A DNA stretch of 64,000 bases from Methanosarcina barkeri str. Wiesmoor (GTDB lineage Archaea; Halobacteriota; Methanosarcinia; Methanosarcinales; Methanosarcinaceae): assembly GCF_000969985.1 (NCBI RefSeq), contig NZ_CP009526.1, forward strand, positions 4,216,001 through 4,280,000. Direction: 5' to 3'. Below the pieces are notes generated by a model. That model had not been told where the DNA came from, ran no database searches, and worked only from the letters and a program-made list of their open reading frames with translations. Made by a program: the position numbers and the translations under genes. This document shows positions 1-64,000 of the stretch, in pieces; the stretch's first letter is position 1; each line of letters begins with the position of its first letter.

Positions 1-689
1 TTATTGATCAGGTCTTTACAAGAATTGGGGCATTTGACGACCTTGCAAGTGGGCAGAGTACCTTTATGGTAGAAATGGTTGAGCTTGCCAATATCCTGAA
101 TAATGCAAGCCCGAGAAGTCTTGTGCTTCTTGATGAGATCGGCAGGGGAACAAGTACCTATGATGGGTACAGCATTGCAAAAGCTGTTGTGGAATTCCTG
201 CATAACAGGGGGAAAGTAGGAGTAAGGGCTCTATTTGCAACTCATTACCACCAGCTCACAGCCCTTGAAGAGAAATTAAAAAGAGTCAAAAATTATCATG
301 TTGCGGTAAAAGAAGAAGGTCATGAGTTAGTTTTCCTGCGAAAGATCGTGCCGGGTGCAACAGACAGGAGTTATGGAATCCAGGTTGCAAGGCTTGCAGG
401 CGTTCCGGAAAAGGTAATTGAAAGGGCAAATGAGATTCTTAAGGAACTCGAAAGAGAGAACGTGCTCGAAGAGGTTGAAGACAGCAAGAACGGAAAAAAG
501 AGAAAAAGTAAGGCTACAGCGCGTTATACCCAGATGATGCTGTTTGACCCTGGAGACAGCGGTGGAAATACAGCAAAGGTAAACAGACCCAGCCCTGTAG
601 AAACAGTTCTTAAAAAACTGAATGTGGACGAAATGACACCAATAGAAGCCCTGAACAAGCTTCATGAGCTCAAAAGGCTGCTGAATTGA
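1..689 (+). CDS. mutS: DNA mismatch repair protein MutS, C-terminal part (5' end outside window)
   Basis: The reading frame is open from base 3 onward, so only the C-terminal ATPase end of MutS is present. MutS binds mismatched DNA and uses ATP to recruit MutL. Visible are the segment [14 protein letters not shown], the Walker B motif [17 protein letters not shown], and the switch-like ATHYHQLT, all diagnostic of the MutS ATPase. A linker rich in Lys/Glu precedes a short C-terminal helical tail ending [10 protein letters not shown]. mutL follows 75 bases downstream on the same strand, so the two are probably co-transcribed. The ATG at 66 is internal and is not the start. Confidence 0.96.
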
Positions 690-764
690 TTGGACTAAGG
701 GTCGATTAAAGGTCGATTAAAGTATTTCCAATGAAAGTTTTTCTGGTCTGGACGGAGTAAAGGA

Positions 765-2843
765 ATGATGGAAGAACATATTGAAGGGAAGAAAGAAGCT
801 AAGGGAAATAAAATTCGGCTCCTTGATAAGGATACGATAAACAAAATAGCGGCCGGAGAGGTAATTGAACGCCCTGCATCCGTAGTAAAAGAGCTGATAG
901 ACAACTCAATCGATGCAGGAGCTACGGACATCCGCATCGAAGTCGAAAAGGGTGGAAAACGCTCCATTCTTGTCCGGGACAACGGATGTGGAATGGACAG
1001 AGAAGATGCCCTGCTTGCATATAAAAAGCATGCAACTAGCAAGCTCACAAGGATTGAAGATCTTAATACTATTTCTACAATGGGTTTCAGGGGAGAGGCT
1101 CTTTCGTCTATCACAGCGGTTGCAAAGGTGGAGATTCTTACCAGGCCCCCAGAAGAAATTACAGGTACCAGGATAGTGATCCATGGGGGAAAAGTTCTGG
1201 AAACTTCAGCTGCAGGCACGACTCCGGGTACGTCTGTGAATGTAAAAGACCTGTTTTACAACATCCCGGCAAGGCAGAAATACCTCAAAAGCGACCGTAC
1301 CGAGCTTGCCCATATTACAGATACGGTAATGCAGCTTGCTCTGGCAAATCCGCATATTTCCTTTACTCTGCTCAGTGAAGAAAAGCCAGTCATAAGAAAT
1401 GCAGGCTCAAGCGAGTCTTTCAAAAGTATTGTAAATCTTCTGGGCCCGGATACGGCTCGTTCAATGCTTCCCCTGGAGTACAGGACCGAAGATTTTGAAA
1501 TTTTTGGATACATCTCAAAGCCTGAAACCACTCGACGAGAAAGCGACCAGATTTTCCTGTTCGTAAATACTCGCCCGGTAACCTCAAGGTCCATTAATAA
1601 AGCTATTCGCGAAGGATATTATACCAAAATTCCGAAAGAGCGCTATCCTGTAGCAGTGCTCTCTCTTATTGTCAATCCCGGGGAAGTGGACGTTAATGTA
1701 CATCCCCGAAAAGCTGAGGTTCGTTTCAGCCGGGAGAAAGAGCTTGGGGATGCGGTCACATCTGCAATAGAAAAAGTACTCTCCGAAAATGCTCTGGCTC
1801 CTGAAATTCGGGAAAAAAGAGACCGAGTTTTTCAGAAAACCTTCGATGTTTCAGGTTCTCCAGGTAGATTACAGGTCTCTGAAGCTGCGGAAATTTTTGG
1901 AAGGAAAGAGATTGGAAAGGATACCAGGATTCCGAAGACCGGAATTCTGGAAACTGGACTTCCTGAAAGAAGCAAAGTTATGAGAAATAAGGCTGAGACC
2001 TATGTTTATCCGGTAAAAGATACCGAAAGGAGGCTAAAACGTTCCGAGCGCCTTCTGGACTTTACCACAGAGGGAGAAACGCAGGAAACAGGTGATAAAA
2101 AGCTGGATAATAAAATCGAGCAGGAAAGAGAGAAAGAAGGAGAACGTAAAAAGAGAATAACAGGTATTCAAGAGAATGGAATTGAAAAAGCAGGCTCGGA
2201 AGAACAGAAATTTGAGGGTATAAATGCCGAAAAGATGCAAAAGTCTATACAAAAACCGAATACGGATTCTTTCGAAAACTTGAGGATTATCGGGCAGGTA
2301 TCTAAGCTGTATATCCTTGCCGAAAGGGGAGAAGACCTTGTGCTTATCGACCAGCATGCTGCTCATGAGAGAATTCTTTACGAGCAGGTTTTAAAAATGA
2401 AAAAGTCCAGGGTGCAGGAGTTGATCACACCTGTAACCATAGACCTTACACCTAAAGAAAAAGTGCTTATGGAAGAGTATATTCCTTATCTGGAAGATTT
2501 CGGTTTCGGGATTTCAGAATTTGGGGACAATACATACGTAGTCACCTTCGTACCTGAGGTATTCGGACGGCTTGAAGACCCCGAGGTTATCCACGACATA
2601 GTTTCGGACCTTTTAGCTTCAGGAAAAGTTAAAAAAGATACAGGAATCTCGGAAAAGATCTGCAAGACCCTCGCATGCAGAGCTGCAATCAAAGGTGGAG
2701 CTGCCTGCAGCCCCAGACAGATGGAAGAGCTAATAGAGCAGCTTAAGAAAGCTGAAAATCCTTACTCCTGTCCACATGGCAGGCCCACTGTGATCACATT
2801 TACGAAAGGGGAACTAGACCGCATGTTTGCAAGAATCCAATAA
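765..2843 (+). CDS. mutL: DNA mismatch repair endonuclease MutL
   Basis: A 692-residue MutL. The N-terminal GHKL ATPase contains ELIDNSIDAGATDI, DNGCGM and GFRGEALSSI (residues about 25-110). A long charged Lys/Glu linker spans roughly residues 350-500. The C-terminal domain has DQHAAHERILYE near residue 529, ACRAAIK near 635 and CPHGRPT near 668. These match the metal-binding motifs of the nicking (endonuclease-proficient) MutL class, as expected where MutH is absent. Two ATG codons are adjacent (765 and 768); GGAG at 753-756 is well spaced for either. The mutS-mutL gap carries GGTCGATTAAA twice. The gene probably forms a repair operon with mutS. Confidence 0.97.
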   Translation: MMEEHIEGKKEAKGNKIRLLDKDTINKIAAGEVIERPASVVKELIDNSIDAGATDIRIEVEKGGKRSILVRDNGCGMDREDALLAYKKHATSKLTRIEDLNTISTMGFRGEALSSITAVAKVEILTRPPEEITGTRIVIHGGKVLETSAAGTTPGTSVNVKDLFYNIPARQKYLKSDRTELAHITDTVMQLALANPHISFTLLSEEKPVIRNAGSSESFKSIVNLLGPDTARSMLPLEYRTEDFEIFGYISKPETTRRESDQIFLFVNTRPVTSRSINKAIREGYYTKIPKERYPVAVLSLIVNPGEVDVNVHPRKAEVRFSREKELGDAVTSAIEKVLSENALAPEIREKRDRVFQKTFDVSGSPGRLQVSEAAEIFGRKEIGKDTRIPKTGILETGLPERSKVMRNKAETYVYPVKDTERRLKRSERLLDFTTEGETQETGDKKLDNKIEQEREKEGERKKRITGIQENGIEKAGSEEQKFEGINAEKMQKSIQKPNTDSFENLRIIGQVSKLYILAERGEDLVLIDQHAAHERILYEQVLKMKKSRVQELITPVTIDLTPKEKVLMEEYIPYLEDFGFGISEFGDNTYVVTFVPEVFGRLEDPEVIHDIVSDLLASGKVKKDTGISEKICKTLACRAAIKGGAACSPRQMEELIEQLKKAENPYSCPHGRPTVITFTKGELDRMFARIQ

Positions 2844-3152
2844 AAAGGGCTGTAACCTGAAAAAATAGCAATCAGATTTTTATTTATCTATAGAAGTTTA
2901 ATATTTCCTGGACTTTAATTTTCCCCGGATTTCCCAGAATAAAGTCCGATAGTGTCTTCCCTCTTTTTCCCTATTATTAAGTGGAATGCGTATGTACTCC
3001 AAAGAGAAGTTTGTTTCAGCGAAGTTAGAAAATGCAGTTGGGAAACCAAAATATGAGGATTATATGGAAATATTATGGAGATACATAATTGGCATGTCCA
3101 TAATCAATCGATATATTTCTATATTGAAAGATCATCCTTAGTTTCCTATACA
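2844..3152. other. Intergenic region after mutL
   Basis: AT-rich sequence with no convincing ORF. Pyrimidine-rich stretches after the mutL stop (2870-2980) could end transcription. Nothing else is recognised before the TATA box of the RNA candidate that follows. Confidence 0.5.
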
Positions 3153-3161
3153 TTTATATAA
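3153..3161 (+). promoter_or_regulatory. TATA box for the putative small RNA
   Basis: TTTATATAA is a strong archaeal TATA match. It predicts a start point about 25 bases downstream, near 3180-3185, exactly where a GC-richer structured segment begins. No ORF with a ribosome binding site follows at that distance. Confidence 0.5.
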
Positions 3162-3179
3162 TAGAACTTAAGATGTAGT

Positions 3180-3372
3180 AGTGTGCCAGGCAAGTGCCGG
3201 CATCTGAAACAGGCATCATTCCTAAGGCTATTTTTCACACACCAACCCCAACACCCCCCAAGAAGGAACGAAACCCCCAATCGTTCTAGACTCCAGGATA
3301 AAACCCCATTTCCAAAACAAATCCCCACTTCTGGAATGATGCCACCTCTTTTCTATCTTTTTTTATACTTTT
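3180..3372 (+). ncRNA. Candidate structured small RNA with multiple C-rich loops
   Basis: The segment stands out from its AT-rich surroundings. A perfect 11-base inverted repeat (GGCATCATTCC at 3212-3222, GGAATGATGCC at 3333-3343) would close the molecule. Inside is a hairpin GAACGA/TCGTTC (3266-3271, 3281-3286) with loop AACCCCCAA. Further unpaired C-runs occur at 3244-3259, 3303-3307 and 3323-3326. A TATA box lies upstream, and T-rich sequence (3348-3370) after the closing stem could terminate it. C-rich loops are complementary to Shine-Dalgarno (GGAGG) sequences, so a translation-blocking sRNA is a reasonable inference. No named family was recognised. The cobalamin genes follow, but no B12 riboswitch motif was seen. 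Confidence 0.42.
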
Positions 3373-3467
3373 GATGTCAGTTACTTTTATCTATTCAGTA
3401 AAACCAGAAAATAAGGCAAAGCTTATCCAAAACCAATCGGGTTTTTTCCGATTTACATATCAATACA

Positions 3468-3476
3468 TTTATAATA
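3468..3476 (+). promoter_or_regulatory. TATA box of cbiD
   Basis: TTTATAATA lies about 25-30 bases before the cbiD ATG at 3499, and no Shine-Dalgarno sequence precedes that ATG. The spacing suggests a leaderless or nearly leaderless transcript. Confidence 0.5.
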
Positions 3477-3498
3477 AAAAACCTCCGAGTATTCTTCC

Positions 3499-4518
3499 AT
3501 GATAGATCCTGTTAACAATTTCAAGATCCCTGAAGACTGGATTGCCCGCACAGGGCTTCCCAGGGAAGAACTTGAAACAAAAGTAGCATCCGGGATGCTT
3601 GTGGTCCTGAGTGACGGGTCTATCCTCAAACGAGGATACACTACAGGAACCACAGCAAGTGCTGCTGCAAAAGCCGCAGTCCTTTCCCTTAAGAAAACGG
3701 TTGATAACGTATCCGTCCCGACGCCTGTGGGACTGAGAGCCCGGCTTGAGGTCAGTGAAGCCTCGCAGGGACGCGCAGTTGTGAAAAAGATCCAAAACGA
3801 CCACGAATCCGATATTACCCGGGGGCTTGATTTTGTGGGAGAAGCCAGGGAAGCTGAGGGAATCCGAGTTTTAGGAGGAAAAGGCATAGGAATTGTCAGA
3901 AGGGACGGGTTACAGGTTCCGAAAGGCCAGCCAGCTATTAATCCGAAACCAATGGAACAAATAAAGGCCGCAGTGCAGGAAGCTGTAGAAGAACTGAGCC
4001 TGAGAGGAGCCGAGGTTACAATATCAATTCCAGATGGAGAGAGGATCGGAAAAGAAACCCTGAACAGCAGGATAGGAGTTGAAGGCGGAATTTCTGTGCT
4101 TGGGAGCACGGGTTTTGTTGAGCCCTGGAACGACCATCTGGGTGAGACAAGAGGGGACCTTATCCGCTGCACGGACAAAGTAGTCCTAACTACAGGCCGT
4201 ATAGGAATGCGTTATTCACATATGCTTTTTCCCGATTATACAATTGTTATGATCGGAAGCAGAATTTCAGAAGGACTGGATTATGCTTCAGGCGATGTAG
4301 TTATCTGTGGGCTTCCTGGTCTTGTTCTCAAATGGGGAAACCCGGATATGCTTAAAGACGGTGAATATGCAACAGTTGTCGAGATGCTTGAAAAAGATCC
4401 TGAACATCCTCGTCTAAAAGAAGCTTTTGAAATGGCAATCGAGAAAGGTAAAGGTGCAAGAATTGTAGTAATCGACAGGGATGGTTCTGTCTTGATGGAC
4501 AGTAAGAATGAGAGTTAA
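3499..4518 (+). CDS. cbiD: Cobalt-precorrin-5B (C1)-methyltransferase CbiD
   Basis: A 339-residue CbiD, which methylates C1 of the corrin ring in the anaerobic (cobalt-early) cobalamin pathway. The family signature [16 protein letters not shown] begins near residue 45, and the conserved [15 protein letters not shown] and [19 protein letters not shown] segments follow. Length is normal for the family. The ATG lies close behind a TATA box and has no visible ribosome binding site, so leaderless translation is likely. cbiE follows after 38 bases on the same strand, forming a two-gene cobalamin operon. Methanogens need corrinoids for methyl transfer, so high demand is expected. Confidence 0.95.
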
Positions 4519-4556
4519 TTACAGGTTTAATTTACAGGAAAAGGGGAAGAAAAATA

Positions 4557-5144
4557 ATGATCGTTGTAGGAGTCGGGGTCGGGCCCGGAATGCTCACGGA
4601 AGAAGGAATAAAGGCTATAAAGAAAGCTTCTGTGGTTTATGGTGCAAAAAGAGCCATTGAGATTGCCCAGGAATATATTACATGTGAAGCAAAACCGATC
4701 AAGGACTATAAATCACTTCATCTCTTGCCAGCCGATGCAGTCATCCTGTCTACAGGCGATCCCATGTTTTCAGGGCTCGGGAAATTCGCAAGGGAGAAAG
4801 ACACAGTTATACCTGGGATTTCTTCAATGCAGGTGGCCTGTGCGCGTACAAAAGTGAACCTGACCAACCTCTGCGCAATCACAGCCCACGGCAGGGACTC
4901 AGAACCTGCAAAAGCCGAGTTGATCCGGGAGTTAAGGAATGGAAGAAATATCTTCCTGCTGCCGGAAGAAAACTTTGGATCGCTTGAGGTCGCAGAAATT
5001 CTAAAAGAGCTGGGTATTGAAGCTGAACTTTATACCTGCGAAAACCTTGGCTATCCTGAAGAAAGAATTGCAAAAGGTACTCCTGAAAATCCACCGGTTC
5101 CGGAAACGATTCTTTACGGGCTGCTTGTCGTACAAAAAAGGTAA
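4557..5144 (+). CDS. cbiE: Cobalt-precorrin-7 (C5)-methyltransferase CbiE
   Basis: A 195-residue tetrapyrrole methylase. The N-terminus has the glycine-rich GVGVGPGMLTEEGIKAIKKA signature, followed by LSTGDPMFSGLGKF and PGISSMQVACARTKV, typical of SAM-dependent corrin methylases of the CbiE type. Length matches stand-alone CbiE rather than the CbiE-CbiT fusion (CobL); no CbiT follows in the window. The gene sits directly behind cbiD with an AGGGGAAG-type ribosome binding site, so co-expression is expected. Confidence 0.92.
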   Translation: MIVVGVGVGPGMLTEEGIKAIKKASVVYGAKRAIEIAQEYITCEAKPIKDYKSLHLLPADAVILSTGDPMFSGLGKFAREKDTVIPGISSMQVACARTKVNLTNLCAITAHGRDSEPAKAELIRELRNGRNIFLLPEENFGSLEVAEILKELGIEAELYTCENLGYPEERIAKGTPENPPVPETILYGLLVVQKR

Positions 5145-5283
5145 TTCTTTGATAAGCAAACAGAGTTTCGGCGTTGGATAGGCAGAGTCCAGTGAGACAG
5201 ATAATTCTGTAGAGCCCGTGATTTCCAGTGCACGGGTTTGAACAGGTGAGAGCACTGAAATCCAGTTTCTGATTTACCTTGGT

Positions 5284-5395
5284 ATGAGGTTCAACTTACT
5301 ATGAAGTTTACCTTACCATGAAGTTTAACTTACATGAGATTTACCTTACCATGTGGTTTAACTTACAATGAAGTTTAACTTACAATGAGGTTCAT
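5284..5395. repeat. 17-bp tandem repeat array
   Basis: Six to seven imperfect copies of a 17-base unit related to ATGAAGTTTAACTTACA. The last copy overlaps the final codons and stop of the prepilin peptidase gene, which ends at 5375. Between cbiE and the array, GATTTCCAGTGC...GCACTGAAATCC forms an imperfect hairpin (about 5219-5262) that may terminate one of the converging genes. Confidence 0.8.
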
Positions 5396-6139
5396 GACCG
5401 TATAAAATATCAAGTCTCCAAAGACAACTGCGGTAATAAAGCCCACTGTAATTGAAAGCATGAATGGCAGGCCTGGAGTAACCCAGATATCTTTCCCAAT
5501 CAAACCTTTTTTCAGATACTCCTCAAGTTCAGGTTTCTGATCCGCATCGAAGTTGAGGCCTGCACGGACAAATGTTTTTTTGAGGCTTCCGCTTTCGTCA
5601 AGCTCAAATTTTTCAAGCAGGCCAAGGTGTTTTTTATATTTCAGAGAAGAAATCTCTGTCCGGTATCCTATAAACATGTAAAGCGGATTTTTGATCATCT
5701 CAGGTGAAAAATGCAGGAGATTATAGCCGAACATCCCGAGGGGAACAAGTGTTGTCATCAGGAGGGCATTTCCCAGGACCGTAAAAGTGAAAATCCCTAT
5801 AGGGGGAACCCCTAGCAGGGGATATATTTTTTCTGAAAAGCTAAAAACCGGATAAGAAGGAAAAAGGATGGAAAGCACGATCAATCCCTTTGCATCCCCT
5901 CCCCCAAAAGCCCCAACCTGGAAAAGGAGATAGACGGCCGTAAAAACAAGAACTCCTGATAAAATAAGAGGCATGAGGTAGGAAAGTCCGCCTGTAAGAA
6001 TTTCATAAAAAACGAACCCTGAACCCGATGCAAGCATGTATTTCCAGACTTTATTTGAGACCCTGCGGGAGTTAAGGTCAGAATAACACGAGTACAGTAA
6101 AAAGGGTATGCTGAAGAGGATTTTGAGGATTTCTATCAT
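5375..6139 (-). CDS. Archaeal prepilin/preflagellin peptidase (A24 family)
   Basis: A 254-residue membrane aspartyl protease that cleaves class III signal peptides of archaellins or pilins. The two catalytic Asp contexts are visible: SDLNSRRVSN near residues 20-30 after the first membrane helix, and the GxGD motif in GAFGGGDAKGL near residue 80. Several hydrophobic segments follow. A soluble insert of about 60 residues (roughly 160-220) precedes a C-terminal hydrophobic hairpin, the arrangement seen in FlaK-type enzymes. No archaellin or pilin gene lies in the window, so its substrate is unknown. It converges on cbiE. Confidence 0.85.
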   Translation of the reverse strand: MIEILKILFSIPFLLYSCYSDLNSRRVSNKVWKYMLASGSGFVFYEILTGGLSYLMPLILSGVLVFTAVYLLFQVGAFGGGDAKGLIVLSILFPSYPVFSFSEKIYPLLGVPPIGIFTFTVLGNALLMTTLVPLGMFGYNLLHFSPEMIKNPLYMFIGYRTEISSLKYKKHLGLLEKFELDESGSLKKTFVRAGLNFDADQKPELEEYLKKGLIGKDIWVTPGLPFMLSITVGFITAVVFGDLIFYTVMNLIVS

Positions 6140-6856
6140 TTCAACCCTGCAATGAAATTAGTTTTTAGAGTTATTTACATTTATTACTTATTTAATTTAT
6201 TGGTTATGTGATTAAAAATTTCCTGCAGAGCAACTAAGGATTTCACTCTCTATATAAAGTATCAGCAGAGTGATAAAAGGCTGAAAAGGGCTTGATAAAA
6301 CGACCAAAAAAAGATGAAACCCAGTTTCGAGTAGATATAATCCTGAGTTTGACAGTTTGATTTTTATGTGGGAAGATTGTTTTCATATCCGTTGGAATGA
6401 TAAGTAATATTATTTCAACAAATTTTTGCCCATTTTTTACGATTCTATTTGACAGATGATTTTCTATCTCTTGATGGCCATTTTTATGATTTTTGACCAA
6501 ATTTTTGGTATAGAATTTGACAGATAGCATGAATCTCATATAAAATATAGATACTATCCAAAAAGTCAGGTCCAAAAGTGCTAAAATGGGATAAAAATCT
6601 CTATTAATTTACCTTATAGTGATTGTGAAGCTGGAAAATCAGAGGCAATTTGACAAAATTTATGAATACTGTCAATTGATTTTTAACAAAAAATTGAAGC
6701 CTCTCACTAAATTCAATTTACACTGTCAAACTAAGGTATAATAACAATTTCATAACGCGTTGGGGAAGCCACTACCATCGTTAACGAGCGATAAGCTTAT
6801 ACATAAGAAGTTCTATTTTATGGTGCTTATTCCTTTTTAGGTTTCAAAAACAACAT
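6140..6856. other. AT-rich intergenic region with repeated TGACAG half-sites
   Basis: No supportable gene. The motif TTTGACAG/CTGTCAA recurs at least six times in both orientations between 6340 and 6740. One near-palindrome is CAATTTGAC...GTCAATTG around 6648-6682. A TATA-like TTATACATA near 6795 may serve the downstream tRNA. Confidence 0.4.
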
Positions 6857-6930
6857 GGGCTCGTGGTCTAGACGGTTATGACGTCGCCTTCACACGGCGG
6901 AGGTCCTGGATTCGAATTCCAGCGGGCCCA
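6857..6930 (+). tRNA. tRNA-Val (anticodon CAC)
   Basis: A complete cloverleaf with no intron. The acceptor stem pairs GGGCTCG with CGGGCCC. The anticodon loop TTCACAC gives CAC, and the T-arm is CTGGA-TTCGAAT-TCCAG with discriminator base A at 6930. CCA is not encoded. It is the apparent attachment target for the accessory DNA that follows: degenerate copies of its 3' half recur at 12329 and 13574 in the same orientation. Confidence 0.95.
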
Positions 6931-6946
6931 CTTAATTATTCTTGTT

Positions 6947-7080
6947 TTATGATTTAGAGGCTTTATGAACTTCCTTTTCTAATGCTTCGATTCTTGCTTT
7001 AAGGTTGGATTTTTCTTCGGGTTGTGTAACTTTAAGTTCACAGTTAAGCTCTTTTTCAAAAATAGGTTTTTTATGATTTC
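6947..7080 (-). pseudogene. Orphan C-terminal coding fragment beside tRNA-Val
   Basis: An open frame of about 45 codons ends at a stop at 6947-6949. It has no start codon with a ribosome binding site. The translation is charged and coiled-coil-like, with the segment SNLKARIEALEKEVHKASKS at its end. A truncated C-terminus next to a tRNA 3' end is what an integrase remnant would look like, but no catalytic residues are present, so its identity is unknown. Confidence 0.35.
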
Positions 7081-7127
7081 CCAATATTACTTATTTCTAT
7101 ATCCAGTATTTTGATTTTCTGTAGTAG

Positions 7128-8768
7128 TTACTTCCATTTTATTGATGAACTTAAAAAATCACTTGCCAAATTAAGTGCATCTTCTCTACCATATTTTGGT
7201 GCTTGATTTATAATGACTTTGATAAATGTAGTTATATATTCCAAGTCATCAGTCATATTTTTTTCATACAGGACTTGTCCTATCCTACATATTCCTCTCA
7301 ACGTTAACATAACCAAATCATTAGGCATCTTATCAAGTTCTTTAAAATACTCATCTAGTAATTTATCTTCCTCCACATACTCTTCAAATTCTTCTTCGCT
7401 GTACTCTTCATATTCTTCTTCCATATACGTGCCTACAAAATCTCTATATATTATTGTTGAAAGTGGTTGCAATATATCATGGTATACACCTCTTATCTTA
7501 TATTGAGCAGATATTTCGCCAATGTCGTTGAGAGAGTGAGCTACGGTCCTTTGCAAGTATTTCATATTTATTTCAGATGATGTGTCAATAATAGCTTGAA
7601 AATGTCTAATAGACACAACTGTCATCCTCATATTTCTTTGCTCAGCTGCAATTTTTCCAATTTCACCAATCCTACCGAGCGCTAGTGATGCTTCAGAATC
7701 CTTTTGCCTCTCAATAAAAATCATCATAATCTCATAAAACCAGTTTAGAACTAAAATAACACACTCATCATCGCTCTTATGTATAGCTAATTTTCCAGTG
7801 CTAAGAAAGTGTTTTGAGAATAAATTGAATATTTTTTCAAGCTCTTCGTCTTTAATATCATTATTTTTCAATATATCAAAAGAAATCTTTCTTAAGACTA
7901 ACAAACCATCTCTTGAAGTATCATAATCATGTTTCATTAGCGAGCTATTTACTATGTCTATTATTGGTAAAACAGGATCTTTGTTGTTTACATTAAGGTC
8001 TTCAGTGTTTAAAAAAATATTATCTGAGCTACGATTATACAAACCGCTGAAGAAGTCAAAATCTTTTGTCTCTATTGATAGAATATTATTTTTTGTAATT
8101 TTCTCTGATAGAAACATCATCATTGTTAAAGGTTTAAGTAAATCAATTGTATTCAGCATATAAGGTATTAAAGCGATAAATGAAAATAATCCTAAAAAAT
8201 AAGCGAAAAAAATATGACCATCTGATATTGCATTATCATTTAAATTTGTTAATATGCTAAGTTGATAAATTATTGCTCCTATATATATTATCAAAAGTAT
8301 CCAAAAGTCTGGATTTCTATTTTTAAATATATCTATTAATCTTGTTGAGTAGGATGATGATGTCTGCTGAACTGCCACTAAAGTCAGTGTAACTACTATT
8401 GCAACTATGGCAGCTTCACTTTGTATTAAAGCACTGAGCATGTATCTAGAATTATCAATGTTAGTATTACCCATAGTCGTATTTAAAAAAAGTTCAAAAG
8501 TTGATAAAATAGCATTTGATACAAACAAAGATATTACCATGACAATAAAATAAATAAGTATTCTTTTTATCCAAGTTAAATTTGATTTATTCGGAATGAA
8601 TATTATTACAATAAGTGGAATTATAGATATTAAATAGAGTACTTTAAGAATATTAGCATATTTTTCAGGTAGATGCAGATAATAAAGGCAACCTACAAGT
8701 AATATCATATACACAATTGAATGACTTACTAACTTCCTATTCTTAGTATCGTCATCTGGATAATTCAT
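7128..8768 (-). CDS. Multi-pass membrane protein of unknown function (DUF2254-like core)
   Basis: 546 residues. The N-terminal half has about six hydrophobic segments (roughly residues 17-36, 40-57, 68-90, 113-135, 155-175 and 186-205). The stretch QSEAAIVAIVVTLTLVAVQQTSSSYSTRLI resembles the conserved core of DUF2254-type membrane proteins; this is resemblance by eye only. The C-terminal 320 residues are soluble and helical. They include an acidic tract, YMEEEYEEYSEEEFEEY. The gene is AT-rich, has no strong ribosome binding site, and stands alone in a segment bounded by tRNA-Val and a tRNA-like repeat, suggesting acquired DNA. Its function is not known. Confidence 0.7.
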   Translation of the reverse strand: MNYPDDDTKNRKLVSHSIVYMILLVGCLYYLHLPEKYANILKVLYLISIIPLIVIIFIPNKSNLTWIKRILIYFIVMVISLFVSNAILSTFELFLNTTMGNTNIDNSRYMLSALIQSEAAIVAIVVTLTLVAVQQTSSSYSTRLIDIFKNRNPDFWILLIIYIGAIIYQLSILTNLNDNAISDGHIFFAYFLGLFSFIALIPYMLNTIDLLKPLTMMMFLSEKITKNNILSIETKDFDFFSGLYNRSSDNIFLNTEDLNVNNKDPVLPIIDIVNSSLMKHDYDTSRDGLLVLRKISFDILKNNDIKDEELEKIFNLFSKHFLSTGKLAIHKSDDECVILVLNWFYEIMMIFIERQKDSEASLALGRIGEIGKIAAEQRNMRMTVVSIRHFQAIIDTSSEINMKYLQRTVAHSLNDIGEISAQYKIRGVYHDILQPLSTIIYRDFVGTYMEEEYEEYSEEEFEEYVEEDKLLDEYFKELDKMPNDLVMLTLRGICRIGQVLYEKNMTDDLEYITTFIKVIINQAPKYGREDALNLASDFLSSSIKWK

Positions 8769-8859
8769 ATTACATTATCAAAGAATTCCACATATAAATA
8801 TATTGAAATTGTAGGCTCTTCGCTATTTCGAGTGAGTAAGGTAACTTACATTCATTTAT

Positions 8860-8992
8860 TGAGCCTATCCCAAAACTCAAAATTTGCTTCTTTGGGCCTC
8901 GTATTTGAGTAACAAATCGAGATTTTGATTATGAAAGCAATCCTGAATAATTTTGATAATTGAGACTAAAAATGGGTTTTGGGATGAGCTCA
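8860..8992. mobile_element. MITE, family 1 copy 1 (inserted in the toxin 3' end)
   Basis: A 133-base element with inverted ends: left TGAGCCTATCCCAAAACTCA, right (reverse complement) TGAGCTCATCCCAAAACCCA. It encodes nothing of its own. The flanks ATAAATGA and ATAATTGA (read on the minus strand) match at 7 of 8 positions and may be a target duplication. Two further copies lie at 18130 and 18269. It supplies the last 20 or so codons of the overlapping toxin-like gene. Confidence 0.8.
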
Positions 8993-9303
8993 TCAATTAT
9001 GTCAAGCACCAATACGAGAATTTCAATACCTGAACTTCCCGCTGTAAGCGTATAAAGCATCCTCCAGAAATTAGGAAGTTCAACTCTAAACAGATTAGCT
9101 ATTCCATACCTGGTTTTATATTCCGCAGGAATCAGTTTTTTGTCAATGGGTTGCCCATAGTGGATATTCTCCTTTAGAAGTTCCACTTTCAGAAGGAAAG
9201 CATTAAGGATTATCTCTTTTTGCTTTGATTCAGGTGCTTTACTAATGAGAGAATTATATGCATCTGCGGCTTCCGGGATCAGGATTATTCGAACATATTT
9301 CAT
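8929..9303 (-). CDS. RelE/ParE-like toxin with MITE-derived C-terminus
   Basis: 124 residues. The body (about residues 1-103) has the pattern of RelE/ParE-superfamily toxins, with a basic helix-rich N-terminus followed by a strand segment containing LFRVELPNFWRMLYTL. From about residue 104 the protein (ELIPKPIFSLNYQN...) is encoded by the inverted end of an inserted MITE, so the native C-terminus is lost. The preceding wHTH-like gene ends 28 bases upstream, giving the usual antitoxin-toxin order. Toxin activity may be impaired, because family members use C-terminal residues for catalysis. Confidence 0.6.
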   Translation of the reverse strand: MKYVRIILIPEAADAYNSLISKAPESKQKEIILNAFLLKVELLKENIHYGQPIDKKLIPAEYKTRYGIANLFRVELPNFWRMLYTLTAGSSGIEILVLVLDIIDELIPKPIFSLNYQNYSGLLS

Positions 9304-9331
9304 AATTCAAGTCCCTGAACCACTGCCTTTC

Positions 9332-9577
9332 TCAGGTTTTCATTTCGCTGTAAATCCATGTTATTCCCTTAAGCCCGACAGCAATTTTATTGCTCTGCTC
9401 CAGATAGTCCAGAATAACCATCAGAGTATTATGATTTACCTGCCTTGGCAACATTTTTTTGAGTTCAGCAACTGTTACAACGCTGTTCGGGCTGTTTTTC
9501 AGAGTGTTTTCGACCATAAGAATAGTATTAAGAGTTGGGGAAGGTTTTGTTTTATCAGAACTTAATGCTTCTGCCAT
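9332..9577 (-). CDS. Small winged-helix-like protein, probable antitoxin partner
   Basis: 81 residues, with the segment VVTVAELKKMLPRQVNHNTLMVILDYLEQSNKIAVGLKGITWIY predicted as a winged helix ending in a beta hairpin. It lies immediately upstream of the toxin-like gene on the same strand. This suggests a two-gene toxin-antitoxin operon in which this protein binds DNA and neutralises the toxin. The assignment rests on context and size; no named family is claimed. Confidence 0.55.
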   Translation of the reverse strand: MAEALSSDKTKPSPTLNTILMVENTLKNSPNSVVTVAELKKMLPRQVNHNTLMVILDYLEQSNKIAVGLKGITWIYSEMKT

Positions 9578-9893
9578 TTCTGTGTCTCCAGTAAATTTAT
9601 AACAGCTTTAACATCTCTTTTTTTAGAGATGACTACGTAATAAAAAGTTATTGATTAATAACTAATTGATATTTATAGATACTTATATTTTCCGGAGTAA
9701 GATTTATTAGGTTTCTTTAATTTTCACTTATCAGGATAGCGATATCTGCCTTAAGATGTAGACGGCTTTCTTGGCACTTCAAATCAAGTAATGAATTTTT
9801 GTTTAGTAACTAATTTTGAAACCTGTCTTTTAACTTTGATAAAAAAGGCGGTGAAAATAAAAAATATAAAAGAGTAAAACTATATGAAGATTA
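9578..9893. promoter_or_regulatory. Divergent promoter region
   Basis: An AT-rich gap between the minus-strand antitoxin-like gene and the plus-strand beta-helix gene. AAAAATATAAAAG at 9860-9872 is a plausible TATA box for the latter. No further element was recognised. Confidence 0.4.
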
Positions 9894-9902
9894 GTGATCA
9901 GT

Positions 9903-12197
9903 ATGGAACCTAAAAATCTTCTTACATCTCTACTTTTATTTATATGTTTTTCTTCTGAAAATTGTTCAGGTGAAATTATCAATGTAGGCCCAGGAACTTC
10001 CTTTAGCTCTAAAGGCTCAAACGACCAGAATGTTATTAACGCTGCCATAAAATCAGCGAATTCAGGTGACACTGTACAGCTTTCATCAACTACATTTCAC
10101 ATAAGTTCACCCATAATCATGAAATCGGGGGTAACTCTTAATGGAAATGGGATTGGTGCAACAGTAATCTATTGTGACAATCCTGAATCTAATTTTGCAA
10201 CTCAAAATATTATTAACTGTAATGGTATTTCTGATATTGTAATTTCAAATTTCTTAATTGATGGTGGTTGGGGATCTTTAAGTAAAATGCATGCAGCAAG
10301 CAACAAGTATAGGGAGTATGAAAAAGGAGTTTACCTGTCTAGCTGTTCAAATGTAGTTATTCATGACTTAAAAATGCAATACAGTATGGGAGACTTTATT
10401 TTCTGTAGAAAAAATACTAGCAATGTTCAAGTTTATAATACAGTATGTAAACCTGGACATGACAGTTTTGGTGCATGGTCAGCGGGTAGTGACATTTCAA
10501 TATTTAATAATTGCTGGGGCACTTTTATAAATTCTTGCATTAAAATTCATAATACTAAAAACGTTCAAATTTGCAAGAATACTTTCTACACTGATGCTGG
10601 TTCTGGTAATGCTGGTGTGGAAGTTATGGGAGGTAATGTAACAGGCCTTAATATTTGTAACAATATATTTTCAACACTTCAATTAAATACAATTTATCAC
10701 GACTCTACTGATGGTGCTTGTTCAGGCAGAGGTACTGTTTCAAATAACATTTTCTATAACAGTCCTGCATATAATGGAATTCGCGGTATGGATATCTCGT
10801 CAACTGATAATATTGTAACCAGCTCCTGTTCATGTTCCAGGGATACTAAAGATTGTGGGTATGTTGCAGACAACGGTACAAGAAATTTACCCGTTTACAA
10901 TGGTTCTGTAGTACCTTCTGTTACTTTTCCAGCTGATGGCAGTCCAATTTCAACTGTTAATGGGTATGTAAGCATAAGCTGGGCGTATTTAAATGCAACC
11001 AGTTATTCTATCAATATATATAACAGTACATCAAAATTTGACTCTTCTCATTTAAATTCTTCTAACTTAATATATAGTCTTAACACTTCACAAACATCTG
11101 CAAATGTACCAATAAGCTACAACGGGTCGTTTGCTATAAGAATCGGTGCACATGATGACGTTCATAATTCATGGGTATACAGCAATCCTGTAAGTTTGCT
11201 CACAGTAAATGGCAAAAAATCAGCTACAGTATCTTCCGGCATATTTGGATATTTGATAGATGCAATTACAGGTCAACCTGTTCAGAGTGCCGTAGTAACA
11301 ATATCAAATAATACATGGAATTGTACTCAAATTTCTGATGTTGATGGGCTTTATCAGTTCACCGTGGACGGTGGAAAAGGCAAATACTGTTTAACTGCTT
11401 CAGCAACAGGCTATCTTAACAGTCCTGAATTACCAGTAAATATGACAGGTATAAACACAGAAATGAATTTGAAAATGGCTGAAGCACCTGATTATTGTGC
11501 ACCACACTATGTACAGTTATATGTTTCTACTAATTCAAACGAGAGGGTTCATGGTTGTGAAATTCAGATTTATGCGCCAAATAATGATCTAGGAAATGAA
11601 AAACCAAACTTTTGTGCCTGGACAAATAAGGAAGGTAAAGCAAATTTCCATTTGACTAAAGATATCACATATAAAATTGTAATAATTACATTAAATGGAC
11701 AAAAATACACCAGCACACTGAAACCTGATCTGGATCAATGCACTATTACAATACCTTCAGGTGGCACATCTGCAATATCTGCAAAGAAGACTGTGATCAG
11801 TGCAAATTGTACTTATAAACAGATAAACAGTACAGCAGCTTATATTAACGCAAGTTATTATGATTCTTCGTCACAGTCTAGCAACCTGACTTTTGTATTG
11901 GGCACTACGAGCGGTGGAAAAACATTTGTCCCTTGCGGAATATCAGGTACCAATGACAAAGTAAGTAACCCTATAGGAGTGGTAACCGACTCTTTCATAG
12001 TCACTAACTATCCTGGAAAAACGTACACTGTGAGAATTACTGCGCAGTCTCAAACTTATGGTGCTGTATGTGAAACTGTTAATGTATCATTTCCAGGTGG
12101 TAATGTGCCATATACAGGGTCTAATATGAGTTATTTCTGTGTTTTAATCATAATTATTGTAGGACTCATATTGTCAAAAACTTATAAGGCAAATTAA
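9903..12197 (+). CDS. Secreted right-handed beta-helix surface protein with C-terminal membrane anchor
   Basis: 764 residues from ATG 9903; a GTG at 9894 is in frame, but GTGATC just before the ATG fits better as a ribosome binding site. A signal peptide (LLTSLLLFICFSSENCSG) is followed by a parallel beta-helix region (about residues 25-330) with repeated short strands such as NVVIHDLKM and NVQVYNTV. Then come a fibronectin-like segment (about 335-440), a carboxypeptidase-regulatory-like fold (GYLIDAITGQPVQSAVVTIS, about 445-530), further beta domains, and a terminal helix YFCVLIIIIVGLILS before TYKAN. Many NxS/T sites fit a glycosylated cell-surface protein. The gene is AT-rich and lies inside the tRNA-Val-bounded segment. 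Binding or lyase activity on polysaccharide is possible but not shown. Confidence 0.8.
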   Translation: MEPKNLLTSLLLFICFSSENCSGEIINVGPGTSFSSKGSNDQNVINAAIKSANSGDTVQLSSTTFHISSPIIMKSGVTLNGNGIGATVIYCDNPESNFATQNIINCNGISDIVISNFLIDGGWGSLSKMHAASNKYREYEKGVYLSSCSNVVIHDLKMQYSMGDFIFCRKNTSNVQVYNTVCKPGHDSFGAWSAGSDISIFNNCWGTFINSCIKIHNTKNVQICKNTFYTDAGSGNAGVEVMGGNVTGLNICNNIFSTLQLNTIYHDSTDGACSGRGTVSNNIFYNSPAYNGIRGMDISSTDNIVTSSCSCSRDTKDCGYVADNGTRNLPVYNGSVVPSVTFPADGSPISTVNGYVSISWAYLNATSYSINIYNSTSKFDSSHLNSSNLIYSLNTSQTSANVPISYNGSFAIRIGAHDDVHNSWVYSNPVSLLTVNGKKSATVSSGIFGYLIDAITGQPVQSAVVTISNNTWNCTQISDVDGLYQFTVDGGKGKYCLTASATGYLNSPELPVNMTGINTEMNLKMAEAPDYCAPHYVQLYVSTNSNERVHGCEIQIYAPNNDLGNEKPNFCAWTNKEGKANFHLTKDITYKIVIITLNGQKYTSTLKPDLDQCTITIPSGGTSAISAKKTVISANCTYKQINSTAAYINASYYDSSSQSSNLTFVLGTTSGGKTFVPCGISGTNDKVSNPIGVVTDSFIVTNYPGKTYTVRITAQSQTYGAVCETVNVSFPGGNVPYTGSNMSYFCVLIIIIVGLILSKTYKAN

Positions 12198-12328
12198 TTT
12201 TCTGTGCCTTATTTTGGATTTTTCATTTTATGGAACAGTGTTTTGTTAATTAAATCCCTTGCTCAATGAGAAAGAAAAGTCTATCGAATTTGGCTTTCAA
12301 ATACGATGCTTGTGTCGTTTATTCCCAA

Positions 12329-12373
12329 GCCTTCAAACGGCGGAGGACATGAATTCGAATCTCAGCGGACCAA
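12329..12373 (+). repeat. Degenerate tRNA-Val 3'-half copy (putative att site 1)
   Basis: 37 of 45 bases match the anticodon-to-acceptor part of the tRNA-Val at 6857, in the same orientation and without gaps. The 5' half is missing, so it is not a functional tRNA. It is the expected product of integration into a tRNA 3' end, and it would bound a 5.4-kb segment. Confidence 0.65.
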
Positions 12374-12399
12374 TCTTGATTTTTATTCTCTTTTCTGAA

Positions 12400-12460
12400 T
12401 AAAACATAATAACACGCTAAAATACATAATAACACGCTAAAATACATAATAACACACTTA
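12400..12460. repeat. 20-bp tandem repeat, three copies
   Basis: Unit AAAATACATAATAACACGCT, nearly identical in the three copies; the last diverges at its end. No coding potential. Confidence 0.8.
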
Positions 12461-12618
12461 ATAAATGAATGTAAGGGCCTTAACGAATTACATAGGAACT
12501 ACAGCTTCAAATGCAGACTCTTATTAGCTAGAAGTCTTTAAAAATACTCGGTCAAAAAAATATATACCAATTTTATATGAAAAATATTTTCGAATCTCTC
12601 ATATTTTCGAATCTCTCG

Positions 12619-13296
12619 TCATTTCCCGTTTTTTTCAAACAGGGCAGGATACTTCTCCTTTAATGGAATCAGGATCTCTTCGTCTAACTTTGCGTTATAA
12701 AGTGTTTTCACTTTAGAAGCTTGTTCAATGGATAAATCATGAACTCCTGTAAGGTTAGTCCCTTCAAGCTTAGCTCCCTCAAGATCAGCTTTCAGAAGAT
12801 AGGCTTTGTGAAGGTCTGCCCCATAGAGATTAGCGCCTCTAAGGTTAGCCTCTTGAAGATTTGCTTCTTGAAGGCCAGCTCCATACAGGTCAGCCTCTTC
12901 AAGATTAGTTCCCTGCAGGTGAGCTCCCTCAAGATTAGCCACTTGAAAGTTAGCCTTTTTAAGGTTAGCTCCTTTAAGATTAGCCAGATGAAGGTTAGCC
13001 AGTTGAAGATTAGCTCCTTCAAGGTTAGCCTGTTCAAGATTAGTTTTTACAAGACTAGCTCCCTGTAGATTAGCTTCTTGAAGGTTAGCCTCTTGAAGAT
13101 TAGCTCCTTTACCTTCAAGAAGGTGAGTATCTGAAAGGTTGGCTCCTCGAAGGTCAGCCTTTTTAAGATTAGCTCCCCGAAGATCAGCTCCTTCAAGGTT
13201 AGTTTTTACAAGGTCAGCCTCTTGCAAGTCCGCTCCTTGAAGTTTAGCTCCTATAAGATTAGCTCCCCTAAGGTGTGTTTTCCCCGATATACCCAT
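12619..13296 (-). CDS. Pentapeptide-repeat protein
   Basis: 225 residues, of which about 10-190 are uninterrupted A(D/N)LxX pentapeptide repeats such as ANLQEANLQEANLQGASL. They predict a right-handed quadrilateral beta-helix. One irregular insertion (SDTHLLEGKG) breaks the register around residue 55. The C-terminus (LSIEQASKVKTLYNAKLDEEILIPLKEKYPALFEKNGK) is the helical cap often found after such repeats, including the SIEQASKVKTLYNA-type motif. No signal peptide is seen, so a cytoplasmic role is likely; function unknown. It is the only gene between the two tRNA-Val remnants. Confidence 0.85.
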   Translation of the reverse strand: MGISGKTHLRGANLIGAKLQGADLQEADLVKTNLEGADLRGANLKKADLRGANLSDTHLLEGKGANLQEANLQEANLQGASLVKTNLEQANLEGANLQLANLHLANLKGANLKKANFQVANLEGAHLQGTNLEEADLYGAGLQEANLQEANLRGANLYGADLHKAYLLKADLEGAKLEGTNLTGVHDLSIEQASKVKTLYNAKLDEEILIPLKEKYPALFEKNGK

Positions 13297-13352
13297 AAAG
13301 TAAATCTGCTCTAAATTAAAATAAACATTACTATTCCGGGAAAATATTTTCT

Positions 13353-13464
13353 ACTTCTCAGAGTATGGTTAGTAGTGTTTTTTTACTCAGAATATGATTG
13401 TAGTATTTTTTACTCAGAGTATGGTTTGTAGTGCTTTTTACTCAGAGTATGGTTTGTAGTGTTT
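13353..13464. repeat. 27-28-bp tandem repeat, about four copies
   Basis: The unit begins TACTCAGAGTATGGTTTGTA and ends in GTGTTTTT. The first two copies are more diverged than the last two. Confidence 0.75.
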
Positions 13465-13573
13465 TATTGGATTCACTTTGGTTTAGGTTCAGCTTTTGCT
13501 TTTGTTAACTACATAAGGATTATTAATCCTCATTCGATTAAATAGTCTATCAATACATAATCGCGCATTCCCA

Positions 13574-13618
13574 TCCTTCACACGGTGGAGACCCTGAGTT
13601 CGAATCTAAGCGAGTTAA
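13574..13618 (+). repeat. Degenerate tRNA-Val 3'-half copy (putative att site 2)
   Basis: 32 of 45 bases match the tRNA-Val 3' half, including an intact CCTTCACACGG anticodon region and GTTCGAAT T-loop. Orientation is that of the tRNA. It shares the ATCT replacement in the T-arm with the first remnant, suggesting the two remnants share a history. Confidence 0.55.
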
Positions 13619-13797
13619 CTTATCTTTTTTATCTTTGTCTTCCAATTTCGAAGTTTATAGACTTCCATAAGTGTTCCATTAAATTTTACATTTATACCCA
13701 CAGCTGCGTAAAGTTGGTGTATACCTGAACAGAGCAACTTAAGAACCCCCACTCCTTTTTAGGCTTGACTTCTTTTACTGTTTCTTATTTAACCTGC

Positions 13798-15355
13798 TCA
13801 TTTTTTGGCTACTATGATATACCCTGACATTGTCTTAGTGTTACTACCTTTAGCATTCTTTACTTTTAAGCTAACCGTATATGTTCCTGCCTTTGAATAC
13901 TTATGAACCGGATTCTGGTGAAATGACTTCGATCCGTCTCCAAAATCCCATATCCATTTAGCAGGTATTCCTGTGCTTGTATCAGTAAATTTAACCTTTA
14001 ATGGTGCTTTTCCTGATGTAACACTGCTGGTGAAGTCTGCAACTGGTTTTGTTATCACTTTTATATACTCTGTTTTTGTTACCGTGTTCCTGCCTTTGGC
14101 ATTCTTTACTGTTAAACTAACCGTGTATATTCCTGCCTTTGAATACTTATGAGTTGGATTCTGGTGGAATGACTTTGACCCGTCTCCAAAGTTCCAGAAC
14201 CAGGAAGTTGGGGAGCCAGTGCTTGCGTCAGTAAAAGTAACTTTTAATGGTGTTTTTCCTGAAGTTGGGGATGCATAGAATGCAGCAATAGGAAGGCTCG
14301 GTTTTGGTTCTGAAATAGTGCCCATGCAAATTTCGGAGTTTCCCATTCTCATTATTATAATATTCCCATACTATATTGTTACCGTAAATGGTAGGACTGT
14401 ATGCTGATCCTTTGGTGCTAATTTTCATTTTCTGGTTAGTGGAAATATCATACATATAGATACCATGATTTGTATAACCATCATCCTCTCCACCATCATC
14501 CTCCCACACTATCCTGTTACCATAGATAGCAGGATGCGTCTGAGCATCTGGACTGCTGGTTATCTGAGTTTGTTTTTTAGTGGAAAGATCATACATGTAG
14601 ATATCAGTATTCCCATCGTGAGTACTGGCGTATACTATCCTGTTACCATATATAGCAGGGTCGTCTGCTGCTCCACCATTGGTTATTCGAGTTTGCTTTT
14701 TAGTGGAAATATCATACATGTAGATATTATCATCAAATCGATCCTCCCATACTATTCTGTTACCGTAGATTGCAGGATTATATGCGTCGTATGTGAGGAG
14801 TGTTTCCTCTTTAGTAGAGAGGTCATGCATGAAAATACTCACGTAATCATCGAGAGAATCACCCCATACAACCTTGTCACCATAGATTGAAAGACTATCC
14901 ACATAGCTGTTATAACCACTTATCGTACTCTTTTGGGAAGTTGAGAGGTCATACATGTATACTTCGTTAGGATAGACATAATTTGACCACACTATTCTAT
15001 TACCATAAATATCAGAACCAGATACATCTCCACTGGTTGTTATCTGAGTTTCTTTTTTAGTAGAAAGATCGTACATGTAAATGTTGCATTCTTCATCGTG
15101 ATAATCCGTCCATACTATCCTGTTACCATAGATCGCAGGATGAAATCCACTGGTAGTTATTTGGGTTTCAGTGACCTTGGGCAAAGAACTTCCCTCAGTA
15201 TTTGCCATCGCTGTAGACGAAACGTAATCGTCTTTTATAGTGGCGTTTCCGGTATCATTCTCAGTAGCTGCTAATGCTGCAGATGAAACCAAAAGCAAGA
15301 CTAGAGCTATTGAAACTAAACTTGCCTTACAAAAAGTCTTTGTTTTATCCATCAT
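13798..15355 (-). pseudogene. Frameshifted secreted beta-propeller/PKD surface protein
   Basis: The upstream part (15355 to about 14345) encodes a signal peptide and seven PAIYGNRIVW-type repeats, each ending DIYMYDLSTKK, which predict a seven-bladed propeller. The downstream part (from about 14340) encodes two PKD domains (IAAFYASPTSGKTPL, then VADFTSSVTSGKAPL) in a different frame. Removing one base of the CCC run at 14342-14344 joins them as ...NENGNSEICMGTISEP..., matching the paralogues, and gives about 518 residues. Unlike the paralogues at 23-43 kb it lacks the final WGWPLSGKAPL domain. It may be a true mutation, a sequencing error, or a switchable run. Confidence 0.85.
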
Positions 15356-15536
15356 TACCCATCTCTAATATTTAAATCAAAAAGTTAATTTCATTTATCA
15401 AGTTTTGTATATTATAGTTAAATTTTTTCTTTTAGTATTTACATGTATAAATTTAAATTTATACTAATAAGTATAAAAGAAATCGAATTCAATTTAACCA
15501 GATAAGATTACTACTTATCGTCAAACATGTGAATAA
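15356..15536. promoter_or_regulatory. Upstream region of the frameshifted surface gene
   Basis: Very AT-rich; repeated TTTAAATTTATA-like stretches could hold the TATA box. No other feature recognised. Confidence 0.3.
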
Positions 15537-15794
15537 TTGGTATTCCAAAACAAGTTCATCTGTAAATGGAAAATAATTGAGGAAGGGATTGTTACAAAAT
15601 TTAAAATTAGCTTGCCGGATTTCAATAAAGATATTCACGAAAAATTACTAAAAAGTAGCTGGAGAGAGTCGAAGGAACCTAAAAGTCTAAGGGGTCAGGT
15701 AGTTTTATCAATCTCGCTTATGATCATTAATCATTTAGTCGGGCAGTTAATAATGAGAACACTGATACCTACAAGTAAAGTTGCTGGTTATTAA
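15537..15794 (+). pseudogene. Truncated small membrane protein, possibly the N-terminus of a DUF3267-like zincin
   Basis: 85 residues with a soluble start (FKISLPDFNKDIHEKLLKSSWRES), then LRGQVVLSISLMIINHLVGQL, one hydrophobic segment, and an early stop. The pattern resembles the beginning of DUF3267 putative peptidases, whose HExxH-containing remainder is absent here. No good ribosome binding site precedes the start. Probably a gene remnant; the family link is by eye only. Confidence 0.35.
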
Positions 15795-15826
15795 AGAACT
15801 GTCTTTGTTAAATGAAGATAGTGGTT

Positions 15827-17941
15827 TTATATTCCCATATTGTTAAACCAGATAGTGAATTGCGTACCTATACCACTTTTAATTTCTAAACAGCCATCTA
15901 TTTGTTCAACAAGAATGTTTACTAGCTGGAGCCCAAGGGAATTTGAACTCTTATTGGCTATCACTTTTGGAATTCCTTTCCCATTATCCGATACTTCTAA
16001 TATGTAATTGAAGTTATCTTTGCAACCTTTATCTGGACTGGACATCTCACTCTGGGCAGCAGAAGTTTCATTTCTGCGTAGATTCACCTGGATTTCTCCT
16101 TTCCGTCCTTCAGGAAAAGCATGCTTAAAAGAATTTGTAACTAGCTCATTTACAATAATTCCAAGAGGGATTGCAGTATCCATGCCAAGATATATCTGAT
16201 CAAGGTTCAACTTCAACCTGATACTTTTATTTCCAAGATCATATGAATTGAAAAGATCTTCAGTTAGTTTATTTAAATAAGCTGCAAAGTCAAGGGTGTC
16301 AATATTATCGCCTTTATACAGCTCTTCGTGAATAAGAGCCATTGAAGCTACACGATCCTGACTTTCTCTAAAAGCCTCAACAACTTCCTGAGTTTTACAA
16401 ATTTCACGGTTAAAGAATGTTTCTGATTGAAGATCGAGTAAGGATGAAATTACCTGCAGATTATTCTTAATCCTGTGGTGAATTTCCTTTATGCGGATTT
16501 GTTCTACCTTTGCCAGAGCTTCTTCTGCCTTTTTATGCTCTGTTATATCTTGAGTTGTTCCTCTAACCCGAACAGGATTATTTTTCTCATCGAAAACAAC
16601 TTCAGATTTCGCATGAACTATGCGTTCTTCTCCATTCGCTAGAATTAGCCTGAAATCAATGTCAGCAGGCTTTCCATTTAATGCATTCTTAGCGGCATTA
16701 TCTATACAGTCTCGATCATCCGGATGCACGAAACTTAAGAAGATACCGTAATTTACTTTCAGTTCTTGCGGCGTAAGTCCAAAAATACGATACATTTCGT
16801 CAGACCAACGAAATTCATTGCTTGCAAAGTCCATTTCCCAGTTTCCAAGATGAGCTATTTCTTGAGCTTCTGCAAGACTTTTTTCACTCTGTTTCAATGA
16901 ATCATAAGCATTTTGAAGTTCTACTGTACGTTCTTTAACAAGTTTATCTAAATTGTCAAGTGTGTCCTTCAGTTTAGCTTCCACTTTTTTGCGCTCTGTG
17001 ATGTCACTGGCGGTACCAAACCATTCAACAATTTCGCCATTAGCATCCAGCATCGGAACCGCACGCGAGAAAATCCATCCGAAACTGCCGTCTGCTAGAC
17101 GGACTCGATGTTCCAGTTCGTAAGTGCTCTTTGTCCGGATAGCTTCATTGATAACAGTCATCACATGCGTTTGATCTTCCGGAAGAACATATTCCTGAAG
17201 CCAGTTCCGATTTGGACTTTCCGTATTGGCAAGAAAACCTCGACCATAGAGATAACGCATTTCGCTCCAGTCCGGGCTTACACGATATACCATTTCTGAA
17301 CTGGCAGTCACCAGAGTACGAAACCGCTCTTCACTTGCACTCAGCGCTTCCTCAACCTGCTTGCATTCCTTATTACTTTTCTGACAGGAACATTCTATGT
17401 GCTCCCATTTACCTTCTTTTTTAGTCAAAGCGAACTGGTGATTTGCAACGATGTCCAGAATTTCAACTGCACTGTATTTGTCAATTGGATAGGTGTAAAG
17501 CGCTATTATTGGGTACCTGCCTATAACAGAATCCAGTAATTTTTCGTGACCAGAAAAATTGTTCCCACTATACCTCAAGCCATCGTATCCATTGGCGAGA
17601 GCCTTACTGGTTTTTTCAGTCAAGCGATTTAATACCGTTTGTGGATCTAAAACATCTTCTTCTACATGCCAGTAAGGATAGGGAACAATGTCGATTTGCC
17701 CGTTTTCTATATAAGCGCCAATGTCAGGAATAGCTATTTTCAAGGCTTCTTTTGCTTCTTCTTCATCTACAGGTTCTGATATGACCCATAAACAATACTC
17801 GTTATCTTCAAGTCCTGCTTTGAAATAGGGAACAAGTATGTCCATCAAATCTTCTTTTGTCCTGTAGAACTGGCAGAAATGTATCCCCCATGGTACATTC
17901 CCAATAATATCAATACCAGAAATTCTGTTGCCGCTTTTCAT
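15827..17941 (-). CDS. MEDS-PAS-PAS sensor histidine kinase (HisKA_2 type)
   Basis: 704 residues, soluble. The N-terminal MEDS domain (about 8-180, with HFCQFYRTKEDLMDILVPYFKAGL and YDGLRYSGNNF) is typical of methanogen and methylotroph sensors. Two PAS domains follow (about 205-325 and 365-475), each ending in ITERKK/ITEHKK. The dimerisation domain EIHHRIKNNLQVISSLLDLQ starts near residue 485 and its His is the likely phosphorylation site. The ATPase has the N-box NELVTNSFKHAF, the G1 motif DNGKGIP and SLGLQLV. No response regulator is adjacent, so partner and signal are unknown. It is flanked by MITEs upstream and a surface-protein gene downstream. Confidence 0.93.
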   Translation of the reverse strand: MKSGNRISGIDIIGNVPWGIHFCQFYRTKEDLMDILVPYFKAGLEDNEYCLWVISEPVDEEEAKEALKIAIPDIGAYIENGQIDIVPYPYWHVEEDVLDPQTVLNRLTEKTSKALANGYDGLRYSGNNFSGHEKLLDSVIGRYPIIALYTYPIDKYSAVEILDIVANHQFALTKKEGKWEHIECSCQKSNKECKQVEEALSASEERFRTLVTASSEMVYRVSPDWSEMRYLYGRGFLANTESPNRNWLQEYVLPEDQTHVMTVINEAIRTKSTYELEHRVRLADGSFGWIFSRAVPMLDANGEIVEWFGTASDITERKKVEAKLKDTLDNLDKLVKERTVELQNAYDSLKQSEKSLAEAQEIAHLGNWEMDFASNEFRWSDEMYRIFGLTPQELKVNYGIFLSFVHPDDRDCIDNAAKNALNGKPADIDFRLILANGEERIVHAKSEVVFDEKNNPVRVRGTTQDITEHKKAEEALAKVEQIRIKEIHHRIKNNLQVISSLLDLQSETFFNREICKTQEVVEAFRESQDRVASMALIHEELYKGDNIDTLDFAAYLNKLTEDLFNSYDLGNKSIRLKLNLDQIYLGMDTAIPLGIIVNELVTNSFKHAFPEGRKGEIQVNLRRNETSAAQSEMSSPDKGCKDNFNYILEVSDNGKGIPKVIANKSSNSLGLQLVNILVEQIDGCLEIKSGIGTQFTIWFNNMGI

Positions 17942-18129
17942 GTTATTCTTTGATAATCAGGTTTAAAGTCAAAAGTTTCTCTTCTTAACATTACTGATTT
18001 ATTTAATGTTTTGCCTGGCTCAAAATATTTCAAAATTCTTTTTGCAGGAATCATTTCTATAATTCAGTAATAATATAAAGACTTATTTATATAAACATAA
18101 TTTTATAATTAATTGTTTTTCTTATTTAT
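17942..18129. promoter_or_regulatory. Upstream region of the sensor kinase gene
   Basis: An AT-rich leader; ATAATTTTATAATTAATTG around 18100-18117 could provide TATA elements. No operator-like palindrome noticed. Confidence 0.3.
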
Positions 18130-18260
18130 TGAGCTCATCCCAAAATCAATTTTGTTCCCAAATTGATAGAAATTCAGAACTATTTTCCACGATAAAAAAC
18201 TTGATTGATTATCCAGAGTACGGATTAAGATAAGTAATTTTGAGTTTTGGGATCAGTTCA
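18130..18260. mobile_element. MITE, family 1 copy 2
   Basis: 131 bases. The left end is TGAGCTCATCCCAAAA and the right end TTTTGGGATCAGTTCA, a diverged inverted repeat matching the copy in the toxin gene. No ORF. It lies directly beside copy 3 with 8 bases between them. Confidence 0.75.
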
Positions 18261-18268
18261 TTATTAAA

Positions 18269-18399
18269 TGAGTCTATCCCGAAACTCAAAATTTGATTTT
18301 TGAATCTCGTATTGGGACAATCAATTGAATTCTTAATCACTAAAATGATCCTGAAAACTCATAATGATTTAGAATAAAATAAGTTTTGGGATAGGCTCA
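18269..18399. mobile_element. MITE, family 1 copy 3
   Basis: 131 bases, bounded by TGAGTCTATCCCGAAACTCA and AAGTTTTGGGATAGGCTCA. Same length as copy 2 and arranged in tandem with it, which suggests a recent pair or a preferred site. Confidence 0.75.
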
Positions 18400-18790
18400 A
18401 TTGCCTATTTTCTCAAAACTATAAATAAGTTTAAAAGTCATCACAAAACTTTCAGTGAGGGAAAGGTTCAGCCTTTATGTTTTTTAATAGATTTTCACGA
18501 ATCTCTTTCATATATTTGGCTGAACCATATGACGGAGGTATAATTTAGTATTCAACAATACTGCAAAATTTAGGTGTGATTTTTTGGGATTTATTGTAGG
18601 TTGCCTCGAAAGAAGGTGGGTAGGTTTACTTCATATCATCTCCTTTTTAATCTTTGGTCTCCTATTCTTATCAATTTCATCTCAATTTCATCTCATTTAA
18701 TCGATCTATCAAATCTGTCTAAGTTTAAGCTTAAGTTCTGTTCTCGGCGCTGTTTTCAAGTATCTTTCCAGTGCCCATTGAGAAGGAGCC
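18400..18790. other. Intergenic region with a long-range hairpin
   Basis: A perfect 9-base inverted repeat, GGTTCAGCC (18465-18473) and GGCTGAACC (18518-18526), encloses a smaller stem AGATT/AATCT. It could be a transcript-end structure or the end of a decayed element. The short ORF at 18601 has no support. Confidence 0.4.
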
Positions 18791-19609
18791 TTAGTGATGC
18801 ATCGGACCTCCAGCTCCCATTTCGGGCATTCCCTTAGCAGAGGACATGATTTCCTTAAGGTCTTCGAGGGACTCTGCTCCGTTGATATCTTCTATTAGAC
18901 CATTAAGTTCTGCGATTCTGCTGCTAAGGTCCTCACTTATATTTTCATTGGTTGTGTTCTCGCTCCCACTTACCATCTCTTCAAGGTGTTCGATTTCCAT
19001 TTCAAGTGAGTCAGTAGCCTGGGTTTGCAAATAGGTGAATACAACGTTTTGAAGTTCTTCTGCACTGGAAGCTGAACTTATTTCGCTGGATAGGTTTTCA
19101 AGATCAGTTACTTGTTCATTGAGCATTGAACTCATATTTTCATCAGTCGTGTTGTCCAGCTGACCGTTAAATGTTTCAGTCATATTTCCAAGGAAATTAA
19201 CCATTTCGTCCTGAACCTCAGTGTAATTATCGTCAGTTACGTTCTCAACCTTGGAGAAGTCAAATAATCCGGGCATCCCACAAGGTCCACTGTTCATTTC
19301 ATCCGGTTCCATATTCATTCCATGAGGCATACTTGCATATTTTTGACTGGACAGGACTTCCTGAAGGTCGGATGCACTGGAAGCTTCGCTTACATTAGTA
19401 TAGAAACTCTGAAGTTCAGAAATTTGTTCGCTAATGGAATCAAGCATTTCCGTCTGGACATCAGCAAAATTTTCATCAGTTATGTTCTCTCCAGGAGTAA
19501 ATGCAGGTTTGTTTTCCGAAGCGAAAGCTCCTAAAGGAAGGATGCATAGTACTATCATTACCGCTGCAAGACGGTAAATTGAGTTTAACACTTTTGTTTT
19601 TACTTTCAT
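18791..19609 (-). CDS. Secreted helical protein of unknown function
   Basis: 272 residues. A signal peptide (RLAAVMIVLCILPLGAFA) precedes an acidic, Ser/Asn-rich helical mature part. Three similar units occur, each pairing an ITDENF/VTDDNY/TTDENM-like turn with a helix (VQTEMLDSISEQISELQ, VQDEMVNFLGNMTETFN, MSSMLNEQVTDLENL). SASDLQEVL, SAEELQNVV and SLEDLKEIM mark the second half of the repeats. A Met/Gly/His-rich C-terminus (MPEMGAGGPMHH) and the central MPHGMNMEPDEMNSGPCGMP could bind metal, but this is speculation. It has no membrane anchor. A tandem repeat precedes it. Confidence 0.7.
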   Translation of the reverse strand: MKVKTKVLNSIYRLAAVMIVLCILPLGAFASENKPAFTPGENITDENFADVQTEMLDSISEQISELQSFYTNVSEASSASDLQEVLSSQKYASMPHGMNMEPDEMNSGPCGMPGLFDFSKVENVTDDNYTEVQDEMVNFLGNMTETFNGQLDNTTDENMSSMLNEQVTDLENLSSEISSASSAEELQNVVFTYLQTQATDSLEMEIEHLEEMVSGSENTTNENISEDLSSRIAELNGLIEDINGAESLEDLKEIMSSAKGMPEMGAGGPMHH

Positions 19610-20269
19610 AGTATACTTCCGTTAATGACCTTTATCTCCATTTTTTCGCCAGTTTTGTTTTTCGAGCTACTCACGTTTTGTTTTTCGAGCTACTCGTGTT
19701 TTGTTTTTCGAGCTACTCATGTTTTGTTTTTCAAGCTACTCATTTTGTATTGAATTGTTCTGTTATCTGATTTTTTTAGTGGGTTTCTTGCCTGGTTTTT
19801 CAGTTGTTATTTTTCGTTTTCTTGCCTGGTTTTTCCATTATTCAATTTTTTCCGTTTTTTCGGTTGTCTTCAGACTATTGGCCTGCTGACAGTCTTTAAA
19901 TGAGCTGACAAAAATATAAAGTTACTTTCAAAAATAAAGGATTTAAAGAGATTTAATTTTAGAAAAAAGCTTTATTGTAACTTTAAATTCTTAAAGAACC
20001 TTAACCTAATGAATGAATACTTATCAGGGCCTTAAAACTTGATGTTGAATTATGAAAGGTTTTTTATATATTTCGTAGGAGCTTCGAATGCAGGCATACT
20101 TATAAAAGGTGTTTATTTATGAGCCATTCTGTTAAAAAATTATGAAATGATCTACAGATTGTGACAGGTATATTTTCATTTATTCAAGAACGCTCCCGTT
20201 AACAGAAGAAGATATTCGTTTTTCAGTTACGTGTTCCGTAGCTATCGTTTTACGTATCTGGAAATAGCC
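19610..20269. other. Intergenic region with 23-bp repeats
   Basis: Beyond the repeats at 19652-19743 and two copies of TTCTTGCCTGGTTTTTC (about 19786-19836), the sequence is AT-rich and has no credible gene. Confidence 0.45.
19652..19743. repeat. 23-bp tandem repeat, four copies
   Basis: The unit begins GTTTTGTTTTTCGAGCTACT. It lies just upstream of the secreted helical protein gene, within its likely 5' region. Confidence 0.85.
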
Positions 20270-20289
20270 TATACTGAGTACAGTTCATG

Positions 20290-20525
20290 AAGAGACATAA
20301 GCTCGTGAGGACGCAATTCCGGCTGAAGAAGTTTCACAGATAATCCTTCAGGGCGTTGTAGATAAAAAAGGGATAATTGTAGTGCCAGAGTAGCTTGTAG
20401 TGCCAGAGCAGCCAAGCTGGTGCCTTTGGCATGAATACTGTAACTTCTCTGAAGTCGCAGAAGATTTCTTGCTGAAAATAACTCACGATCGACGGGTAGA
20501 GTGGTCAAAAAGACAGGGGTTATGA
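20290..20525 (+). pseudogene. Remnant of a short-chain dehydrogenase C-terminus
   Basis: One frame reads AIPAEEVSQIILQGVVDKKGIIVVPE and then stops; a 17-base duplication (GTAGTGCCAGAG repeated) and a frame change lead to HEYCNFSEVAEDFLLKITHDRRVEWSKRQGL before a stop at 20523-20525. The pattern (xxPEEVAxxILxGVxxKKxxIVVP, then a helical tail) is that of the C-terminal quarter of SDR oxidoreductases. The catalytic and NAD-binding parts are missing. Confidence 0.5.
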
Positions 20526-20672
20526 GGGAGTTGAATCAGTGAGAGGACTTTACTACTCTCAATGAGAACGATCTGTCTCTGGGTATAGGCAAGACTATTA
20601 AAATAATCGATTTTTAAGGGTCACTTCACTGGATACATTCTAGTTCTAGCGTATAGCCCTTCGCTGATGTTC

Positions 20673-21170
20673 TTATTTCTTTTGTTCAATATATCGATCT
20701 TTAGCTTCCTGAAGTACAGCGACTGCTGTTTCGAGGTCTTTCCAACCAATAACCTTTACGCGTTTTTCTTCTAAATTCTTGTAAGTTTGGAAAAAGTTAG
20801 TAATCTCTTTAAATAGGTGAGGCGGAACCTGCTCAACTGTCTCAATATAATTCCACATAGGGTCATTCTTTGGAACACAGAGTATTTTTTGATCTCTTCC
20901 TTTATCATCTTCCATATCAAATAGTGCCACAAGATGTACATCTATTATACATCCCGGAAATGTAGGTTCCCAAGTTAAAACCATGGCATCTAAAGGATCA
21001 CCGTCAAGAGCTAGGGTATCTGGGAAAAAACCATAGTCTGAGGGATATACCATTGAAGAAAAAAGCATTCTGTCGTATTTAATTACTTTCTTTTCTTTAT
21101 CATATTCATATTTGTTCCGGCTTCCTTTCGGGATCTCGATAAGTACACTTTCAACCTGTCTTTCCGTCAT
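20673..21170 (-). CDS. ppa: Family I inorganic pyrophosphatase
   Basis: 165 residues, the usual length for soluble family I enzymes, which hydrolyse pyrophosphate to drive biosynthesis. The N-terminus has VLIEIPKGSRNKYEYD. MVYPSDYGFFPDTLALDGDPLDAMVL carries the metal-binding Asp signature, and DMEDDKGRDQKILCVP continues the active site. Cytoplasmic and Mg-dependent by family. It is a monocistronic gene surrounded by repeats and decayed genes. Confidence 0.95.
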   Translation of the reverse strand: MTERQVESVLIEIPKGSRNKYEYDKEKKVIKYDRMLFSSMVYPSDYGFFPDTLALDGDPLDAMVLTWEPTFPGCIIDVHLVALFDMEDDKGRDQKILCVPKNDPMWNYIETVEQVPPHLFKEITNFFQTYKNLEEKRVKVIGWKDLETAVAVLQEAKDRYIEQKK

Positions 21171-21952
21171 ACCATCACTTCCTTTTTACTCCTGCTTGTT
21201 AATTGCTTTTTATAATTGTAATTATTTATGAGTTCATAGTTTATGTCCCCTGATAGAGTCATACTATTAAAACATGACCTCATGAATTCAATTTTCTTTA
21301 TATGAAAGGAGAAACTTCTTAATACGAAAGGAGAACCCGTAAAAATAGACTTGAAGTGTTCTTCTATCTTTTTGTTAGATTTGGAAAAGTGATACAGGGC
21401 AATGTGAAAACTCTATGTCTACAAAAAATGGCGTTATCGGATTTTTGAGCGTTGCATGAATTTCTCAAGATCATTACTGAAATTGTCGCATGTTTTTTCC
21501 ACACAATGCGGAAAAAGTCATCGTGGAAGTTTGGTAATATCAAGTCTGAATTAAAAAAGACTCTCTATAAAAAGGCTCTCTATAGAAAGATTCTCTATAA
21601 AAAAATTCTCTATAAAAAGACTCTTTATGAAAAAATATAAATTAAAATAAACATTGCTACCTACATTCCGCAGTATTTTTTTGAAAATCAATATTTTTCC
21701 TGATAGCGTTTTTGGAACAGAGTAAATAATTTGGATTTTTAATGGTATTTGGTGAAAATTGAATGATATCATTTTTGGTCTCTAAATACACCACATCGTT
21801 GCTTTTACCTACTGCATAAAAGTCCAATAAATCTACATTTGATTGAAAATCGATAGCAGTAAAAATATGAATTTACGTAAATTTACTGCGGAAAGTGGGT
21901 TGCTATATCAGGAAAATATTTTCTGCTTTTCAGGTTTTGATTCTTAAAATTG
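21171..21952. other. Intergenic region upstream of ppa
   Basis: Contains two copies of ATACGAAAGGAGAA-like sequence near 21301-21337, the 15-bp repeat array, and otherwise AT-rich sequence up to the inverted repeat of the IS element. No ORF supported. Confidence 0.4.
21554..21640. repeat. 15-bp tandem repeat, about six copies
   Basis: Unit AAAAAGACTCTCTAT with small substitutions. Not coding on either strand as far as can be judged. Confidence 0.8.
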
Positions 21953-23235
21953 GGCAGTGTAGCGAAAGTTCTGTAAAATATGATTAACTCTATATCCTTT
22001 TCTTCACCACAAAAAATAGGATGTAGAGTCGATGGTTAATCTACTCTCATTCATAAAAGATCATCTTGTCGATCAGGAAGACGGAATTCATCAGCTAATT
22101 ACTTGGTTTTACAGTTAATTACTTGGTTTTTAAATCTTGTTATGGAGGAGGAAGCCCTCCTCCAATCTTGTGCACAACGTTATGAGGTACTGATTCACGA
22201 AAAGCCAGTAGAAACGGCTACAAACCCCGCACTCTCCTTACCAAATATGGAGAACTTGAATTGTTAAAGCCTCAGCTCCGTGCATTTCCTTTTGAAACTC
22301 AAGTATTTGAAAAGTATTCCGGGTTGAAAAGTCCATTTTAGCTGCTGTAGCGGAATCTTACCTTCAAGGTGTTTCCACCCGACGGGTGGAAAAGGTCATG
22401 ACTGCCTTAGGAGTAGATGGAATCTCAGCTTCTTCTGTTTCCAGAATTACTAAAGAACTTGATGAGAAAGTTGAAGAATTTCTCTCAAAGCCAATAGAAC
22501 ATGAAATACCTTACCTTTTTGTTGATGCGACTTATCTTAAAGTAAGAGATGGACTCCATTATGAAAATAAAGCTCTTTTTGTAGTTGCTGGAATCAGAGA
22601 TGACGGTTTTCGTGAGATTCTTGGAGTAAGATTGGCAGACAGTGAAGACTCTCTATTCCGGGAAGATCTATTCGAAGACCTTAAAGAAAGAGGGTTAAGA
22701 GGCGTAAAATTAGTTGTTTCTGATGGCCATAAAGGAATACAAAAAGCAGTTAGAGAATCCTTTATTGGATCAAGCTGGCAGATGTGCCACGTTCATCTGA
22801 TAAGACAAGTTCTAAAAAAGGTTCCAAAAAAGAAACAGAAAGAAGTATCAGAGAAAATAAAAGAAGCATTGGTAGACCGTCAGAAGTTACAGGATTTGAT
22901 AAGGGAACTGGATAATATGGGATATAAAAGTGCAGCTGATACTCTTGAACATTTTCAGTATGATGTAATGAACTACATGCAGTTTCCACAGAGTCATTGG
23001 AGAAGAATAAAGACAACAAATATGATGGAGAGAACTAACAAGGAAATAAAAAGAAGAAGCAGAGTTGTGGGAGCATTTCCAAACCAGGAATCAGTATTGA
23101 GACTGGTAGTCTCAATACTTATTGATATAAATGATGAATGGATCACAGGAAACAGGTATATAGTAATGGAACAGTAATCAAAAAAGAAGAATAAGGGGTA
23201 TAGGATAAAATTTACAGAAGATTAGGCACACTGCC
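21953..23235 (+). mobile_element. IS256-family insertion sequence, inactivated
   Basis: Bounded by imperfect inverted repeats: left GGCAGTGTAGCGAAAGTTCT, right (reverse complement) GGCAGTGTGCCTAATCTTCT, both continuing GTAAA. It contains one transposase gene broken in its N-terminal part. No clear target duplication is visible. It ends 16 bases before the stop of the neighbouring propeller-PKD gene. Confidence 0.8.
22032..23177 (+). pseudogene. IS256-family (mutator-type) transposase, frameshifted
   Basis: The intact C-terminal part (22386-23177) carries the three catalytic residues: D in PYLFVDATYLKVR, D in KLVVSDGHKGIQKA, and E in TTNMMERTNKEIKRRSRVVGAFPN. Upstream, peptide pieces of the N-terminus occur in changing frames (MVNLLSFIKDHLVDQEDGIHQ, LQSCAQRYE, then YGELELLKPQLRAFPFETQVFEKYS). 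A duplicated TTAATTACTTGGTTTT (22099-22134) and at least two frame changes break them. The element can no longer make full-length transposase. Confidence 0.88.
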
Positions 23236-23251
23236 TATCCCTTTTATGCAG

Positions 23252-25261
23252 TCACTTTGCCACTTTTATATATTTCCATTTTGATTTTGTACTACTTCCT
23301 GCTTCATTTGTTGCTATGAGTTTAACCGTGTAAGTTCCCGCAGATGAATATGTGTGTGTTGGACTCTTTTCTGTTGAATATTTACCATCTCCGAAATCCC
23401 ATTTCCATGAGGTTGGCGATCCTTTGCTAGTCTCTGTGAATGTTACCTTTAGTGGAGCTTTTCCTGATAATGGCCAGCCCCAGAAATCTGCAGTCGGAGC
23501 TTGCGCAGTTCCTGTCACGGTTATATAATTTGATTTTGTTGCCGTATTGATGCCTGCTGCATTGGTTACTTTAAGGGTTACTGTGTACTTTCCTGCTTTT
23601 GAATACTTATGCGTTGGATTCTGAAGGAATGACTTTGTTCCGTCTCCAAAGTCCCATTTCCATTTCGTTGGTGATCCGGTACTTTTGTCCGTAAATTTAA
23701 CGTTTAATGGATATTTTCCTGAGGTTGGAGATGCAGAGAATGCAGCAACGGGTTTTACTGTCACGGTTATATATTTTGTTTTTGTTATCGAATTACGTCC
23801 TGCCGCATTCTTTACTGTTAAGCTAACAGTATACGTTCCTGCCTTTGAATACTTGTGAACCGGATTCTGGTGAAATGACTTTGATCCGTCTCCAAAGTTC
23901 CATATCCACTTTGTCGGTGTTCCTGTGCTTGTGTCAGTAAACTGAACCTTCAGTGGTACTTTTCCTGAAGTGGGAGATGCAGAGAATGCAGCAACGGGTT
24001 TTGCTGCCACGGTTATACAATCTGTTTTTGTTATCGTGTTACGTCCTGCGGCATTCTTTACCGTTAAGCTAACAGTATATGTTCCTGCTTTTGAATACTT
24101 GTGAACCGGATTCTGGAGGAATGACTTTGAACCATCTCCAAAGTTCCATATCCACTTTGTCGGTGTTCCTGTGCTTTCGTCCTTAAAAGCAACTGTTAAC
24201 GGTGCTTTTCCTGAGGTAGGTTTTGCAGAGAATGCAGCAATTGATGCTACTGGTTCTCCGCTTGAAATAGTACCCATGTAAATGTCACCGTTTCCATAAA
24301 TATCTGCAACATATTTCCATACTACATTGTTACTGTAAATAGCAGGATTGCGTGCTGATCCTTTGTTGCTAATTTTCATTTTCTGGTTAGTGGAAATATC
24401 ATACATATAGATACCATGATTTGTATAATCATCATCCTCTCCACCATCATCCTCCCACACTATCCTGTTACCATAGATAGCAGGATGCGTCTGAGCATCT
24501 GGACTGGATGTTATCTGAGTTTCCTTTTTAGTAGAAAGATCATACATATATATATCATAGTTTCCACTTCGTTCATCCATCCATACTATTCTGTCACCAT
24601 AAATTGCAGGATCGATTGCCCATGATGATCCATTGGTGATTTGAGTTTCTTTTTTAGTGGAAACATTATACATGTAGATATCCCAATTTCCATTGCGATC
24701 ATCATTCCATACTATCCTGTCACCATAGATAGAAGGATTTGTCTGGATTGATTCTTCTGAGGTTATCTGGGTTTCCTTCTTAGTAGAGAGATCATACATG
24801 TAGATATCATAATTTCCTCTCCACACTATCCTATTATTGTAAATAGCTGGATCTTCTGCGTTTCCACTGGTGGTTATTTGAGTTCTTTTTTTAGTGGAAA
24901 GATCATACATGTAGATTTCCGAGCCTTCGTAATGATCGGAGTATACTATTCTGTCACCATAAATTGCAGGATTTTCGCCTGCATGCCCACTGGTGGTTAT
25001 TTGAGTTTCCTTTTTAGTGGAGAGATCATACATGTAGACATCGTAGTATGTCTCTAGCTCTGCATAATCAATATCTATCCATACTATTCTGTTATTGTAG
25101 ATAGCAGGATTGTCTACGTGTCCACTAGTGCTGATTTTAGTCTCAGTGATTGTAGGCAAAACACTTTCCGCTGTATCTGCTGATGCCGTAGACAAAAACA
25201 AACACAAAATAAAGGCTATTGAAATTAAGCTTATAGTACAAAAGGTCATCTGTTTATTCAT
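23252..25261 (-). CDS. Secreted seven-repeat beta-propeller protein with four PKD domains
   Basis: 669 residues. A signal peptide (ISLISIAFILCLFLSTASA) is followed by seven about 45-residue units. Each contains P(A/S)IYxxRIVW, a turn, DIYMYDLSTKKETQIT; seven units predict a closed seven-bladed TolB-like propeller (about 30-345). Four PKD domains follow (about 350-430, 435-510, 515-590, 595-669) with WNFGDGSKSFxQNPxHKYSKAGTYTV motifs. The last one is the divergent WGWPLSGKAPL type ending KWKYIKVAK. No membrane anchor is visible, so it is secreted or held by other proteins. An adhesive or matrix role is inferred. Near-identical PKD modules are shared with neighbours. Confidence 0.88.
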   Translation of the reverse strand: MNKQMTFCTISLISIAFILCLFLSTASADTAESVLPTITETKISTSGHVDNPAIYNNRIVWIDIDYAELETYYDVYMYDLSTKKETQITTSGHAGENPAIYGDRIVYSDHYEGSEIYMYDLSTKKRTQITTSGNAEDPAIYNNRIVWRGNYDIYMYDLSTKKETQITSEESIQTNPSIYGDRIVWNDDRNGNWDIYMYNVSTKKETQITNGSSWAIDPAIYGDRIVWMDERSGNYDIYMYDLSTKKETQITSSPDAQTHPAIYGNRIVWEDDGGEDDDYTNHGIYMYDISTNQKMKISNKGSARNPAIYSNNVVWKYVADIYGNGDIYMGTISSGEPVASIAAFSAKPTSGKAPLTVAFKDESTGTPTKWIWNFGDGSKSFLQNPVHKYSKAGTYTVSLTVKNAAGRNTITKTDCITVAAKPVAAFSASPTSGKVPLKVQFTDTSTGTPTKWIWNFGDGSKSFHQNPVHKYSKAGTYTVSLTVKNAAGRNSITKTKYITVTVKPVAAFSASPTSGKYPLNVKFTDKSTGSPTKWKWDFGDGTKSFLQNPTHKYSKAGKYTVTLKVTNAAGINTATKSNYITVTGTAQAPTADFWGWPLSGKAPLKVTFTETSKGSPTSWKWDFGDGKYSTEKSPTHTYSSAGTYTVKLIATNEAGSSTKSKWKYIKVAK

Positions 25262-25964
25262 ATTATCAGCTCTAACATTATATTTGAAAATTTTAATTCA
25301 ATTAGTGAAAATTTACAGATTATACTTAAATTTTTTCTTTTAAATCTTATATTTATAAAAGTTAATATTTTTAGATTATTTACAAGAAAAGAAAAATTTA
25401 TAAAATAATATATGTTTAGAAATACTGGAGATATATTATTTAAATATAAAATAAGAATATAGAAATTCACAAAAGTTCAAAAAAGAATGTTAGTTAATTA
25501 GATTTTTGTAAAATTGAATATCCATTAGCAAGATATTCTAGTACTTTGATTCCGAAATAGGTTCATAAAACTTGATTTTTGAATAGAACCTGAGATCATG
25601 AATTTTCCAGGAAATAAGGAATCGATTTTGGAATCGAAGCACTAGTGTCTATACAATTTAGTTACTGGTCATATTTTAACTCTGAATCGCTATATGTTGA
25701 CAAAAAGCTATCAAAAATTATGCTTAATAATTAAATTGCCTTGATACTAGGATATTTCAGACTAACTTGAGTATATCCTTTTCGCGAGATTCGATTAATA
25801 AGCCCCCACTCCTCTCTACCTTTGGACATTTTTATCTACTTTTAAATCTCAAGCTCATTTTTAGATACTTAACATCCATAAATGACTTTTGTATTACTGC
25901 ATTTTGCATCTTTACCTAGGACTGAAGAACCCCAGGAGATTTACAACCGTTTTCAAAATTGCAG
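25262..25964. other. Intergenic region between two propeller-PKD genes
   Basis: AT-rich. Contains a MITE-like element (25538-25645). Just before 25965 lies the conserved block ACCCCAGGAGATTTACAACC, which also follows most other genes of this family. Confidence 0.5.
25538..25645. mobile_element. MITE-like element, family 2
   Basis: 108 bases between inverted ends CTAGTACTTTGATTCCGAAAT and CTAGTGCTTCGATTCCAAAAT (the latter as reverse complement). Non-coding. Only one copy was noticed in this window. Confidence 0.6.
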
Positions 25965-28001
25965 TCACTTTGCCACTTTTATATATTTCCATTTTGATTT
26001 TGTACTACTTCCGGCTTCATTTGTTGCTATGAGTTTAACCGTGTAAGTTCCTGCAGATGAATATGTGTGTGTTGGACTCTTTTCTGTTGAATATTTACCA
26101 TCTCCAAAATCCCATTTCCATGAGGTTGGCGATCCTTTGCTCGTCTCTGTGAATGTTACCTTTAGTGGAGCTTTTCCTGATAATGGCCAGCCCCAGAAAT
26201 CTGCAGTCGGAGCTTGCGAAGTTCCTGTCACGGTTATATACTTTGATTTTGTTGCTGTGTTGATGCCTGCTGCATTGGTTACTTTAAGGGTTACTGTGTA
26301 TTTTCCTGCTTTGGAATACTTATGCGTTGGATTCTGAAGGAATGACTTTGTTCCGTCTCCAAAGTCCCATTTCCATTTCGTTGGTGATCCGGTACTTTTG
26401 TCCGTAAATTTAACGTCTAATGGATATTTTCCTGAGGTTGGAGATGCAGAGAAGGCAGCAACGGGTTTTGATGTCACAGTTATATACTTTGATTTTGTTG
26501 CTGTGTTGATGCCTGCCGCATTGGTTACTTTGAGAGTTACTGTGTATTTTCCTGCTTTGGAATACTTATGCGTTGGATTCTGGTGGAATGACTTTGATCC
26601 ATCTCCAAAATTCCATTTCCATTTAACAGGTGTCCCTGTGCTTGTGTCAGTAAACTTAACCTTCAGTGGTACTTTTCCTGAAGTAGGAGATGCAGAGAAT
26701 GCAGCAACGGGTTTTGCTGCCACGGTTATATAATCTGTTTTTGTTATCGTGTTACGTCCTGCGGCATTCTTTACTGTTAAGCTAACAGTATATGTTCCTG
26801 CCTTTGAATACTTGTGAACCGGATTCTGGTGAAATGACTTTGAACCATCTCCAAAGTTCCATATCCACTTTGTCGGTGTTCCTGTGCTTGTGTCAGTAAA
26901 TTTAACTTTTAATGGTGTTTTTCCTGAGGTTTGAGATGCCGAAAAGTCAGCAACAGGGAAGTTTGGTTCTGGTTCTTCACTTGAAATAGTGCTCATGTAA
27001 ATATCGTAGTTTCCATTACGATTATCGGTATATACTACTCTGTTACCATAGATAGCAGGATCATCCCAATCTCCATGGCTGGTAATTTTAAACTTCTGAT
27101 TAGTGGAAAGATCGCACATGTATATACCATGATATTCCCCACCGTCATCCTCTCCACCAACATCCTTCCATAATATCCTGTTACCATAGATATTAGGAGA
27201 CACCTGGTTATCTGGACTACTGGTTATCTGAGTTTCCGCTTTAGTGGAAATATCATACATATAGATATCATAGTTTCCTTTGCGATCGTCGGCGTATACT
27301 ATCCTGTTACCGTAAATAGCAGGGTTGTCTGCTGATCCGCTGGTGGTTATCTGACTTTCCTTCTTAGTGGAGAGATCGTACATGTAAATATCATAGTTAT
27401 AATCACTATCTCGGTCATCCAGCCAAACTATTTTATTACCATAAATAGCAGGATAGTATGCTCGTCCATTAGTGGTGATTTGAGTTTCCTTCTTAGTGGA
27501 AAGGTCGTACATGTAGATCTGCCAGTATTCCTCGAAACCATGTGTCCACACAATCTTGTCGCCGTAGACTGCAGGGTTCCCCGTATCTTCAAATTCAAAT
27601 TCATAATTAGAGATTTGAGTTTCTTTTTTAGTGGAGAGATCATACATGTAGATATCCCAGCTTCTATTACGATCATCCACCCACACTATCCTATTTCCAT
27701 AGATTGCAGGATCCCATTTATCTGATGTATTGGTGGTTATTCGAGTTTCCTTCTTAGTGGAGATATCATACATATAGATATCTGAATTTCCATTACGTCC
27801 ATCCCTCCACACTATCCTATCACCATAGATATCAGGACCCCATTGATATGATGTATTGGTGGTAATCTGAGTTTCGGTGATCGTGGGCGAACCGCTTTCC
27901 GCTGTAGCTGCTGATACTGCGGAAGGAAATAAAAGCAAAACTAAGGATATTGAAAATAAGATTATTTTATAAATAGTCTCTTTTTTCTTCATTAAACTCA
28001 C
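25965..28001 (-). CDS. Secreted seven-repeat beta-propeller protein with four PKD domains
   Basis: 678 residues. The N-terminal signal peptide is IILFSISLVLLLFPSAVSAATA. Seven propeller units follow, from PDIYGDRIVWRDGRNGNSDIYMYD to PAIYGNRVVYTDNRNGNYDIYM (about 40-350). The first PKD module begins VADFSASQTSGKTPL near 358; the next two begin VAAFSASPTSGK(V/Y)PL. The last is the WGWPLSGKAPL type and is almost identical to that of the 23.3-kb gene. No anchor is visible. The gene is separate from the duplicated four-gene array but the same family, and is the least repeat-rich upstream of its start. Confidence 0.88.
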   Translation of the reverse strand: MSLMKKKETIYKIILFSISLVLLLFPSAVSAATAESGSPTITETQITTNTSYQWGPDIYGDRIVWRDGRNGNSDIYMYDISTKKETRITTNTSDKWDPAIYGNRIVWVDDRNRSWDIYMYDLSTKKETQISNYEFEFEDTGNPAVYGDKIVWTHGFEEYWQIYMYDLSTKKETQITTNGRAYYPAIYGNKIVWLDDRDSDYNYDIYMYDLSTKKESQITTSGSADNPAIYGNRIVYADDRKGNYDIYMYDISTKAETQITSSPDNQVSPNIYGNRILWKDVGGEDDGGEYHGIYMCDLSTNQKFKITSHGDWDDPAIYGNRVVYTDNRNGNYDIYMSTISSEEPEPNFPVADFSASQTSGKTPLKVKFTDTSTGTPTKWIWNFGDGSKSFHQNPVHKYSKAGTYTVSLTVKNAAGRNTITKTDYITVAAKPVAAFSASPTSGKVPLKVKFTDTSTGTPVKWKWNFGDGSKSFHQNPTHKYSKAGKYTVTLKVTNAAGINTATKSKYITVTSKPVAAFSASPTSGKYPLDVKFTDKSTGSPTKWKWDFGDGTKSFLQNPTHKYSKAGKYTVTLKVTNAAGINTATKSKYITVTGTSQAPTADFWGWPLSGKAPLKVTFTETSKGSPTSWKWDFGDGKYSTEKSPTHTYSSAGTYTVKLIATNEAGSSTKSKWKYIKVAK

Positions 28002-28330
28002 CTATAACATTCAGTTAGAAAAATTTAATTCAATTGCTTAAATTCTATAAACTATAATTAAATTTTTTCATTTTTTACTGTAAATTTATAAAAGTGAGTT
28101 TTATTTGCTTATTTATAAAAAAATTTAATTTTACAGACTCAAGTCTTTTAAATATATGGGAAGATGCGATGCTAAAAAACGGAAAAAGAGAAAACATGAT
28201 AAAAAGAAAAGAATGAAATGATAAAAAGAAAAGAATGAAATGATAAAAAGAAAAGAATGAAATGATAAAAAGAAAAGAATGAAATGATAAAAAGAAATGA
28301 ATGAAAAAACATTAAAAATCAATAAAGAGA
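28002..28330. other. Upstream region with 22-bp repeats
   Basis: AT-rich 5' region of the 25.97-kb gene, followed by the 22-bp repeat array. No gene seen. Confidence 0.4.
28194..28303. repeat. 22-bp tandem repeat, five copies
   Basis: The unit begins ATGATAAAAAGAAAAGAATG. The last copy is slightly altered. The open frame running through it on the minus strand is a low-complexity artefact. Confidence 0.85.
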
Positions 28331-28442
28331 GAACAGTTTCCTGTCCACATTCTTCCAGGCAATTATTTGTGGGCAAAGTACGCCACAACTTCGTTTTTTT
28401 CTACCGCTTTGATCCTGTACAAACGAACTCGAACTATATGAT
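28331..28442 (-). pseudogene. Fossil of gltX 3' end plus terminator, copy 1
   Basis: On the minus strand the frame reads RIKAVEKNEVVAYFAHK and stops at 28363-28365. This matches the C-terminus of the GluRS at 43268 (RIDAVSEDEIVAYFAHK). The gltX terminator palindrome follows with one change (GAACAGTTTCCTGTCC, 28331-28346). Upstream, similarity fades after about 80 bases, at about the base where the next repeat begins. It is a fragment and has no start. Confidence 0.75.
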
Positions 28443-28467
28443 CCTGTTCCGTACGTATGTGCAAAAC

Positions 28468-28535
28468 ACTTAATGTTGAATATGTTCCAGCTGTTGAATA
28501 TGTTCCATCTATTGAATATCTTCTATCATGTTTGT
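28468..28535. repeat. 18-bp TTGAATA-type tandem repeat (copy near beta-helix gene 1)
   Basis: About three copies of a unit like GTTGAATATGTTCCATCT. They lie directly after the stop of the beta-helix gene. The same repeat, expanded, occurs after the paralogous gene. Confidence 0.7.
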
Positions 28536-28539
28536 TGAA

Positions 28540-29595
28540 TCAGTTGGCAACATAGCCGTATCCATATCCTTTTGCTACCCAATTCTCAAGACTGTGATCA
28601 AATGGTTCTAATATGTTTGAGCCTGATCCTATCATAACATAAGGCGACACAGTCCACATAACATTATCATAAACGTTAATTGACCCGCTTGCATTAAAAC
28701 TTCCAATGCCTGCACTGCTGCTTGAGCCCTTGAAATCATGCATTATATTATGATGGACATTCACATTCGTCAGTGGATTTACCATTTCAACGCAACACCA
28801 TCCAGACTCGGCACTACCTGAAAAGGTATTGTGATCCACTTCAATGTTTGTGCAATTGTTTATCCTGACACCTGTGTTGGTTTGAACCTCAACATCACAG
28901 TTATACATTCTGGAATCCTTAGTCTCTGATAAGAATCCTACACCATCGTGCCCTACGGAATGCATTCTGCAGTTATATACTTCTATTCCAGAGCTTTTAG
29001 TGATTCTGACACCATCACTATATAAATAGCGGGTGAATAAAATATCATGTACTTTACTATCCTTCGAAGACCTGAACTGTATGCAGTTTCGATAGCCTCC
29101 GTGACCTCCGTCACTAGGTCCGGTGGCCGTACTTTTGAACTGAAGGTTACACACTTCAACGTTGGAGACACCTGACCCGAATACATATGCAGGTGATTCC
29201 ACTGAGTGGCAAACTGAGCCATTAGCAAAGATTATTGTATCGTCGCCTGCACCTTTCAGTACTACATTAGATTTCAAAACTATAGGTGCACTTATCTTAT
29301 AAGTGCCAGCGGCAAGGAGAACATATCCAGGGTTACCTGATGTCGCTCCTGATGCTACGGAATTTATTGCATTATTAATTTCATTCTGGGCATCTGATCC
29401 AAATGTCGGATTTACAGTAATATTGTTCTGTGCTCCTGATACTACGAAATTTATTGCATTATTAATTTCATTCTGGGCATCTGATCCAGATGTAGGATTT
29501 ACAGTAATTGTGTTCTGTGCGCCTAAAGCAGCGGGCACGGCTGTTAAAATAAGACATGCTGTCAGAAATAGGGTTCCTATCTGTCTTTTTAGCAT
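28540..29595 (-). CDS. Secreted right-handed beta-helix protein 1
   Basis: 351 residues. The signal peptide is RQIGTLFLTACLILTAVPAALGA. The mature part is a parallel beta-helix: the entry motif NPGYVLLAAGTYKISAPIVLKSNVVLKGAGDDTIIF is followed by coils such as SGIEVYNCRMHSVGHDGVGF and TNIEVDHNTFSGSAESGW. The fold is typical of polysaccharide lyases and glycan-binding surface proteins; no catalytic motif can be assigned. Residues 27-85 contain a duplicated 30-residue unit (NTITVNPTSGSDAQNEINNA, then NNITVNPTFGSDAQNEINNA), absent from the paralogue at 30.9 kb. Start ATG 29595 has AGGTGAT before it. Similar genes occur in Methanosarcina beside disaggregatase-like proteins, but that function is not shown here. 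Confidence 0.82.
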   Translation of the reverse strand: MLKRQIGTLFLTACLILTAVPAALGAQNTITVNPTSGSDAQNEINNAINFVVSGAQNNITVNPTFGSDAQNEINNAINSVASGATSGNPGYVLLAAGTYKISAPIVLKSNVVLKGAGDDTIIFANGSVCHSVESPAYVFGSGVSNVEVCNLQFKSTATGPSDGGHGGYRNCIQFRSSKDSKVHDILFTRYLYSDGVRITKSSGIEVYNCRMHSVGHDGVGFLSETKDSRMYNCDVEVQTNTGVRINNCTNIEVDHNTFSGSAESGWCCVEMVNPLTNVNVHHNIMHDFKGSSSSAGIGSFNASGSINVYDNVMWTVSPYVMIGSGSNILEPFDHSLENWVAKGYGYGYVAN

Positions 29596-29639
29596 CGTAT
29601 CACCTTTTGGGTTGGGTTTGGAATTTGAGTGAATTCAAA

Positions 29640-29734
29640 AACTATAAGATAGTTCTATTTCTCCAACAGTTGATACGATTGTTAAAATAAGACATGCTTT
29701 CAGGAATAGGGTTTCAGTCTGTCTTTTTTGCATT
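29640..29734 (-). pseudogene. Fossil 5' end of a beta-helix gene
   Basis: Minus-strand ATG at 29734 begins MQKRQTETLFLKACLILTIVS, clearly related to MLKRQIGTLFLTACLILTAVP of the intact genes, but the frame stops after about 32 codons. It appears to be the 5' end of a third gene copy whose body was deleted. Confidence 0.65.
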
Positions 29735-30003
29735 GTATCGCTTCCAGGTTGGACTTAAAATTTGAGTAAAATCAAGAACTCCAGGATAATCGTATATTCT
29801 TTCCCAGAGATTTCTCAAAATTCCATATTACGGACTCTTAATGTCTTTCCAAACTATCTTATTAGATCGAATATGTATAAAATATTTAATTATGTCAAAT
29901 TTTTATGGGTTTTAAGACTCCTATTATTTTTGTGAAATATTTTTGAATCTATCCAATTTGATTCTCTGCGATTTATGTAAGGTGGATATGTTGCAACACA
30001 GAG

Positions 30004-30047
30004 TCTCACTCTCCAATCATTATAGGGATCAGTCATTGGAAGTGAGA
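30004..30047 (-). promoter_or_regulatory. Conserved hairpin in the duplicated leader, copy 1
   Basis: TCTCACT(C)TCCAAT pairs with ATTGGAAGTGAGA, 13 base pairs with one bulge and a loop of about 17 bases. It lies about 410-450 bases upstream of the beta-helix start. The other copy keeps the pairing. Confidence 0.45.
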
Positions 30048-30639
30048 TTGGACATTAGAAGTTTTTGCTTCTATTACTCAAATCTGATATTGGCCATAAG
30101 ATGTTATCCTTCTGGTCAATACTTTCTGTTTCACTAACTACGGCCTCTAGCAAAGTCAACTTCTTTAAAAAGTTTTTCTCTTTCTATTGTTTAATTACTA
30201 AGTTGACATTTCAGATTTAGATATGTTATATTATAAAATAGTTTGTATTTTTTTAAAAAAATTTTGGAAATAAATACTGCAAAGTCTTAAAAAATTAGGT
30301 AAGTTATAGAAGAATAACTGAACTTAATTGAATACTTCTACTATTAACTTCAAAAATTCGAGATACAACAATGACATTTTTTAGAAATTGAATGAGAACA
30401 TATTTCCTTTTTCCCTTTTTTCCTTATAATAACTGAAAATTTATGAAAATAAATATGTTAATTCTTAATCCACAATTGTTTTTAGAGTTTGTCTTGAAAT
30501 TTAAACTATTTTCACAATTAGATAATGGGTAGTATTAACATACTTCAAACGAGTAGATTTGTAAGGAGACTGATTAATCTACACTTTCTCATAATTGGAA
30601 AAAGCAAAAAAAGTTAACGGAAAGTAGATAAAAGAAAGA

Positions 30640-30760
30640 GAACAGTTTCATGTTCTCCTTTTATCAGAAAATCACTTATGGGCAAAGTAGGCCCACAACT
30701 TTGTCTTTCTCTTCTTCATCGATCCTGCAAATACCGAAGTGTTCGAACCCGTATAGTTCG
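30640..30760 (-). pseudogene. Fossil of gltX 3' end plus terminator, copy 2
   Basis: The minus-strand frame reads FEHFGICRIDEEEKDKVVG, then frameshifts before LLCP. It corresponds to FERFGFCRIDAVSEDEIVAYFAHK of GluRS. The terminator palindrome follows with one mismatch (GAACAGTTTCATGTTC, 30640-30655). More decayed than copy 1 in frame but longer in matching sequence. Confidence 0.75.
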
Positions 30761-30811
30761 AACGGTGGTATGATCATGTACTTGTACGATCATGTACTGT
30801 ACGTATTTCAG

Positions 30812-30905
30812 GACTTAATGTTGAATATATTCCTTCTGTTGAATACATTCCTTCTGTTGAATATATTCCTTCTGTTGAATACATTTCATCTGTCGAATAA
30901 TGTTT
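30812..30905. repeat. 18-bp TTGAATA-type tandem repeat (copy near beta-helix gene 2)
   Basis: About five units of CTTCTGTTGAATATATTC-type sequence directly after the stop of beta-helix gene 2. It is an expanded version of the repeat at 28468. Confidence 0.75.
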
Positions 30906-30921
30906 CATTGTGTTTGTTGAA

Positions 30922-31890
30922 TTAGTTGTCAAGAGAGCCGTATCCATACCCTTTTGCTACCCAATTCTTAACACTGTGATCAGATGGTCCCAGTATGTTT
31001 GAGCCCGATCCTACCGCAACGTAAGGTGACACGTTCCACATAACATTATCATGGACGCTAATTGATCCGCTTGCATGAATATTTCCAATGCCTGCACTGC
31101 TGCTTGAGCCTTTGAAATCATGCATTATATTATGATGGACATTCGCATTTGTCAGTGAATTTTCCAGCTCAACACAGCACCAGCCAGAGCCGGCACTACC
31201 TGAAAAGGTATTGTGATCCACTTCAATATTTGCGCAATTGTCTATCCTGACACCTGTATTGGTTTGAACCTCAACATCACAGTTGTACATTCTGGAATTC
31301 TTAGTACCTGATAAGAATGATACACCGTCGTGTCCTACGGAATGCATCTTGCAGTTGTATACTTCTATTCCAGAACTTTTACTGATTCTGACACCATCAC
31401 CGTACAGATAGCGAGTGAATAAAATATCATGTACTTTACTATCACTCGAAGACGTGAATTTTATGCAGTTTCTATAGTCTCCATGACCTCCATCACCAGG
31501 TCCGGTGGCCGTACTTTTGAACTGAAGGTCACATACTTCAACGTTGGAGACACCTGACCCGAATATATATGCAGGTGATCCTCCGGAGTTACAAACTGAA
31601 CCGGTAGCAAAGATTATTGTATCGTCGCCTGCACCTTTCAGTACTACATTAGATTTCAAAACTATAGGTGCACTTATCTTATAAGTGCCAGCAGCAAGGA
31701 GAACATATCCAGGGTTACTTGATGTCGCTCCTGATGCTGCGGAATTTATTGCATTATTAATTGCAGTCTGGGCACCTGATCCAGACGTCGGTTTTACAGT
31801 TATTGTGTTCTGTGCGCCTAACACAGCGGGTACGGTTGTTAAAATAAGGCATGTTACCAGGAATAGGGTTCCTATCTGTCTTTTTAGCAT
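30922..31890 (-). CDS. Secreted right-handed beta-helix protein 2
   Basis: 322 residues from ATG 31890, chosen because AGGTGAT lies just upstream and it aligns with the paralogue's start; an in-frame extension of 14 codons to 31932 precedes it. The signal peptide is RQIGTLFLVTCLILTTVPAVLGA. One NTITVKPTSGSGAQTAINNA unit (single, not duplicated) is followed by LAAGTYKISAPIVLKSNVVLKGAGDDTIIF and beta-helix coils nearly identical to gene 1. It ends SVKNWVAKGYGYGSLDN. The gene arose by tandem duplication with its leader. Function is probably binding or modifying surface polysaccharide. Confidence 0.82.
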   Translation of the reverse strand: MLKRQIGTLFLVTCLILTTVPAVLGAQNTITVKPTSGSGAQTAINNAINSAASGATSSNPGYVLLAAGTYKISAPIVLKSNVVLKGAGDDTIIFATGSVCNSGGSPAYIFGSGVSNVEVCDLQFKSTATGPGDGGHGDYRNCIKFTSSSDSKVHDILFTRYLYGDGVRISKSSGIEVYNCKMHSVGHDGVSFLSGTKNSRMYNCDVEVQTNTGVRIDNCANIEVDHNTFSGSAGSGWCCVELENSLTNANVHHNIMHDFKGSSSSAGIGNIHASGSISVHDNVMWNVSPYVAVGSGSNILGPSDHSVKNWVAKGYGYGSLDN

Positions 31891-31979
31891 CGTATCACCT
31901 TTGGGTTGGTTTTGGAATTTGAGAAGACTCAAAAACCATAGGGTTAGAGTCTATTCTTTCCCAAAGCACATACGGACGT

Positions 31980-32170
31980 TAAACTAAGACATGCTTTCAG
32001 GAATAGGAGTTCCTGATTTATTTTTAGCATCGTATCACCTTTGGGTTGGATTTGGAATCTGCGTAAACTCAAAAAACTATATGATAGTTATATTTCTCCA
32101 ACAATTGATACGATTGTTAAACTAAGACCTGTTGTCAGAAATAGGGTTCCTGTCTGTCTTTTTAGCATTG
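31980..32170 (-). pseudogene. Two successive fossil 5' ends of beta-helix genes
   Basis: ATG-started fragments related to MLKRQ...LFL...CLI are seen reading leftward from about 32028 and about 32168. Each is preceded by GGTGATACGATG or GGCGATACAATG-like sequence and is cut off within about 25 codons. Confidence 0.55.
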
Positions 32171-32437
32171 TATCGCCTATAAGGTTGGACTTAAAATTTG
32201 AGTAAACTCGAAAATCCAGGATAATCGCATACTCTTTCCCAGATATTTCTCAAAATTCCATATTACGTACTCGTAATGTTTTTCCGAACTATCTAATTAG
32301 ACCTAGTCTATATCAATATCTAATTATGCCGGGTCTATACGGTAATTCAAAGATTCTAATTACGTCTGCGTAATATTTTTGAATCTATCCATTCGGTTCT
32401 CTGCGATTTATGTGGGGCAGACACGTTGCACACAGAG

Positions 32438-32483
32438 TCTCACTCTCCAATCACATTATAGGGGTCAGTCATTGGAAGTGGGA
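32438..32483 (-). promoter_or_regulatory. Conserved hairpin in the duplicated leader, copy 2
   Basis: The same 13-bp stem as at 30004; one A-U pair is replaced by a G-U wobble, so pairing is kept. The loop differs in length by two bases. Confidence 0.45.
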
Positions 32484-32996
32484 TTGGACATTAGAAGTTT
32501 TGGCTTTTATCACTCAAAACCTGTTACTGGCCACAGGATATTCTTCTTTTTGGTCAATAATTCCTGTTTTACTAATTACGACCTCTAGCCAGGTCAACTC
32601 TTCTGAAAGGTTTTTTCCTTTTTGTCCTTTACTGTTCTTTAATTACTAAGTTGACATCCAAGGTTTATACAGGTTATATTATAAAATATTTTTGTATTTT
32701 TTCAAAAAAATTTAAAAATTATATAATATAAAACACTATGAAGCTATTAGAGAATGACTAAGCAAATACTATTTGTATTAATTTTAAATGATGGAAATAC
32801 AAAAACAAAACTTACAAATTCTAAAAACTTTTAGAGACAGAAACAAGGTTCATTCCCGCCACAATGGAGAAAACATAGTATATGACAGAAACAAACCTTA
32901 TGCACTCATTACCTTTTAGCTTTGATCTTTTTTCGTGTTTTAATTTAAGAGTTTGTTTCAATTTAAGAGTTTATTTACTTTCGGATTATATTCCCG

Positions 32997-33085
32997 GCCT
33001 TGTGTTTGTTGTCACCTTTATGAAGTTTGTCTTCGTTACAGTACTGCTGCCTGCCACATTACTTCCTGTAAATGTAATCTTATAG
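32997..33085 (-). pseudogene. Fossil PKD-domain C-terminus
   Basis: The minus-strand frame reads ITFTGSNVAGSSTVTKTNF and continues IKVTNTRPGI before a stop. This is the end of a PKD domain not belonging to any intact gene here. Shortened versions (NFI(K/R)VTNTR) recur in the gaps at about 35565-35612, 38140-38190 and 40645-40695. Confidence 0.65.
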
Positions 33086-33120
33086 AACCAGGAGGTTTAC
33101 AACCGTTTTCAAAGTTGCAG

Positions 33121-35124
33121 TCACTTTGCCACTTTTATATATTTCCATTTCGATTTTGTACTACTTCCTGCTTCATTTGTTGCTATGAGTTTAACCGTGT
33201 AAGTTCCTGCAGATGAATATGTGTGTGTTGGACTCTTTTCTGTTGAATATTTACCATCTCCGAAATCCCATTTCCATGAGGTTGGCGATCCTTTGCTCGT
33301 CTCTGTGAATGTTACCTTTAGCGGAGCTTTTCCTGATAATGGCCAGCCCCAGAAATCTGCAGTCGGAGCTTGCGAAGTTCATGTCACGGTTATATATTTT
33401 GTTTTTGTTGCTGTGTTGATGCCTGCCGCATTGGTTACTTTGAGGGTTACTGTGTATTTTCCGGCTTTGGAATACTTATGCATTGGATTCTGGTGGAATG
33501 ACTTTGTTCCATCTCCAAAATCCCATTTCCATTTGGTCGGTGACCCTGTACTTTTGTCAGTAAATTTAACGTTTAATGGGGATTTTCCGGAGGTTGGAGA
33601 TGCAGAGAAGGCAGCAACGGGTTTTGATGTCACGGTTATATACTTTGATTTTGTTGCTGTGTTGATGCCTGCTGCATTGGTTACTTTGAGAGTTACTGTG
33701 TATTCTCCTGCTTTGGAATATTTATGAGTCGGATTCTGAAGGAATGACTTTGTTCCGTCTCCAAAATCCCATTTCCATTTCGTTGGTATTCCTGTACTTT
33801 TGTCAGTAAATTTAACTTTTAATGGTACTCTTCCTGAGGTTGGAGATGCAGAGAAAGCAGCAACGGGTTTTGTTGTCACGGTTATATACTTTGATTTTGT
33901 TATCGTGTTACGTCCTGCCGCATTCTTTACTGTTAAGCTAACAGTATATGTTCCTGCTTTTGAATACTTATGAACCGGATTCTGGAGGAATGACTTTGAA
34001 CCATCTCCAAAGTTCCAGAACCAGGAAGTTGGGGAGCCAGTGCTGGTGTCAGTAAATTTAACGTTTAATGGTGTTTTCCCAGAAGTTGGGGATGCAGAAA
34101 AAGCAACTACAGGGAGGTCTGAACCGAGAGTAGCCATGTAAATATCAGGACCTTCATTTCTCCAGTCCACCCATACTATTTTGTTACCATAAATATCAGG
34201 CTCTTTCGCTGTTTGACTGGTGGATATCTTTTTTCTCTCGGAAGTGGAGAGATTATACATATAGATATCAGGAAAACCATCGCCAGTCATAGCAAGAGAA
34301 TATACGATATCATCACCGTAGATTTTAGGGTTGCCTATTTCATCAGTGGATTTAAGGATTATATTTTGCTTTTTAGTAGAGAGATCCATTACATAAATAC
34401 CGTAAATGTAATCATAATCAGTAGTGGCACCTACCCACACTACCCTGTTCCCGTAAATTGTAGGCGAGTAATGACCACCAATGGTGAATTTTGTTGTTGA
34501 TATTTTAGTCTCCTTCTTATTGGAAAGATCGTACATGTAGATATCAGGGTGGCGATAATCTCCATCGCGTTCGTCCTGCCACACTATTCTATTATCGTAT
34601 ATAGAAGGATAAAATGCTTTACCGCTGGTAGTAATCTGAGTTTCTTTTTTAGTAGATAGATCGTACATGTAGAGATTAGAACTTCCATTACGTTCGTCCT
34701 GCCACACTATTCTATTACCATAGATTGCAGGATTATGTGCCATTCCACTTTTAGAGATACAAGTTTGTATTTTTGTAGAGAGATCTTCCACGTAAATGTC
34801 ATGACCTCCGTTGCGCTCATCCTCCCAAACTACCAGATTTTTATAAATAGCAGGATTTATCTGATCTGTTTTATTGGTAGTGTGAATTTCTATTTTGGTG
34901 GAGAGATCAAATATGTATATATCCCAGTTTCCATTGCGGTTATCCTGCCACACTATCTTGTCACCATAGATATCTGGATTGGATGCCGTTCCATGGTTGG
35001 TTATCCGAGTTTCAGTGATTGCAGATGGAGAAGCTGATGATGCCGTAGATGAAACGAAAATCAAAAATAAAATCAGAACTGCTGATGCTATAACCACTGA
35101 ATACGATTTTTTGTTAATTTTCAC
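33121..35124 (-). pseudogene. Type A propeller-PKD gene (array copy) with a premature TGA
   Basis: The gene codes for 581 residues to a TGA at 33379-33381. The signal peptide is VVIASAVLILFLIFVSSTASS; seven propeller units (PDIYGDKIVWQDNRNGNWDIYIFD first) and three PKD domains follow. Paralogues have GGA at the stop position (ITVTGTSQAPTADFW), and the frame continues open to a stop at 33121-33123. One substitution at 33381 therefore removes the fourth, WGWPLSGKAPL-type PKD. The shortened protein may still be made and exported. GTG start at 35124 with GGAGTAGGATAA before it. Paired with the type B gene upstream. Confidence 0.85.
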
Positions 35125-35656
35125 TTATCCTACTCCTTAATCTTTAATTTATTTTTCATATAAAAAATGTTAATAATTTAGAGATATGTAAATTTTTAAA
35201 CTTTGTTATTTAAATTAAAAATTTAAGGAAATGTGTAATTTTAGAAAATTTGTTTTGAGAAGAAGAATAAGTTTACAGTAAATCCGTACATAAATAACAA
35301 AATTTTTCGGTATAAAAAAAGATAAAAGAAAAACTTTTGAGAATTTCAAATGAGCTTTAAAAGAATTAAGAAATTAGATAGGGAGCGCTACTGAAAATCA
35401 CAAAATTAAAATCTCTCTAAAAAATGACAAAAAAGATGGGTGAACTAATTTTTAAATATCAAATCAACAACTTATAGACACTTTCAGATAAGAAATAAGG
35501 AACAATGAAAAAATGAATAAAAAGAGTGAGTAAAAGAAAAGAGAACAGTTTTTATTTACTTTCAGAGTATGGTTTCAATCTTGTGTTTGTTGCCACCCTT
35601 ATGAAGTTGTGATCCTATAGAACCCAGGAGGTTTACAACCGTTTTCAAAGTTGCAG
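35125..35656. other. Array intergenic spacer 1
   Basis: About 530 bases, almost the same in all three spacers of the array. It includes (minus-strand order) the PKD fossil, a half of the gltX terminator palindrome (AGAGAACAG), a conserved AT-rich core, and the promoter of the next gene with TTTTTATATG and GGAGTAGG. No gene. Confidence 0.6.
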
Positions 35657-37696
35657 TCACTTTGCCACTTTTATATATTTCCATTTTGATTTTGTACTAC
35701 TTCCGGCTTCATTTGTTGCTATGAGTTTAACCGTGTAAGTTCCTGCTGCTGAATATGTGTGTGTTGGACTCTTTTCTGTTGAAGATTTACCATCTCCGAA
35801 ATCCCATTTCCATGAAGTTGGTGATCCTTTGCTAGTCTCCGTAAATTTTACCTTTAGCGGAGCTTTTCCTGATAATGGCCAGCCCCAGAAATCTGCAGTC
35901 GGAGCTTGCGAAGTTCCTGTCACGGTTATATACTTTGATTTTGTTGCTGTGTTGATGCCTGCCGCATTGGTTACTTTGAGGGTTACTGTGTACTTTCCGG
36001 CTTTTGAATACTTATGCGTTGGATTCTGGTGGAATGACTTTGTTCCGTCTCCAAAGTCCCATTTCCATTTCGTGGGTGTTCCGGTACTTTTGTCCGTAAA
36101 TTTAACGTTTAATGGATATTTTCCTGAGGTTGGAGATGCAGAGAAGGCAGCAACGGGTTTTGATGTCACGGTTACATATTTTGTTTTTGTTACCGAGTTA
36201 CGTCCTGCCGCATTCTTTACTGTTAAGCTAATAGTATACGTTCCTGCCTTTGAATACTTGTGAACCGGATTCTGGTGGAATGACTTTGATCCATCTCCAA
36301 AGTTCCATATCCACTTTGTCGGTGTTCCTGTACTTTTGTCAGTAAATTTAACTTTTAATGGATATTTTCCTGAGGTTGGAGATGCAGAGAAAGCAGCAAC
36401 TGGTTTTGCTGCCACGGTTATATAATCTGTTTTTGTTACCGTGTTACGTCCTGCGGCATCCTTTACTGTTAAGCTAACAGTATATACTCCTGCTTTTGAA
36501 TACTTGTGAGTCGGATTCTGAAGGAATGACTTTGATCCGTCTCCAAAATTCCAGAACCAGGAAGTAGGTGTTCCTGTACTTGTGTCAGTAAACTGCACTT
36601 TCATTGGGGCTTTTCCTGAGGTGGGAGATGCAGAGAAGGCAGCAGTCGGCAGGTTTGAACTGGTGAGAGTACCCATGTAGACATTGGGTTTTTCATTTTC
36701 ATTGCCCCAATCCGTCCACACTATCTTATCACCATACAAATCAAATCCTAGACTAATTGATGTGCTATTAGTATGAGTTTCCTCTTGAGTTGAGAGGTTA
36801 TACATGTAAAATTGGTCACCCAGCCAAACTATCCTGTCCTTGAAGATTGCAGGACTATAATAAAATATTGATCCGTTGTTGGCAATTTGAGTTTCCTTCT
36901 TAGTAGAAAGATCATACATGTAGATCTTGGAGTGGTAATCTCCATCATCTCCCATGCGCCAATCTGCCCACACTATAATGTTATTGTCAATATCAGGACT
37001 GAATGCTGAATCGCGGTTGGTAATTAGAGTTTCCTTATTAGTGGAGAGATCGTACATTGTGAGACTACTTGGGCGTCCATCAATATCAGATACCCCTACT
37101 ATTATGTTACCAAAAAAAGCAGGATTGATTATTGGCACATCGATGAGATAAGTTTTCTTCTGAGTGGAGATATCATAAATGCAATAATTATATGTGCCAC
37201 CATACAGTATCCTGTTCCCGGAGATAGCGATCCTGAGTTCATACGCGAATCCATCCTCAGGAATTGTGCTATTGGTTATCCGAGTCTCCTTGTGAGTGGA
37301 GAGATCGTACATGTATACATCATGTCCTCCCTCGGTATCATTCTGACTATTTCCATTGCGCCCATCCAGCCATATTATCCTATTACCATAGATAGAAGGA
37401 GACGTTGCTGATCCACTGGTAGTAATTTGAGTTTCCTTCTGAGTGGAGATATTGTACATATAAATATTGGAGGGCCCATCACTCTGGTTTCCATTACGCC
37501 AGTCCTCCCATACTATCCTGTCACCATATATAGAAGGACAACATGCTGATCCACTGGTGGTTATCGGAGTTTCATTGATAGTGAGCGAAGCAGTTTGCTC
37601 AGTAACCGCCGATGCAATAGATGAAACGAGAATTAAACATAAAATCAGAACTGCTGATGCTAAGGCCACTGAATACGATTTTGTGTTAAGTTCCAA
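35657..37696 (-). CDS. Type B propeller-PKD surface protein (array copy 1)
   Basis: 679 residues. Start is TTG at 37696 (TTGGAACTTAAC), where the other array genes have GTG; GGAGTAGGA precedes it. Signal peptide VALASAVLILCLILVSSIASA. Seven propeller units follow, of which the third and fourth are divergent (LRIAISGNRILYGG, PAFFGNIIVGVSD). Four PKD domains follow, the first with SGKAPMKVQFTDTSTGTPTS and the last of the WGWPLSGKAPL type, ending KVAK. It is the partner of the type A gene downstream and is closely related to the gene at 40741. Secreted with no anchor; adhesion role inferred. Confidence 0.87.
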   Translation of the reverse strand: MELNTKSYSVALASAVLILCLILVSSIASAVTEQTASLTINETPITTSGSACCPSIYGDRIVWEDWRNGNQSDGPSNIYMYNISTQKETQITTSGSATSPSIYGNRIIWLDGRNGNSQNDTEGGHDVYMYDLSTHKETRITNSTIPEDGFAYELRIAISGNRILYGGTYNYCIYDISTQKKTYLIDVPIINPAFFGNIIVGVSDIDGRPSSLTMYDLSTNKETLITNRDSAFSPDIDNNIIVWADWRMGDDGDYHSKIYMYDLSTKKETQIANNGSIFYYSPAIFKDRIVWLGDQFYMYNLSTQEETHTNSTSISLGFDLYGDKIVWTDWGNENEKPNVYMGTLTSSNLPTAAFSASPTSGKAPMKVQFTDTSTGTPTSWFWNFGDGSKSFLQNPTHKYSKAGVYTVSLTVKDAAGRNTVTKTDYITVAAKPVAAFSASPTSGKYPLKVKFTDKSTGTPTKWIWNFGDGSKSFHQNPVHKYSKAGTYTISLTVKNAAGRNSVTKTKYVTVTSKPVAAFSASPTSGKYPLNVKFTDKSTGTPTKWKWDFGDGTKSFHQNPTHKYSKAGKYTVTLKVTNAAGINTATKSKYITVTGTSQAPTADFWGWPLSGKAPLKVKFTETSKGSPTSWKWDFGDGKSSTEKSPTHTYSAAGTYTVKLIATNEAGSSTKSKWKYIKVAK

Positions 37697-38232
37697 TTAT
37701 CCTACTCCTTAATCTTTAATTTATTTTTCATATAAAAAATGTTAATAATTTAGAGAGATAGATACATTTTTAAACTTTGTTATTTAGATTAAAAATTTAA
37801 TAAAATGTATAATTTTAGAAAATTTGTTTTGAGAAGAAGAATAAGTTTACAGTAAATCCGTACATAAATAGCAAAATTTTTCGGTATAAAAAAGATAAAA
37901 GAAAAACTTTTGAGAATTTTAAATGAGCTTTAAAAGAGTTAAGAAATTAGATAGGGAACGCTACTGAAAATCACAAAATTAAAATCTCTCTAAAAAATGA
38001 CCAAAAAGCCGGATGAGCTCATTTTTAAATATCAAATCAACAACTTACAGACACTTTCAGATAAGAAAGAAGGAACAATGAAAAAATGAATAATAAGAGT
38101 GAGTAAAAGAAAAGAGAACAGTTTTTATTTACTTTTGGAGTATATTCCCAATCTTGTGTTTGTTGTCACCTTTATGAAGTTGTAATCCTATAGAACCCCA
38201 GGAGGTTTACAACCAAGTTTTCAAAGTTGCAG
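37697..38232. other. Array intergenic spacer 2
   Basis: A near copy of spacer 1, including the PKD fossil near 38140-38190 and ACCCCAGGAGGTTTACAACC after the next stop. No gene. Confidence 0.6.
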
Positions 38233-40209
38233 TCACTTTGCCACTTTTATATATTTCCATTTTAATTTTGTACTACTTCCTGCTGCATTTGTTGCTATGA
38301 GTTTAACCGTGTAAGTTCCTGCAGATGAATACATGTGTGTTGGACTCTTTTCTGTTGAATATTTACCATCTCCGAAATCCCATTTCCATGAGGTTGGTGA
38401 TCCTTTGCTCGTCTCCGTAAATTTTACCTTTAGAGGAGCTTTTCCTGATAATGGCCAGCCCCAGAAATCTGCAGTCGGAGCTTGCGAAGTTCCTGTCACG
38501 GTTATATAATTTGATTTTGTTGCTGTGTTGATGCCTACCGCATTGGTTACTTTGAGAGTTACTGTGTATTTTCCGGCTTTTGAATACTTATGAGTTGGAT
38601 TCTGGTGGAATGACTTTGTTCCGTCTCCAAAATCCCATTTCCATTTCGTGGGTGATCCGGTACTTTTGTCCGTAAATTTAACGTTTAATGGATATTTTCC
38701 TGAGGTTGGAGATGCAGAGAAGGCAGCAACTGGTTTTGCAGTCACGGTTATATAATTTGATTTTGTTGCTGTGTTGATGCCTGCCGCATTGGTTACTTTG
38801 AGGGTTACTGTGTATTTTCCGGCTTTTGAATACTTATGCGTTGGATTCTGGTGGAATGACTTTGTTCCATCTCCAAAATCCCATCTCCATTTAGCAGGTA
38901 TTCCTGTACTTTTGTCAGTAAATTTAACGTTTAATGGAGATTTTCCGGAGGTGGGAGATGCAGAAAATGCAGCAACGGGTTTTGTTACAACTTTTATATA
39001 ATCTGCTTTTGTTACCGTGTTACGGCCTACCGCATTCTTTACTGTAAGTTTAACAGTATATGTTCCTGCTTTTGAATACTTGTGAACCGGATTCTGGAGG
39101 AATGACTTTGAACCATCTCCAAAGTTCCAGAACCAGGAAGTTGAGGAGCCAGTGCTAGTGTCAGTAAATTTAACGTTTAATGGTGTTTTCCCAGAAGTTG
39201 GAGATGCAGAAAAAGCAGCTACAGGGAGGTCTGAACCGAGAGTAGCCATGTAAATATCAGGACCTTCATTTCTCCAGTCCACCCATACTATTTTGTTACC
39301 ATAAATATCAGGCTCTTCTGCTGTTTCACTAGTGGATATTTCTTTAAACTCGGAAGTGGAAAGGTTATACATATAGACATCAGGGTAACGGCCGCCAGTT
39401 ACAGCAAGAGAATATACAATATTATCACCGTAGATTTTAGGGTTGCTCATATAATCAGCGAAGGTCATAAGTTCATTTCGCTTTTTAGTAGAGAGATCCA
39501 TCACATAAACACCGTAAACGCAACCATACTCATCATTGGCATCTATCCACACTACCCAGTTTCCGTAAATTGTAGGCGAGTAATAACCAGAGAATTCTCT
39601 TGTTGGTATTTTAGTCTCCTTCTTATTGGAAAGATCGTACACAATGATATATTCAACGTCAGACCATGCAATCTTATCCCCATGGATATCAGGCTTGTAC
39701 GCTGTTCCACTGGTAGTGATCTGAGTCTCTTTTTTAGTAGATATATCATACATGTAGATATTCGAATTTCCATTACTTTCTTCCTGCCACACTATTCTAT
39801 TACCATAGATTGCAGGATTATGTGCTTCTCCACTTTTAGAGATACGAGTTTGTATTTTTGTAGAGAGATCTTCCACGTAAATGTCATGACCTCCGTTGCG
39901 CTCATCCTCCCATACTACCAGATTTTCATAAATAGCAGGATTTATCTGATCTGTTTTATTGGTAGTGTGAATTTCTGTTTTGGTGGAGAGATCAAATATA
40001 TATATATCCCAGTTTCCATTGCGGTTATCCTGCCACACTATCTTGTCACCATAGATATCTGGATTGGATGCCGTTCCATGGTTGGTTATCCGAGTTTCAG
40101 TGATTGCAGATGGAGAAGCTGCTGATGCCGTAGATGAAACGAAAATCAAAAATAAAATCAGAACTGCTGATGCTATAACCACTGAATACGATTTTTTGTT
40201 AATTTTCAC
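38233..40209 (-). CDS. Type A propeller-PKD surface protein (array copy 2)
   Basis: 658 residues from a GTG start at 40209. The first 130 residues are nearly the same as the gene at 33121 (TNHGTASNPDIYGDKIVWQD). Seven propeller units follow, then PKD domains starting VAAFSASPTSGKTPL, VAAFSASPTSGKSPL and VAAFSASPTSGKYPL, then the WGWPLSGKAPL domain. The propeller repeats 4-5 (PDIHGDKIAWSDVEY, PTIYGNWVVWIDANDEYG) differ most from the sister gene, whereas the PKD modules are almost interchangeable. It keeps GGA where the sister gene has TGA, so all four PKD domains are translated. Confidence 0.88.
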   Translation of the reverse strand: MKINKKSYSVVIASAVLILFLIFVSSTASAASPSAITETRITNHGTASNPDIYGDKIVWQDNRNGNWDIYIFDLSTKTEIHTTNKTDQINPAIYENLVVWEDERNGGHDIYVEDLSTKIQTRISKSGEAHNPAIYGNRIVWQEESNGNSNIYMYDISTKKETQITTSGTAYKPDIHGDKIAWSDVEYIIVYDLSNKKETKIPTREFSGYYSPTIYGNWVVWIDANDEYGCVYGVYVMDLSTKKRNELMTFADYMSNPKIYGDNIVYSLAVTGGRYPDVYMYNLSTSEFKEISTSETAEEPDIYGNKIVWVDWRNEGPDIYMATLGSDLPVAAFSASPTSGKTPLNVKFTDTSTGSSTSWFWNFGDGSKSFLQNPVHKYSKAGTYTVKLTVKNAVGRNTVTKADYIKVVTKPVAAFSASPTSGKSPLNVKFTDKSTGIPAKWRWDFGDGTKSFHQNPTHKYSKAGKYTVTLKVTNAAGINTATKSNYITVTAKPVAAFSASPTSGKYPLNVKFTDKSTGSPTKWKWDFGDGTKSFHQNPTHKYSKAGKYTVTLKVTNAVGINTATKSNYITVTGTSQAPTADFWGWPLSGKAPLKVKFTETSKGSPTSWKWDFGDGKYSTEKSPTHMYSSAGTYTVKLIATNAAGSSTKLKWKYIKVAK

Positions 40210-40740
40210 TTATCCTACTCCTTAATCTTTAATTTATTTTTCATATAAAAAATGTTAATAATTTAGAGATATATACATTTTTAAACTTTATTATTTAAAT
40301 CAAAAATTTAAGAAAATGTGTGATTTTAGAAAATTTGTTTCGAGAAGAAGAATAAGTTTGCAGTAAATCCGTACGTAAATAGCAAAATTTTTCGATATAA
40401 AAAAAGATAAAAGAAAGACTTTTGAGAATTTCAAATGAGCTTTAAAAGAGTTAAGAAATTAGAAGGGAACGCTACTGAAAATCACAAAATTAAAATCTCT
40501 CTAAAAAATGACCAAAAAGCCGGGTGAACTCATTTTTAAATATCAAATCAACAACTTACAGACACTTTCAGATAAGAAATAAGGAACAATGAAAAAATGA
40601 ATAAAAAGAGTGAGCAAAAGAAAAGAGAACAGTTCTTATTTACTTTCGGAGTATATTCCCGGTCTTGTGTTTGTTGTCACCCTTATGAAGTTGTAATCTT
40701 AGAACCCCCAGGAGGTTTACAACCGTTTTCAAAGTTGCAG
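40210..40740. other. Array intergenic spacer 3
   Basis: Same architecture as spacers 1 and 2: promoter with TTTTTATATG, AT-rich core, GAGAACAG half-palindrome, PKD fossil near 40645-40695, and the conserved post-stop block. Confidence 0.6.
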
Positions 40741-42798
40741 TCACTTTGCCACTTTTATATATTTCCATTTTGATTTTGTACTACTTCCTGCTTCATTTGT
40801 TGCTATGAGTTTAACCGTGTAAGTTCCTGCTGCTGAATATGTGTGTGTTGGACTCTTTTCTGTTGAATATTTTCCATCTCCGAAATCCCATTTCCATGAG
40901 GTTGGTGATCCTTTGCTCGTCTCTGTGAATGTTACCTTTAGCGGAGCTTTTCCTGATAATGGCCAGCCCCAGAAATCTGCAGTCGGAGCTTGCGAAGTTC
41001 CTGTCACGGTTATATACTTTGATTTTGTTGCTGTGTTGATGCCTACCGCATTGGTTACTGTGAGGGTTACTGTGTATTTTCCTGCTTTGGAATATTTATG
41101 AGTCGGATTCTGAAGGAATGACTTTGATCCATCTCCAAAATCCCATTTCCATTTCGTTGGTGTTCCTGTACTTTTGTCAGTAAATTTAACGTTTAATGGA
41201 TATTTTCCGGATGTTGGATATGCAGAGAATGCAGAAACTGGTTTTGCTACCACTTTTATATATTCTGTTTTTGTTACCGCGCTACGTCCTGCTGCATTCT
41301 TTACTGTTAAGCTAACAGTATATATTCCTGCCTTTGAATACTTATGAACCGGATTCTGAAGGAATGACTTTGATCCGTCTCCGAAATTCCAGAACCAGGA
41401 AGCAGGTATTCCTGTGCTTGTGTCAGTAAATTTAACGTTTAATGGTGTTTTTCCTGAGGTAGGATATGCAGAGAATGCAGCAACTGGTTTTGCTACCACT
41501 TTTATATATCCGGTTTTTGTTACCGTGTTACGGCCTACCGCATTCTTTACCGTTAAGCTAACATTATAAATCCCTGCCTTTGAATACTTATGAACCGGAT
41601 TCTGAAGGAATGACTTTGATCCGTCTCCAAAATTCCAGAACCAGGAAGTAGGTGTTCCGGTACTTTTGTCAGTAAACTGCACTTTCATTGGGGCTTTTCC
41701 TGAGGTTGGAGATGCAGAGAAGGAAGCAATTGGCAGGTTTGAACTGGTGAGAGTACCCATGTAGACATTGGGTTTTTCATTTTTCCAATCCGACCACACT
41801 ATCTTATCACCATAGAAAGTAAATCCTTGCCTTTGCCTAATTGATGTATTGTTAGTCTGAGTTTCCTCTTGAGTTGAGATATTATACATGTAAATACTTC
41901 CACTATCTCGGGTATCCAGCCAAATTATCCTGTCCTCGGAGATTCTAGGACTATAATAATGTGCTGATCCATGTGTTGATCCGCTGTTGGTAATTTGAGT
42001 TTCCTTCTTAGTGGAAAGATCATACATGTAGATCTCAGAGTATTGATATCCATCATCTCTCTGGCGCCAATCTGCCCACACTATTATATCTCCGTAGATA
42101 TCAGGATTGAATGCTGAATCGTTGTTGGTAATCTGAGTTTCCTTGTGAGTGGAGAGGTCGTACATTATGAGATTACTCGGGCGTCCATCAATATCAGGTA
42201 CCCACACTACTATGTTACCGAAAAAAACAGGATAGGGTGCTGACATATTATCGATATGAGTTTCCTGAGTGGAGATATCATAAATGTAATAACCATGTGG
42301 GCCACCCCACATTATCGTGTTACCGGATATATACGGTCCGAAGCTATACCCTAAGTAGTCATAAGGGACTGGTCTATTGTTTATCCGAGTCTCCTTGTGA
42401 GTGGAGAGATCGTACATGTATACATCATATTCTTCCTCGGTATCATTCTGGTTCCCATTACGCCATTCCTTCCATACTATCCTGTCACCATATATAGAAG
42501 GACAACATGCTGATCCACCGGTAGTAATTTGAGTTTCCTTCTGAGTGGAGATATTGTACATGTAAATATTGAAAGGTCCATCATCCCGGTTCCCATTACG
42601 CCAGTCCTTCCATACTATCCTGTCACCATATATAGAAGGAGACGTTGCTGATCCACTGGTGGTTATCGGAGTTTCATTGATAGTGAGCGAAGCAGTTTGC
42701 TCAGTAACCGCCGATGCTGCAGATGAAACCAGAATTAAAAATAAAATCAGAACTGCTGATGCTAAGACCACTGAATACGATTTTTTGTTAATTTTCAC
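40741..42798 (-). CDS. Type B propeller-PKD surface protein (array copy 2)
   Basis: 685 residues from GTG 42798. Its signal peptide resembles type A (MKINKKSYSVVLASAVLILF), but the mature start is type B (AVTEQTASLTINETPITTSG). Seven propeller units include the divergent PYISGNTIMWGGP and PVFFGNIVVWVPD. Four PKD domains follow, two with SAYPTSGK instead of SASPTSGK, then the WGWPLSGKAPL type. This mosaic of a type A leader and type B body suggests gene conversion. It is first in the array on the minus strand, directly after gltX. Confidence 0.88.
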   Translation of the reverse strand: MKINKKSYSVVLASAVLILFLILVSSAASAVTEQTASLTINETPITTSGSATSPSIYGDRIVWKDWRNGNRDDGPFNIYMYNISTQKETQITTGGSACCPSIYGDRIVWKEWRNGNQNDTEEEYDVYMYDLSTHKETRINNRPVPYDYLGYSFGPYISGNTIMWGGPHGYYIYDISTQETHIDNMSAPYPVFFGNIVVWVPDIDGRPSNLIMYDLSTHKETQITNNDSAFNPDIYGDIIVWADWRQRDDGYQYSEIYMYDLSTKKETQITNSGSTHGSAHYYSPRISEDRIIWLDTRDSGSIYMYNISTQEETQTNNTSIRQRQGFTFYGDKIVWSDWKNEKPNVYMGTLTSSNLPIASFSASPTSGKAPMKVQFTDKSTGTPTSWFWNFGDGSKSFLQNPVHKYSKAGIYNVSLTVKNAVGRNTVTKTGYIKVVAKPVAAFSAYPTSGKTPLNVKFTDTSTGIPASWFWNFGDGSKSFLQNPVHKYSKAGIYTVSLTVKNAAGRSAVTKTEYIKVVAKPVSAFSAYPTSGKYPLNVKFTDKSTGTPTKWKWDFGDGSKSFLQNPTHKYSKAGKYTVTLTVTNAVGINTATKSKYITVTGTSQAPTADFWGWPLSGKAPLKVTFTETSKGSPTSWKWDFGDGKYSTEKSPTHTYSAAGTYTVKLIATNEAGSSTKSKWKYIKVAK

Positions 42799-43234
42799 TT
42801 ATCCTACTCCTTAATCTTTAATTTATTTTTCATATAAAAAATGTTAATAATTTAGAGATATATACATTTTTAAACTTTATTATTTAAATCAAAAATTTAA
42901 GAAAATGTATAATTTGAGAAAATTTGTTTTGAGAAGAAGAATAAGTTTACAGTAAATCCATACATAAATAGCAAAATTTTTCGGTATAAAAAAAGGTAAA
43001 AGAAAAACTTTTGAGAATTTCAAATGAGCTTTAAAAGAGTCAAGAAATTAGATAGGGGCTGCTACTGAAAATCACAAAATTAAAATTTCTCTAAAAAATG
43101 ACAAAAAAGACGGATGAGCTCATTTTTAAATATCAAATCAACAACTTACAGACACTTTCAGGTAAGAAGACACTTTCAGATAAGAAATAAGAAACAATGA
43201 AAAAATGAATAAAAAGAGTGAGCAAAAGAAATGA
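42799..43234. promoter_or_regulatory. Promoter region of the first array gene
   Basis: TTTTTATATG (minus strand, 42831-42840) is a TATA candidate that would start transcription just before the GGAGTAGG ribosome binding site (42802-42810). The AT-rich core is shared with the three array spacers. A partly duplicated GACACTTTCAG sits at about 43140-43180. Confidence 0.5.
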
Positions 43235-43250
43235 GAACAGTTTCCTGTTC
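43235..43250 (-). terminator. gltX transcription terminator hairpin
   Basis: GAACAGTTTCCTGTTC is a perfect palindromic stem of six base pairs with a four-base loop, followed on the minus strand by T-rich sequence. Decayed copies mark the gltX fossils at 28331 and 30640. Confidence 0.6.
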
Positions 43251-43267
43251 ACCTTCTTCTAGACATA

Positions 43268-44983
43268 TTATTTGTGGGCAAAGTAAGCCACAATTTCGTC
43301 TTCGCTTACGGCATCAATCCTGCAGAAACCGAAGCGCTCGAACTGCACGATTTTGTCAAGTTCGGCTGCAATCCCCTGCTCACCGATACCGTTAAGATCA
43401 CCTTCAGGACCGCGTACTTTCACGTTTATTCCGTCAAGCGGGGCCCAGTGGATGATTTTTGCCTTTGCTTTTTTAAGGGCTTCAAGAGAAACATCTGAGA
43501 GCTTTGCCTGAAGTGGGGAAAGGGAAGTAATCTCTATATTGCAGAAATCTTTTAAGCGGATAATAGAGCCAACTTCCAGCTTTTCGACATCCTCCGTGCA
43601 GACAAGTACTTTATTTCCTACAGCAATTTCCCTGAATCCTCTTTTATGGTCAGTAGGGTGAAGAGGAAGCTTAGCAACTGTCGGCTCAGCATCTGTAATT
43701 TCCAGTTCTACAGGATTCCAGACAAAGAAATAGCGATTTGCAATAGGGTCCACGATTTTGCGGTTTTCGGCGTAGAGAGACTCCATGCTTATGCTTACGT
43801 CAGTCATTCCGACTCCCATCTCTATCATGAACTTCTTGAGAGCTTCAGCCTGGATTCCACGACGCCGGATTGCCCGGATTGTTGGAAGCCTCGGGTCATC
43901 CCAGCCGCTGTATTCCCCTGCTTCAATAGCTTTTCTCAGGGTACTCGTGCTGAACTTTCCAAATTCGTGGATCTTGACCCTGCCCCAGTTAGTTGTTCTC
44001 GGGTATTTCCAGCCGAAGTATTTGTAGATATAACCCTGCCGCTTTTCGCTGTCTATAAGATCTTTGCCCCGGATGATATGAGTCATTCCCAGTTCGTGGT
44101 CTTCGATAGCCCCTGCAAAATCAAGAAGCGGCCAGACAACGTACTTGTTCCCAATTTCAGGGCGGGGATGCGACATCTTTCTTATCCTGAATGCTCCCCA
44201 GTCCCTCAATGCAGGGTCCTTGTGCTTTATATCGGTCTTGATCCTCAGCACTGCCTGCTGGTCTTCATATTCTCCGGCAAGCATCTTCTCCCAGTGCATA
44301 AGGTTTTCTTCGGGGCTGGTATCTCTGTGCGGGCAGGACTGCTTTGCATCCTTAAACCGCTTGAAATCTCCTCCTTTACAGAAGCAGACATAAGCCTTTC
44401 CCATCTCGATAAGTTTTCTTGCATAATCGTAATACATAGGGAAATGGTCAGAAGCATAGACAACCTGGTCAGGCACAACCCCGAGCCATTTGAAGTCATC
44501 AAGATACCAGTCATAAGCTTGAAGCAGAGGTCGTTTTATATCAGGATCGGTATCATCGAAACGCAGGACAAATTTTCCTCCGTACATTTTCACATATTCG
44601 GAATTAACTACCATGCCTCTTGCACTGCCAAGGGTTGCAGGCCCGTTTGGATTCGGGGCAAAACGCATTACAACCTTGCCATTTTCTGCCCCTTCTAGAG
44701 GTTTTAAACCCTTATCTGGTTCTTTTTTTACACTAAGAGCTTCAATAAGCTCAGGGGCAATTTCCGAAAGCTTTGTCTCCCAGGTTTCAGGATTTCCCTT
44801 TGCAATCTCGGGAATAATAACTTTAAGAGCTTCAGATACGGCATTTGGATCGGATCTGAGTTGAGGGCACTCCCCCATTACTTTTCCCATTACAGCTTTA
44901 GGTTGGGGGGCTTTCCCATATTTTACAGCATTTTGATAGGCGTATTTTTCAATTGTCTTAAGATCTTCAGGACTTAAGGTCAT
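43268..44983 (-). CDS. gltX: Glutamyl-tRNA synthetase (archaeal type)
   Basis: 571 residues from ATG 44983 (MTLSPEDLKTIEKYA); GGAG precedes it, and the in-frame extension to 45055 lacks support and looks unlike family N-termini. It charges tRNA-Glu for protein synthesis and, in this setting, for heme and corrin precursor supply. The HIGH-equivalent lies in FAPNPNGPATLGSARG, the KMSKS-equivalent in HEFGKFSTSTLRK, and the C-terminal beta-barrel anticodon-binding domain from about residue 400 onward. It ends IVAYFAHK. Truncated copies of this end are found 13-15 kb away in the surface-protein locus. Confidence 0.96.
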   Translation of the reverse strand: MTLSPEDLKTIEKYAYQNAVKYGKAPQPKAVMGKVMGECPQLRSDPNAVSEALKVIIPEIAKGNPETWETKLSEIAPELIEALSVKKEPDKGLKPLEGAENGKVVMRFAPNPNGPATLGSARGMVVNSEYVKMYGGKFVLRFDDTDPDIKRPLLQAYDWYLDDFKWLGVVPDQVVYASDHFPMYYDYARKLIEMGKAYVCFCKGGDFKRFKDAKQSCPHRDTSPEENLMHWEKMLAGEYEDQQAVLRIKTDIKHKDPALRDWGAFRIRKMSHPRPEIGNKYVVWPLLDFAGAIEDHELGMTHIIRGKDLIDSEKRQGYIYKYFGWKYPRTTNWGRVKIHEFGKFSTSTLRKAIEAGEYSGWDDPRLPTIRAIRRRGIQAEALKKFMIEMGVGMTDVSISMESLYAENRKIVDPIANRYFFVWNPVELEITDAEPTVAKLPLHPTDHKRGFREIAVGNKVLVCTEDVEKLEVGSIIRLKDFCNIEITSLSPLQAKLSDVSLEALKKAKAKIIHWAPLDGINVKVRGPEGDLNGIGEQGIAAELDKIVQFERFGFCRIDAVSEDEIVAYFAHK

Positions 44984-45217
44984 AGAAGCTTCTCCAAAAA
45001 TAATCTGGATTGAATGATTTAAAGTGATTGAATGATTAAGAACAAGCCTTTTCAAAAAGGCTTGAGCGAAAATGTTATTGTCGACGTGATCAACCGATAC
45101 AGCGGTTGATTGAGAAAAACATGTAAATAGGGTTATAAAAAGTCACCGAAGCGAAGGAATTCCTTGCAAAAACTGAAAAAAAGCTTTCTGAAAAGCTTCT
45201 CTTGCATGCAGGAGCCT

Positions 45218-45523
45218 TTACTTGGGAATGGAAGCTTCGATTTCCTGGATACGGGATATTTTCTCGTTGATTTTCTTAAACTCGGACTCAAATTCTTCCA
45301 GGAATTTCGGAACCGCATCTCCAGGTACGGCACCCTGAGCCGAGGGCTTGATAAGGTTAGCTTGTTCAAGGACTCTGAGAGAGTAGCGCACTTTATGGTT
45401 CTGCATTCCGGTGACTTCTGAAAGTTTCAGAATCCCGATGGGAGCTTCTTCAATCACTTTCTTAAGCACCAGAAGATGGCGTTCGGTAAGTTCAAGTTCA
45501 TTTCCGATAGGCTCAAGCAGCAT
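45218..45523 (-). CDS. Winged-helix transcriptional regulator
   Basis: 101 residues. A winged helix spans about 12-62 (LTERHLLVLKKVIEEAPIGILKLSEVTGMQNHKVRYSLRVLEQANLIKPS), followed by a short coiled coil (FLEEFESEFKKINEKISRIQEIEASIPK) that could dimerise. It overlaps the FAH-family gene upstream by one base (TGATG), so the two are translationally coupled. Target genes are unknown; autoregulation of its own operon is plausible. The 160 bases to the gltX start carry nothing recognised. Confidence 0.8.
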   Translation of the reverse strand: MLLEPIGNELELTERHLLVLKKVIEEAPIGILKLSEVTGMQNHKVRYSLRVLEQANLIKPSAQGAVPGDAVPKFLEEFESEFKKINEKISRIQEIEASIPK

Positions 45524-46257
45524 CAGACAACCTCGTTTCTAAGTGTTCCGATTCCCTGGATCTCAACTTCCACAATGTCTCCACGCTGAAGTTCTCCAAC
45601 GCCAGGAGGGGTTCCTGTGGCAATGACATCTCCTACTTCCAGGGTCATGATCTCGGTGATAAATTCAATAAGATAAGGAATGTCAAAAAGAAGGTTTGAA
45701 GTGCTGGAAGCCTGCCTGGTATCTCCATTTACCCTGCAGGCAATCTTTGCATTCGTAATATCAACTTCATCGGGAGAAGCAAGATAAGGCCCGAAAGCTG
45801 CAAAGGTATCAAAACTCTTTGCTCTTGTCCATTGACCATCTTTTTGCTGGAGGTCCCGGGCGGTCACATCATTAAAGCAGGTATAACCTGCAATTACATC
45901 TATGGCCTTTGAAGTTGAGATGTTCTTACAGCGTTTGCCTATAACGACTGCGAGTTCAGCTTCATGTTCTACTCTGGAGCTCGATGCCGGATAAATGATC
46001 TTGTCCCCATGCCCTATAATGGCTGAAGGAGGCTTTAAAAAGAGTACAGGGTTTTCCGGGACTTTCATGTTCAGCTCTTCAGCATGATCCCGATAGTTAA
46101 GGCCGACACATACAATTTTCGAGGGAGACGCCGGCGGAAGGACGCGAAGCTCTGAAAGGTCAAAAATCCCGGCAGGAGTCCCTCCTTTTGGATACACGCG
46201 CCCATTTTCGATATCTCCATAAAAAATTTCATCTCCTGATCTGAACCTTCCTATCAT
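45523..46257 (-). CDS. Fumarylacetoacetate hydrolase (FAH) family protein
   Basis: 244 residues. The FAH catalytic domain covers about 48-240: KIVCVGLNYRDHAEEL, the metal-binding EHEAELAVVIG, YTCFNDVTARDLQ, and GDVIATGTPPGVGELQRGD. Known members act on acylpyruvates, 2-hydroxymuconates or oxaloacetate; which substrate applies here cannot be told. The coupling to a winged-helix regulator suggests controlled expression. The gene lies between gltX and the pyrimidine genes, all on one strand. Confidence 0.88.
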   Translation of the reverse strand: MIGRFRSGDEIFYGDIENGRVYPKGGTPAGIFDLSELRVLPPASPSKIVCVGLNYRDHAEELNMKVPENPVLFLKPPSAIIGHGDKIIYPASSSRVEHEAELAVVIGKRCKNISTSKAIDVIAGYTCFNDVTARDLQQKDGQWTRAKSFDTFAAFGPYLASPDEVDITNAKIACRVNGDTRQASSTSNLLFDIPYLIEFITEIMTLEVGDVIATGTPPGVGELQRGDIVEVEIQGIGTLRNEVV

Positions 46258-46330
46258 GTCTCGGTCTTCTCCTGCTTTTTGGGATGTTTTCGCTTGCTTT
46301 CCTTCATTTTTTTAAAGGATATATTCAAAC

Positions 46331-47110
46331 TTAAATTTTAACTCTTCGCCCACTGGCATCCCTTGCATATTTCCCCAGTTCGGAATCCAGGAGCTGCACA
46401 CCTGAAAACACAGGTCCGTCCCTGCAAACCCTGAGCCCAGACTTGTCTATACAGCATGCCCCACAGACTCCTATACCGCATTTGAAATAACGTTGAAGGC
46501 TGAACTCAGACTTTTCAAGAACCTGTCTGTCTTTAAGGAGTCTGAAAACCGAAGATATCATTATTTCCGGCCCGCAGACTGCAATTCTGTCATAAACCGA
46601 AAGGTCGAGGTCAGTGAGCACATCAGTCACAAAACCCTTTGTTCCCTTTGAGCCGTCATCCGTAGAAATGTAGACCTTCCCTGCTTCTGCAAATCGCTTC
46701 TCAAAAAGTAGGTCGCCTGCACTTCGCGCTCCAAGCACCGTATGAACTTCCGAGCCTGCACTCCGCGCTGCCTCGGCATAAGGAGCAAGGGGAGCAGCTC
46801 CAACCCCGCCTGCAATAATCAGAGTTTTTTCTCCCTCTGAAGGCAGGGAAAAGCCCTTTCCAAAAGGACCTCTGAGCCCGAAAGAATCCCCTTCTTTCAA
46901 CTCAAAAAGTTTTGAAGTTGCCTCTCCCACTTTCTGGACAGTTATGGAATTCTTGCTCGAGAGGCCCATGGGCACTTCGTCCACACCTCTGACCCAGACC
47001 ATTACAAACTGGCCGGGCTCCATAGTCTCAAACTGGAAATCAAAGAAGAAAGTCCTGACCAAAGGAGATTCTTCATTTATCTGTACTATTGTAGCATTAA
47101 GAGGAAGCAT
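46331..47110 (-). CDS. pyrK: Dihydroorotate dehydrogenase electron-transfer subunit PyrK
   Basis: 259 residues. The FAD/NAD-binding reductase fold has [25 protein letters not shown] and [18 protein letters not shown] (nucleotide-binding loop near residue 105). The C-terminal [2Fe-2S] cluster cysteines lie in [20 protein letters not shown], near residues 210-230. It passes electrons from PyrD to NAD in the class 1B dihydroorotate dehydrogenase. Its start overlaps the pyrD stop by one base (TGATG), showing translational coupling. Iron-sulfur and flavin dependent, cytoplasmic. Confidence 0.93.
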
Positions 47111-48015
47111 CAGACCATCTCATGGGCAAGCCCTATTAATTCTTTTACATCCGAATAGCCTTTCCTCTGTAGAAAAGCTTCGATACCTGCACTGATCTCG
47201 GAGAATACATCAAGCCTGTCATAAACAGCCGATCCGACCTGGACAGCCGCAGCCCCTGCCATCATCATTTCTACCGCGTCCTGCCAGGAAGATACTCCCC
47301 CTACTCCTATTACAGGGATCTCCAGGGCAGTATAAAGGTCATAAACACATTTGACAGCTACAGGTTTGACAGCTTTTCCTGAAAGCCCACCTGAACGGTT
47401 CCCCAGGACCGGATATCCTGACTCGATATCTATAGCCATCCCTTTTAAGGTATTAATTGCAACAACCGCGTCTGCTCCCCCTGCTTCTGCTGCATTTCCT
47501 ATGCACGTAATATCAGAAACATTAGGGGTAAGCTTAACCCACACAGGCACACTCACTATATTTTTTACTGCGGCTGTAATTGCTTCCACAAGGCAGGGGT
47601 TAGAGCCAACTGCTGCTCCGTACCCTTCTGCATGAGGACAGCTCACATTTAGCTCAAAAGCATCGGGTTTCGCAGGGAGCAGACCCTCGGCAACTTCTTT
47701 AAATTCAGCAGGACTTCCGCCGAAGATGCTTGCGATTACTGGGACTCCGGAGTCCTTTTTTGCAATTTCGAGTTCCTGGAAAAAGCTGGGATAGGAAGGA
47801 TTCGGGAGTCCCATAGCATTCAAAAATCCATATTCAAGTTTGACCATGCTCGGGTTGGAATGTCCGGTTTTAGGCATGGGGCCTATGGATTTGGTCACAA
47901 CTGCCCCTGCTCCTCCTTCATGTGCAACCCTGCAAAGCGATGCTCCGGTTGTGCCGAGTATCCCGGCTGCAAGAATGGTTGGGTTCTTCAGTTTAAGTCC
48001 GGTAAGAGTGTACAT
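47110..48015 (-). CDS. pyrD: Dihydroorotate dehydrogenase, class 1B catalytic subunit
   Basis: 301 residues, an FMN-dependent TIM barrel converting dihydroorotate to orotate in pyrimidine synthesis. The catalytic Cys typical of class 1B is in [13 protein letters not shown]-binding segments include [35 protein letters not shown] and [20 protein letters not shown]. Start ATG 48015 is preceded by GGAGCCAGCT. pyrK follows with a one-base overlap. hemC lies upstream on the same strand across a small 24-bp repeat, so read-through from the heme operon is possible. Confidence 0.94.
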
Positions 48016-48042
48016 AGCTGGCTCCTTTCTGCCCCATTAGAA

Positions 48043-48103
48043 TATCATTTGCATTGTCATTCGTGTTATCATTTGCATTATTATTTGTGTTATCATTTAG
48101 TGA
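48043..48103. repeat. 24-bp tandem repeat between hemC and pyrD
   Basis: About two and a half copies of a unit starting TATCATTTGCATTGTCATTC. Abuts the hemC stop codon. Confidence 0.75.
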
Positions 48104-49054
48104 TTATTCGTGTAAATCATTTGAGTCGCACGAATCTCTCGAAAGCTGCATGAGCGCCTCATCAGCAAGTTTCTTTCCGCCCATATGTACAAGACTGCTC
48201 CCTAGTTCCCTGGCTTTTTCAATACCTCCTGCCATAGGGATAAATTCATTTATACCAACAGTTTCCTCACCGTCAAGGGAAAGGACCTCAGCCCGCACAT
48301 GGAGTTTTTTCCGGTCAGGCATAATTTCGGCATAAGAACCTATAGGCGTGGTGCAGCCTCCTCCAAGTTCGGAAATCAGGATTCGCTCAATTTCGGTTGC
48401 AATCCTGCTGTCAGTATGGTCGAGTCTGGAAACCGCAGCTTCAGCCTCAGTTTCTGCTCTTGTGACAACTGCAATCGTACCCTGATTGGGAGAGGGACAG
48501 AAGAAATCAGGAGAAAGAATTTCTCCTTCAAGTTCCCAGCCCATGCGTTCAAGCCCCGCTTTAGCGAGCAGGATCCCGTCATATTTTCCTTCCTTCAGCT
48601 TCCTCAGCCTTGTATCAATATTGCCCCTTAAATCCTGTGTAACAAGGTCAGGCCTGTAGCGTTTGATCTGGGCAGCTCTCCGAAGTGAACTGGTGCCTAT
48701 AATGGATTGTTCGGACAGCTCGTCCAGGGGGGTCCCGTCATAAGTCAACAGTAGATCAAATGGGGTGTCCCGCTTCAGAACGGCTACGGTTGGAAGTGTT
48801 GGTGGGCGAATCGTTGGCATATCCTTCATGGAATGGACAGCGATATCTATTTTTCCTTCAAGCATAACTTCGTCCAGTTCCCTGACAAAAGCCCCAACTC
48901 CGCTTGATACTGCGTGTAAAGGCCGGTCAGTAAACCGGTCTCCGCTGGTTTTTATAATTTTCAAGCTGGTTTCAACGCCCTTTGCTTTCAAAAGGCGTGC
49001 AACAGTCTCGGCCTGGGCAAGTGCAAGCTGGCTGCCCCGCGTACCTATAATCAT
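48104..49054 (-). CDS. hemC: Hydroxymethylbilane synthase (porphobilinogen deaminase)
   Basis: 316 residues. It condenses four porphobilinogens to hydroxymethylbilane. Visible are IIGTRGSQLALAQAETVA at the start, AVHSMKDMPT, IGTSSLRRAAQIKRYRPDL, and the Cys that carries the dipyrromethane cofactor in LGGGCTTPIGSYAEI near residue 240. The start has GAGG seven bases upstream. It follows hemL by 48 bases and is the last heme gene of the cluster. No uroporphyrinogen-III synthase (hemD) follows it here. Confidence 0.96.
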   Translation of the reverse strand: MIIGTRGSQLALAQAETVARLLKAKGVETSLKIIKTSGDRFTDRPLHAVSSGVGAFVRELDEVMLEGKIDIAVHSMKDMPTIRPPTLPTVAVLKRDTPFDLLLTYDGTPLDELSEQSIIGTSSLRRAAQIKRYRPDLVTQDLRGNIDTRLRKLKEGKYDGILLAKAGLERMGWELEGEILSPDFFCPSPNQGTIAVVTRAETEAEAAVSRLDHTDSRIATEIERILISELGGGCTTPIGSYAEIMPDRKKLHVRAEVLSLDGEETVGINEFIPMAGGIEKARELGSSLVHMGGKKLADEALMQLSRDSCDSNDLHE

Positions 49055-49102
49055 ATAGAATCCTCGTTTTCAAAGATGTAAATCCGTTTAAAATAAATCC
49101 GC

Positions 49103-50377
49103 TTAAAGATTTTCGGTGTATGCTTTAAGGGTTTTTTCGATGTCCTCTTCACTATGGGCTGCGGAGACAAAGTTGGTTTCAAACTGCGAGGGAGGGAGGA
49201 AAATTCCGCTTGCAAGCATCCTGTGGAAGAAAGCAAGGTAACCCTCCTTATCGCACTTCAGGGCTTCCTGATAGTTGTGAGGTTCGGCTCCAAAGAAAAT
49301 CTTGAACATTGAAGCAATTCCGCATACACTGTAATCAATCCCTTCGTCCTCAACAATTTCTGTAAGTACAGCCCGTATGTAATCGCCTTTCGAATTAACT
49401 TTTTCGTGGATCTTTTCCTGTTCCAGATAGTCAAGCACTGCAATTCCCGCCGCTATGGAACACGGGCTTCCGCTGAAAGTTCCTGCCTGGTAAACCGGGC
49501 CGGATGGTGAGATCATTTCCATGATTTCACGCTTTCCTCCAAAAACTCCTATAGGCAGTCCCCCACCCACGATCTTTCCAAGGGTGGTCATATCAGGCAC
49601 GATCCCGAAGTATTCCTGTGCTCCTCCCATTGCGAGCCTGAATCCGGTGATAACCTCATCGAATATAAGAAGCACGTCGTTTTCCAGGGTAAGCTTTCTG
49701 AGTTCTTCCAAGTATCCGGGCAGGGGAGTTATCGGACCTATGTTTCCAAGCACTGGCTCTATGATAACTGCAGCCAGCTCATCTCTGTTTTTCTCCACAA
49801 GCCCTGTCATTGCTTCGATATCGTTATACGGAGCTTGCAAAGTGTATTTTGTGAAATCTGCAGGTATTCCCAGAGAATCGGGTTCTCCGAGAGTTGTAGC
49901 TCCTGAACCTGCTTTTACCAGCACCGCATCATGAGCTCCATGAAATCCGCCTTCAATTTTAATGAATTTGTTTCTGCCCGTAAAGCCGCGGGCAAGTCGA
50001 AGGGCACTCATCGTGGATTCAGTTCCCGTAGACACGAAGCGGAGCATATCGATACTGGGATAATACCCTGCAATTTTCTCGGCAAGGTTTACTTCAAGCT
50101 CGGTAGGGGTCCCGTAGAGCCAGCCTTTGTCGAGCTGGGCTTTAATAGCTTCTTTTATCACAGGGTGATTGTGCCCGAGGAGAGCAGGGCCATAAGCCAG
50201 GCAGTAATCGATGTATTCGTTCCCGTCAAGATCCTTTATTTTTGAACCATTAGCTGATGCCGTATAGAACGGATAGGGTTTTATTGCGCGTACAGGGCTG
50301 CTTACCCCACCTGGAATAAGGGTCTTTGCTTTCTCATACATTTGTCTGGATTTCTCAAGTGTTGCCTCAGATGTCAT
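49103..50377 (-). CDS. hemL: Glutamate-1-semialdehyde 2,1-aminomutase
   Basis: 424 residues, a PLP enzyme making 5-aminolevulinate from glutamate-1-semialdehyde. Key segments are [56 protein letters not shown], and the PLP-binding Lys in [18 protein letters not shown]. Length is normal. Start has GGTGA before the ATG. The preceding gap to hemB has an eight-copy 19-bp repeat. It works directly after HemA, and the two enzymes usually form a complex. Confidence 0.96.
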
Positions 50378-50431
50378 GGAAATCTCACCGGATTGGACTG
50401 AAAATCTGTAACAGTTATTCCTAAATTGAAG

Positions 50432-50580
50432 TTAAGTTCTGGATTCTAAGTTAAGTTCTGGATTCTAAGTTAAGTTCTGGATTCTAAGTTAAGTTCTGGA
50501 TTCTAAGTTAAGTTCTGGATTCTAAGTTAAGTTCTGGATTCTAAGTTAAGTTCTGGATTCTAAGTTAAGATCTGGATTGA
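50432..50580. repeat. 19-bp tandem repeat, eight copies
   Basis: Unit TTAAGTTCTGGATTCTAAG; seven copies are identical and the eighth changed (TTAAGATCTGGATTGA). High identity means recent expansion. No spacers, so not a CRISPR array. Confidence 0.95.
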
Positions 50581-50589
50581 ACTTAAATT

Positions 50590-50672
50590 GCACATAGAAC
50601 TGAATTTATACTGAACCGAATTCTGTTTCATACTGAACCGAATTCTGTTTTATACTGAACTGAATTATGTTG
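50590..50672. repeat. 22-bp tandem repeat, about three copies
   Basis: Units like ACTGAACCGAATTCTGTTTC, adjoining the 19-bp array and possibly derived from related sequence. Confidence 0.75.
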
Positions 50673-50907
50673 AACTAAATTAATATTATATGGATTTTAT
50701 ATATTAATCTGCACTTTAAAGTTAAAGTGTTTTACACCTTACTGTATTACTTTTCTATCTTATAACAGAGACTCCCTCTATTAATCAGTTATTGATAAAC
50801 TTGATAGGTGTGTAAACGTGATCAGCAATAGTTTTGAAGACAGGAAAGGTGGAAAGAGGGAAAAACGGAACAAATCTGAAAAGAAGGAGCACCTGAAAAA
50901 GAGGTGC

Positions 50908-51882
50908 TTACTTCAACATGCGGGCAGCATCTTTTGCAAAGTAAGTAATGATAATATCGGCTCCTGCCCTTTTGATAGAGATGAGGGATTCGTAAATTGC
51001 TTTCTTTTCGTCAAGCCAGCCGTTAGCTGCGGCGGCTTTGATCATGGAATATTCTCCGCTTACGTTGTATGCAGCAGTTGGCATCCCATAATCCGTCTTG
51101 ACCCTGTAGATAATATCAAGGTAAGGAAGAGCTGGCTTTACAATAATTATATCTGCGCCTTCAGCCACATCAAGAGTTACTTCCCTGATAGCCTCGTCGC
51201 TGTTTGCGGGATCCATTTGATAGGTAGAACGGTCTCCGAAGGAATATCCTGACTCAGCGGCTTCTCTGAAAGGCCCATAGAAACACGAATGATATTTTGC
51301 GGCATAGGACATGATCGGAATATTCTCAAATCCGTTCATATCAAGCGCTTGTCTGATGGCTTCTACCATTCCATCCATCATACACGACGGAGCTACCATA
51401 TCAGCTCCTGCCTTTGCATGGCTCACTGCAATCTTTCCGATGACCTCAATGGTGGGGTCATTCAGGATTTCTTTCGTTTCGAAATCAACAATTCCGCAGT
51501 GTCCATGGCTTGTGTATTCACACATGCAGACGTCCGTGATCACCACAAGTTCGTCTCCAAGCTCGGCCTTAATTCTCCTGACAGCCTCCTGGACAACATC
51601 GGTTTCCCCATATGCAGAACTGCCTTCTGCGTCTTTGAATGCAGGCACTCCGAAAATGATCACTGCCGGAATCCCGAGTTCTGCAATCTCTTTTGCCTCA
51701 TTTACAACCTCAGAGAGAGGAATATTGTATATTCCGGGCATGGAAGGAATTTCAACAGCAGAATCAATAGTCTCATTCACAAAAATGGGCTGGACCAGGT
51801 CGTCTACGGATAAGGTAGTTTCACGCACAAGGTTCCTGATCTTTCCTTTTCTCAATCGTCTTAACCTGACATCTGGAAACAT
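50908..51882 (-). CDS. hemB: Porphobilinogen synthase (delta-aminolevulinic acid dehydratase)
   Basis: 324 residues; joins two aminolevulinates into porphobilinogen. The zinc-binding cysteines are present in [15 protein letters not shown] (near 117-131). Active-site lysines lie in [18 protein letters not shown] and [15 protein letters not shown]. The N-terminus [19 protein letters not shown] is normal. The start has GTGATC immediately upstream, matching the 16S rRNA tail. It lies between hemL and hemA, separated from both by tandem repeats. Confidence 0.96.
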
Positions 51883-51899
51883 TTGATCACTTCTCTGCG

Positions 51900-52110
51900 A
51901 ATTATCTGTAAATTATCTGTAAATTATCTGTAAATTATCTGTAAATTATCTGTAAATTATCTGTGAATTATCTGTAAATTATCTGTGAATTATCTGCGAA
52001 TTATCTGTGAATTATCTGTAAATTATCTGTGAATTATCTGTGAATTATCTGTAAATTATCTGTGAATTATCTGCGAATTATCTGTGAATTATCTGTGAAT
52101 TATCTGCGAA
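51900..52110. repeat. 11-bp tandem repeat, about 19 copies
   Basis: Unit AATTATCTGTA with GTG or GCG variants at the end of the unit. It fills nearly the whole hemA-hemB gap, up to the hemB ribosome binding site region. A period of 11 is close to one DNA turn, so A/T-rich tracts face one side of the helix. Confidence 0.95.
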
Positions 52111-52136
52111 TTTTTGTAGCTTCTGATTCTTTTTTA

Positions 52137-53486
52137 TTAGTTACCTTTTTCAGAAACCCTATCTGTCGCACTCTCGCAATCGGGTTTCATTTTTTCCACT
52201 TTTATTCCGCAGTCGGATTTTATTTTTTCTGCCTTTACCTTGTCTTTTTCGAGGCAGAAGATCCTTGCAGCTACATCAAGGAACTCGTCGTTTCCGAGCT
52301 CTGCGGCCTGGCGGAGAACTTTGGTAGGCTCGGCAAGAATTTTGTTTGCGATAGAATGAGTAAGGTCATCAAGCACATCGGTTTCGATTTTCCCTATAGT
52401 ATGGTAAGCACAGAGCCTGTTAACGGCTTTTTCCCTCTCCCTTATTCTCACATCGTATATTTGCTTGTAAAGATCGGAAATAATTTTATCGGCTCTCTGG
52501 CGTTTGTACTGGAGGTTTAAAAGCTTGATCTCTTCCTGAATTATAGCTTCGGCTTTTTTAGCTTCTTCTTTCCTCATTTTAAGCGTTTTCTCACTGATCA
52601 CTCTGAGATTGTCAATATTGCACAGTTTCACATTATCGAGTTCAGCAACTGATTCCTCGATATCCCTGGGATTTGCTATATCAATTAAGAGGAGTTTACG
52701 GGTTTTATCTCGTTCTTCTATGGCTTTTTCAACTATTTCCCGGGTTAAAATGTAATGAGGAGCACCTGTACCACTAATTACAACATCAGCGTTTTTAAGT
52801 TGAGTCTGGACATCATTAAGCTTGACTGCGTACCCTCCAAGTTCATAGGCAAGTTCTTCGGCTTTTTTGAAGGTACGATTAGCAATGTAGATTGCCTCGA
52901 TATCCTTTGCAGCTAGGGCCTTTGCTACAAGGACTCCTATCTCCCCTGCTCCTATCACGAGCACGGATTTTCCTGCGAGTCCATCCAGAATTTCCTCTGC
53001 AAGATCCACAGCTGCAGAACCTATGGACACCGAACCTTTATTGATCCGGGTTTCGTTGCGGATACGTTTTCCTACCTGAATAGCTTTATCAAAGGCAGTG
53101 TCAAGGATTTTTCCGGTCGTTCCTGCTTTTTTAGAATAAGCGTAGAGTTCTTTTATCTGCCCTAAAATCTGGTCTTCCCCAACAATCATAGATTCAAGCC
53201 CGCCGGCAAGCCTGAGCAGGTGTTCAAGAGATTCATCATGCCCATAGAAGTCAATAATATGGGTGGAAGCTCCCATTTCCTTTGCAAAAGAGAAAAGTAT
53301 ACTGCTACTGGGGGAAACAACATAAATTTCGACACGGTTGCAGGTTTTTAAGACAACGCATTCATGAATATATTCATGATTATACAAGTTATGGAGCAGA
53401 CCGTCCAGATCTCCGTGCCAGGCGGACTCCATTTCCTCAATTTTTGCTTTCTTATGGGATATAACCATACTTGAGATTTCTGTCAC
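52137..53486 (-). CDS. hemA: Glutamyl-tRNA reductase
   Basis: 449 residues from GTG 53486; GGAGG lies six bases upstream and the resulting start (VTEISSMVISHKKA) fits the family, so the longer 25-codon extension is rejected. It reduces Glu-tRNA to glutamate-1-semialdehyde with NADPH. The catalytic Cys is in LKTCNRVEIYVV. Other signatures: GLESMIVGEDQILGQIK, the Rossmann loop VLVIGAGEIGVLVAKAL, and the C-terminal dimerisation helix. The end has a short charged extension (KAEKIKSDCGIKVEKMKPDCE) with a near-repeat. Directly depends on gltX product. Confidence 0.96.
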   Translation of the reverse strand: MTEISSMVISHKKAKIEEMESAWHGDLDGLLHNLYNHEYIHECVVLKTCNRVEIYVVSPSSSILFSFAKEMGASTHIIDFYGHDESLEHLLRLAGGLESMIVGEDQILGQIKELYAYSKKAGTTGKILDTAFDKAIQVGKRIRNETRINKGSVSIGSAAVDLAEEILDGLAGKSVLVIGAGEIGVLVAKALAAKDIEAIYIANRTFKKAEELAYELGGYAVKLNDVQTQLKNADVVISGTGAPHYILTREIVEKAIEERDKTRKLLLIDIANPRDIEESVAELDNVKLCNIDNLRVISEKTLKMRKEEAKKAEAIIQEEIKLLNLQYKRQRADKIISDLYKQIYDVRIREREKAVNRLCAYHTIGKIETDVLDDLTHSIANKILAEPTKVLRQAAELGNDEFLDVAARIFCLEKDKVKAEKIKSDCGIKVEKMKPDCESATDRVSEKGN

Positions 53487-53926
53487 AGAGAGCCTCCGGA
53501 TAGAATGAATACAGGAATAGAGTAATAATATAAGGAGCTGTAAATTAAACTTTGTCCGCAACTCCTAAGCCTTTTTTCACAAACGAATTTTATTTACAGA
53601 TTATTTTTATTTAAAGCTTCCATTTGCAGAATATTTTGATTCAGGTCGTCTTGAGATTCATATAGCATTGAAATTTTGAGAGTACTGAGATTTTGAAGAT
53701 ACTGAGACTTTAAGATTACTGAGATTTTGAGATTACTGAGATTTTGAGATTACTGAGATTTTGAGATTACTGAGATTTTGAGATTACTGAGATTTTGAGA
53801 TTACTGAGATTTTGAGATTACTGAGATTTTGAGATTACTGAGATTTTGAGATTACTTAATTAAGGTGTACTTTGAAGGTTCTTAACGTTTATAGTTTCCG
53901 TCCAGCCTCTTTGATTCCTTTCACTT
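53487..53926. other. Gap between precorrin-2 dehydrogenase and hemA genes
   Basis: Holds the 17-bp tandem array (53683-53855) and otherwise no gene. The upstream part carries the hemA ribosome binding site; no clear TATA box decides whether hemA has its own promoter. Confidence 0.5.
53683..53855. repeat. 17-bp tandem repeat, about ten copies
   Basis: Unit TACTGAGATTTTGAGAT; the middle seven copies are identical, and copies towards the hemA side diverge. No spacers. Confidence 0.95.
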
Positions 53927-54601
53927 TTATCTGTTGGAATTTACCAGGTAACTTGAAATTATCGCGTACGCCCTTTCAGCTGCTTTTTCATAAGACTCGG
54001 AAAAACCGTTCCAAACAGTCTCGCTTTCCAGGACTTTCCACAGGATTTCTTTTCTTTCTCTTTGTTCTGCTACATGCTGCTTGAGGTAACTCCTGAGCTC
54101 ATCCTGAAGCCGGATCATATCGGAATATTCGGGAGTAACCAGGCCTTCGATCTGCTTGCGGGTATATTTTGAGACTGCAGGACTGTGCCCAAGAGTGGAA
54201 ATCCCGATTACGAGGTCTCCTCTTTTTATTACTGATGGGATTACAACACTACCTAAAGTGTCTACCTGATTAATCAAAATATCGTTCTCCCGTGCGATAG
54301 CAGTGATTTTCTGGTTAAGTTCAAAATTGCTTGTTGCGGGGATGACAAGAAAAGCTCCTGAAATTAGTCCCCTGAGCTCAGAATCCGAAGCTGTAAGTAA
54401 GTCGAGCTGAACAAGCCGCACCTGACCTGAAGTTCCGAGCTCCTGCAGGGCCTGGGAGAATTCAAGGCTGGCAACGAGGGTATCTGCACAGCCGGAAAAG
54501 AGTTTAGCTTTGCGTTCTCCAACTGAGCCTCCCCCAAAGATAACGATTTTCCTGCCAGACAGATCTAGCATAAGCGGAAGAAAATTGTTTGTTTTAGTCA
54601 T
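53927..54601 (-). CDS. Precorrin-2 dehydrogenase (siroheme synthase N-terminal type)
   Basis: 224 residues. The NAD-binding site is IVIFGGGSVGERKAKLF near residue 18, followed by the family segment VIKRGDLVIGISTLGHSPAVSKYTRKQIE. It oxidises precorrin-2 to sirohydrochlorin and may also insert iron, as CysG-N and Met8 proteins do. It lies between hemA and ahbB, so siroheme is made for the heme branch here. The stand-alone form lacks the CysG methyltransferase half; that enzyme must be encoded elsewhere. The ribosome binding site is weak. Confidence 0.9.
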   Translation of the reverse strand: MTKTNNFLPLMLDLSGRKIVIFGGGSVGERKAKLFSGCADTLVASLEFSQALQELGTSGQVRLVQLDLLTASDSELRGLISGAFLVIPATSNFELNQKITAIARENDILINQVDTLGSVVIPSVIKRGDLVIGISTLGHSPAVSKYTRKQIEGLVTPEYSDMIRLQDELRSYLKQHVAEQRERKEILWKVLESETVWNGFSESYEKAAERAYAIISSYLVNSNR

Positions 54602-54624
54602 AGCCAGGAACCTCGCAATAAAAA

Positions 54625-54678
54625 TCTTAATATCGATATTTATCTTGATATCGGAACTTATCTTAATATCGGAACTTT
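54625..54678. repeat. 18-bp tandem repeat, three copies
   Basis: Unit TCTTAATATCGGAACTTA between ahbB and the precorrin-2 dehydrogenase gene; it ends at the ahbB stop. Confidence 0.8.
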
Positions 54679-55135
54679 ACAGTCTGACCCCAGTTTTTTT
54701 GAATTCTCTTTCACTGAAAAAGAGGGTATAATCCCTAATTCCAGTAGCTTCCGAGATCCTGACAGCTACTTTTTCACAGTCCTCTGGAGTGTAAGAGTGA
54801 ACCATAGTGAACAGATTATACGGCCAGTCAGGATAGCGAGGGCGTTCATAGCAGTGTGTTACTTCGGGAAATTCAGCCATGATATTCCCTACCGTTTCGA
54901 TCTGCTCATCAGGAACATTCCAGACACACATTGCATTGGCTGTTATGCCTATGGCTCTGTGCCCGATTGAAGCCGCAAAGCGACGGATTTTCCCGGCTTT
55001 CTGGAGGTTTTTAAGCCTGTCAACAACCTCCTGTTCACTGATTCCAAGTTCAGAAGCAAATCCTTTAAAAGGAGAATGTGTGATTGGAATTCCGTCCTGC
55101 ACGAGTTTTAGCAGTTTTACATCCGTTTTATCCAT
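54677..55135 (-). CDS. ahbB: Siroheme decarboxylase subunit AhbB
   Basis: 152 residues of the Lrp/AsnC-like AhbA/AhbB family. An N-terminal helix-turn-helix (LLKLVQDGIPITHSPFKGFASELGISEQEVVDRL) is followed by RRFAASIGHRAIGITANAMCVWNVP and HCYERPRYPDWPYNLFTMVH, the conserved substrate-site region. Together with AhbA it removes two acetate carboxylates of siroheme to give 12,18-didecarboxysiroheme. It starts five bases after ahbA with AGGTGAA, indicating coupling. Although it looks like a regulator, context places it in the heme pathway. Confidence 0.93.
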   Translation of the reverse strand: MDKTDVKLLKLVQDGIPITHSPFKGFASELGISEQEVVDRLKNLQKAGKIRRFAASIGHRAIGITANAMCVWNVPDEQIETVGNIMAEFPEVTHCYERPRYPDWPYNLFTMVHSYTPEDCEKVAVRISEATGIRDYTLFFSEREFKKTGVRL

Positions 55136-55140
55136 TTATT

Positions 55141-56750
<1,610 letters not shown>

Positions 56751-56791
56751 AAATTAGCTGTTTTTATTAATAGCATTCAAAGTTTAATGAG

Positions 56792-56800
56792 ATTTATAAG
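56792..56800 (-). promoter_or_regulatory. TATA box of the heme operon
   Basis: Minus-strand CTTATAAAT, about 42-50 bases upstream of the ahbD ATG, predicts a 5' leader of roughly 18 bases. Confidence 0.45.
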
Positions 56801-56880
56801 TTAACGATAATTAGAATGTTAAACTTCTAGCTTGAAGACCGAATATAGTAGTCCAGATTATTTTACCGGAAAATTCTCAG

Positions 56881-56980
56881 ATTACCTGGATTTTCTCAGA
56901 TTACCTGGATTTTCTCAGATTACCTGGATTTTCTCAGATTACCTGGATTTTCTCAGATTACCTGGATTTTCTCAGATTAA
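56881..56980. repeat. 19-bp tandem repeat, five copies
   Basis: Unit ATTACCTGGATTTTCTCAG, five identical copies, then a partial. It lies about 80 bases upstream of the ahbD TATA box. Confidence 0.95.
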
Positions 56981-57260
56981 GATTTGAAATATTGGATTTA
57001 AAACTTGAAAAGTCATATTAATAAAGTAATATTAATATTCTGCCATTTCAAAAGAAAAATTGCAAAAAGAACAATATCTAATGTTTAGAGTATTTACTCC
57101 ATTCAGACCCATTGACAATTCGTTTCCAAGTCTAATCCTGTTGAACGAAATAATGAACACAAATACAATTACTGGAAAACGTATACTTAATAGCTTGCAA
57201 GTTTATCAATTAATGAAAAAAGCAATCAGTTTAAGTTCCAAAAAAATGGACTAAAATCTC

Positions 57261-57743
57261 TTACTTTTTTTTCCCGTGAACTGGACATTTATCCCTGGTC
57301 TCTGGGGAGCAGAACACATATTCTCCGGTTTGGACGAAATACCTGAAATGTTCTATACAGATCTTTGGCTCTTCTTTTTGATCTGTAAATTCCACGAATT
57401 TTTTAAATATTTGTGCCGTTTTTGGATTAAGGATATGCTCAATCTTACAGGCATCTTCTTCTGCTATTGTTTTATCAACTCCAAGATGCATGAGAAATTC
57501 TTTGAGCATGCCATATGTCTCTTTAGTCTTATGCGCGATTTCTGTTCCTTTTTCTGTAAGGGTTACCCCTCCGTATTTCTCATAATTTATGTAACCTTCC
57601 TTATCGAGTTTTTTGAACATGCCTGTTACAGTCGATGGGCCGAGTTCCAGCTCTTTAGCTACATCTTTAACTTTGGCATATCCTTTCTCTTCAACAATTG
57701 AAGCGATAATCTTCAGGTAATCTTCATCTCTTTCCGTTGTCAT
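57261..57743 (-). CDS. DtxR/MntR-family metal-dependent regulator
   Basis: 160 residues from ATG 57743; a TTG three codons earlier is possible. The winged helix (about 3-60: DYLKIIASIVEEKGYAKVKDVAKELELGPSTVTGMFKKLDKEGYINYEKYGGVTLTEKG) is followed by the dimerisation and metal-binding domain with EEDACKIEHIL and a Cys/His-rich C-terminus (CIEHFRYF, FCSPETRDKCPVHG). It should repress iron or manganese genes when metal is ample. A perfect palindrome in its own promoter suggests autoregulation. Heme genes lie downstream and feoB about 6 kb upstream. Confidence 0.88.
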   Translation of the reverse strand: MTTERDEDYLKIIASIVEEKGYAKVKDVAKELELGPSTVTGMFKKLDKEGYINYEKYGGVTLTEKGTEIAHKTKETYGMLKEFLMHLGVDKTIAEEDACKIEHILNPKTAQIFKKFVEFTDQKEEPKICIEHFRYFVQTGEYVFCSPETRDKCPVHGKKK

Positions 57744-57768
57744 AAAACTCAAACCTTTTTTTGCGTAC

Positions 57769-57792
57769 CGAATATTATTCGATTTTTATATT
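57769..57792 (-). promoter_or_regulatory. DtxR-family operator candidate and TATA box
   Basis: CGAATATTATTCG (57769-57781) is a perfect 13-base palindrome. It sits just downstream of a TATA-like AAATATAAAA (57783-57792, minus strand), where a bound repressor would block transcription of the regulator gene. Confidence 0.5.
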
Positions 57793-58065
57793 TAATTATG
57801 CAGAAAAGGCATATAAGGATACTGTATGGAATGGATGATATCTATATAAACAATAGTTTTAAGTACCTTCCTCAAATTCAAGGGAAAATTTTCTAACCAG
57901 AAAAATATGAAACAATTTTATCATACAGTTATGATGTTGAATATGTCTTTTGAGTATGTTTTTTAGACTTAGTTAAATTCTTATGTTTTCAGTGAATATA
58001 TGGAATTTACGTTTTACTCATGCAATTTGAAGGGGATACATTTTTAATGTTATTAAAAATTAAAA

Positions 58066-58203
58066 GTTAAACAAAGGGAAATTAGTTGAACAAAAGGAGA
58101 ATTAGTTAAACGAAGTTAGTTAAACAAAGGGAAATTAGTTGAACAAAAGGAGAATTAGTTAAACGAAGAGAAATTAGTTAAACAAAGGGGAACTAGTTGA
58201 ACA
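58066..58203. repeat. Composite approximately 19-25-bp tandem repeats
   Basis: About seven alternating units around AAATTAGTTGAACAAAAGG and GAATTAGTTAAACGAAG. Confidence 0.8.
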
Positions 58204-58944
58204 GGGAATTGAAACTTGAATAAAAAAGAATGTTCTATTGAAATTTTTCCTGTACATGACCTTACATCTGAAATATTTCTAAAGTATTCTCCGGCAATAG
58301 CCAGATAAGTGCTTTTAAAAGGAGTAAATCCTGTTTTTCAGCAATACTTTTGTAAACACGTTTTTATCTTCAGATATGACTGCTTATTCTGTGTTACTCT
58401 TCTCCTATTTCTTTTCTGAATTCGATGTAATCTCTCTCGACTTCTTCCAGTTCATATTCCATATTATATCACTGTCCTTAAACACAAATTTAGAGACGTT
58501 TATTCCTGAAGAGACAATTTAGGAGATACAGCAGTGTAGAAGTTCTAATGGAGGAAGATACAGGGTGGATTTCTTCCGGGAGTGTTCAAGTGTAGGAGGC
58601 ATCACTGTCCTGTTCTTCCTTTCCATTGATTCTGAAGAGTTCAAAAGCTTATGTTTGAAACCTGTTGCCCTAAAATTCTAAACTGCGGAGTAAATTTTTT
58701 AGTTTTTGATCCTATATGGTGATTCACTTATTGGTCTATTTGCCAGCATTTGTTCAGGAGGAACTTTAGCTATTGAACTCTACAGTTTTCATTTATCGTT
58801 TTCTCTTTTTTCTCTGTTTACCCACTCTCCTTTTTTGAGTTAATATATAAGCTGCACGTTGAAATAGAGCTTTTTTGAAATATCCTTATATCTGCATTTT
58901 GCAAGACTCGGTACGGAAAGAATGGAACGAAATCGTTGCCTTAA

Positions 58945-59020
58945 GCATTTCAACGTGCCCAATTTTTTCACTATTTAGTAAACCTTCCAGCGTTTATTTA
59001 AGCTGTTGAATACTCTATTC
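58945..59020 (-). pseudogene. Fossil fragment similar to the FeoC-like gene
   Basis: TTTCAACGTGCCCAATTTTT and the following bases match, with one insertion, the region of the FeoC-like gene at 62403-62466 (TTTCAACATGCCCCATTTTT). The frame is broken, so only a remnant of a second winged-helix gene remains. Confidence 0.45.
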
Positions 59021-59330
59021 CGAGATTTCGGGCTTCATAGGTACCGTTTAGAAATTTTCTAATGTTTCAGTGACACAAATTTACTGTAAATCAAAATTAA
59101 ATTTTTGAGTAAGGGTTGTGGTCTGTTCTTCATATATGGAGTCTGTTTAGATTTTTTTGATTTTACAGAAAAATTGGCACACTGCTCGGGGTATTTATTT
59201 CACAGCTTATCTTTTAACCGCTTTCTAAGTTACATTTTACTAACTTAATATTTAGGCAATATTTGACAGATAACTTTTTTTAAGAAGCATACAAGAAGTT
59301 GAGTTAATTTCTCTGTGTTTCAATAATTTT

Positions 59331-59345
59331 CATTTTCACCTCCAT
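59331..59345 (-). other. Perfect ribosome binding site before a nine-codon frame
   Basis: Minus-strand GGAGGTGAAAATG is followed by MKIIETQRN and a stop. Probably the start of a gene whose body was lost; a very short translated peptide cannot be excluded. Confidence 0.3.
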
Positions 59346-59739
59346 TTCACCAATAGATAGATATATCGTTCAGCTTGAACTTGCCAGGTTCTTCAATACC
59401 TCTGTAATGATGTTTTTTGGTTACGATCAATACAGTTTCCAAAAAATATCCATACAAAGAAGCCATCTATGAGAATTTTATATTAGCAATATGGATTTTT
59501 GGCCCGTTTCCCAGCGTGTTGAATTCTATATCTATTTTTGGTTTTTCACATTACAATAATATATTTTGTCTTACTAATTTTTGCTACATATGTGAAATTA
59601 ACTGGATAATATATATAATTTTCGGATATACGAAAATTATACTTAACTATAAATTATTATTGTTAAAATCAACTTTATTTGTATTAACGAAATAACTTTA
59701 AACATTCTACCAGAACTTCAATATATTCTATTAACTATA

Positions 59740-59857
59740 GGACGGACTTACGCGCTTGAAGTACAAAATCAAGTTTAAACGTTGCAATTTAGTTAGTTTT
59801 TTCATACAGTTAATGGTTTAATGCCATTGATTTCTTAGTTCAACCGCGTAAGCCTTA
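59740..59857. mobile_element. MITE-like element, family 3
   Basis: Inverted ends GGACTTACGCGCTTGAA and (reverse complement of the right end) AGGCTTACGCGGTTGAA, about 111-118 bases long, non-coding. It is flanked by AACTATA on both sides (59733-59739 and 59858-59864), a plausible 7-base target duplication. Confidence 0.65.
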
Positions 59858-60208
59858 AACTATAACAATGAATCTCAGTGAAGGATTTATAGGACTTCTT
59901 GGAAAGGAAAAAGACGTTCATAAATTCTTGGACAACTAACTTAATGATTTACATTTGTTTAATGGACTACATAATTTATTTTTTAGGGAAATCTTCTGGA
60001 CAGAGAAGACAATATAAACCAAGTTTATATGTAAAATTTCTTAAAAAGAGTGTAACTTTATACTGTTGACTATAAGTTTAGGCAACGTTAGAAGTAAAAA
60101 TAAAAAACCTATAGACGCATTTCCCGTACCTTTGAGACACAGATGGCAAAATTACTACAAAATCAAAAGTAACTTTTTTTTAATGTATTAAATTCTATCT
60201 TTTTTCTT

Positions 60209-60442
60209 TTAATACCTAACTAAACTCATGATCAATGGAGAAAATGATGTCAGTAATTTTACAACACTGTATCCCCCCTTTACATTTACTGACCAATAAA
60301 TTCGAAAGTCTGTTGTGCTAACAATCTTTCTCCAAAAAATAGTTTGGGAAGCTTTTTCCCAAACGCAAATCTTCAGATGTAACAAAAAATCCTGCTGCAG
60401 TATCAATAAATATCCCATTTGTTTAAGCTTCTCCACCGCCAT
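60209..60442 (-). pseudogene. Broken coding fragment of unknown protein
   Basis: Alternative frames give protein-like pieces: MAVEKLKQMG, then after a frame change GIFIDTAAGFFVTSEDLRLG and KSFPNYFLEKDC. This pattern indicates a degraded gene rather than the single 77-codon frame. Family not recognised. Confidence 0.35.
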
Positions 60443-60639
60443 AGGATTTTAAGAGTCAGACTCTGTTTCATTGCCATCAGCAAATGCACTTTCATACAGT
60501 CCTACCTGAGGTACGTGATCTGATACACAGTTGATGGTCATAGTGCTGGTACAGTTTTTCACGGTAGAATTGTAAGCATAACCAGCGATACTTCCGACTT
60601 CGTTTCCACCCTATTGAAAAAGCACTTGATCCTGAACAG

Positions 60640-60848
60640 CATCAGATTTCATAAGGCTTAGACAGGAATCTGAAACTTACGCCAGGGCCGCAGCTACAGC
60701 AGCCGTGGAGCGGTCTGAGTTCATCCGGATACAGGAAGAGCTCGATGAACTGAAAAAATTAGAACAAAATATTCCGGAATTGGTTCAGGTTCTCATGCGT
60801 AGTCCGGAAGCTATGGAAATTATGAAGAACTTGAAGACGAAACAATGA
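60640..60848 (+). pseudogene. Orphan helical C-terminal fragment
   Basis: An open frame of about 68 codons with no start ends KKLEQNIPELVQVLMRSPEAMEIMKNLKTKQ at 60848. It is strongly helical and protein-like, resembling tail regions of recombinase or phage-type proteins, but it cannot be assigned. Confidence 0.35.
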
Positions 60849-61037
60849 TTTTTCTTTTTAACTTCCTTTTTGTGGATACGAAGGAATTTCTACTTCGTTT
60901 TTTGTGGAAACGAAGGAATTTAAAAAATTATGGAAGATAATTAAAAATACACTTTTTGCTTCATGTTAAGCAAATTTTTATATCGTTAGCTGTTAATTAT
61001 ATTTTAGAAAGCTTTATCAAAATAGGAGGTCGTTTCT

Positions 61038-61481
61038 ATTACTGAAATTGTAGACTTAAATAAGTATCAATTTGCTAAAATCCTAGGTGAATTATATAGA
61101 ATTCAAAAAAGAATCGATCCAAAAATGTGCCGATGTTCTGATTCTAGAATTTATGGGCTTATTAATGGTATTGAAGAAGCGATTAATGAGGAAGTATTCA
61201 CAAGTCCTTTTTCTGAAACTCAAAGAATAATTACTAAAGATGAGCTGAAATTTGTATATGATGTCCTCGATGAATACAAGGGTGAAAATCTCAATTCGTT
61301 TAAAGGGTATTATACGATAGAAAGAAAACTTGAGGAATATGGAATTGACAGAGAGAAGGCTATTAAGATTTTTACGTACCTGAAGCTCGATTCTAGGTAC
61401 TATGAATTGATAGAAAAAATGAATTCTATAGATTCCCCCGTCGAATTAAAAGACTTGGATCCTTTTGAATACGAGATTTAA
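61038..61481 (+). CDS. Small conserved-looking cytoplasmic protein, probable AUU start
   Basis: 147 residues if translation starts at ATT 61038, seven bases after a strong AGGAGGT (61024-61030). The first ATG in frame is 61125, which has no ribosome binding site, and the codons between (ITEIVDLNKYQFAKILGELY...) look like real helical protein. The remainder is helical and acidic, with MCRCSDSRIYGL at the ATG and FEYEI at the end. No family was recognised. It stands alone between a decayed region and an AbrB-like gene. Confidence 0.6.
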   Translation: MTEIVDLNKYQFAKILGELYRIQKRIDPKMCRCSDSRIYGLINGIEEAINEEVFTSPFSETQRIITKDELKFVYDVLDEYKGENLNSFKGYYTIERKLEEYGIDREKAIKIFTYLKLDSRYYELIEKMNSIDSPVELKDLDPFEYEI

Positions 61482-61648
61482 TGAAATCTATTTTTCGAAA
61501 CTGTATCGATTGCCTTTCCTTTTTAGGCAATTCATTTTCATATTATCAGGGGTTCCTCAGAAACCCCTGCTGTGGAGCTCTTAAATCTTACTACTTTTTT
61601 TAACGTTCATTCATCACTTAATGGTGATTAATGGGGATAGGTGGTATT

Positions 61649-61873
61649 ATGGCAAACAGTTTTGTGACCAAAATCACGGATAAGCAGTTTCGAATCGTAA
61701 TCCCAATTGATATCCGAGAATTAGAGGGTATAGAAATTGATGAATTGCCTAAAAAATGGTACTTCTGGGCAACTCATAGTAGGTTAACTCCAATAACTGA
61801 AGCTGCAAATACAGTAAAAAAACATTGGGGCGGAATACTGAATTATTTACAACCTGTTGGCTCAAAGTTTTAA
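61649..61873 (+). CDS. AbrB/SpoVT-like N-terminus, altered C-terminus
   Basis: 74 residues from ATG 61649, which has GGTGG upstream. NSFVTKITDKQFRIVIPIDIRELEGIE is a swapped-hairpin AbrB-type DNA-binding start. After residue 35 the sequence no longer follows the family (KKWYFWATHSRLTP...), suggesting a frameshift or fusion with unrelated DNA. Possibly a decayed antitoxin or regulator. Confidence 0.5.
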   Translation: MANSFVTKITDKQFRIVIPIDIRELEGIEIDELPKKWYFWATHSRLTPITEAANTVKKHWGGILNYLQPVGSKF

Positions 61874-62251
61874 AGTATATCTTCAGTTATTGTTTTGTAA
61901 TTATTCAGGTACGTAAAATAAGTCAAATAACATCGATTTTGGTCATAGGGATTTGTTTAATAAGGAATTCATAGCAAAATTAAAAATAGCATCAGTTGGT
62001 CTCAGTTTACAAAACCCACTGAAATATATTGTAAATGCCAAACACTCTAAATTACAGCTTTTAATGTCAATTTATGGTGCCTGAATAGTTACCCCGTTTT
62101 TTATTTCCGGTTTTGATTTTACTTACTTTTTGATTCTATTCGCTTTTTACTCCTGTTCTTTTTCTGGTCTGCTTGTGCGCAACTTTAAGGATAGAAAGAG
62201 TGCATCCAGGCCTTGAATCTCCGGTTTTTTACCATCAATTTTTTTCCAGAG
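61874..62251. other. Intergenic region after the AbrB-like gene
   Basis: AT-rich with a T-rich stretch at 62093-62165. No gene or repeat noticed. Confidence 0.4.
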
Positions 62252-62566
62252 TTATCCTGTCTGTTTGTTACATACCCTTTTTCCTTTTTCGGTCAGCCTG
62301 TAAATCGTACCCGTTGAAACAGTAGAGTTTTCTAAAAACCCACAATATCCACAGTTTTTACAGGAACCGGAACAGGACGAGGATAGGACGGAACTGTTGT
62401 CCATGACTTTTTCAACATGCCCCATTTTTTCCATTATTTCGAGTAAGCCTTTAAGCTGCTGCATACTTATTTTCAAATGTCTTGATATTTCATTGAAAGA
62501 CAACGTATTGCCTTTCTTTTCTACTTCTGCGATCTGTTTTAACACATACATGTATCCGAGTACCAT
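62252..62566 (-). CDS. FeoC-like winged-helix protein with cysteine cluster
   Basis: 104 residues. A winged helix (about 5-55: YVLKQIAEVEKKGNTLSFNEISRHLKISMQQLKGLLEIMEKMGHVEKV) is followed by the cysteine motif CSGSCKNCGYC (near 65-75) and a terminal LTEKGKRVC. FeoC proteins bind FeoB or an Fe-S cluster with such cysteines. It is the last gene of the feoB cluster, 59 bases after the membrane-protein gene. A sensor role for iron or oxygen is inferred. Confidence 0.78.
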   Translation of the reverse strand: MVLGYMYVLKQIAEVEKKGNTLSFNEISRHLKISMQQLKGLLEIMEKMGHVEKVMDNSSVLSSSCSGSCKNCGYCGFLENSTVSTGTIYRLTEKGKRVCNKQTG

Positions 62567-62625
62567 AGAGTATTATCCTCCGTATTTTGTAATTTCGTCT
62601 TATCTTCTTATCCTGTAATTTTCTC

Positions 62626-63066
62626 TTAATCCTGCAATCTGAACTCTTTTTTCCAGCCTGCGTATACTACAACAGAAAGCAGGCCAAGGTACAGGGCAGG
62701 CTTGAAATCGACAAGAGGCGTCCACTGCTCAAATCCTTCTGCAAACAGTACCCAGGCATTACTAAGGTCGGCAGCAAAGGTCAGGAAATATATAATTCCA
62801 AAGAGTATGGAAAGTACGATTCCTACATATGCATAGGCTCTTCCTTCAAAGGAACCTTTTGAAAACTCAAGAGTTCCGTATAAGTAAACTGCACCCACTA
62901 GTGCAAGTACAAGCCCGCCTGCAAGCTCAGGAGGGAGCAAATTTACAGATAAAAAATCATCAGGCAAAAGTTTAGCTCCCTTCAGGGCCTGTAAGAGTCC
63001 CAATATCATGTACATTACCCCCCAAAGAAGGGTAAAATAGGTAAGATTTTTGTTTTTGTTTTCCAT
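62626..63066 (-). CDS. Four-helix membrane protein associated with feoB
   Basis: 146 residues with hydrophobic segments near 10-30, 48-64, 77-98 and 125-140. It starts 12 bases after the feoB stop, with GAGGG before the ATG, so it is co-translated with FeoB. No family was recognised. Position between feoB and a FeoC-like gene suggests a part in ferrous iron uptake or its control. The charged tail KKEFRLQD faces the cytoplasm if the positive-inside rule holds. Confidence 0.75.
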   Translation of the reverse strand: MENKNKNLTYFTLLWGVMYMILGLLQALKGAKLLPDDFLSVNLLPPELAGGLVLALVGAVYLYGTLEFSKGSFEGRAYAYVGIVLSILFGIIYFLTFAADLSNAWVLFAEGFEQWTPLVDFKPALYLGLLSVVVYAGWKKEFRLQD

Positions 63067-63078
63067 TCAATTCCCTCG

Positions 63079-64000
63079 TTATGCAAGCACAATAGTCCCT
63101 ATGTTTACTGTTACAAAAGCCATAATCCACGCTACAGTTGTAGAATAAGCCACTGAAAAAAGCATCCACTTCCAGGAACCTGATTCTTTTTTTATTACTG
63201 CAACTGTTCCTATGCAGGGTACGTAAAGTAAGGTAAACACCATAAGCCCCAGTGCAACAGCAGGTGTAAATATCGGATCTGCTATCAGAGCAGAAGATAA
63301 CATCCCGTCATCTGCTCCTGTTCCATAAAGTGTTCCAAGAGACCCAAGGACGACTTCTTTAGCAAGAAATCCGAATATAAGTGAAACTGCTATTTTCCAG
63401 TCAAAGCCGAGTGGAGATACTAGAGGTTCAAGGAGTCTACCAAGACTTCCAACATAACTTTCTGCACTTCCATACTCAACTCCCTGAGGGAAATATGCAA
63501 ATAACCAGATAATCACTACTCCCCCAACGATTACAGTACCTACTCTTTTGAGATATAGGGAACCCTGGTTCCACATATACTTGAAGGAGTTGCCAATAGA
63601 AGGTTTGTGATAGGGAGGAAGTTCCATAATAAATGGAGACGGCTTTCCCTTGAAAATCACAGTTCTAAAAAGCTTGGCAGATACTATTGCTATAATGATA
63701 CCAAGCACATATATTCCAAAGATAACTGATCCGGCCTGCCTTCCAAAAAATGTCCCTGCCAATAACACATACACAGGCATTCTGGCTCCACAGGATATGA
63801 AAGGTGTAACCAGCATAGTAATAAGACGATCTTTCTCATCCTCGAGAGTGCGGGTTGCCATCACGGCTGGAACAGAACACCCAAATGCCATAAGCATCGG
63901 GATAAAGGATTTTCCCTGGATTCCCATCGAATACATCAATCTGTCCATAATGAAAGCAGCTCTTGCAAGATATCCGCTGTCTTCCAGAAGGGATAAGAGG
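63079..64000 (-). CDS. feoB: Ferrous iron transporter FeoB, C-terminal part (5' end outside window)
   Basis: The frame continues open to the window edge (LLSLLEDSGYLARAAFIMDRLMYSMGIQGKSFIPMLMAFGCSVPAVMATRTLEDEKDRL), so the GTPase domain lies beyond it and ATG 63948 is internal. The Gate motifs are clear: GxGKSFIPMLMAFGCSVPAVMATRTL, the second Gate region with FGFLAKEVVLGSLGTLYG, and the VALGLMVFTLLYVPCIGTVAVIKKE segment. About eight membrane segments are covered. FeoB imports Fe2+ using its GTPase domain. It is followed by the four-helix protein and FeoC-like genes. Confidence 0.95.
   Translation of the reverse strand, partial: LLSLLEDSGYLARAAFIMDRLMYSMGIQGKSFIPMLMAFGCSVPAVMATRTLEDEKDRLITMLVTPFISCGARMPVYVLLAGTFFGRQAGSVIFGIYVLGIIIAIVSAKLFRTVIFKGKPSPFIMELPPYHKPSIGNSFKYMWNQGSLYLKRVGTVIVGGVVIIWLFAYFPQGVEYGSAESYVGSLGRLLEPLVSPLGFDWKIAVSLIFGFLAKEVVLGSLGTLYGTGADDGMLSSALIADPIFTPAVALGLMVFTLLYVPCIGTVAVIKKESGSWKWMLFSVAYSTTVAWIMAFVTVNIGTIVLA

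Follow-up and report, generated by a model that had tools for sequence, protein, structure and literature searches.

Studies of archaeal small RNAs cover only a handful of cases, and families defined by covariation are few. In bacteria, the C-rich small RNAs RsaE, FsrA and RNAIII bind G-rich Shine-Dalgarno sequences through C-runs in unpaired loops, and CrcZ is a CA-rich RNA that titrates a protein. In Methanosarcina mazei, sRNA162 (191 nt) is located between MM2441 and MM2442, with homologues reported from three species only. The locus of sRNA154 lies between MM3337 and MM3338, a conserved and a hypothetical protein, and has the NrpR operator GGTA-N6-TACC. It is reported to be conserved in Methanosarcina and to have a loop with an anti-ribosome-binding-site sequence (Prasse et al. 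2017). sRNA41 is reported to mask ribosome binding sites in the ACDS operons (Buddeweg et al. 2018).

Locus and extent of the RNA gene

We analysed a stretch of 64,000 nt from Methanosarcina barkeri str. Wiesmoor, hereafter the window, and compared one of its intergenic regions with other genomes. We are highly confident that this region encodes a non-coding RNA that is structured and conserved in Methanosarcina, with a transcript predicted from the genome. In the window, the gene order is mutL, small RNA, cbiD-cbiE, all on the same strand. The RNA (3180..3365, plus strand, both ends predicted) corresponds to a block conserved in 30 of the 31 Methanosarcina genomes and in three genomes of a sister genus.

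The TATA box TTTATATAAT (3153-3162, plus strand), already recognized in the initial annotation, is kept across the homologues. Together with an upstream TTTCCTATA element, part of which may be a BRE, it forms a promoter (3140..3162, plus strand) conserved in practically all of them. The spacing from the TATA box to the first hairpin appears compatible with an archaeal promoter. Given the position of the TATA box and a covarying hairpin at about 3183-3203, the 5' end likely falls at about 3180-3184. The 3' end would be located inside a T-rich, CTCTTTTCTAT-like region (3348..3370, plus strand), which trails the closing stem in nearly all homologues and is a probable termination zone; the T-rich end noted initially is thus present from 3348 on. 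The RNA would be about 165-185 nt long and transcribed independently.

The initial annotation had reported no ORF. Chance ORFs do exist on both strands, at 3183-3374 on the plus strand (63 codons from GTG) and at 3146-3328 on the minus strand, but none is conserved: across the homologues there is no conserved start, frame or peptide, and indels break every frame. Chance ORFs of 30-60 codons in single species, the many small proteins of M. mazei and the recent proposal that sRNA154 is dual-function could point to a small mRNA, or a dual-function RNA, for a small protein. This is hardly credible here, since nothing coding is conserved, and two of the homologues (L029 and L030) are without any 15-codon ORF on the plus strand. 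A coding RNA was rejected for the lack of a conserved ORF.

Secondary structure and covariation

Three helices are found in the alignment of 33 homologues. The closing stem consists of a 5' arm GGCATCATTCC (3212..3222, plus strand) and a 3' arm GGAATGATGCC (3333..3343, plus strand), the perfect 11-base inverted repeat of the initial annotation. It is kept in all 33 homologues, with 99.7% of the alignment cells paired. Two sister-genus genomes (L060 and L061) show a double change from U-A to C-G, U-G intermediates occur in L059 and L013, and 7 of the 11 pairs never vary in the 33-sequence alignment. The second helix, also described initially, is an internal hairpin (3266..3286, plus strand) of GAACGA (3266-3271) and TCGTTC (3281-3286) around the C5 loop AACCCCCAA, seen both in the sequence and by covariation. 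In other species it switches as a unit to GAATGG/CCATTC, with two pairs doubly changed. To these we add a covarying 5' hairpin (3183..3203, plus strand; consensus GTGYCAG/CTGRCAT), which has 97.8% of its cells paired in the 33 sequences and in which pair 15/30 is seen as U-A, U-G and C-G.

Taken together, the 24 pairs of the structure have standard base pairs in 98.1% of the cells of the 33 sequences, as compared to 30-44% after a shift of the partner by 1-3 columns. Two-sided changes were counted in 38 cells, against 12 in shuffles, and four pairs have double changes. Because shuffles of related sequences overstate the significance of covariation, we built the case on the tree, where the changes in pair type are few, yet present in all three helices. 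The structure therefore passed the covariance analysis that had been proposed initially as a check, with compensatory changes in each helix. Of 200 dinucleotide shuffles, 199 fold less stably than the element of this genome (z -3.1), and the mean z over the 33 homologues is -3.9. Its retention in 30 of the 31 Methanosarcina genomes and the compensatory changes argue against a chance structure. An alternative helix competing with the closing stem (TTCCAG/CTGGAA) was rejected, as it did not covary.

The architecture shown by conservation and covariation is that of a framed open loop. The 5' hairpin and the 11-bp closing stem frame a loop of about 110 nt, rich in C and poor in G, which holds the small internal hairpin.

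Distribution, origin and relation to cbiD

By DNA search, the element was found in 30 of the 31 Methanosarcina genomes, including 24 of the 24 good-quality ones, with one copy per genome; second matches listed in some genomes are fragments of the same locus. A covariance model recovered 33 of the 112 genomes of the family, namely the same 30 and three of the four genomes of the sister genus. Among the 186 genomes of the order, the model found nothing beyond these two genera, under stricter filters that weak relatives could escape. The single Methanosarcina and the single sister-genus genome without the element also lack cbiD in their assemblies, and these two cases are therefore probably assembly gaps. 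Wherever the contig is long enough, the element is always positioned between mutL and cbiD. In a collection of named genomes, the matches were to Methanosarcina species and to two metagenome-assembled genomes labelled 'Euryarchaeota archaeon'; plasmid records gave no match. No match for the element was found in Rfam at gathering or relaxed thresholds, cobalamin riboswitch included.

Two further genera of the family have mutL next to cbiD, separated by a gap of about 60 nt with a TATA-like element before cbiD, and the RNA is absent from this gap. It follows that the RNA either arose between mutL and cbiD in the ancestor shared by Methanosarcina and the sister genus, or disappeared from other lineages. 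The RNA occurs throughout the methanogen genus that has been studied most, and its origin can be dated by its absence from the neighbouring genera.

The conserved TATA box ahead of the RNA is distinct, by sequence comparison, from the promoter of cbiD. The latter (3460..3499, plus strand; TATA TTTATAATA at 3468-3476) is a near-invariant block outside the RNA, which stops at the cbiD start codon. This block, TCAATACATTTATAATAAAAAACCTCCGAGTATTCTTCCATG, was found in 29 loci, where 103-708 nt separate it from the RNA. As the promoter runs right up to the start codon, cbiD is probably leaderless.

As it always precedes cbiD and shares its strand, the RNA could be imagined as a 5' leader or riboswitch-like element of the cbiDE cobalamin operon. 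We consider this very improbable, because cbiD has its own near-invariant promoter reaching the start codon, the spacer between the RNA and cbiD varies from 103 to 708 nt, genera with adjacent mutL and cbiD but without the RNA still have the cbiD promoter, and Rfam gave no riboswitch match. A leader or riboswitch was thus rejected on the separate promoters and the comparison with other genera. What the initial annotation had proposed as a possible small RNA is better described as a separate gene, conserved in the genus, with covarying stems and predicted transcription.

C-runs and the invariant unpaired segment

The element of this genome has five runs of at least four C between the closing arms, predicted to be unpaired with a mean probability of 0.95, in agreement with the single-stranded C-runs of the initial annotation. 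The loop also holds a module CCCCATTTCC (3304..3313, plus strand), and a C-run (3323..3326, plus strand) lies ahead of the 3' arm of the closing stem. In 28 of the 30 Methanosarcina homologues, there are four to seven runs of at least three C between the closing arms, and C is about four times as frequent as G. Such C-runs of the homologues are predicted to be unpaired with a mean of 0.86. The module occurs in tandem duplicates in several species; L004, L015 and L024 carry one to two extra copies of CCCCATTTCC or a similar C-rich module (CCCC-ATTTCC type). These duplications offer a natural setting in which to ask how the effect of a small RNA depends on the number of its binding sites.

The conservation of stems and C-runs in relatives, on which the initial proposal depended, was found for the closing stem in all homologues and for the C-runs in 28 of 30, but not in L029 and L030. 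These two most divergent Methanosarcina homologues are left with one C-run each and retain the closing stem and the motif UCACACACCAACCC; L029 has also lost the internal hairpin. We see this as a partial failure of the C-run idea, which shifts weight to an invariant segment.

This nearly invariant single-stranded segment, AAGGCTATTTTTCACACACCAACCCC (3224..3249, plus strand), was not part of the initial description. It is the most conserved unpaired stretch of the alignment, predicted to be unpaired, and a candidate for the working part of the RNA. The near-zero variation in this segment and in much of the closing stem is uninformative on pairing, and points toward a sequence-specific function. 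In the L028 homologue, part of the CACACACCAACC segment, invariant elsewhere, is gone, which makes this homologue a natural case in which to test what the segment does. Against 16S and 23S rRNA, the invariant segment had matches of 7 nt, the same as for shuffles, and long sites complementary to GGTTGGTGTGTG in six genomes were not in excess over a reversed control pattern. The archaeal Sm-like protein may bind the RNA at the UAUUUUUC stretch.

A protein partner is also at the centre of the main rival to the masking of ribosome binding sites. The RNA could act as a sponge or scaffold, in the manner of 6S RNA or CrcZ, and bind a protein through the closing stem and the UAUUUUUCACACACCAACCC segment, with the C-runs being secondary. 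The stem and the unpaired segment are constrained beyond the needs of pairing, as the seven invariant pairs of the stem illustrate, and L029 and L030 dropped C-runs while holding the motif. However, the C-rich bias in 28 of the 30 genomes and the duplication of C-modules speak against this role, for which no protein partner is known. We regard it as possible, though on balance unlikely.

Possible targets and mode of action

Pairing was evaluated on 238 genes drawn from the window, the two cdh regions and sampled stretches of the genome. The first ATG of each long ORF was simply taken as its gene start, so that some starts will be wrong. In this sample, the pairing of C-rich strands was stronger at translation starts than in upstream or coding windows, a preference that would be expected of any C-rich strand; shuffled strands of the same composition paired equally well or better at the translation starts. 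The pairing of C-runs with Shine-Dalgarno sequences, as proposed initially, therefore exceeded the control regions but not the shuffled strands, and did not yield a target beyond chance. GGGG was present in 18 of the 238 translation-start regions (7.6%), compared to 1-5 of 238 (0.4-2%) in control windows, so that C-runs could select a subset of mRNAs. The lack of a significant mRNA target in the 238-gene sample also fits the protein-binding role.

The best single predicted target, mmp8 (methanogenesis marker 8, TIGR03275, L104 8180-8211), is within chance, since 12.7% of shuffled strands match its pairing energy. Its ribosome binding site GGAAGGUGUGUUU contains GGTGTGT, complementary to ACACACC, and about two thirds of the orthologues retain this motif within differing flanking sequences. 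Many Methanosarcina have a second mmp8 gene without GGTGTGT, often close by.

The ribosome binding site of cbiE, GGAAAAGGGG (window 4537-4557), is complementary to the module CCCCATTTCC at 9 of 10 positions. cbiE is the second gene of the adjacent operon, and its GGGG is kept in most Methanosarcina and missing in the sister genus. With a GGGG base rate of 7.6%, this pairing is suggestive at most. GGGG ribosome binding sites were not enriched among the cobalamin genes, with about one gene in the second cbi cluster. Apart from the suggestive GGGG site of cbiE, the tie to the cobalamin genes is one of neighbourhood alone.

For the ACDS operons, the comparison across species covered cdhD only. One of the cdhD copies here paired at -21.8 kcal/mol, against about -11 to -19 kcal/mol elsewhere; the pairing did not covary and did not follow the change in the C-module. 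With strong pairing in one copy of one genome only, cdhD found no support as a conserved target. Short cdhD-like fragments, some with stop codons, were observed apart from the two full ACDS operons (G000:C2:3339288-3339560), and similar ones in G001, G003, G009 and G024. As candidate targets, cbiE, mmp8 and cdhD are leads only, and the RNA segments CCCCAUUUCC and CACACACC are candidate pairing sites for cbiE and mmp8.

The reading we lean towards, with modest confidence, is an independently transcribed, trans-acting small RNA of Methanosarcina and one sister genus that would mask ribosome binding sites. Several mRNAs would be bound by the unpaired CACACACCAACCCC segment and the C-runs at their G-rich ribosome binding sites (GGUG, GGGG, GGAGG), and pairing there would repress translation, as with sRNA154 and sRNA41 in M. 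mazei. A wider version sees a genus-defining regulator, which arose once in the mutL-cbiD gap, varies in its number of C-modules and co-represses mRNAs whose ribosome binding site is of the GGGG or GGUGUG kind, cbiE and mmp8 perhaps among them; this is speculative and rather doubtful. Targets are directly testable, because the RNA is universal in the genus and at a fixed locus, and genetics are available in M. mazei and M. acetivorans.

Comparison with known small RNAs

CrcZ resembles the RNA described here in being a long, A/C-rich, unpaired RNA with repeated modules. It differs in that the two share no homology, with just a chance-level match on the other strand, and that the RNA here has no known protein partner. 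RsaE, FsrA and RNAIII share with it the unpaired C-runs complementary to G-rich ribosome binding sites. There is no detectable kinship with these in sequence or structure, as no Rfam match was found; the RNA here has a larger loop and one long stem, and its pairing is predicted.

Within the genus, sRNA162 is likewise an intergenic regulator of similar size, whereas its locus (MM2441/MM2442) and its homologues in three species only set it apart. sRNA154 differs by its neighbours, which here are mutL and cbiD, and on reading the sequence no GGTA motif of the NrpR operator (GGTA-N6-TACC) was visible just upstream of the RNA. Identity with sRNA154 or sRNA162 is ruled out by locus.

The RNA could already have been described, as sRNA41 or as a different RNA of the M. 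mazei list published in 2009, which would be compatible with masking. sRNA41 is reported to cover several ribosome binding sites within polycistronic mRNAs, as the RNA here could, and there is good pairing with the ribosome binding site of one cdhD copy in this genome. That pairing is neither conserved nor tracks the change in the C-module. On balance, we find such an earlier description distinctly unlikely.

As a model for the masking of ribosome binding sites, the M. mazei RNAs are nonetheless close. The test on ACDS (cdhD only) was not supportive of a shared target, but sRNA41 is an intergenic, trans-acting RNA of the same genus, and is reported to mask several ribosome binding sites, which the RNA here could do as well. 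Both sRNA154 and this RNA are conserved in Methanosarcina, and the loop of sRNA154 is reported to have an anti-ribosome-binding-site sequence. The anatomy of the RNA and the precedent of sRNA154 and sRNA41 in the genus make masking in trans the best-supported mechanism.
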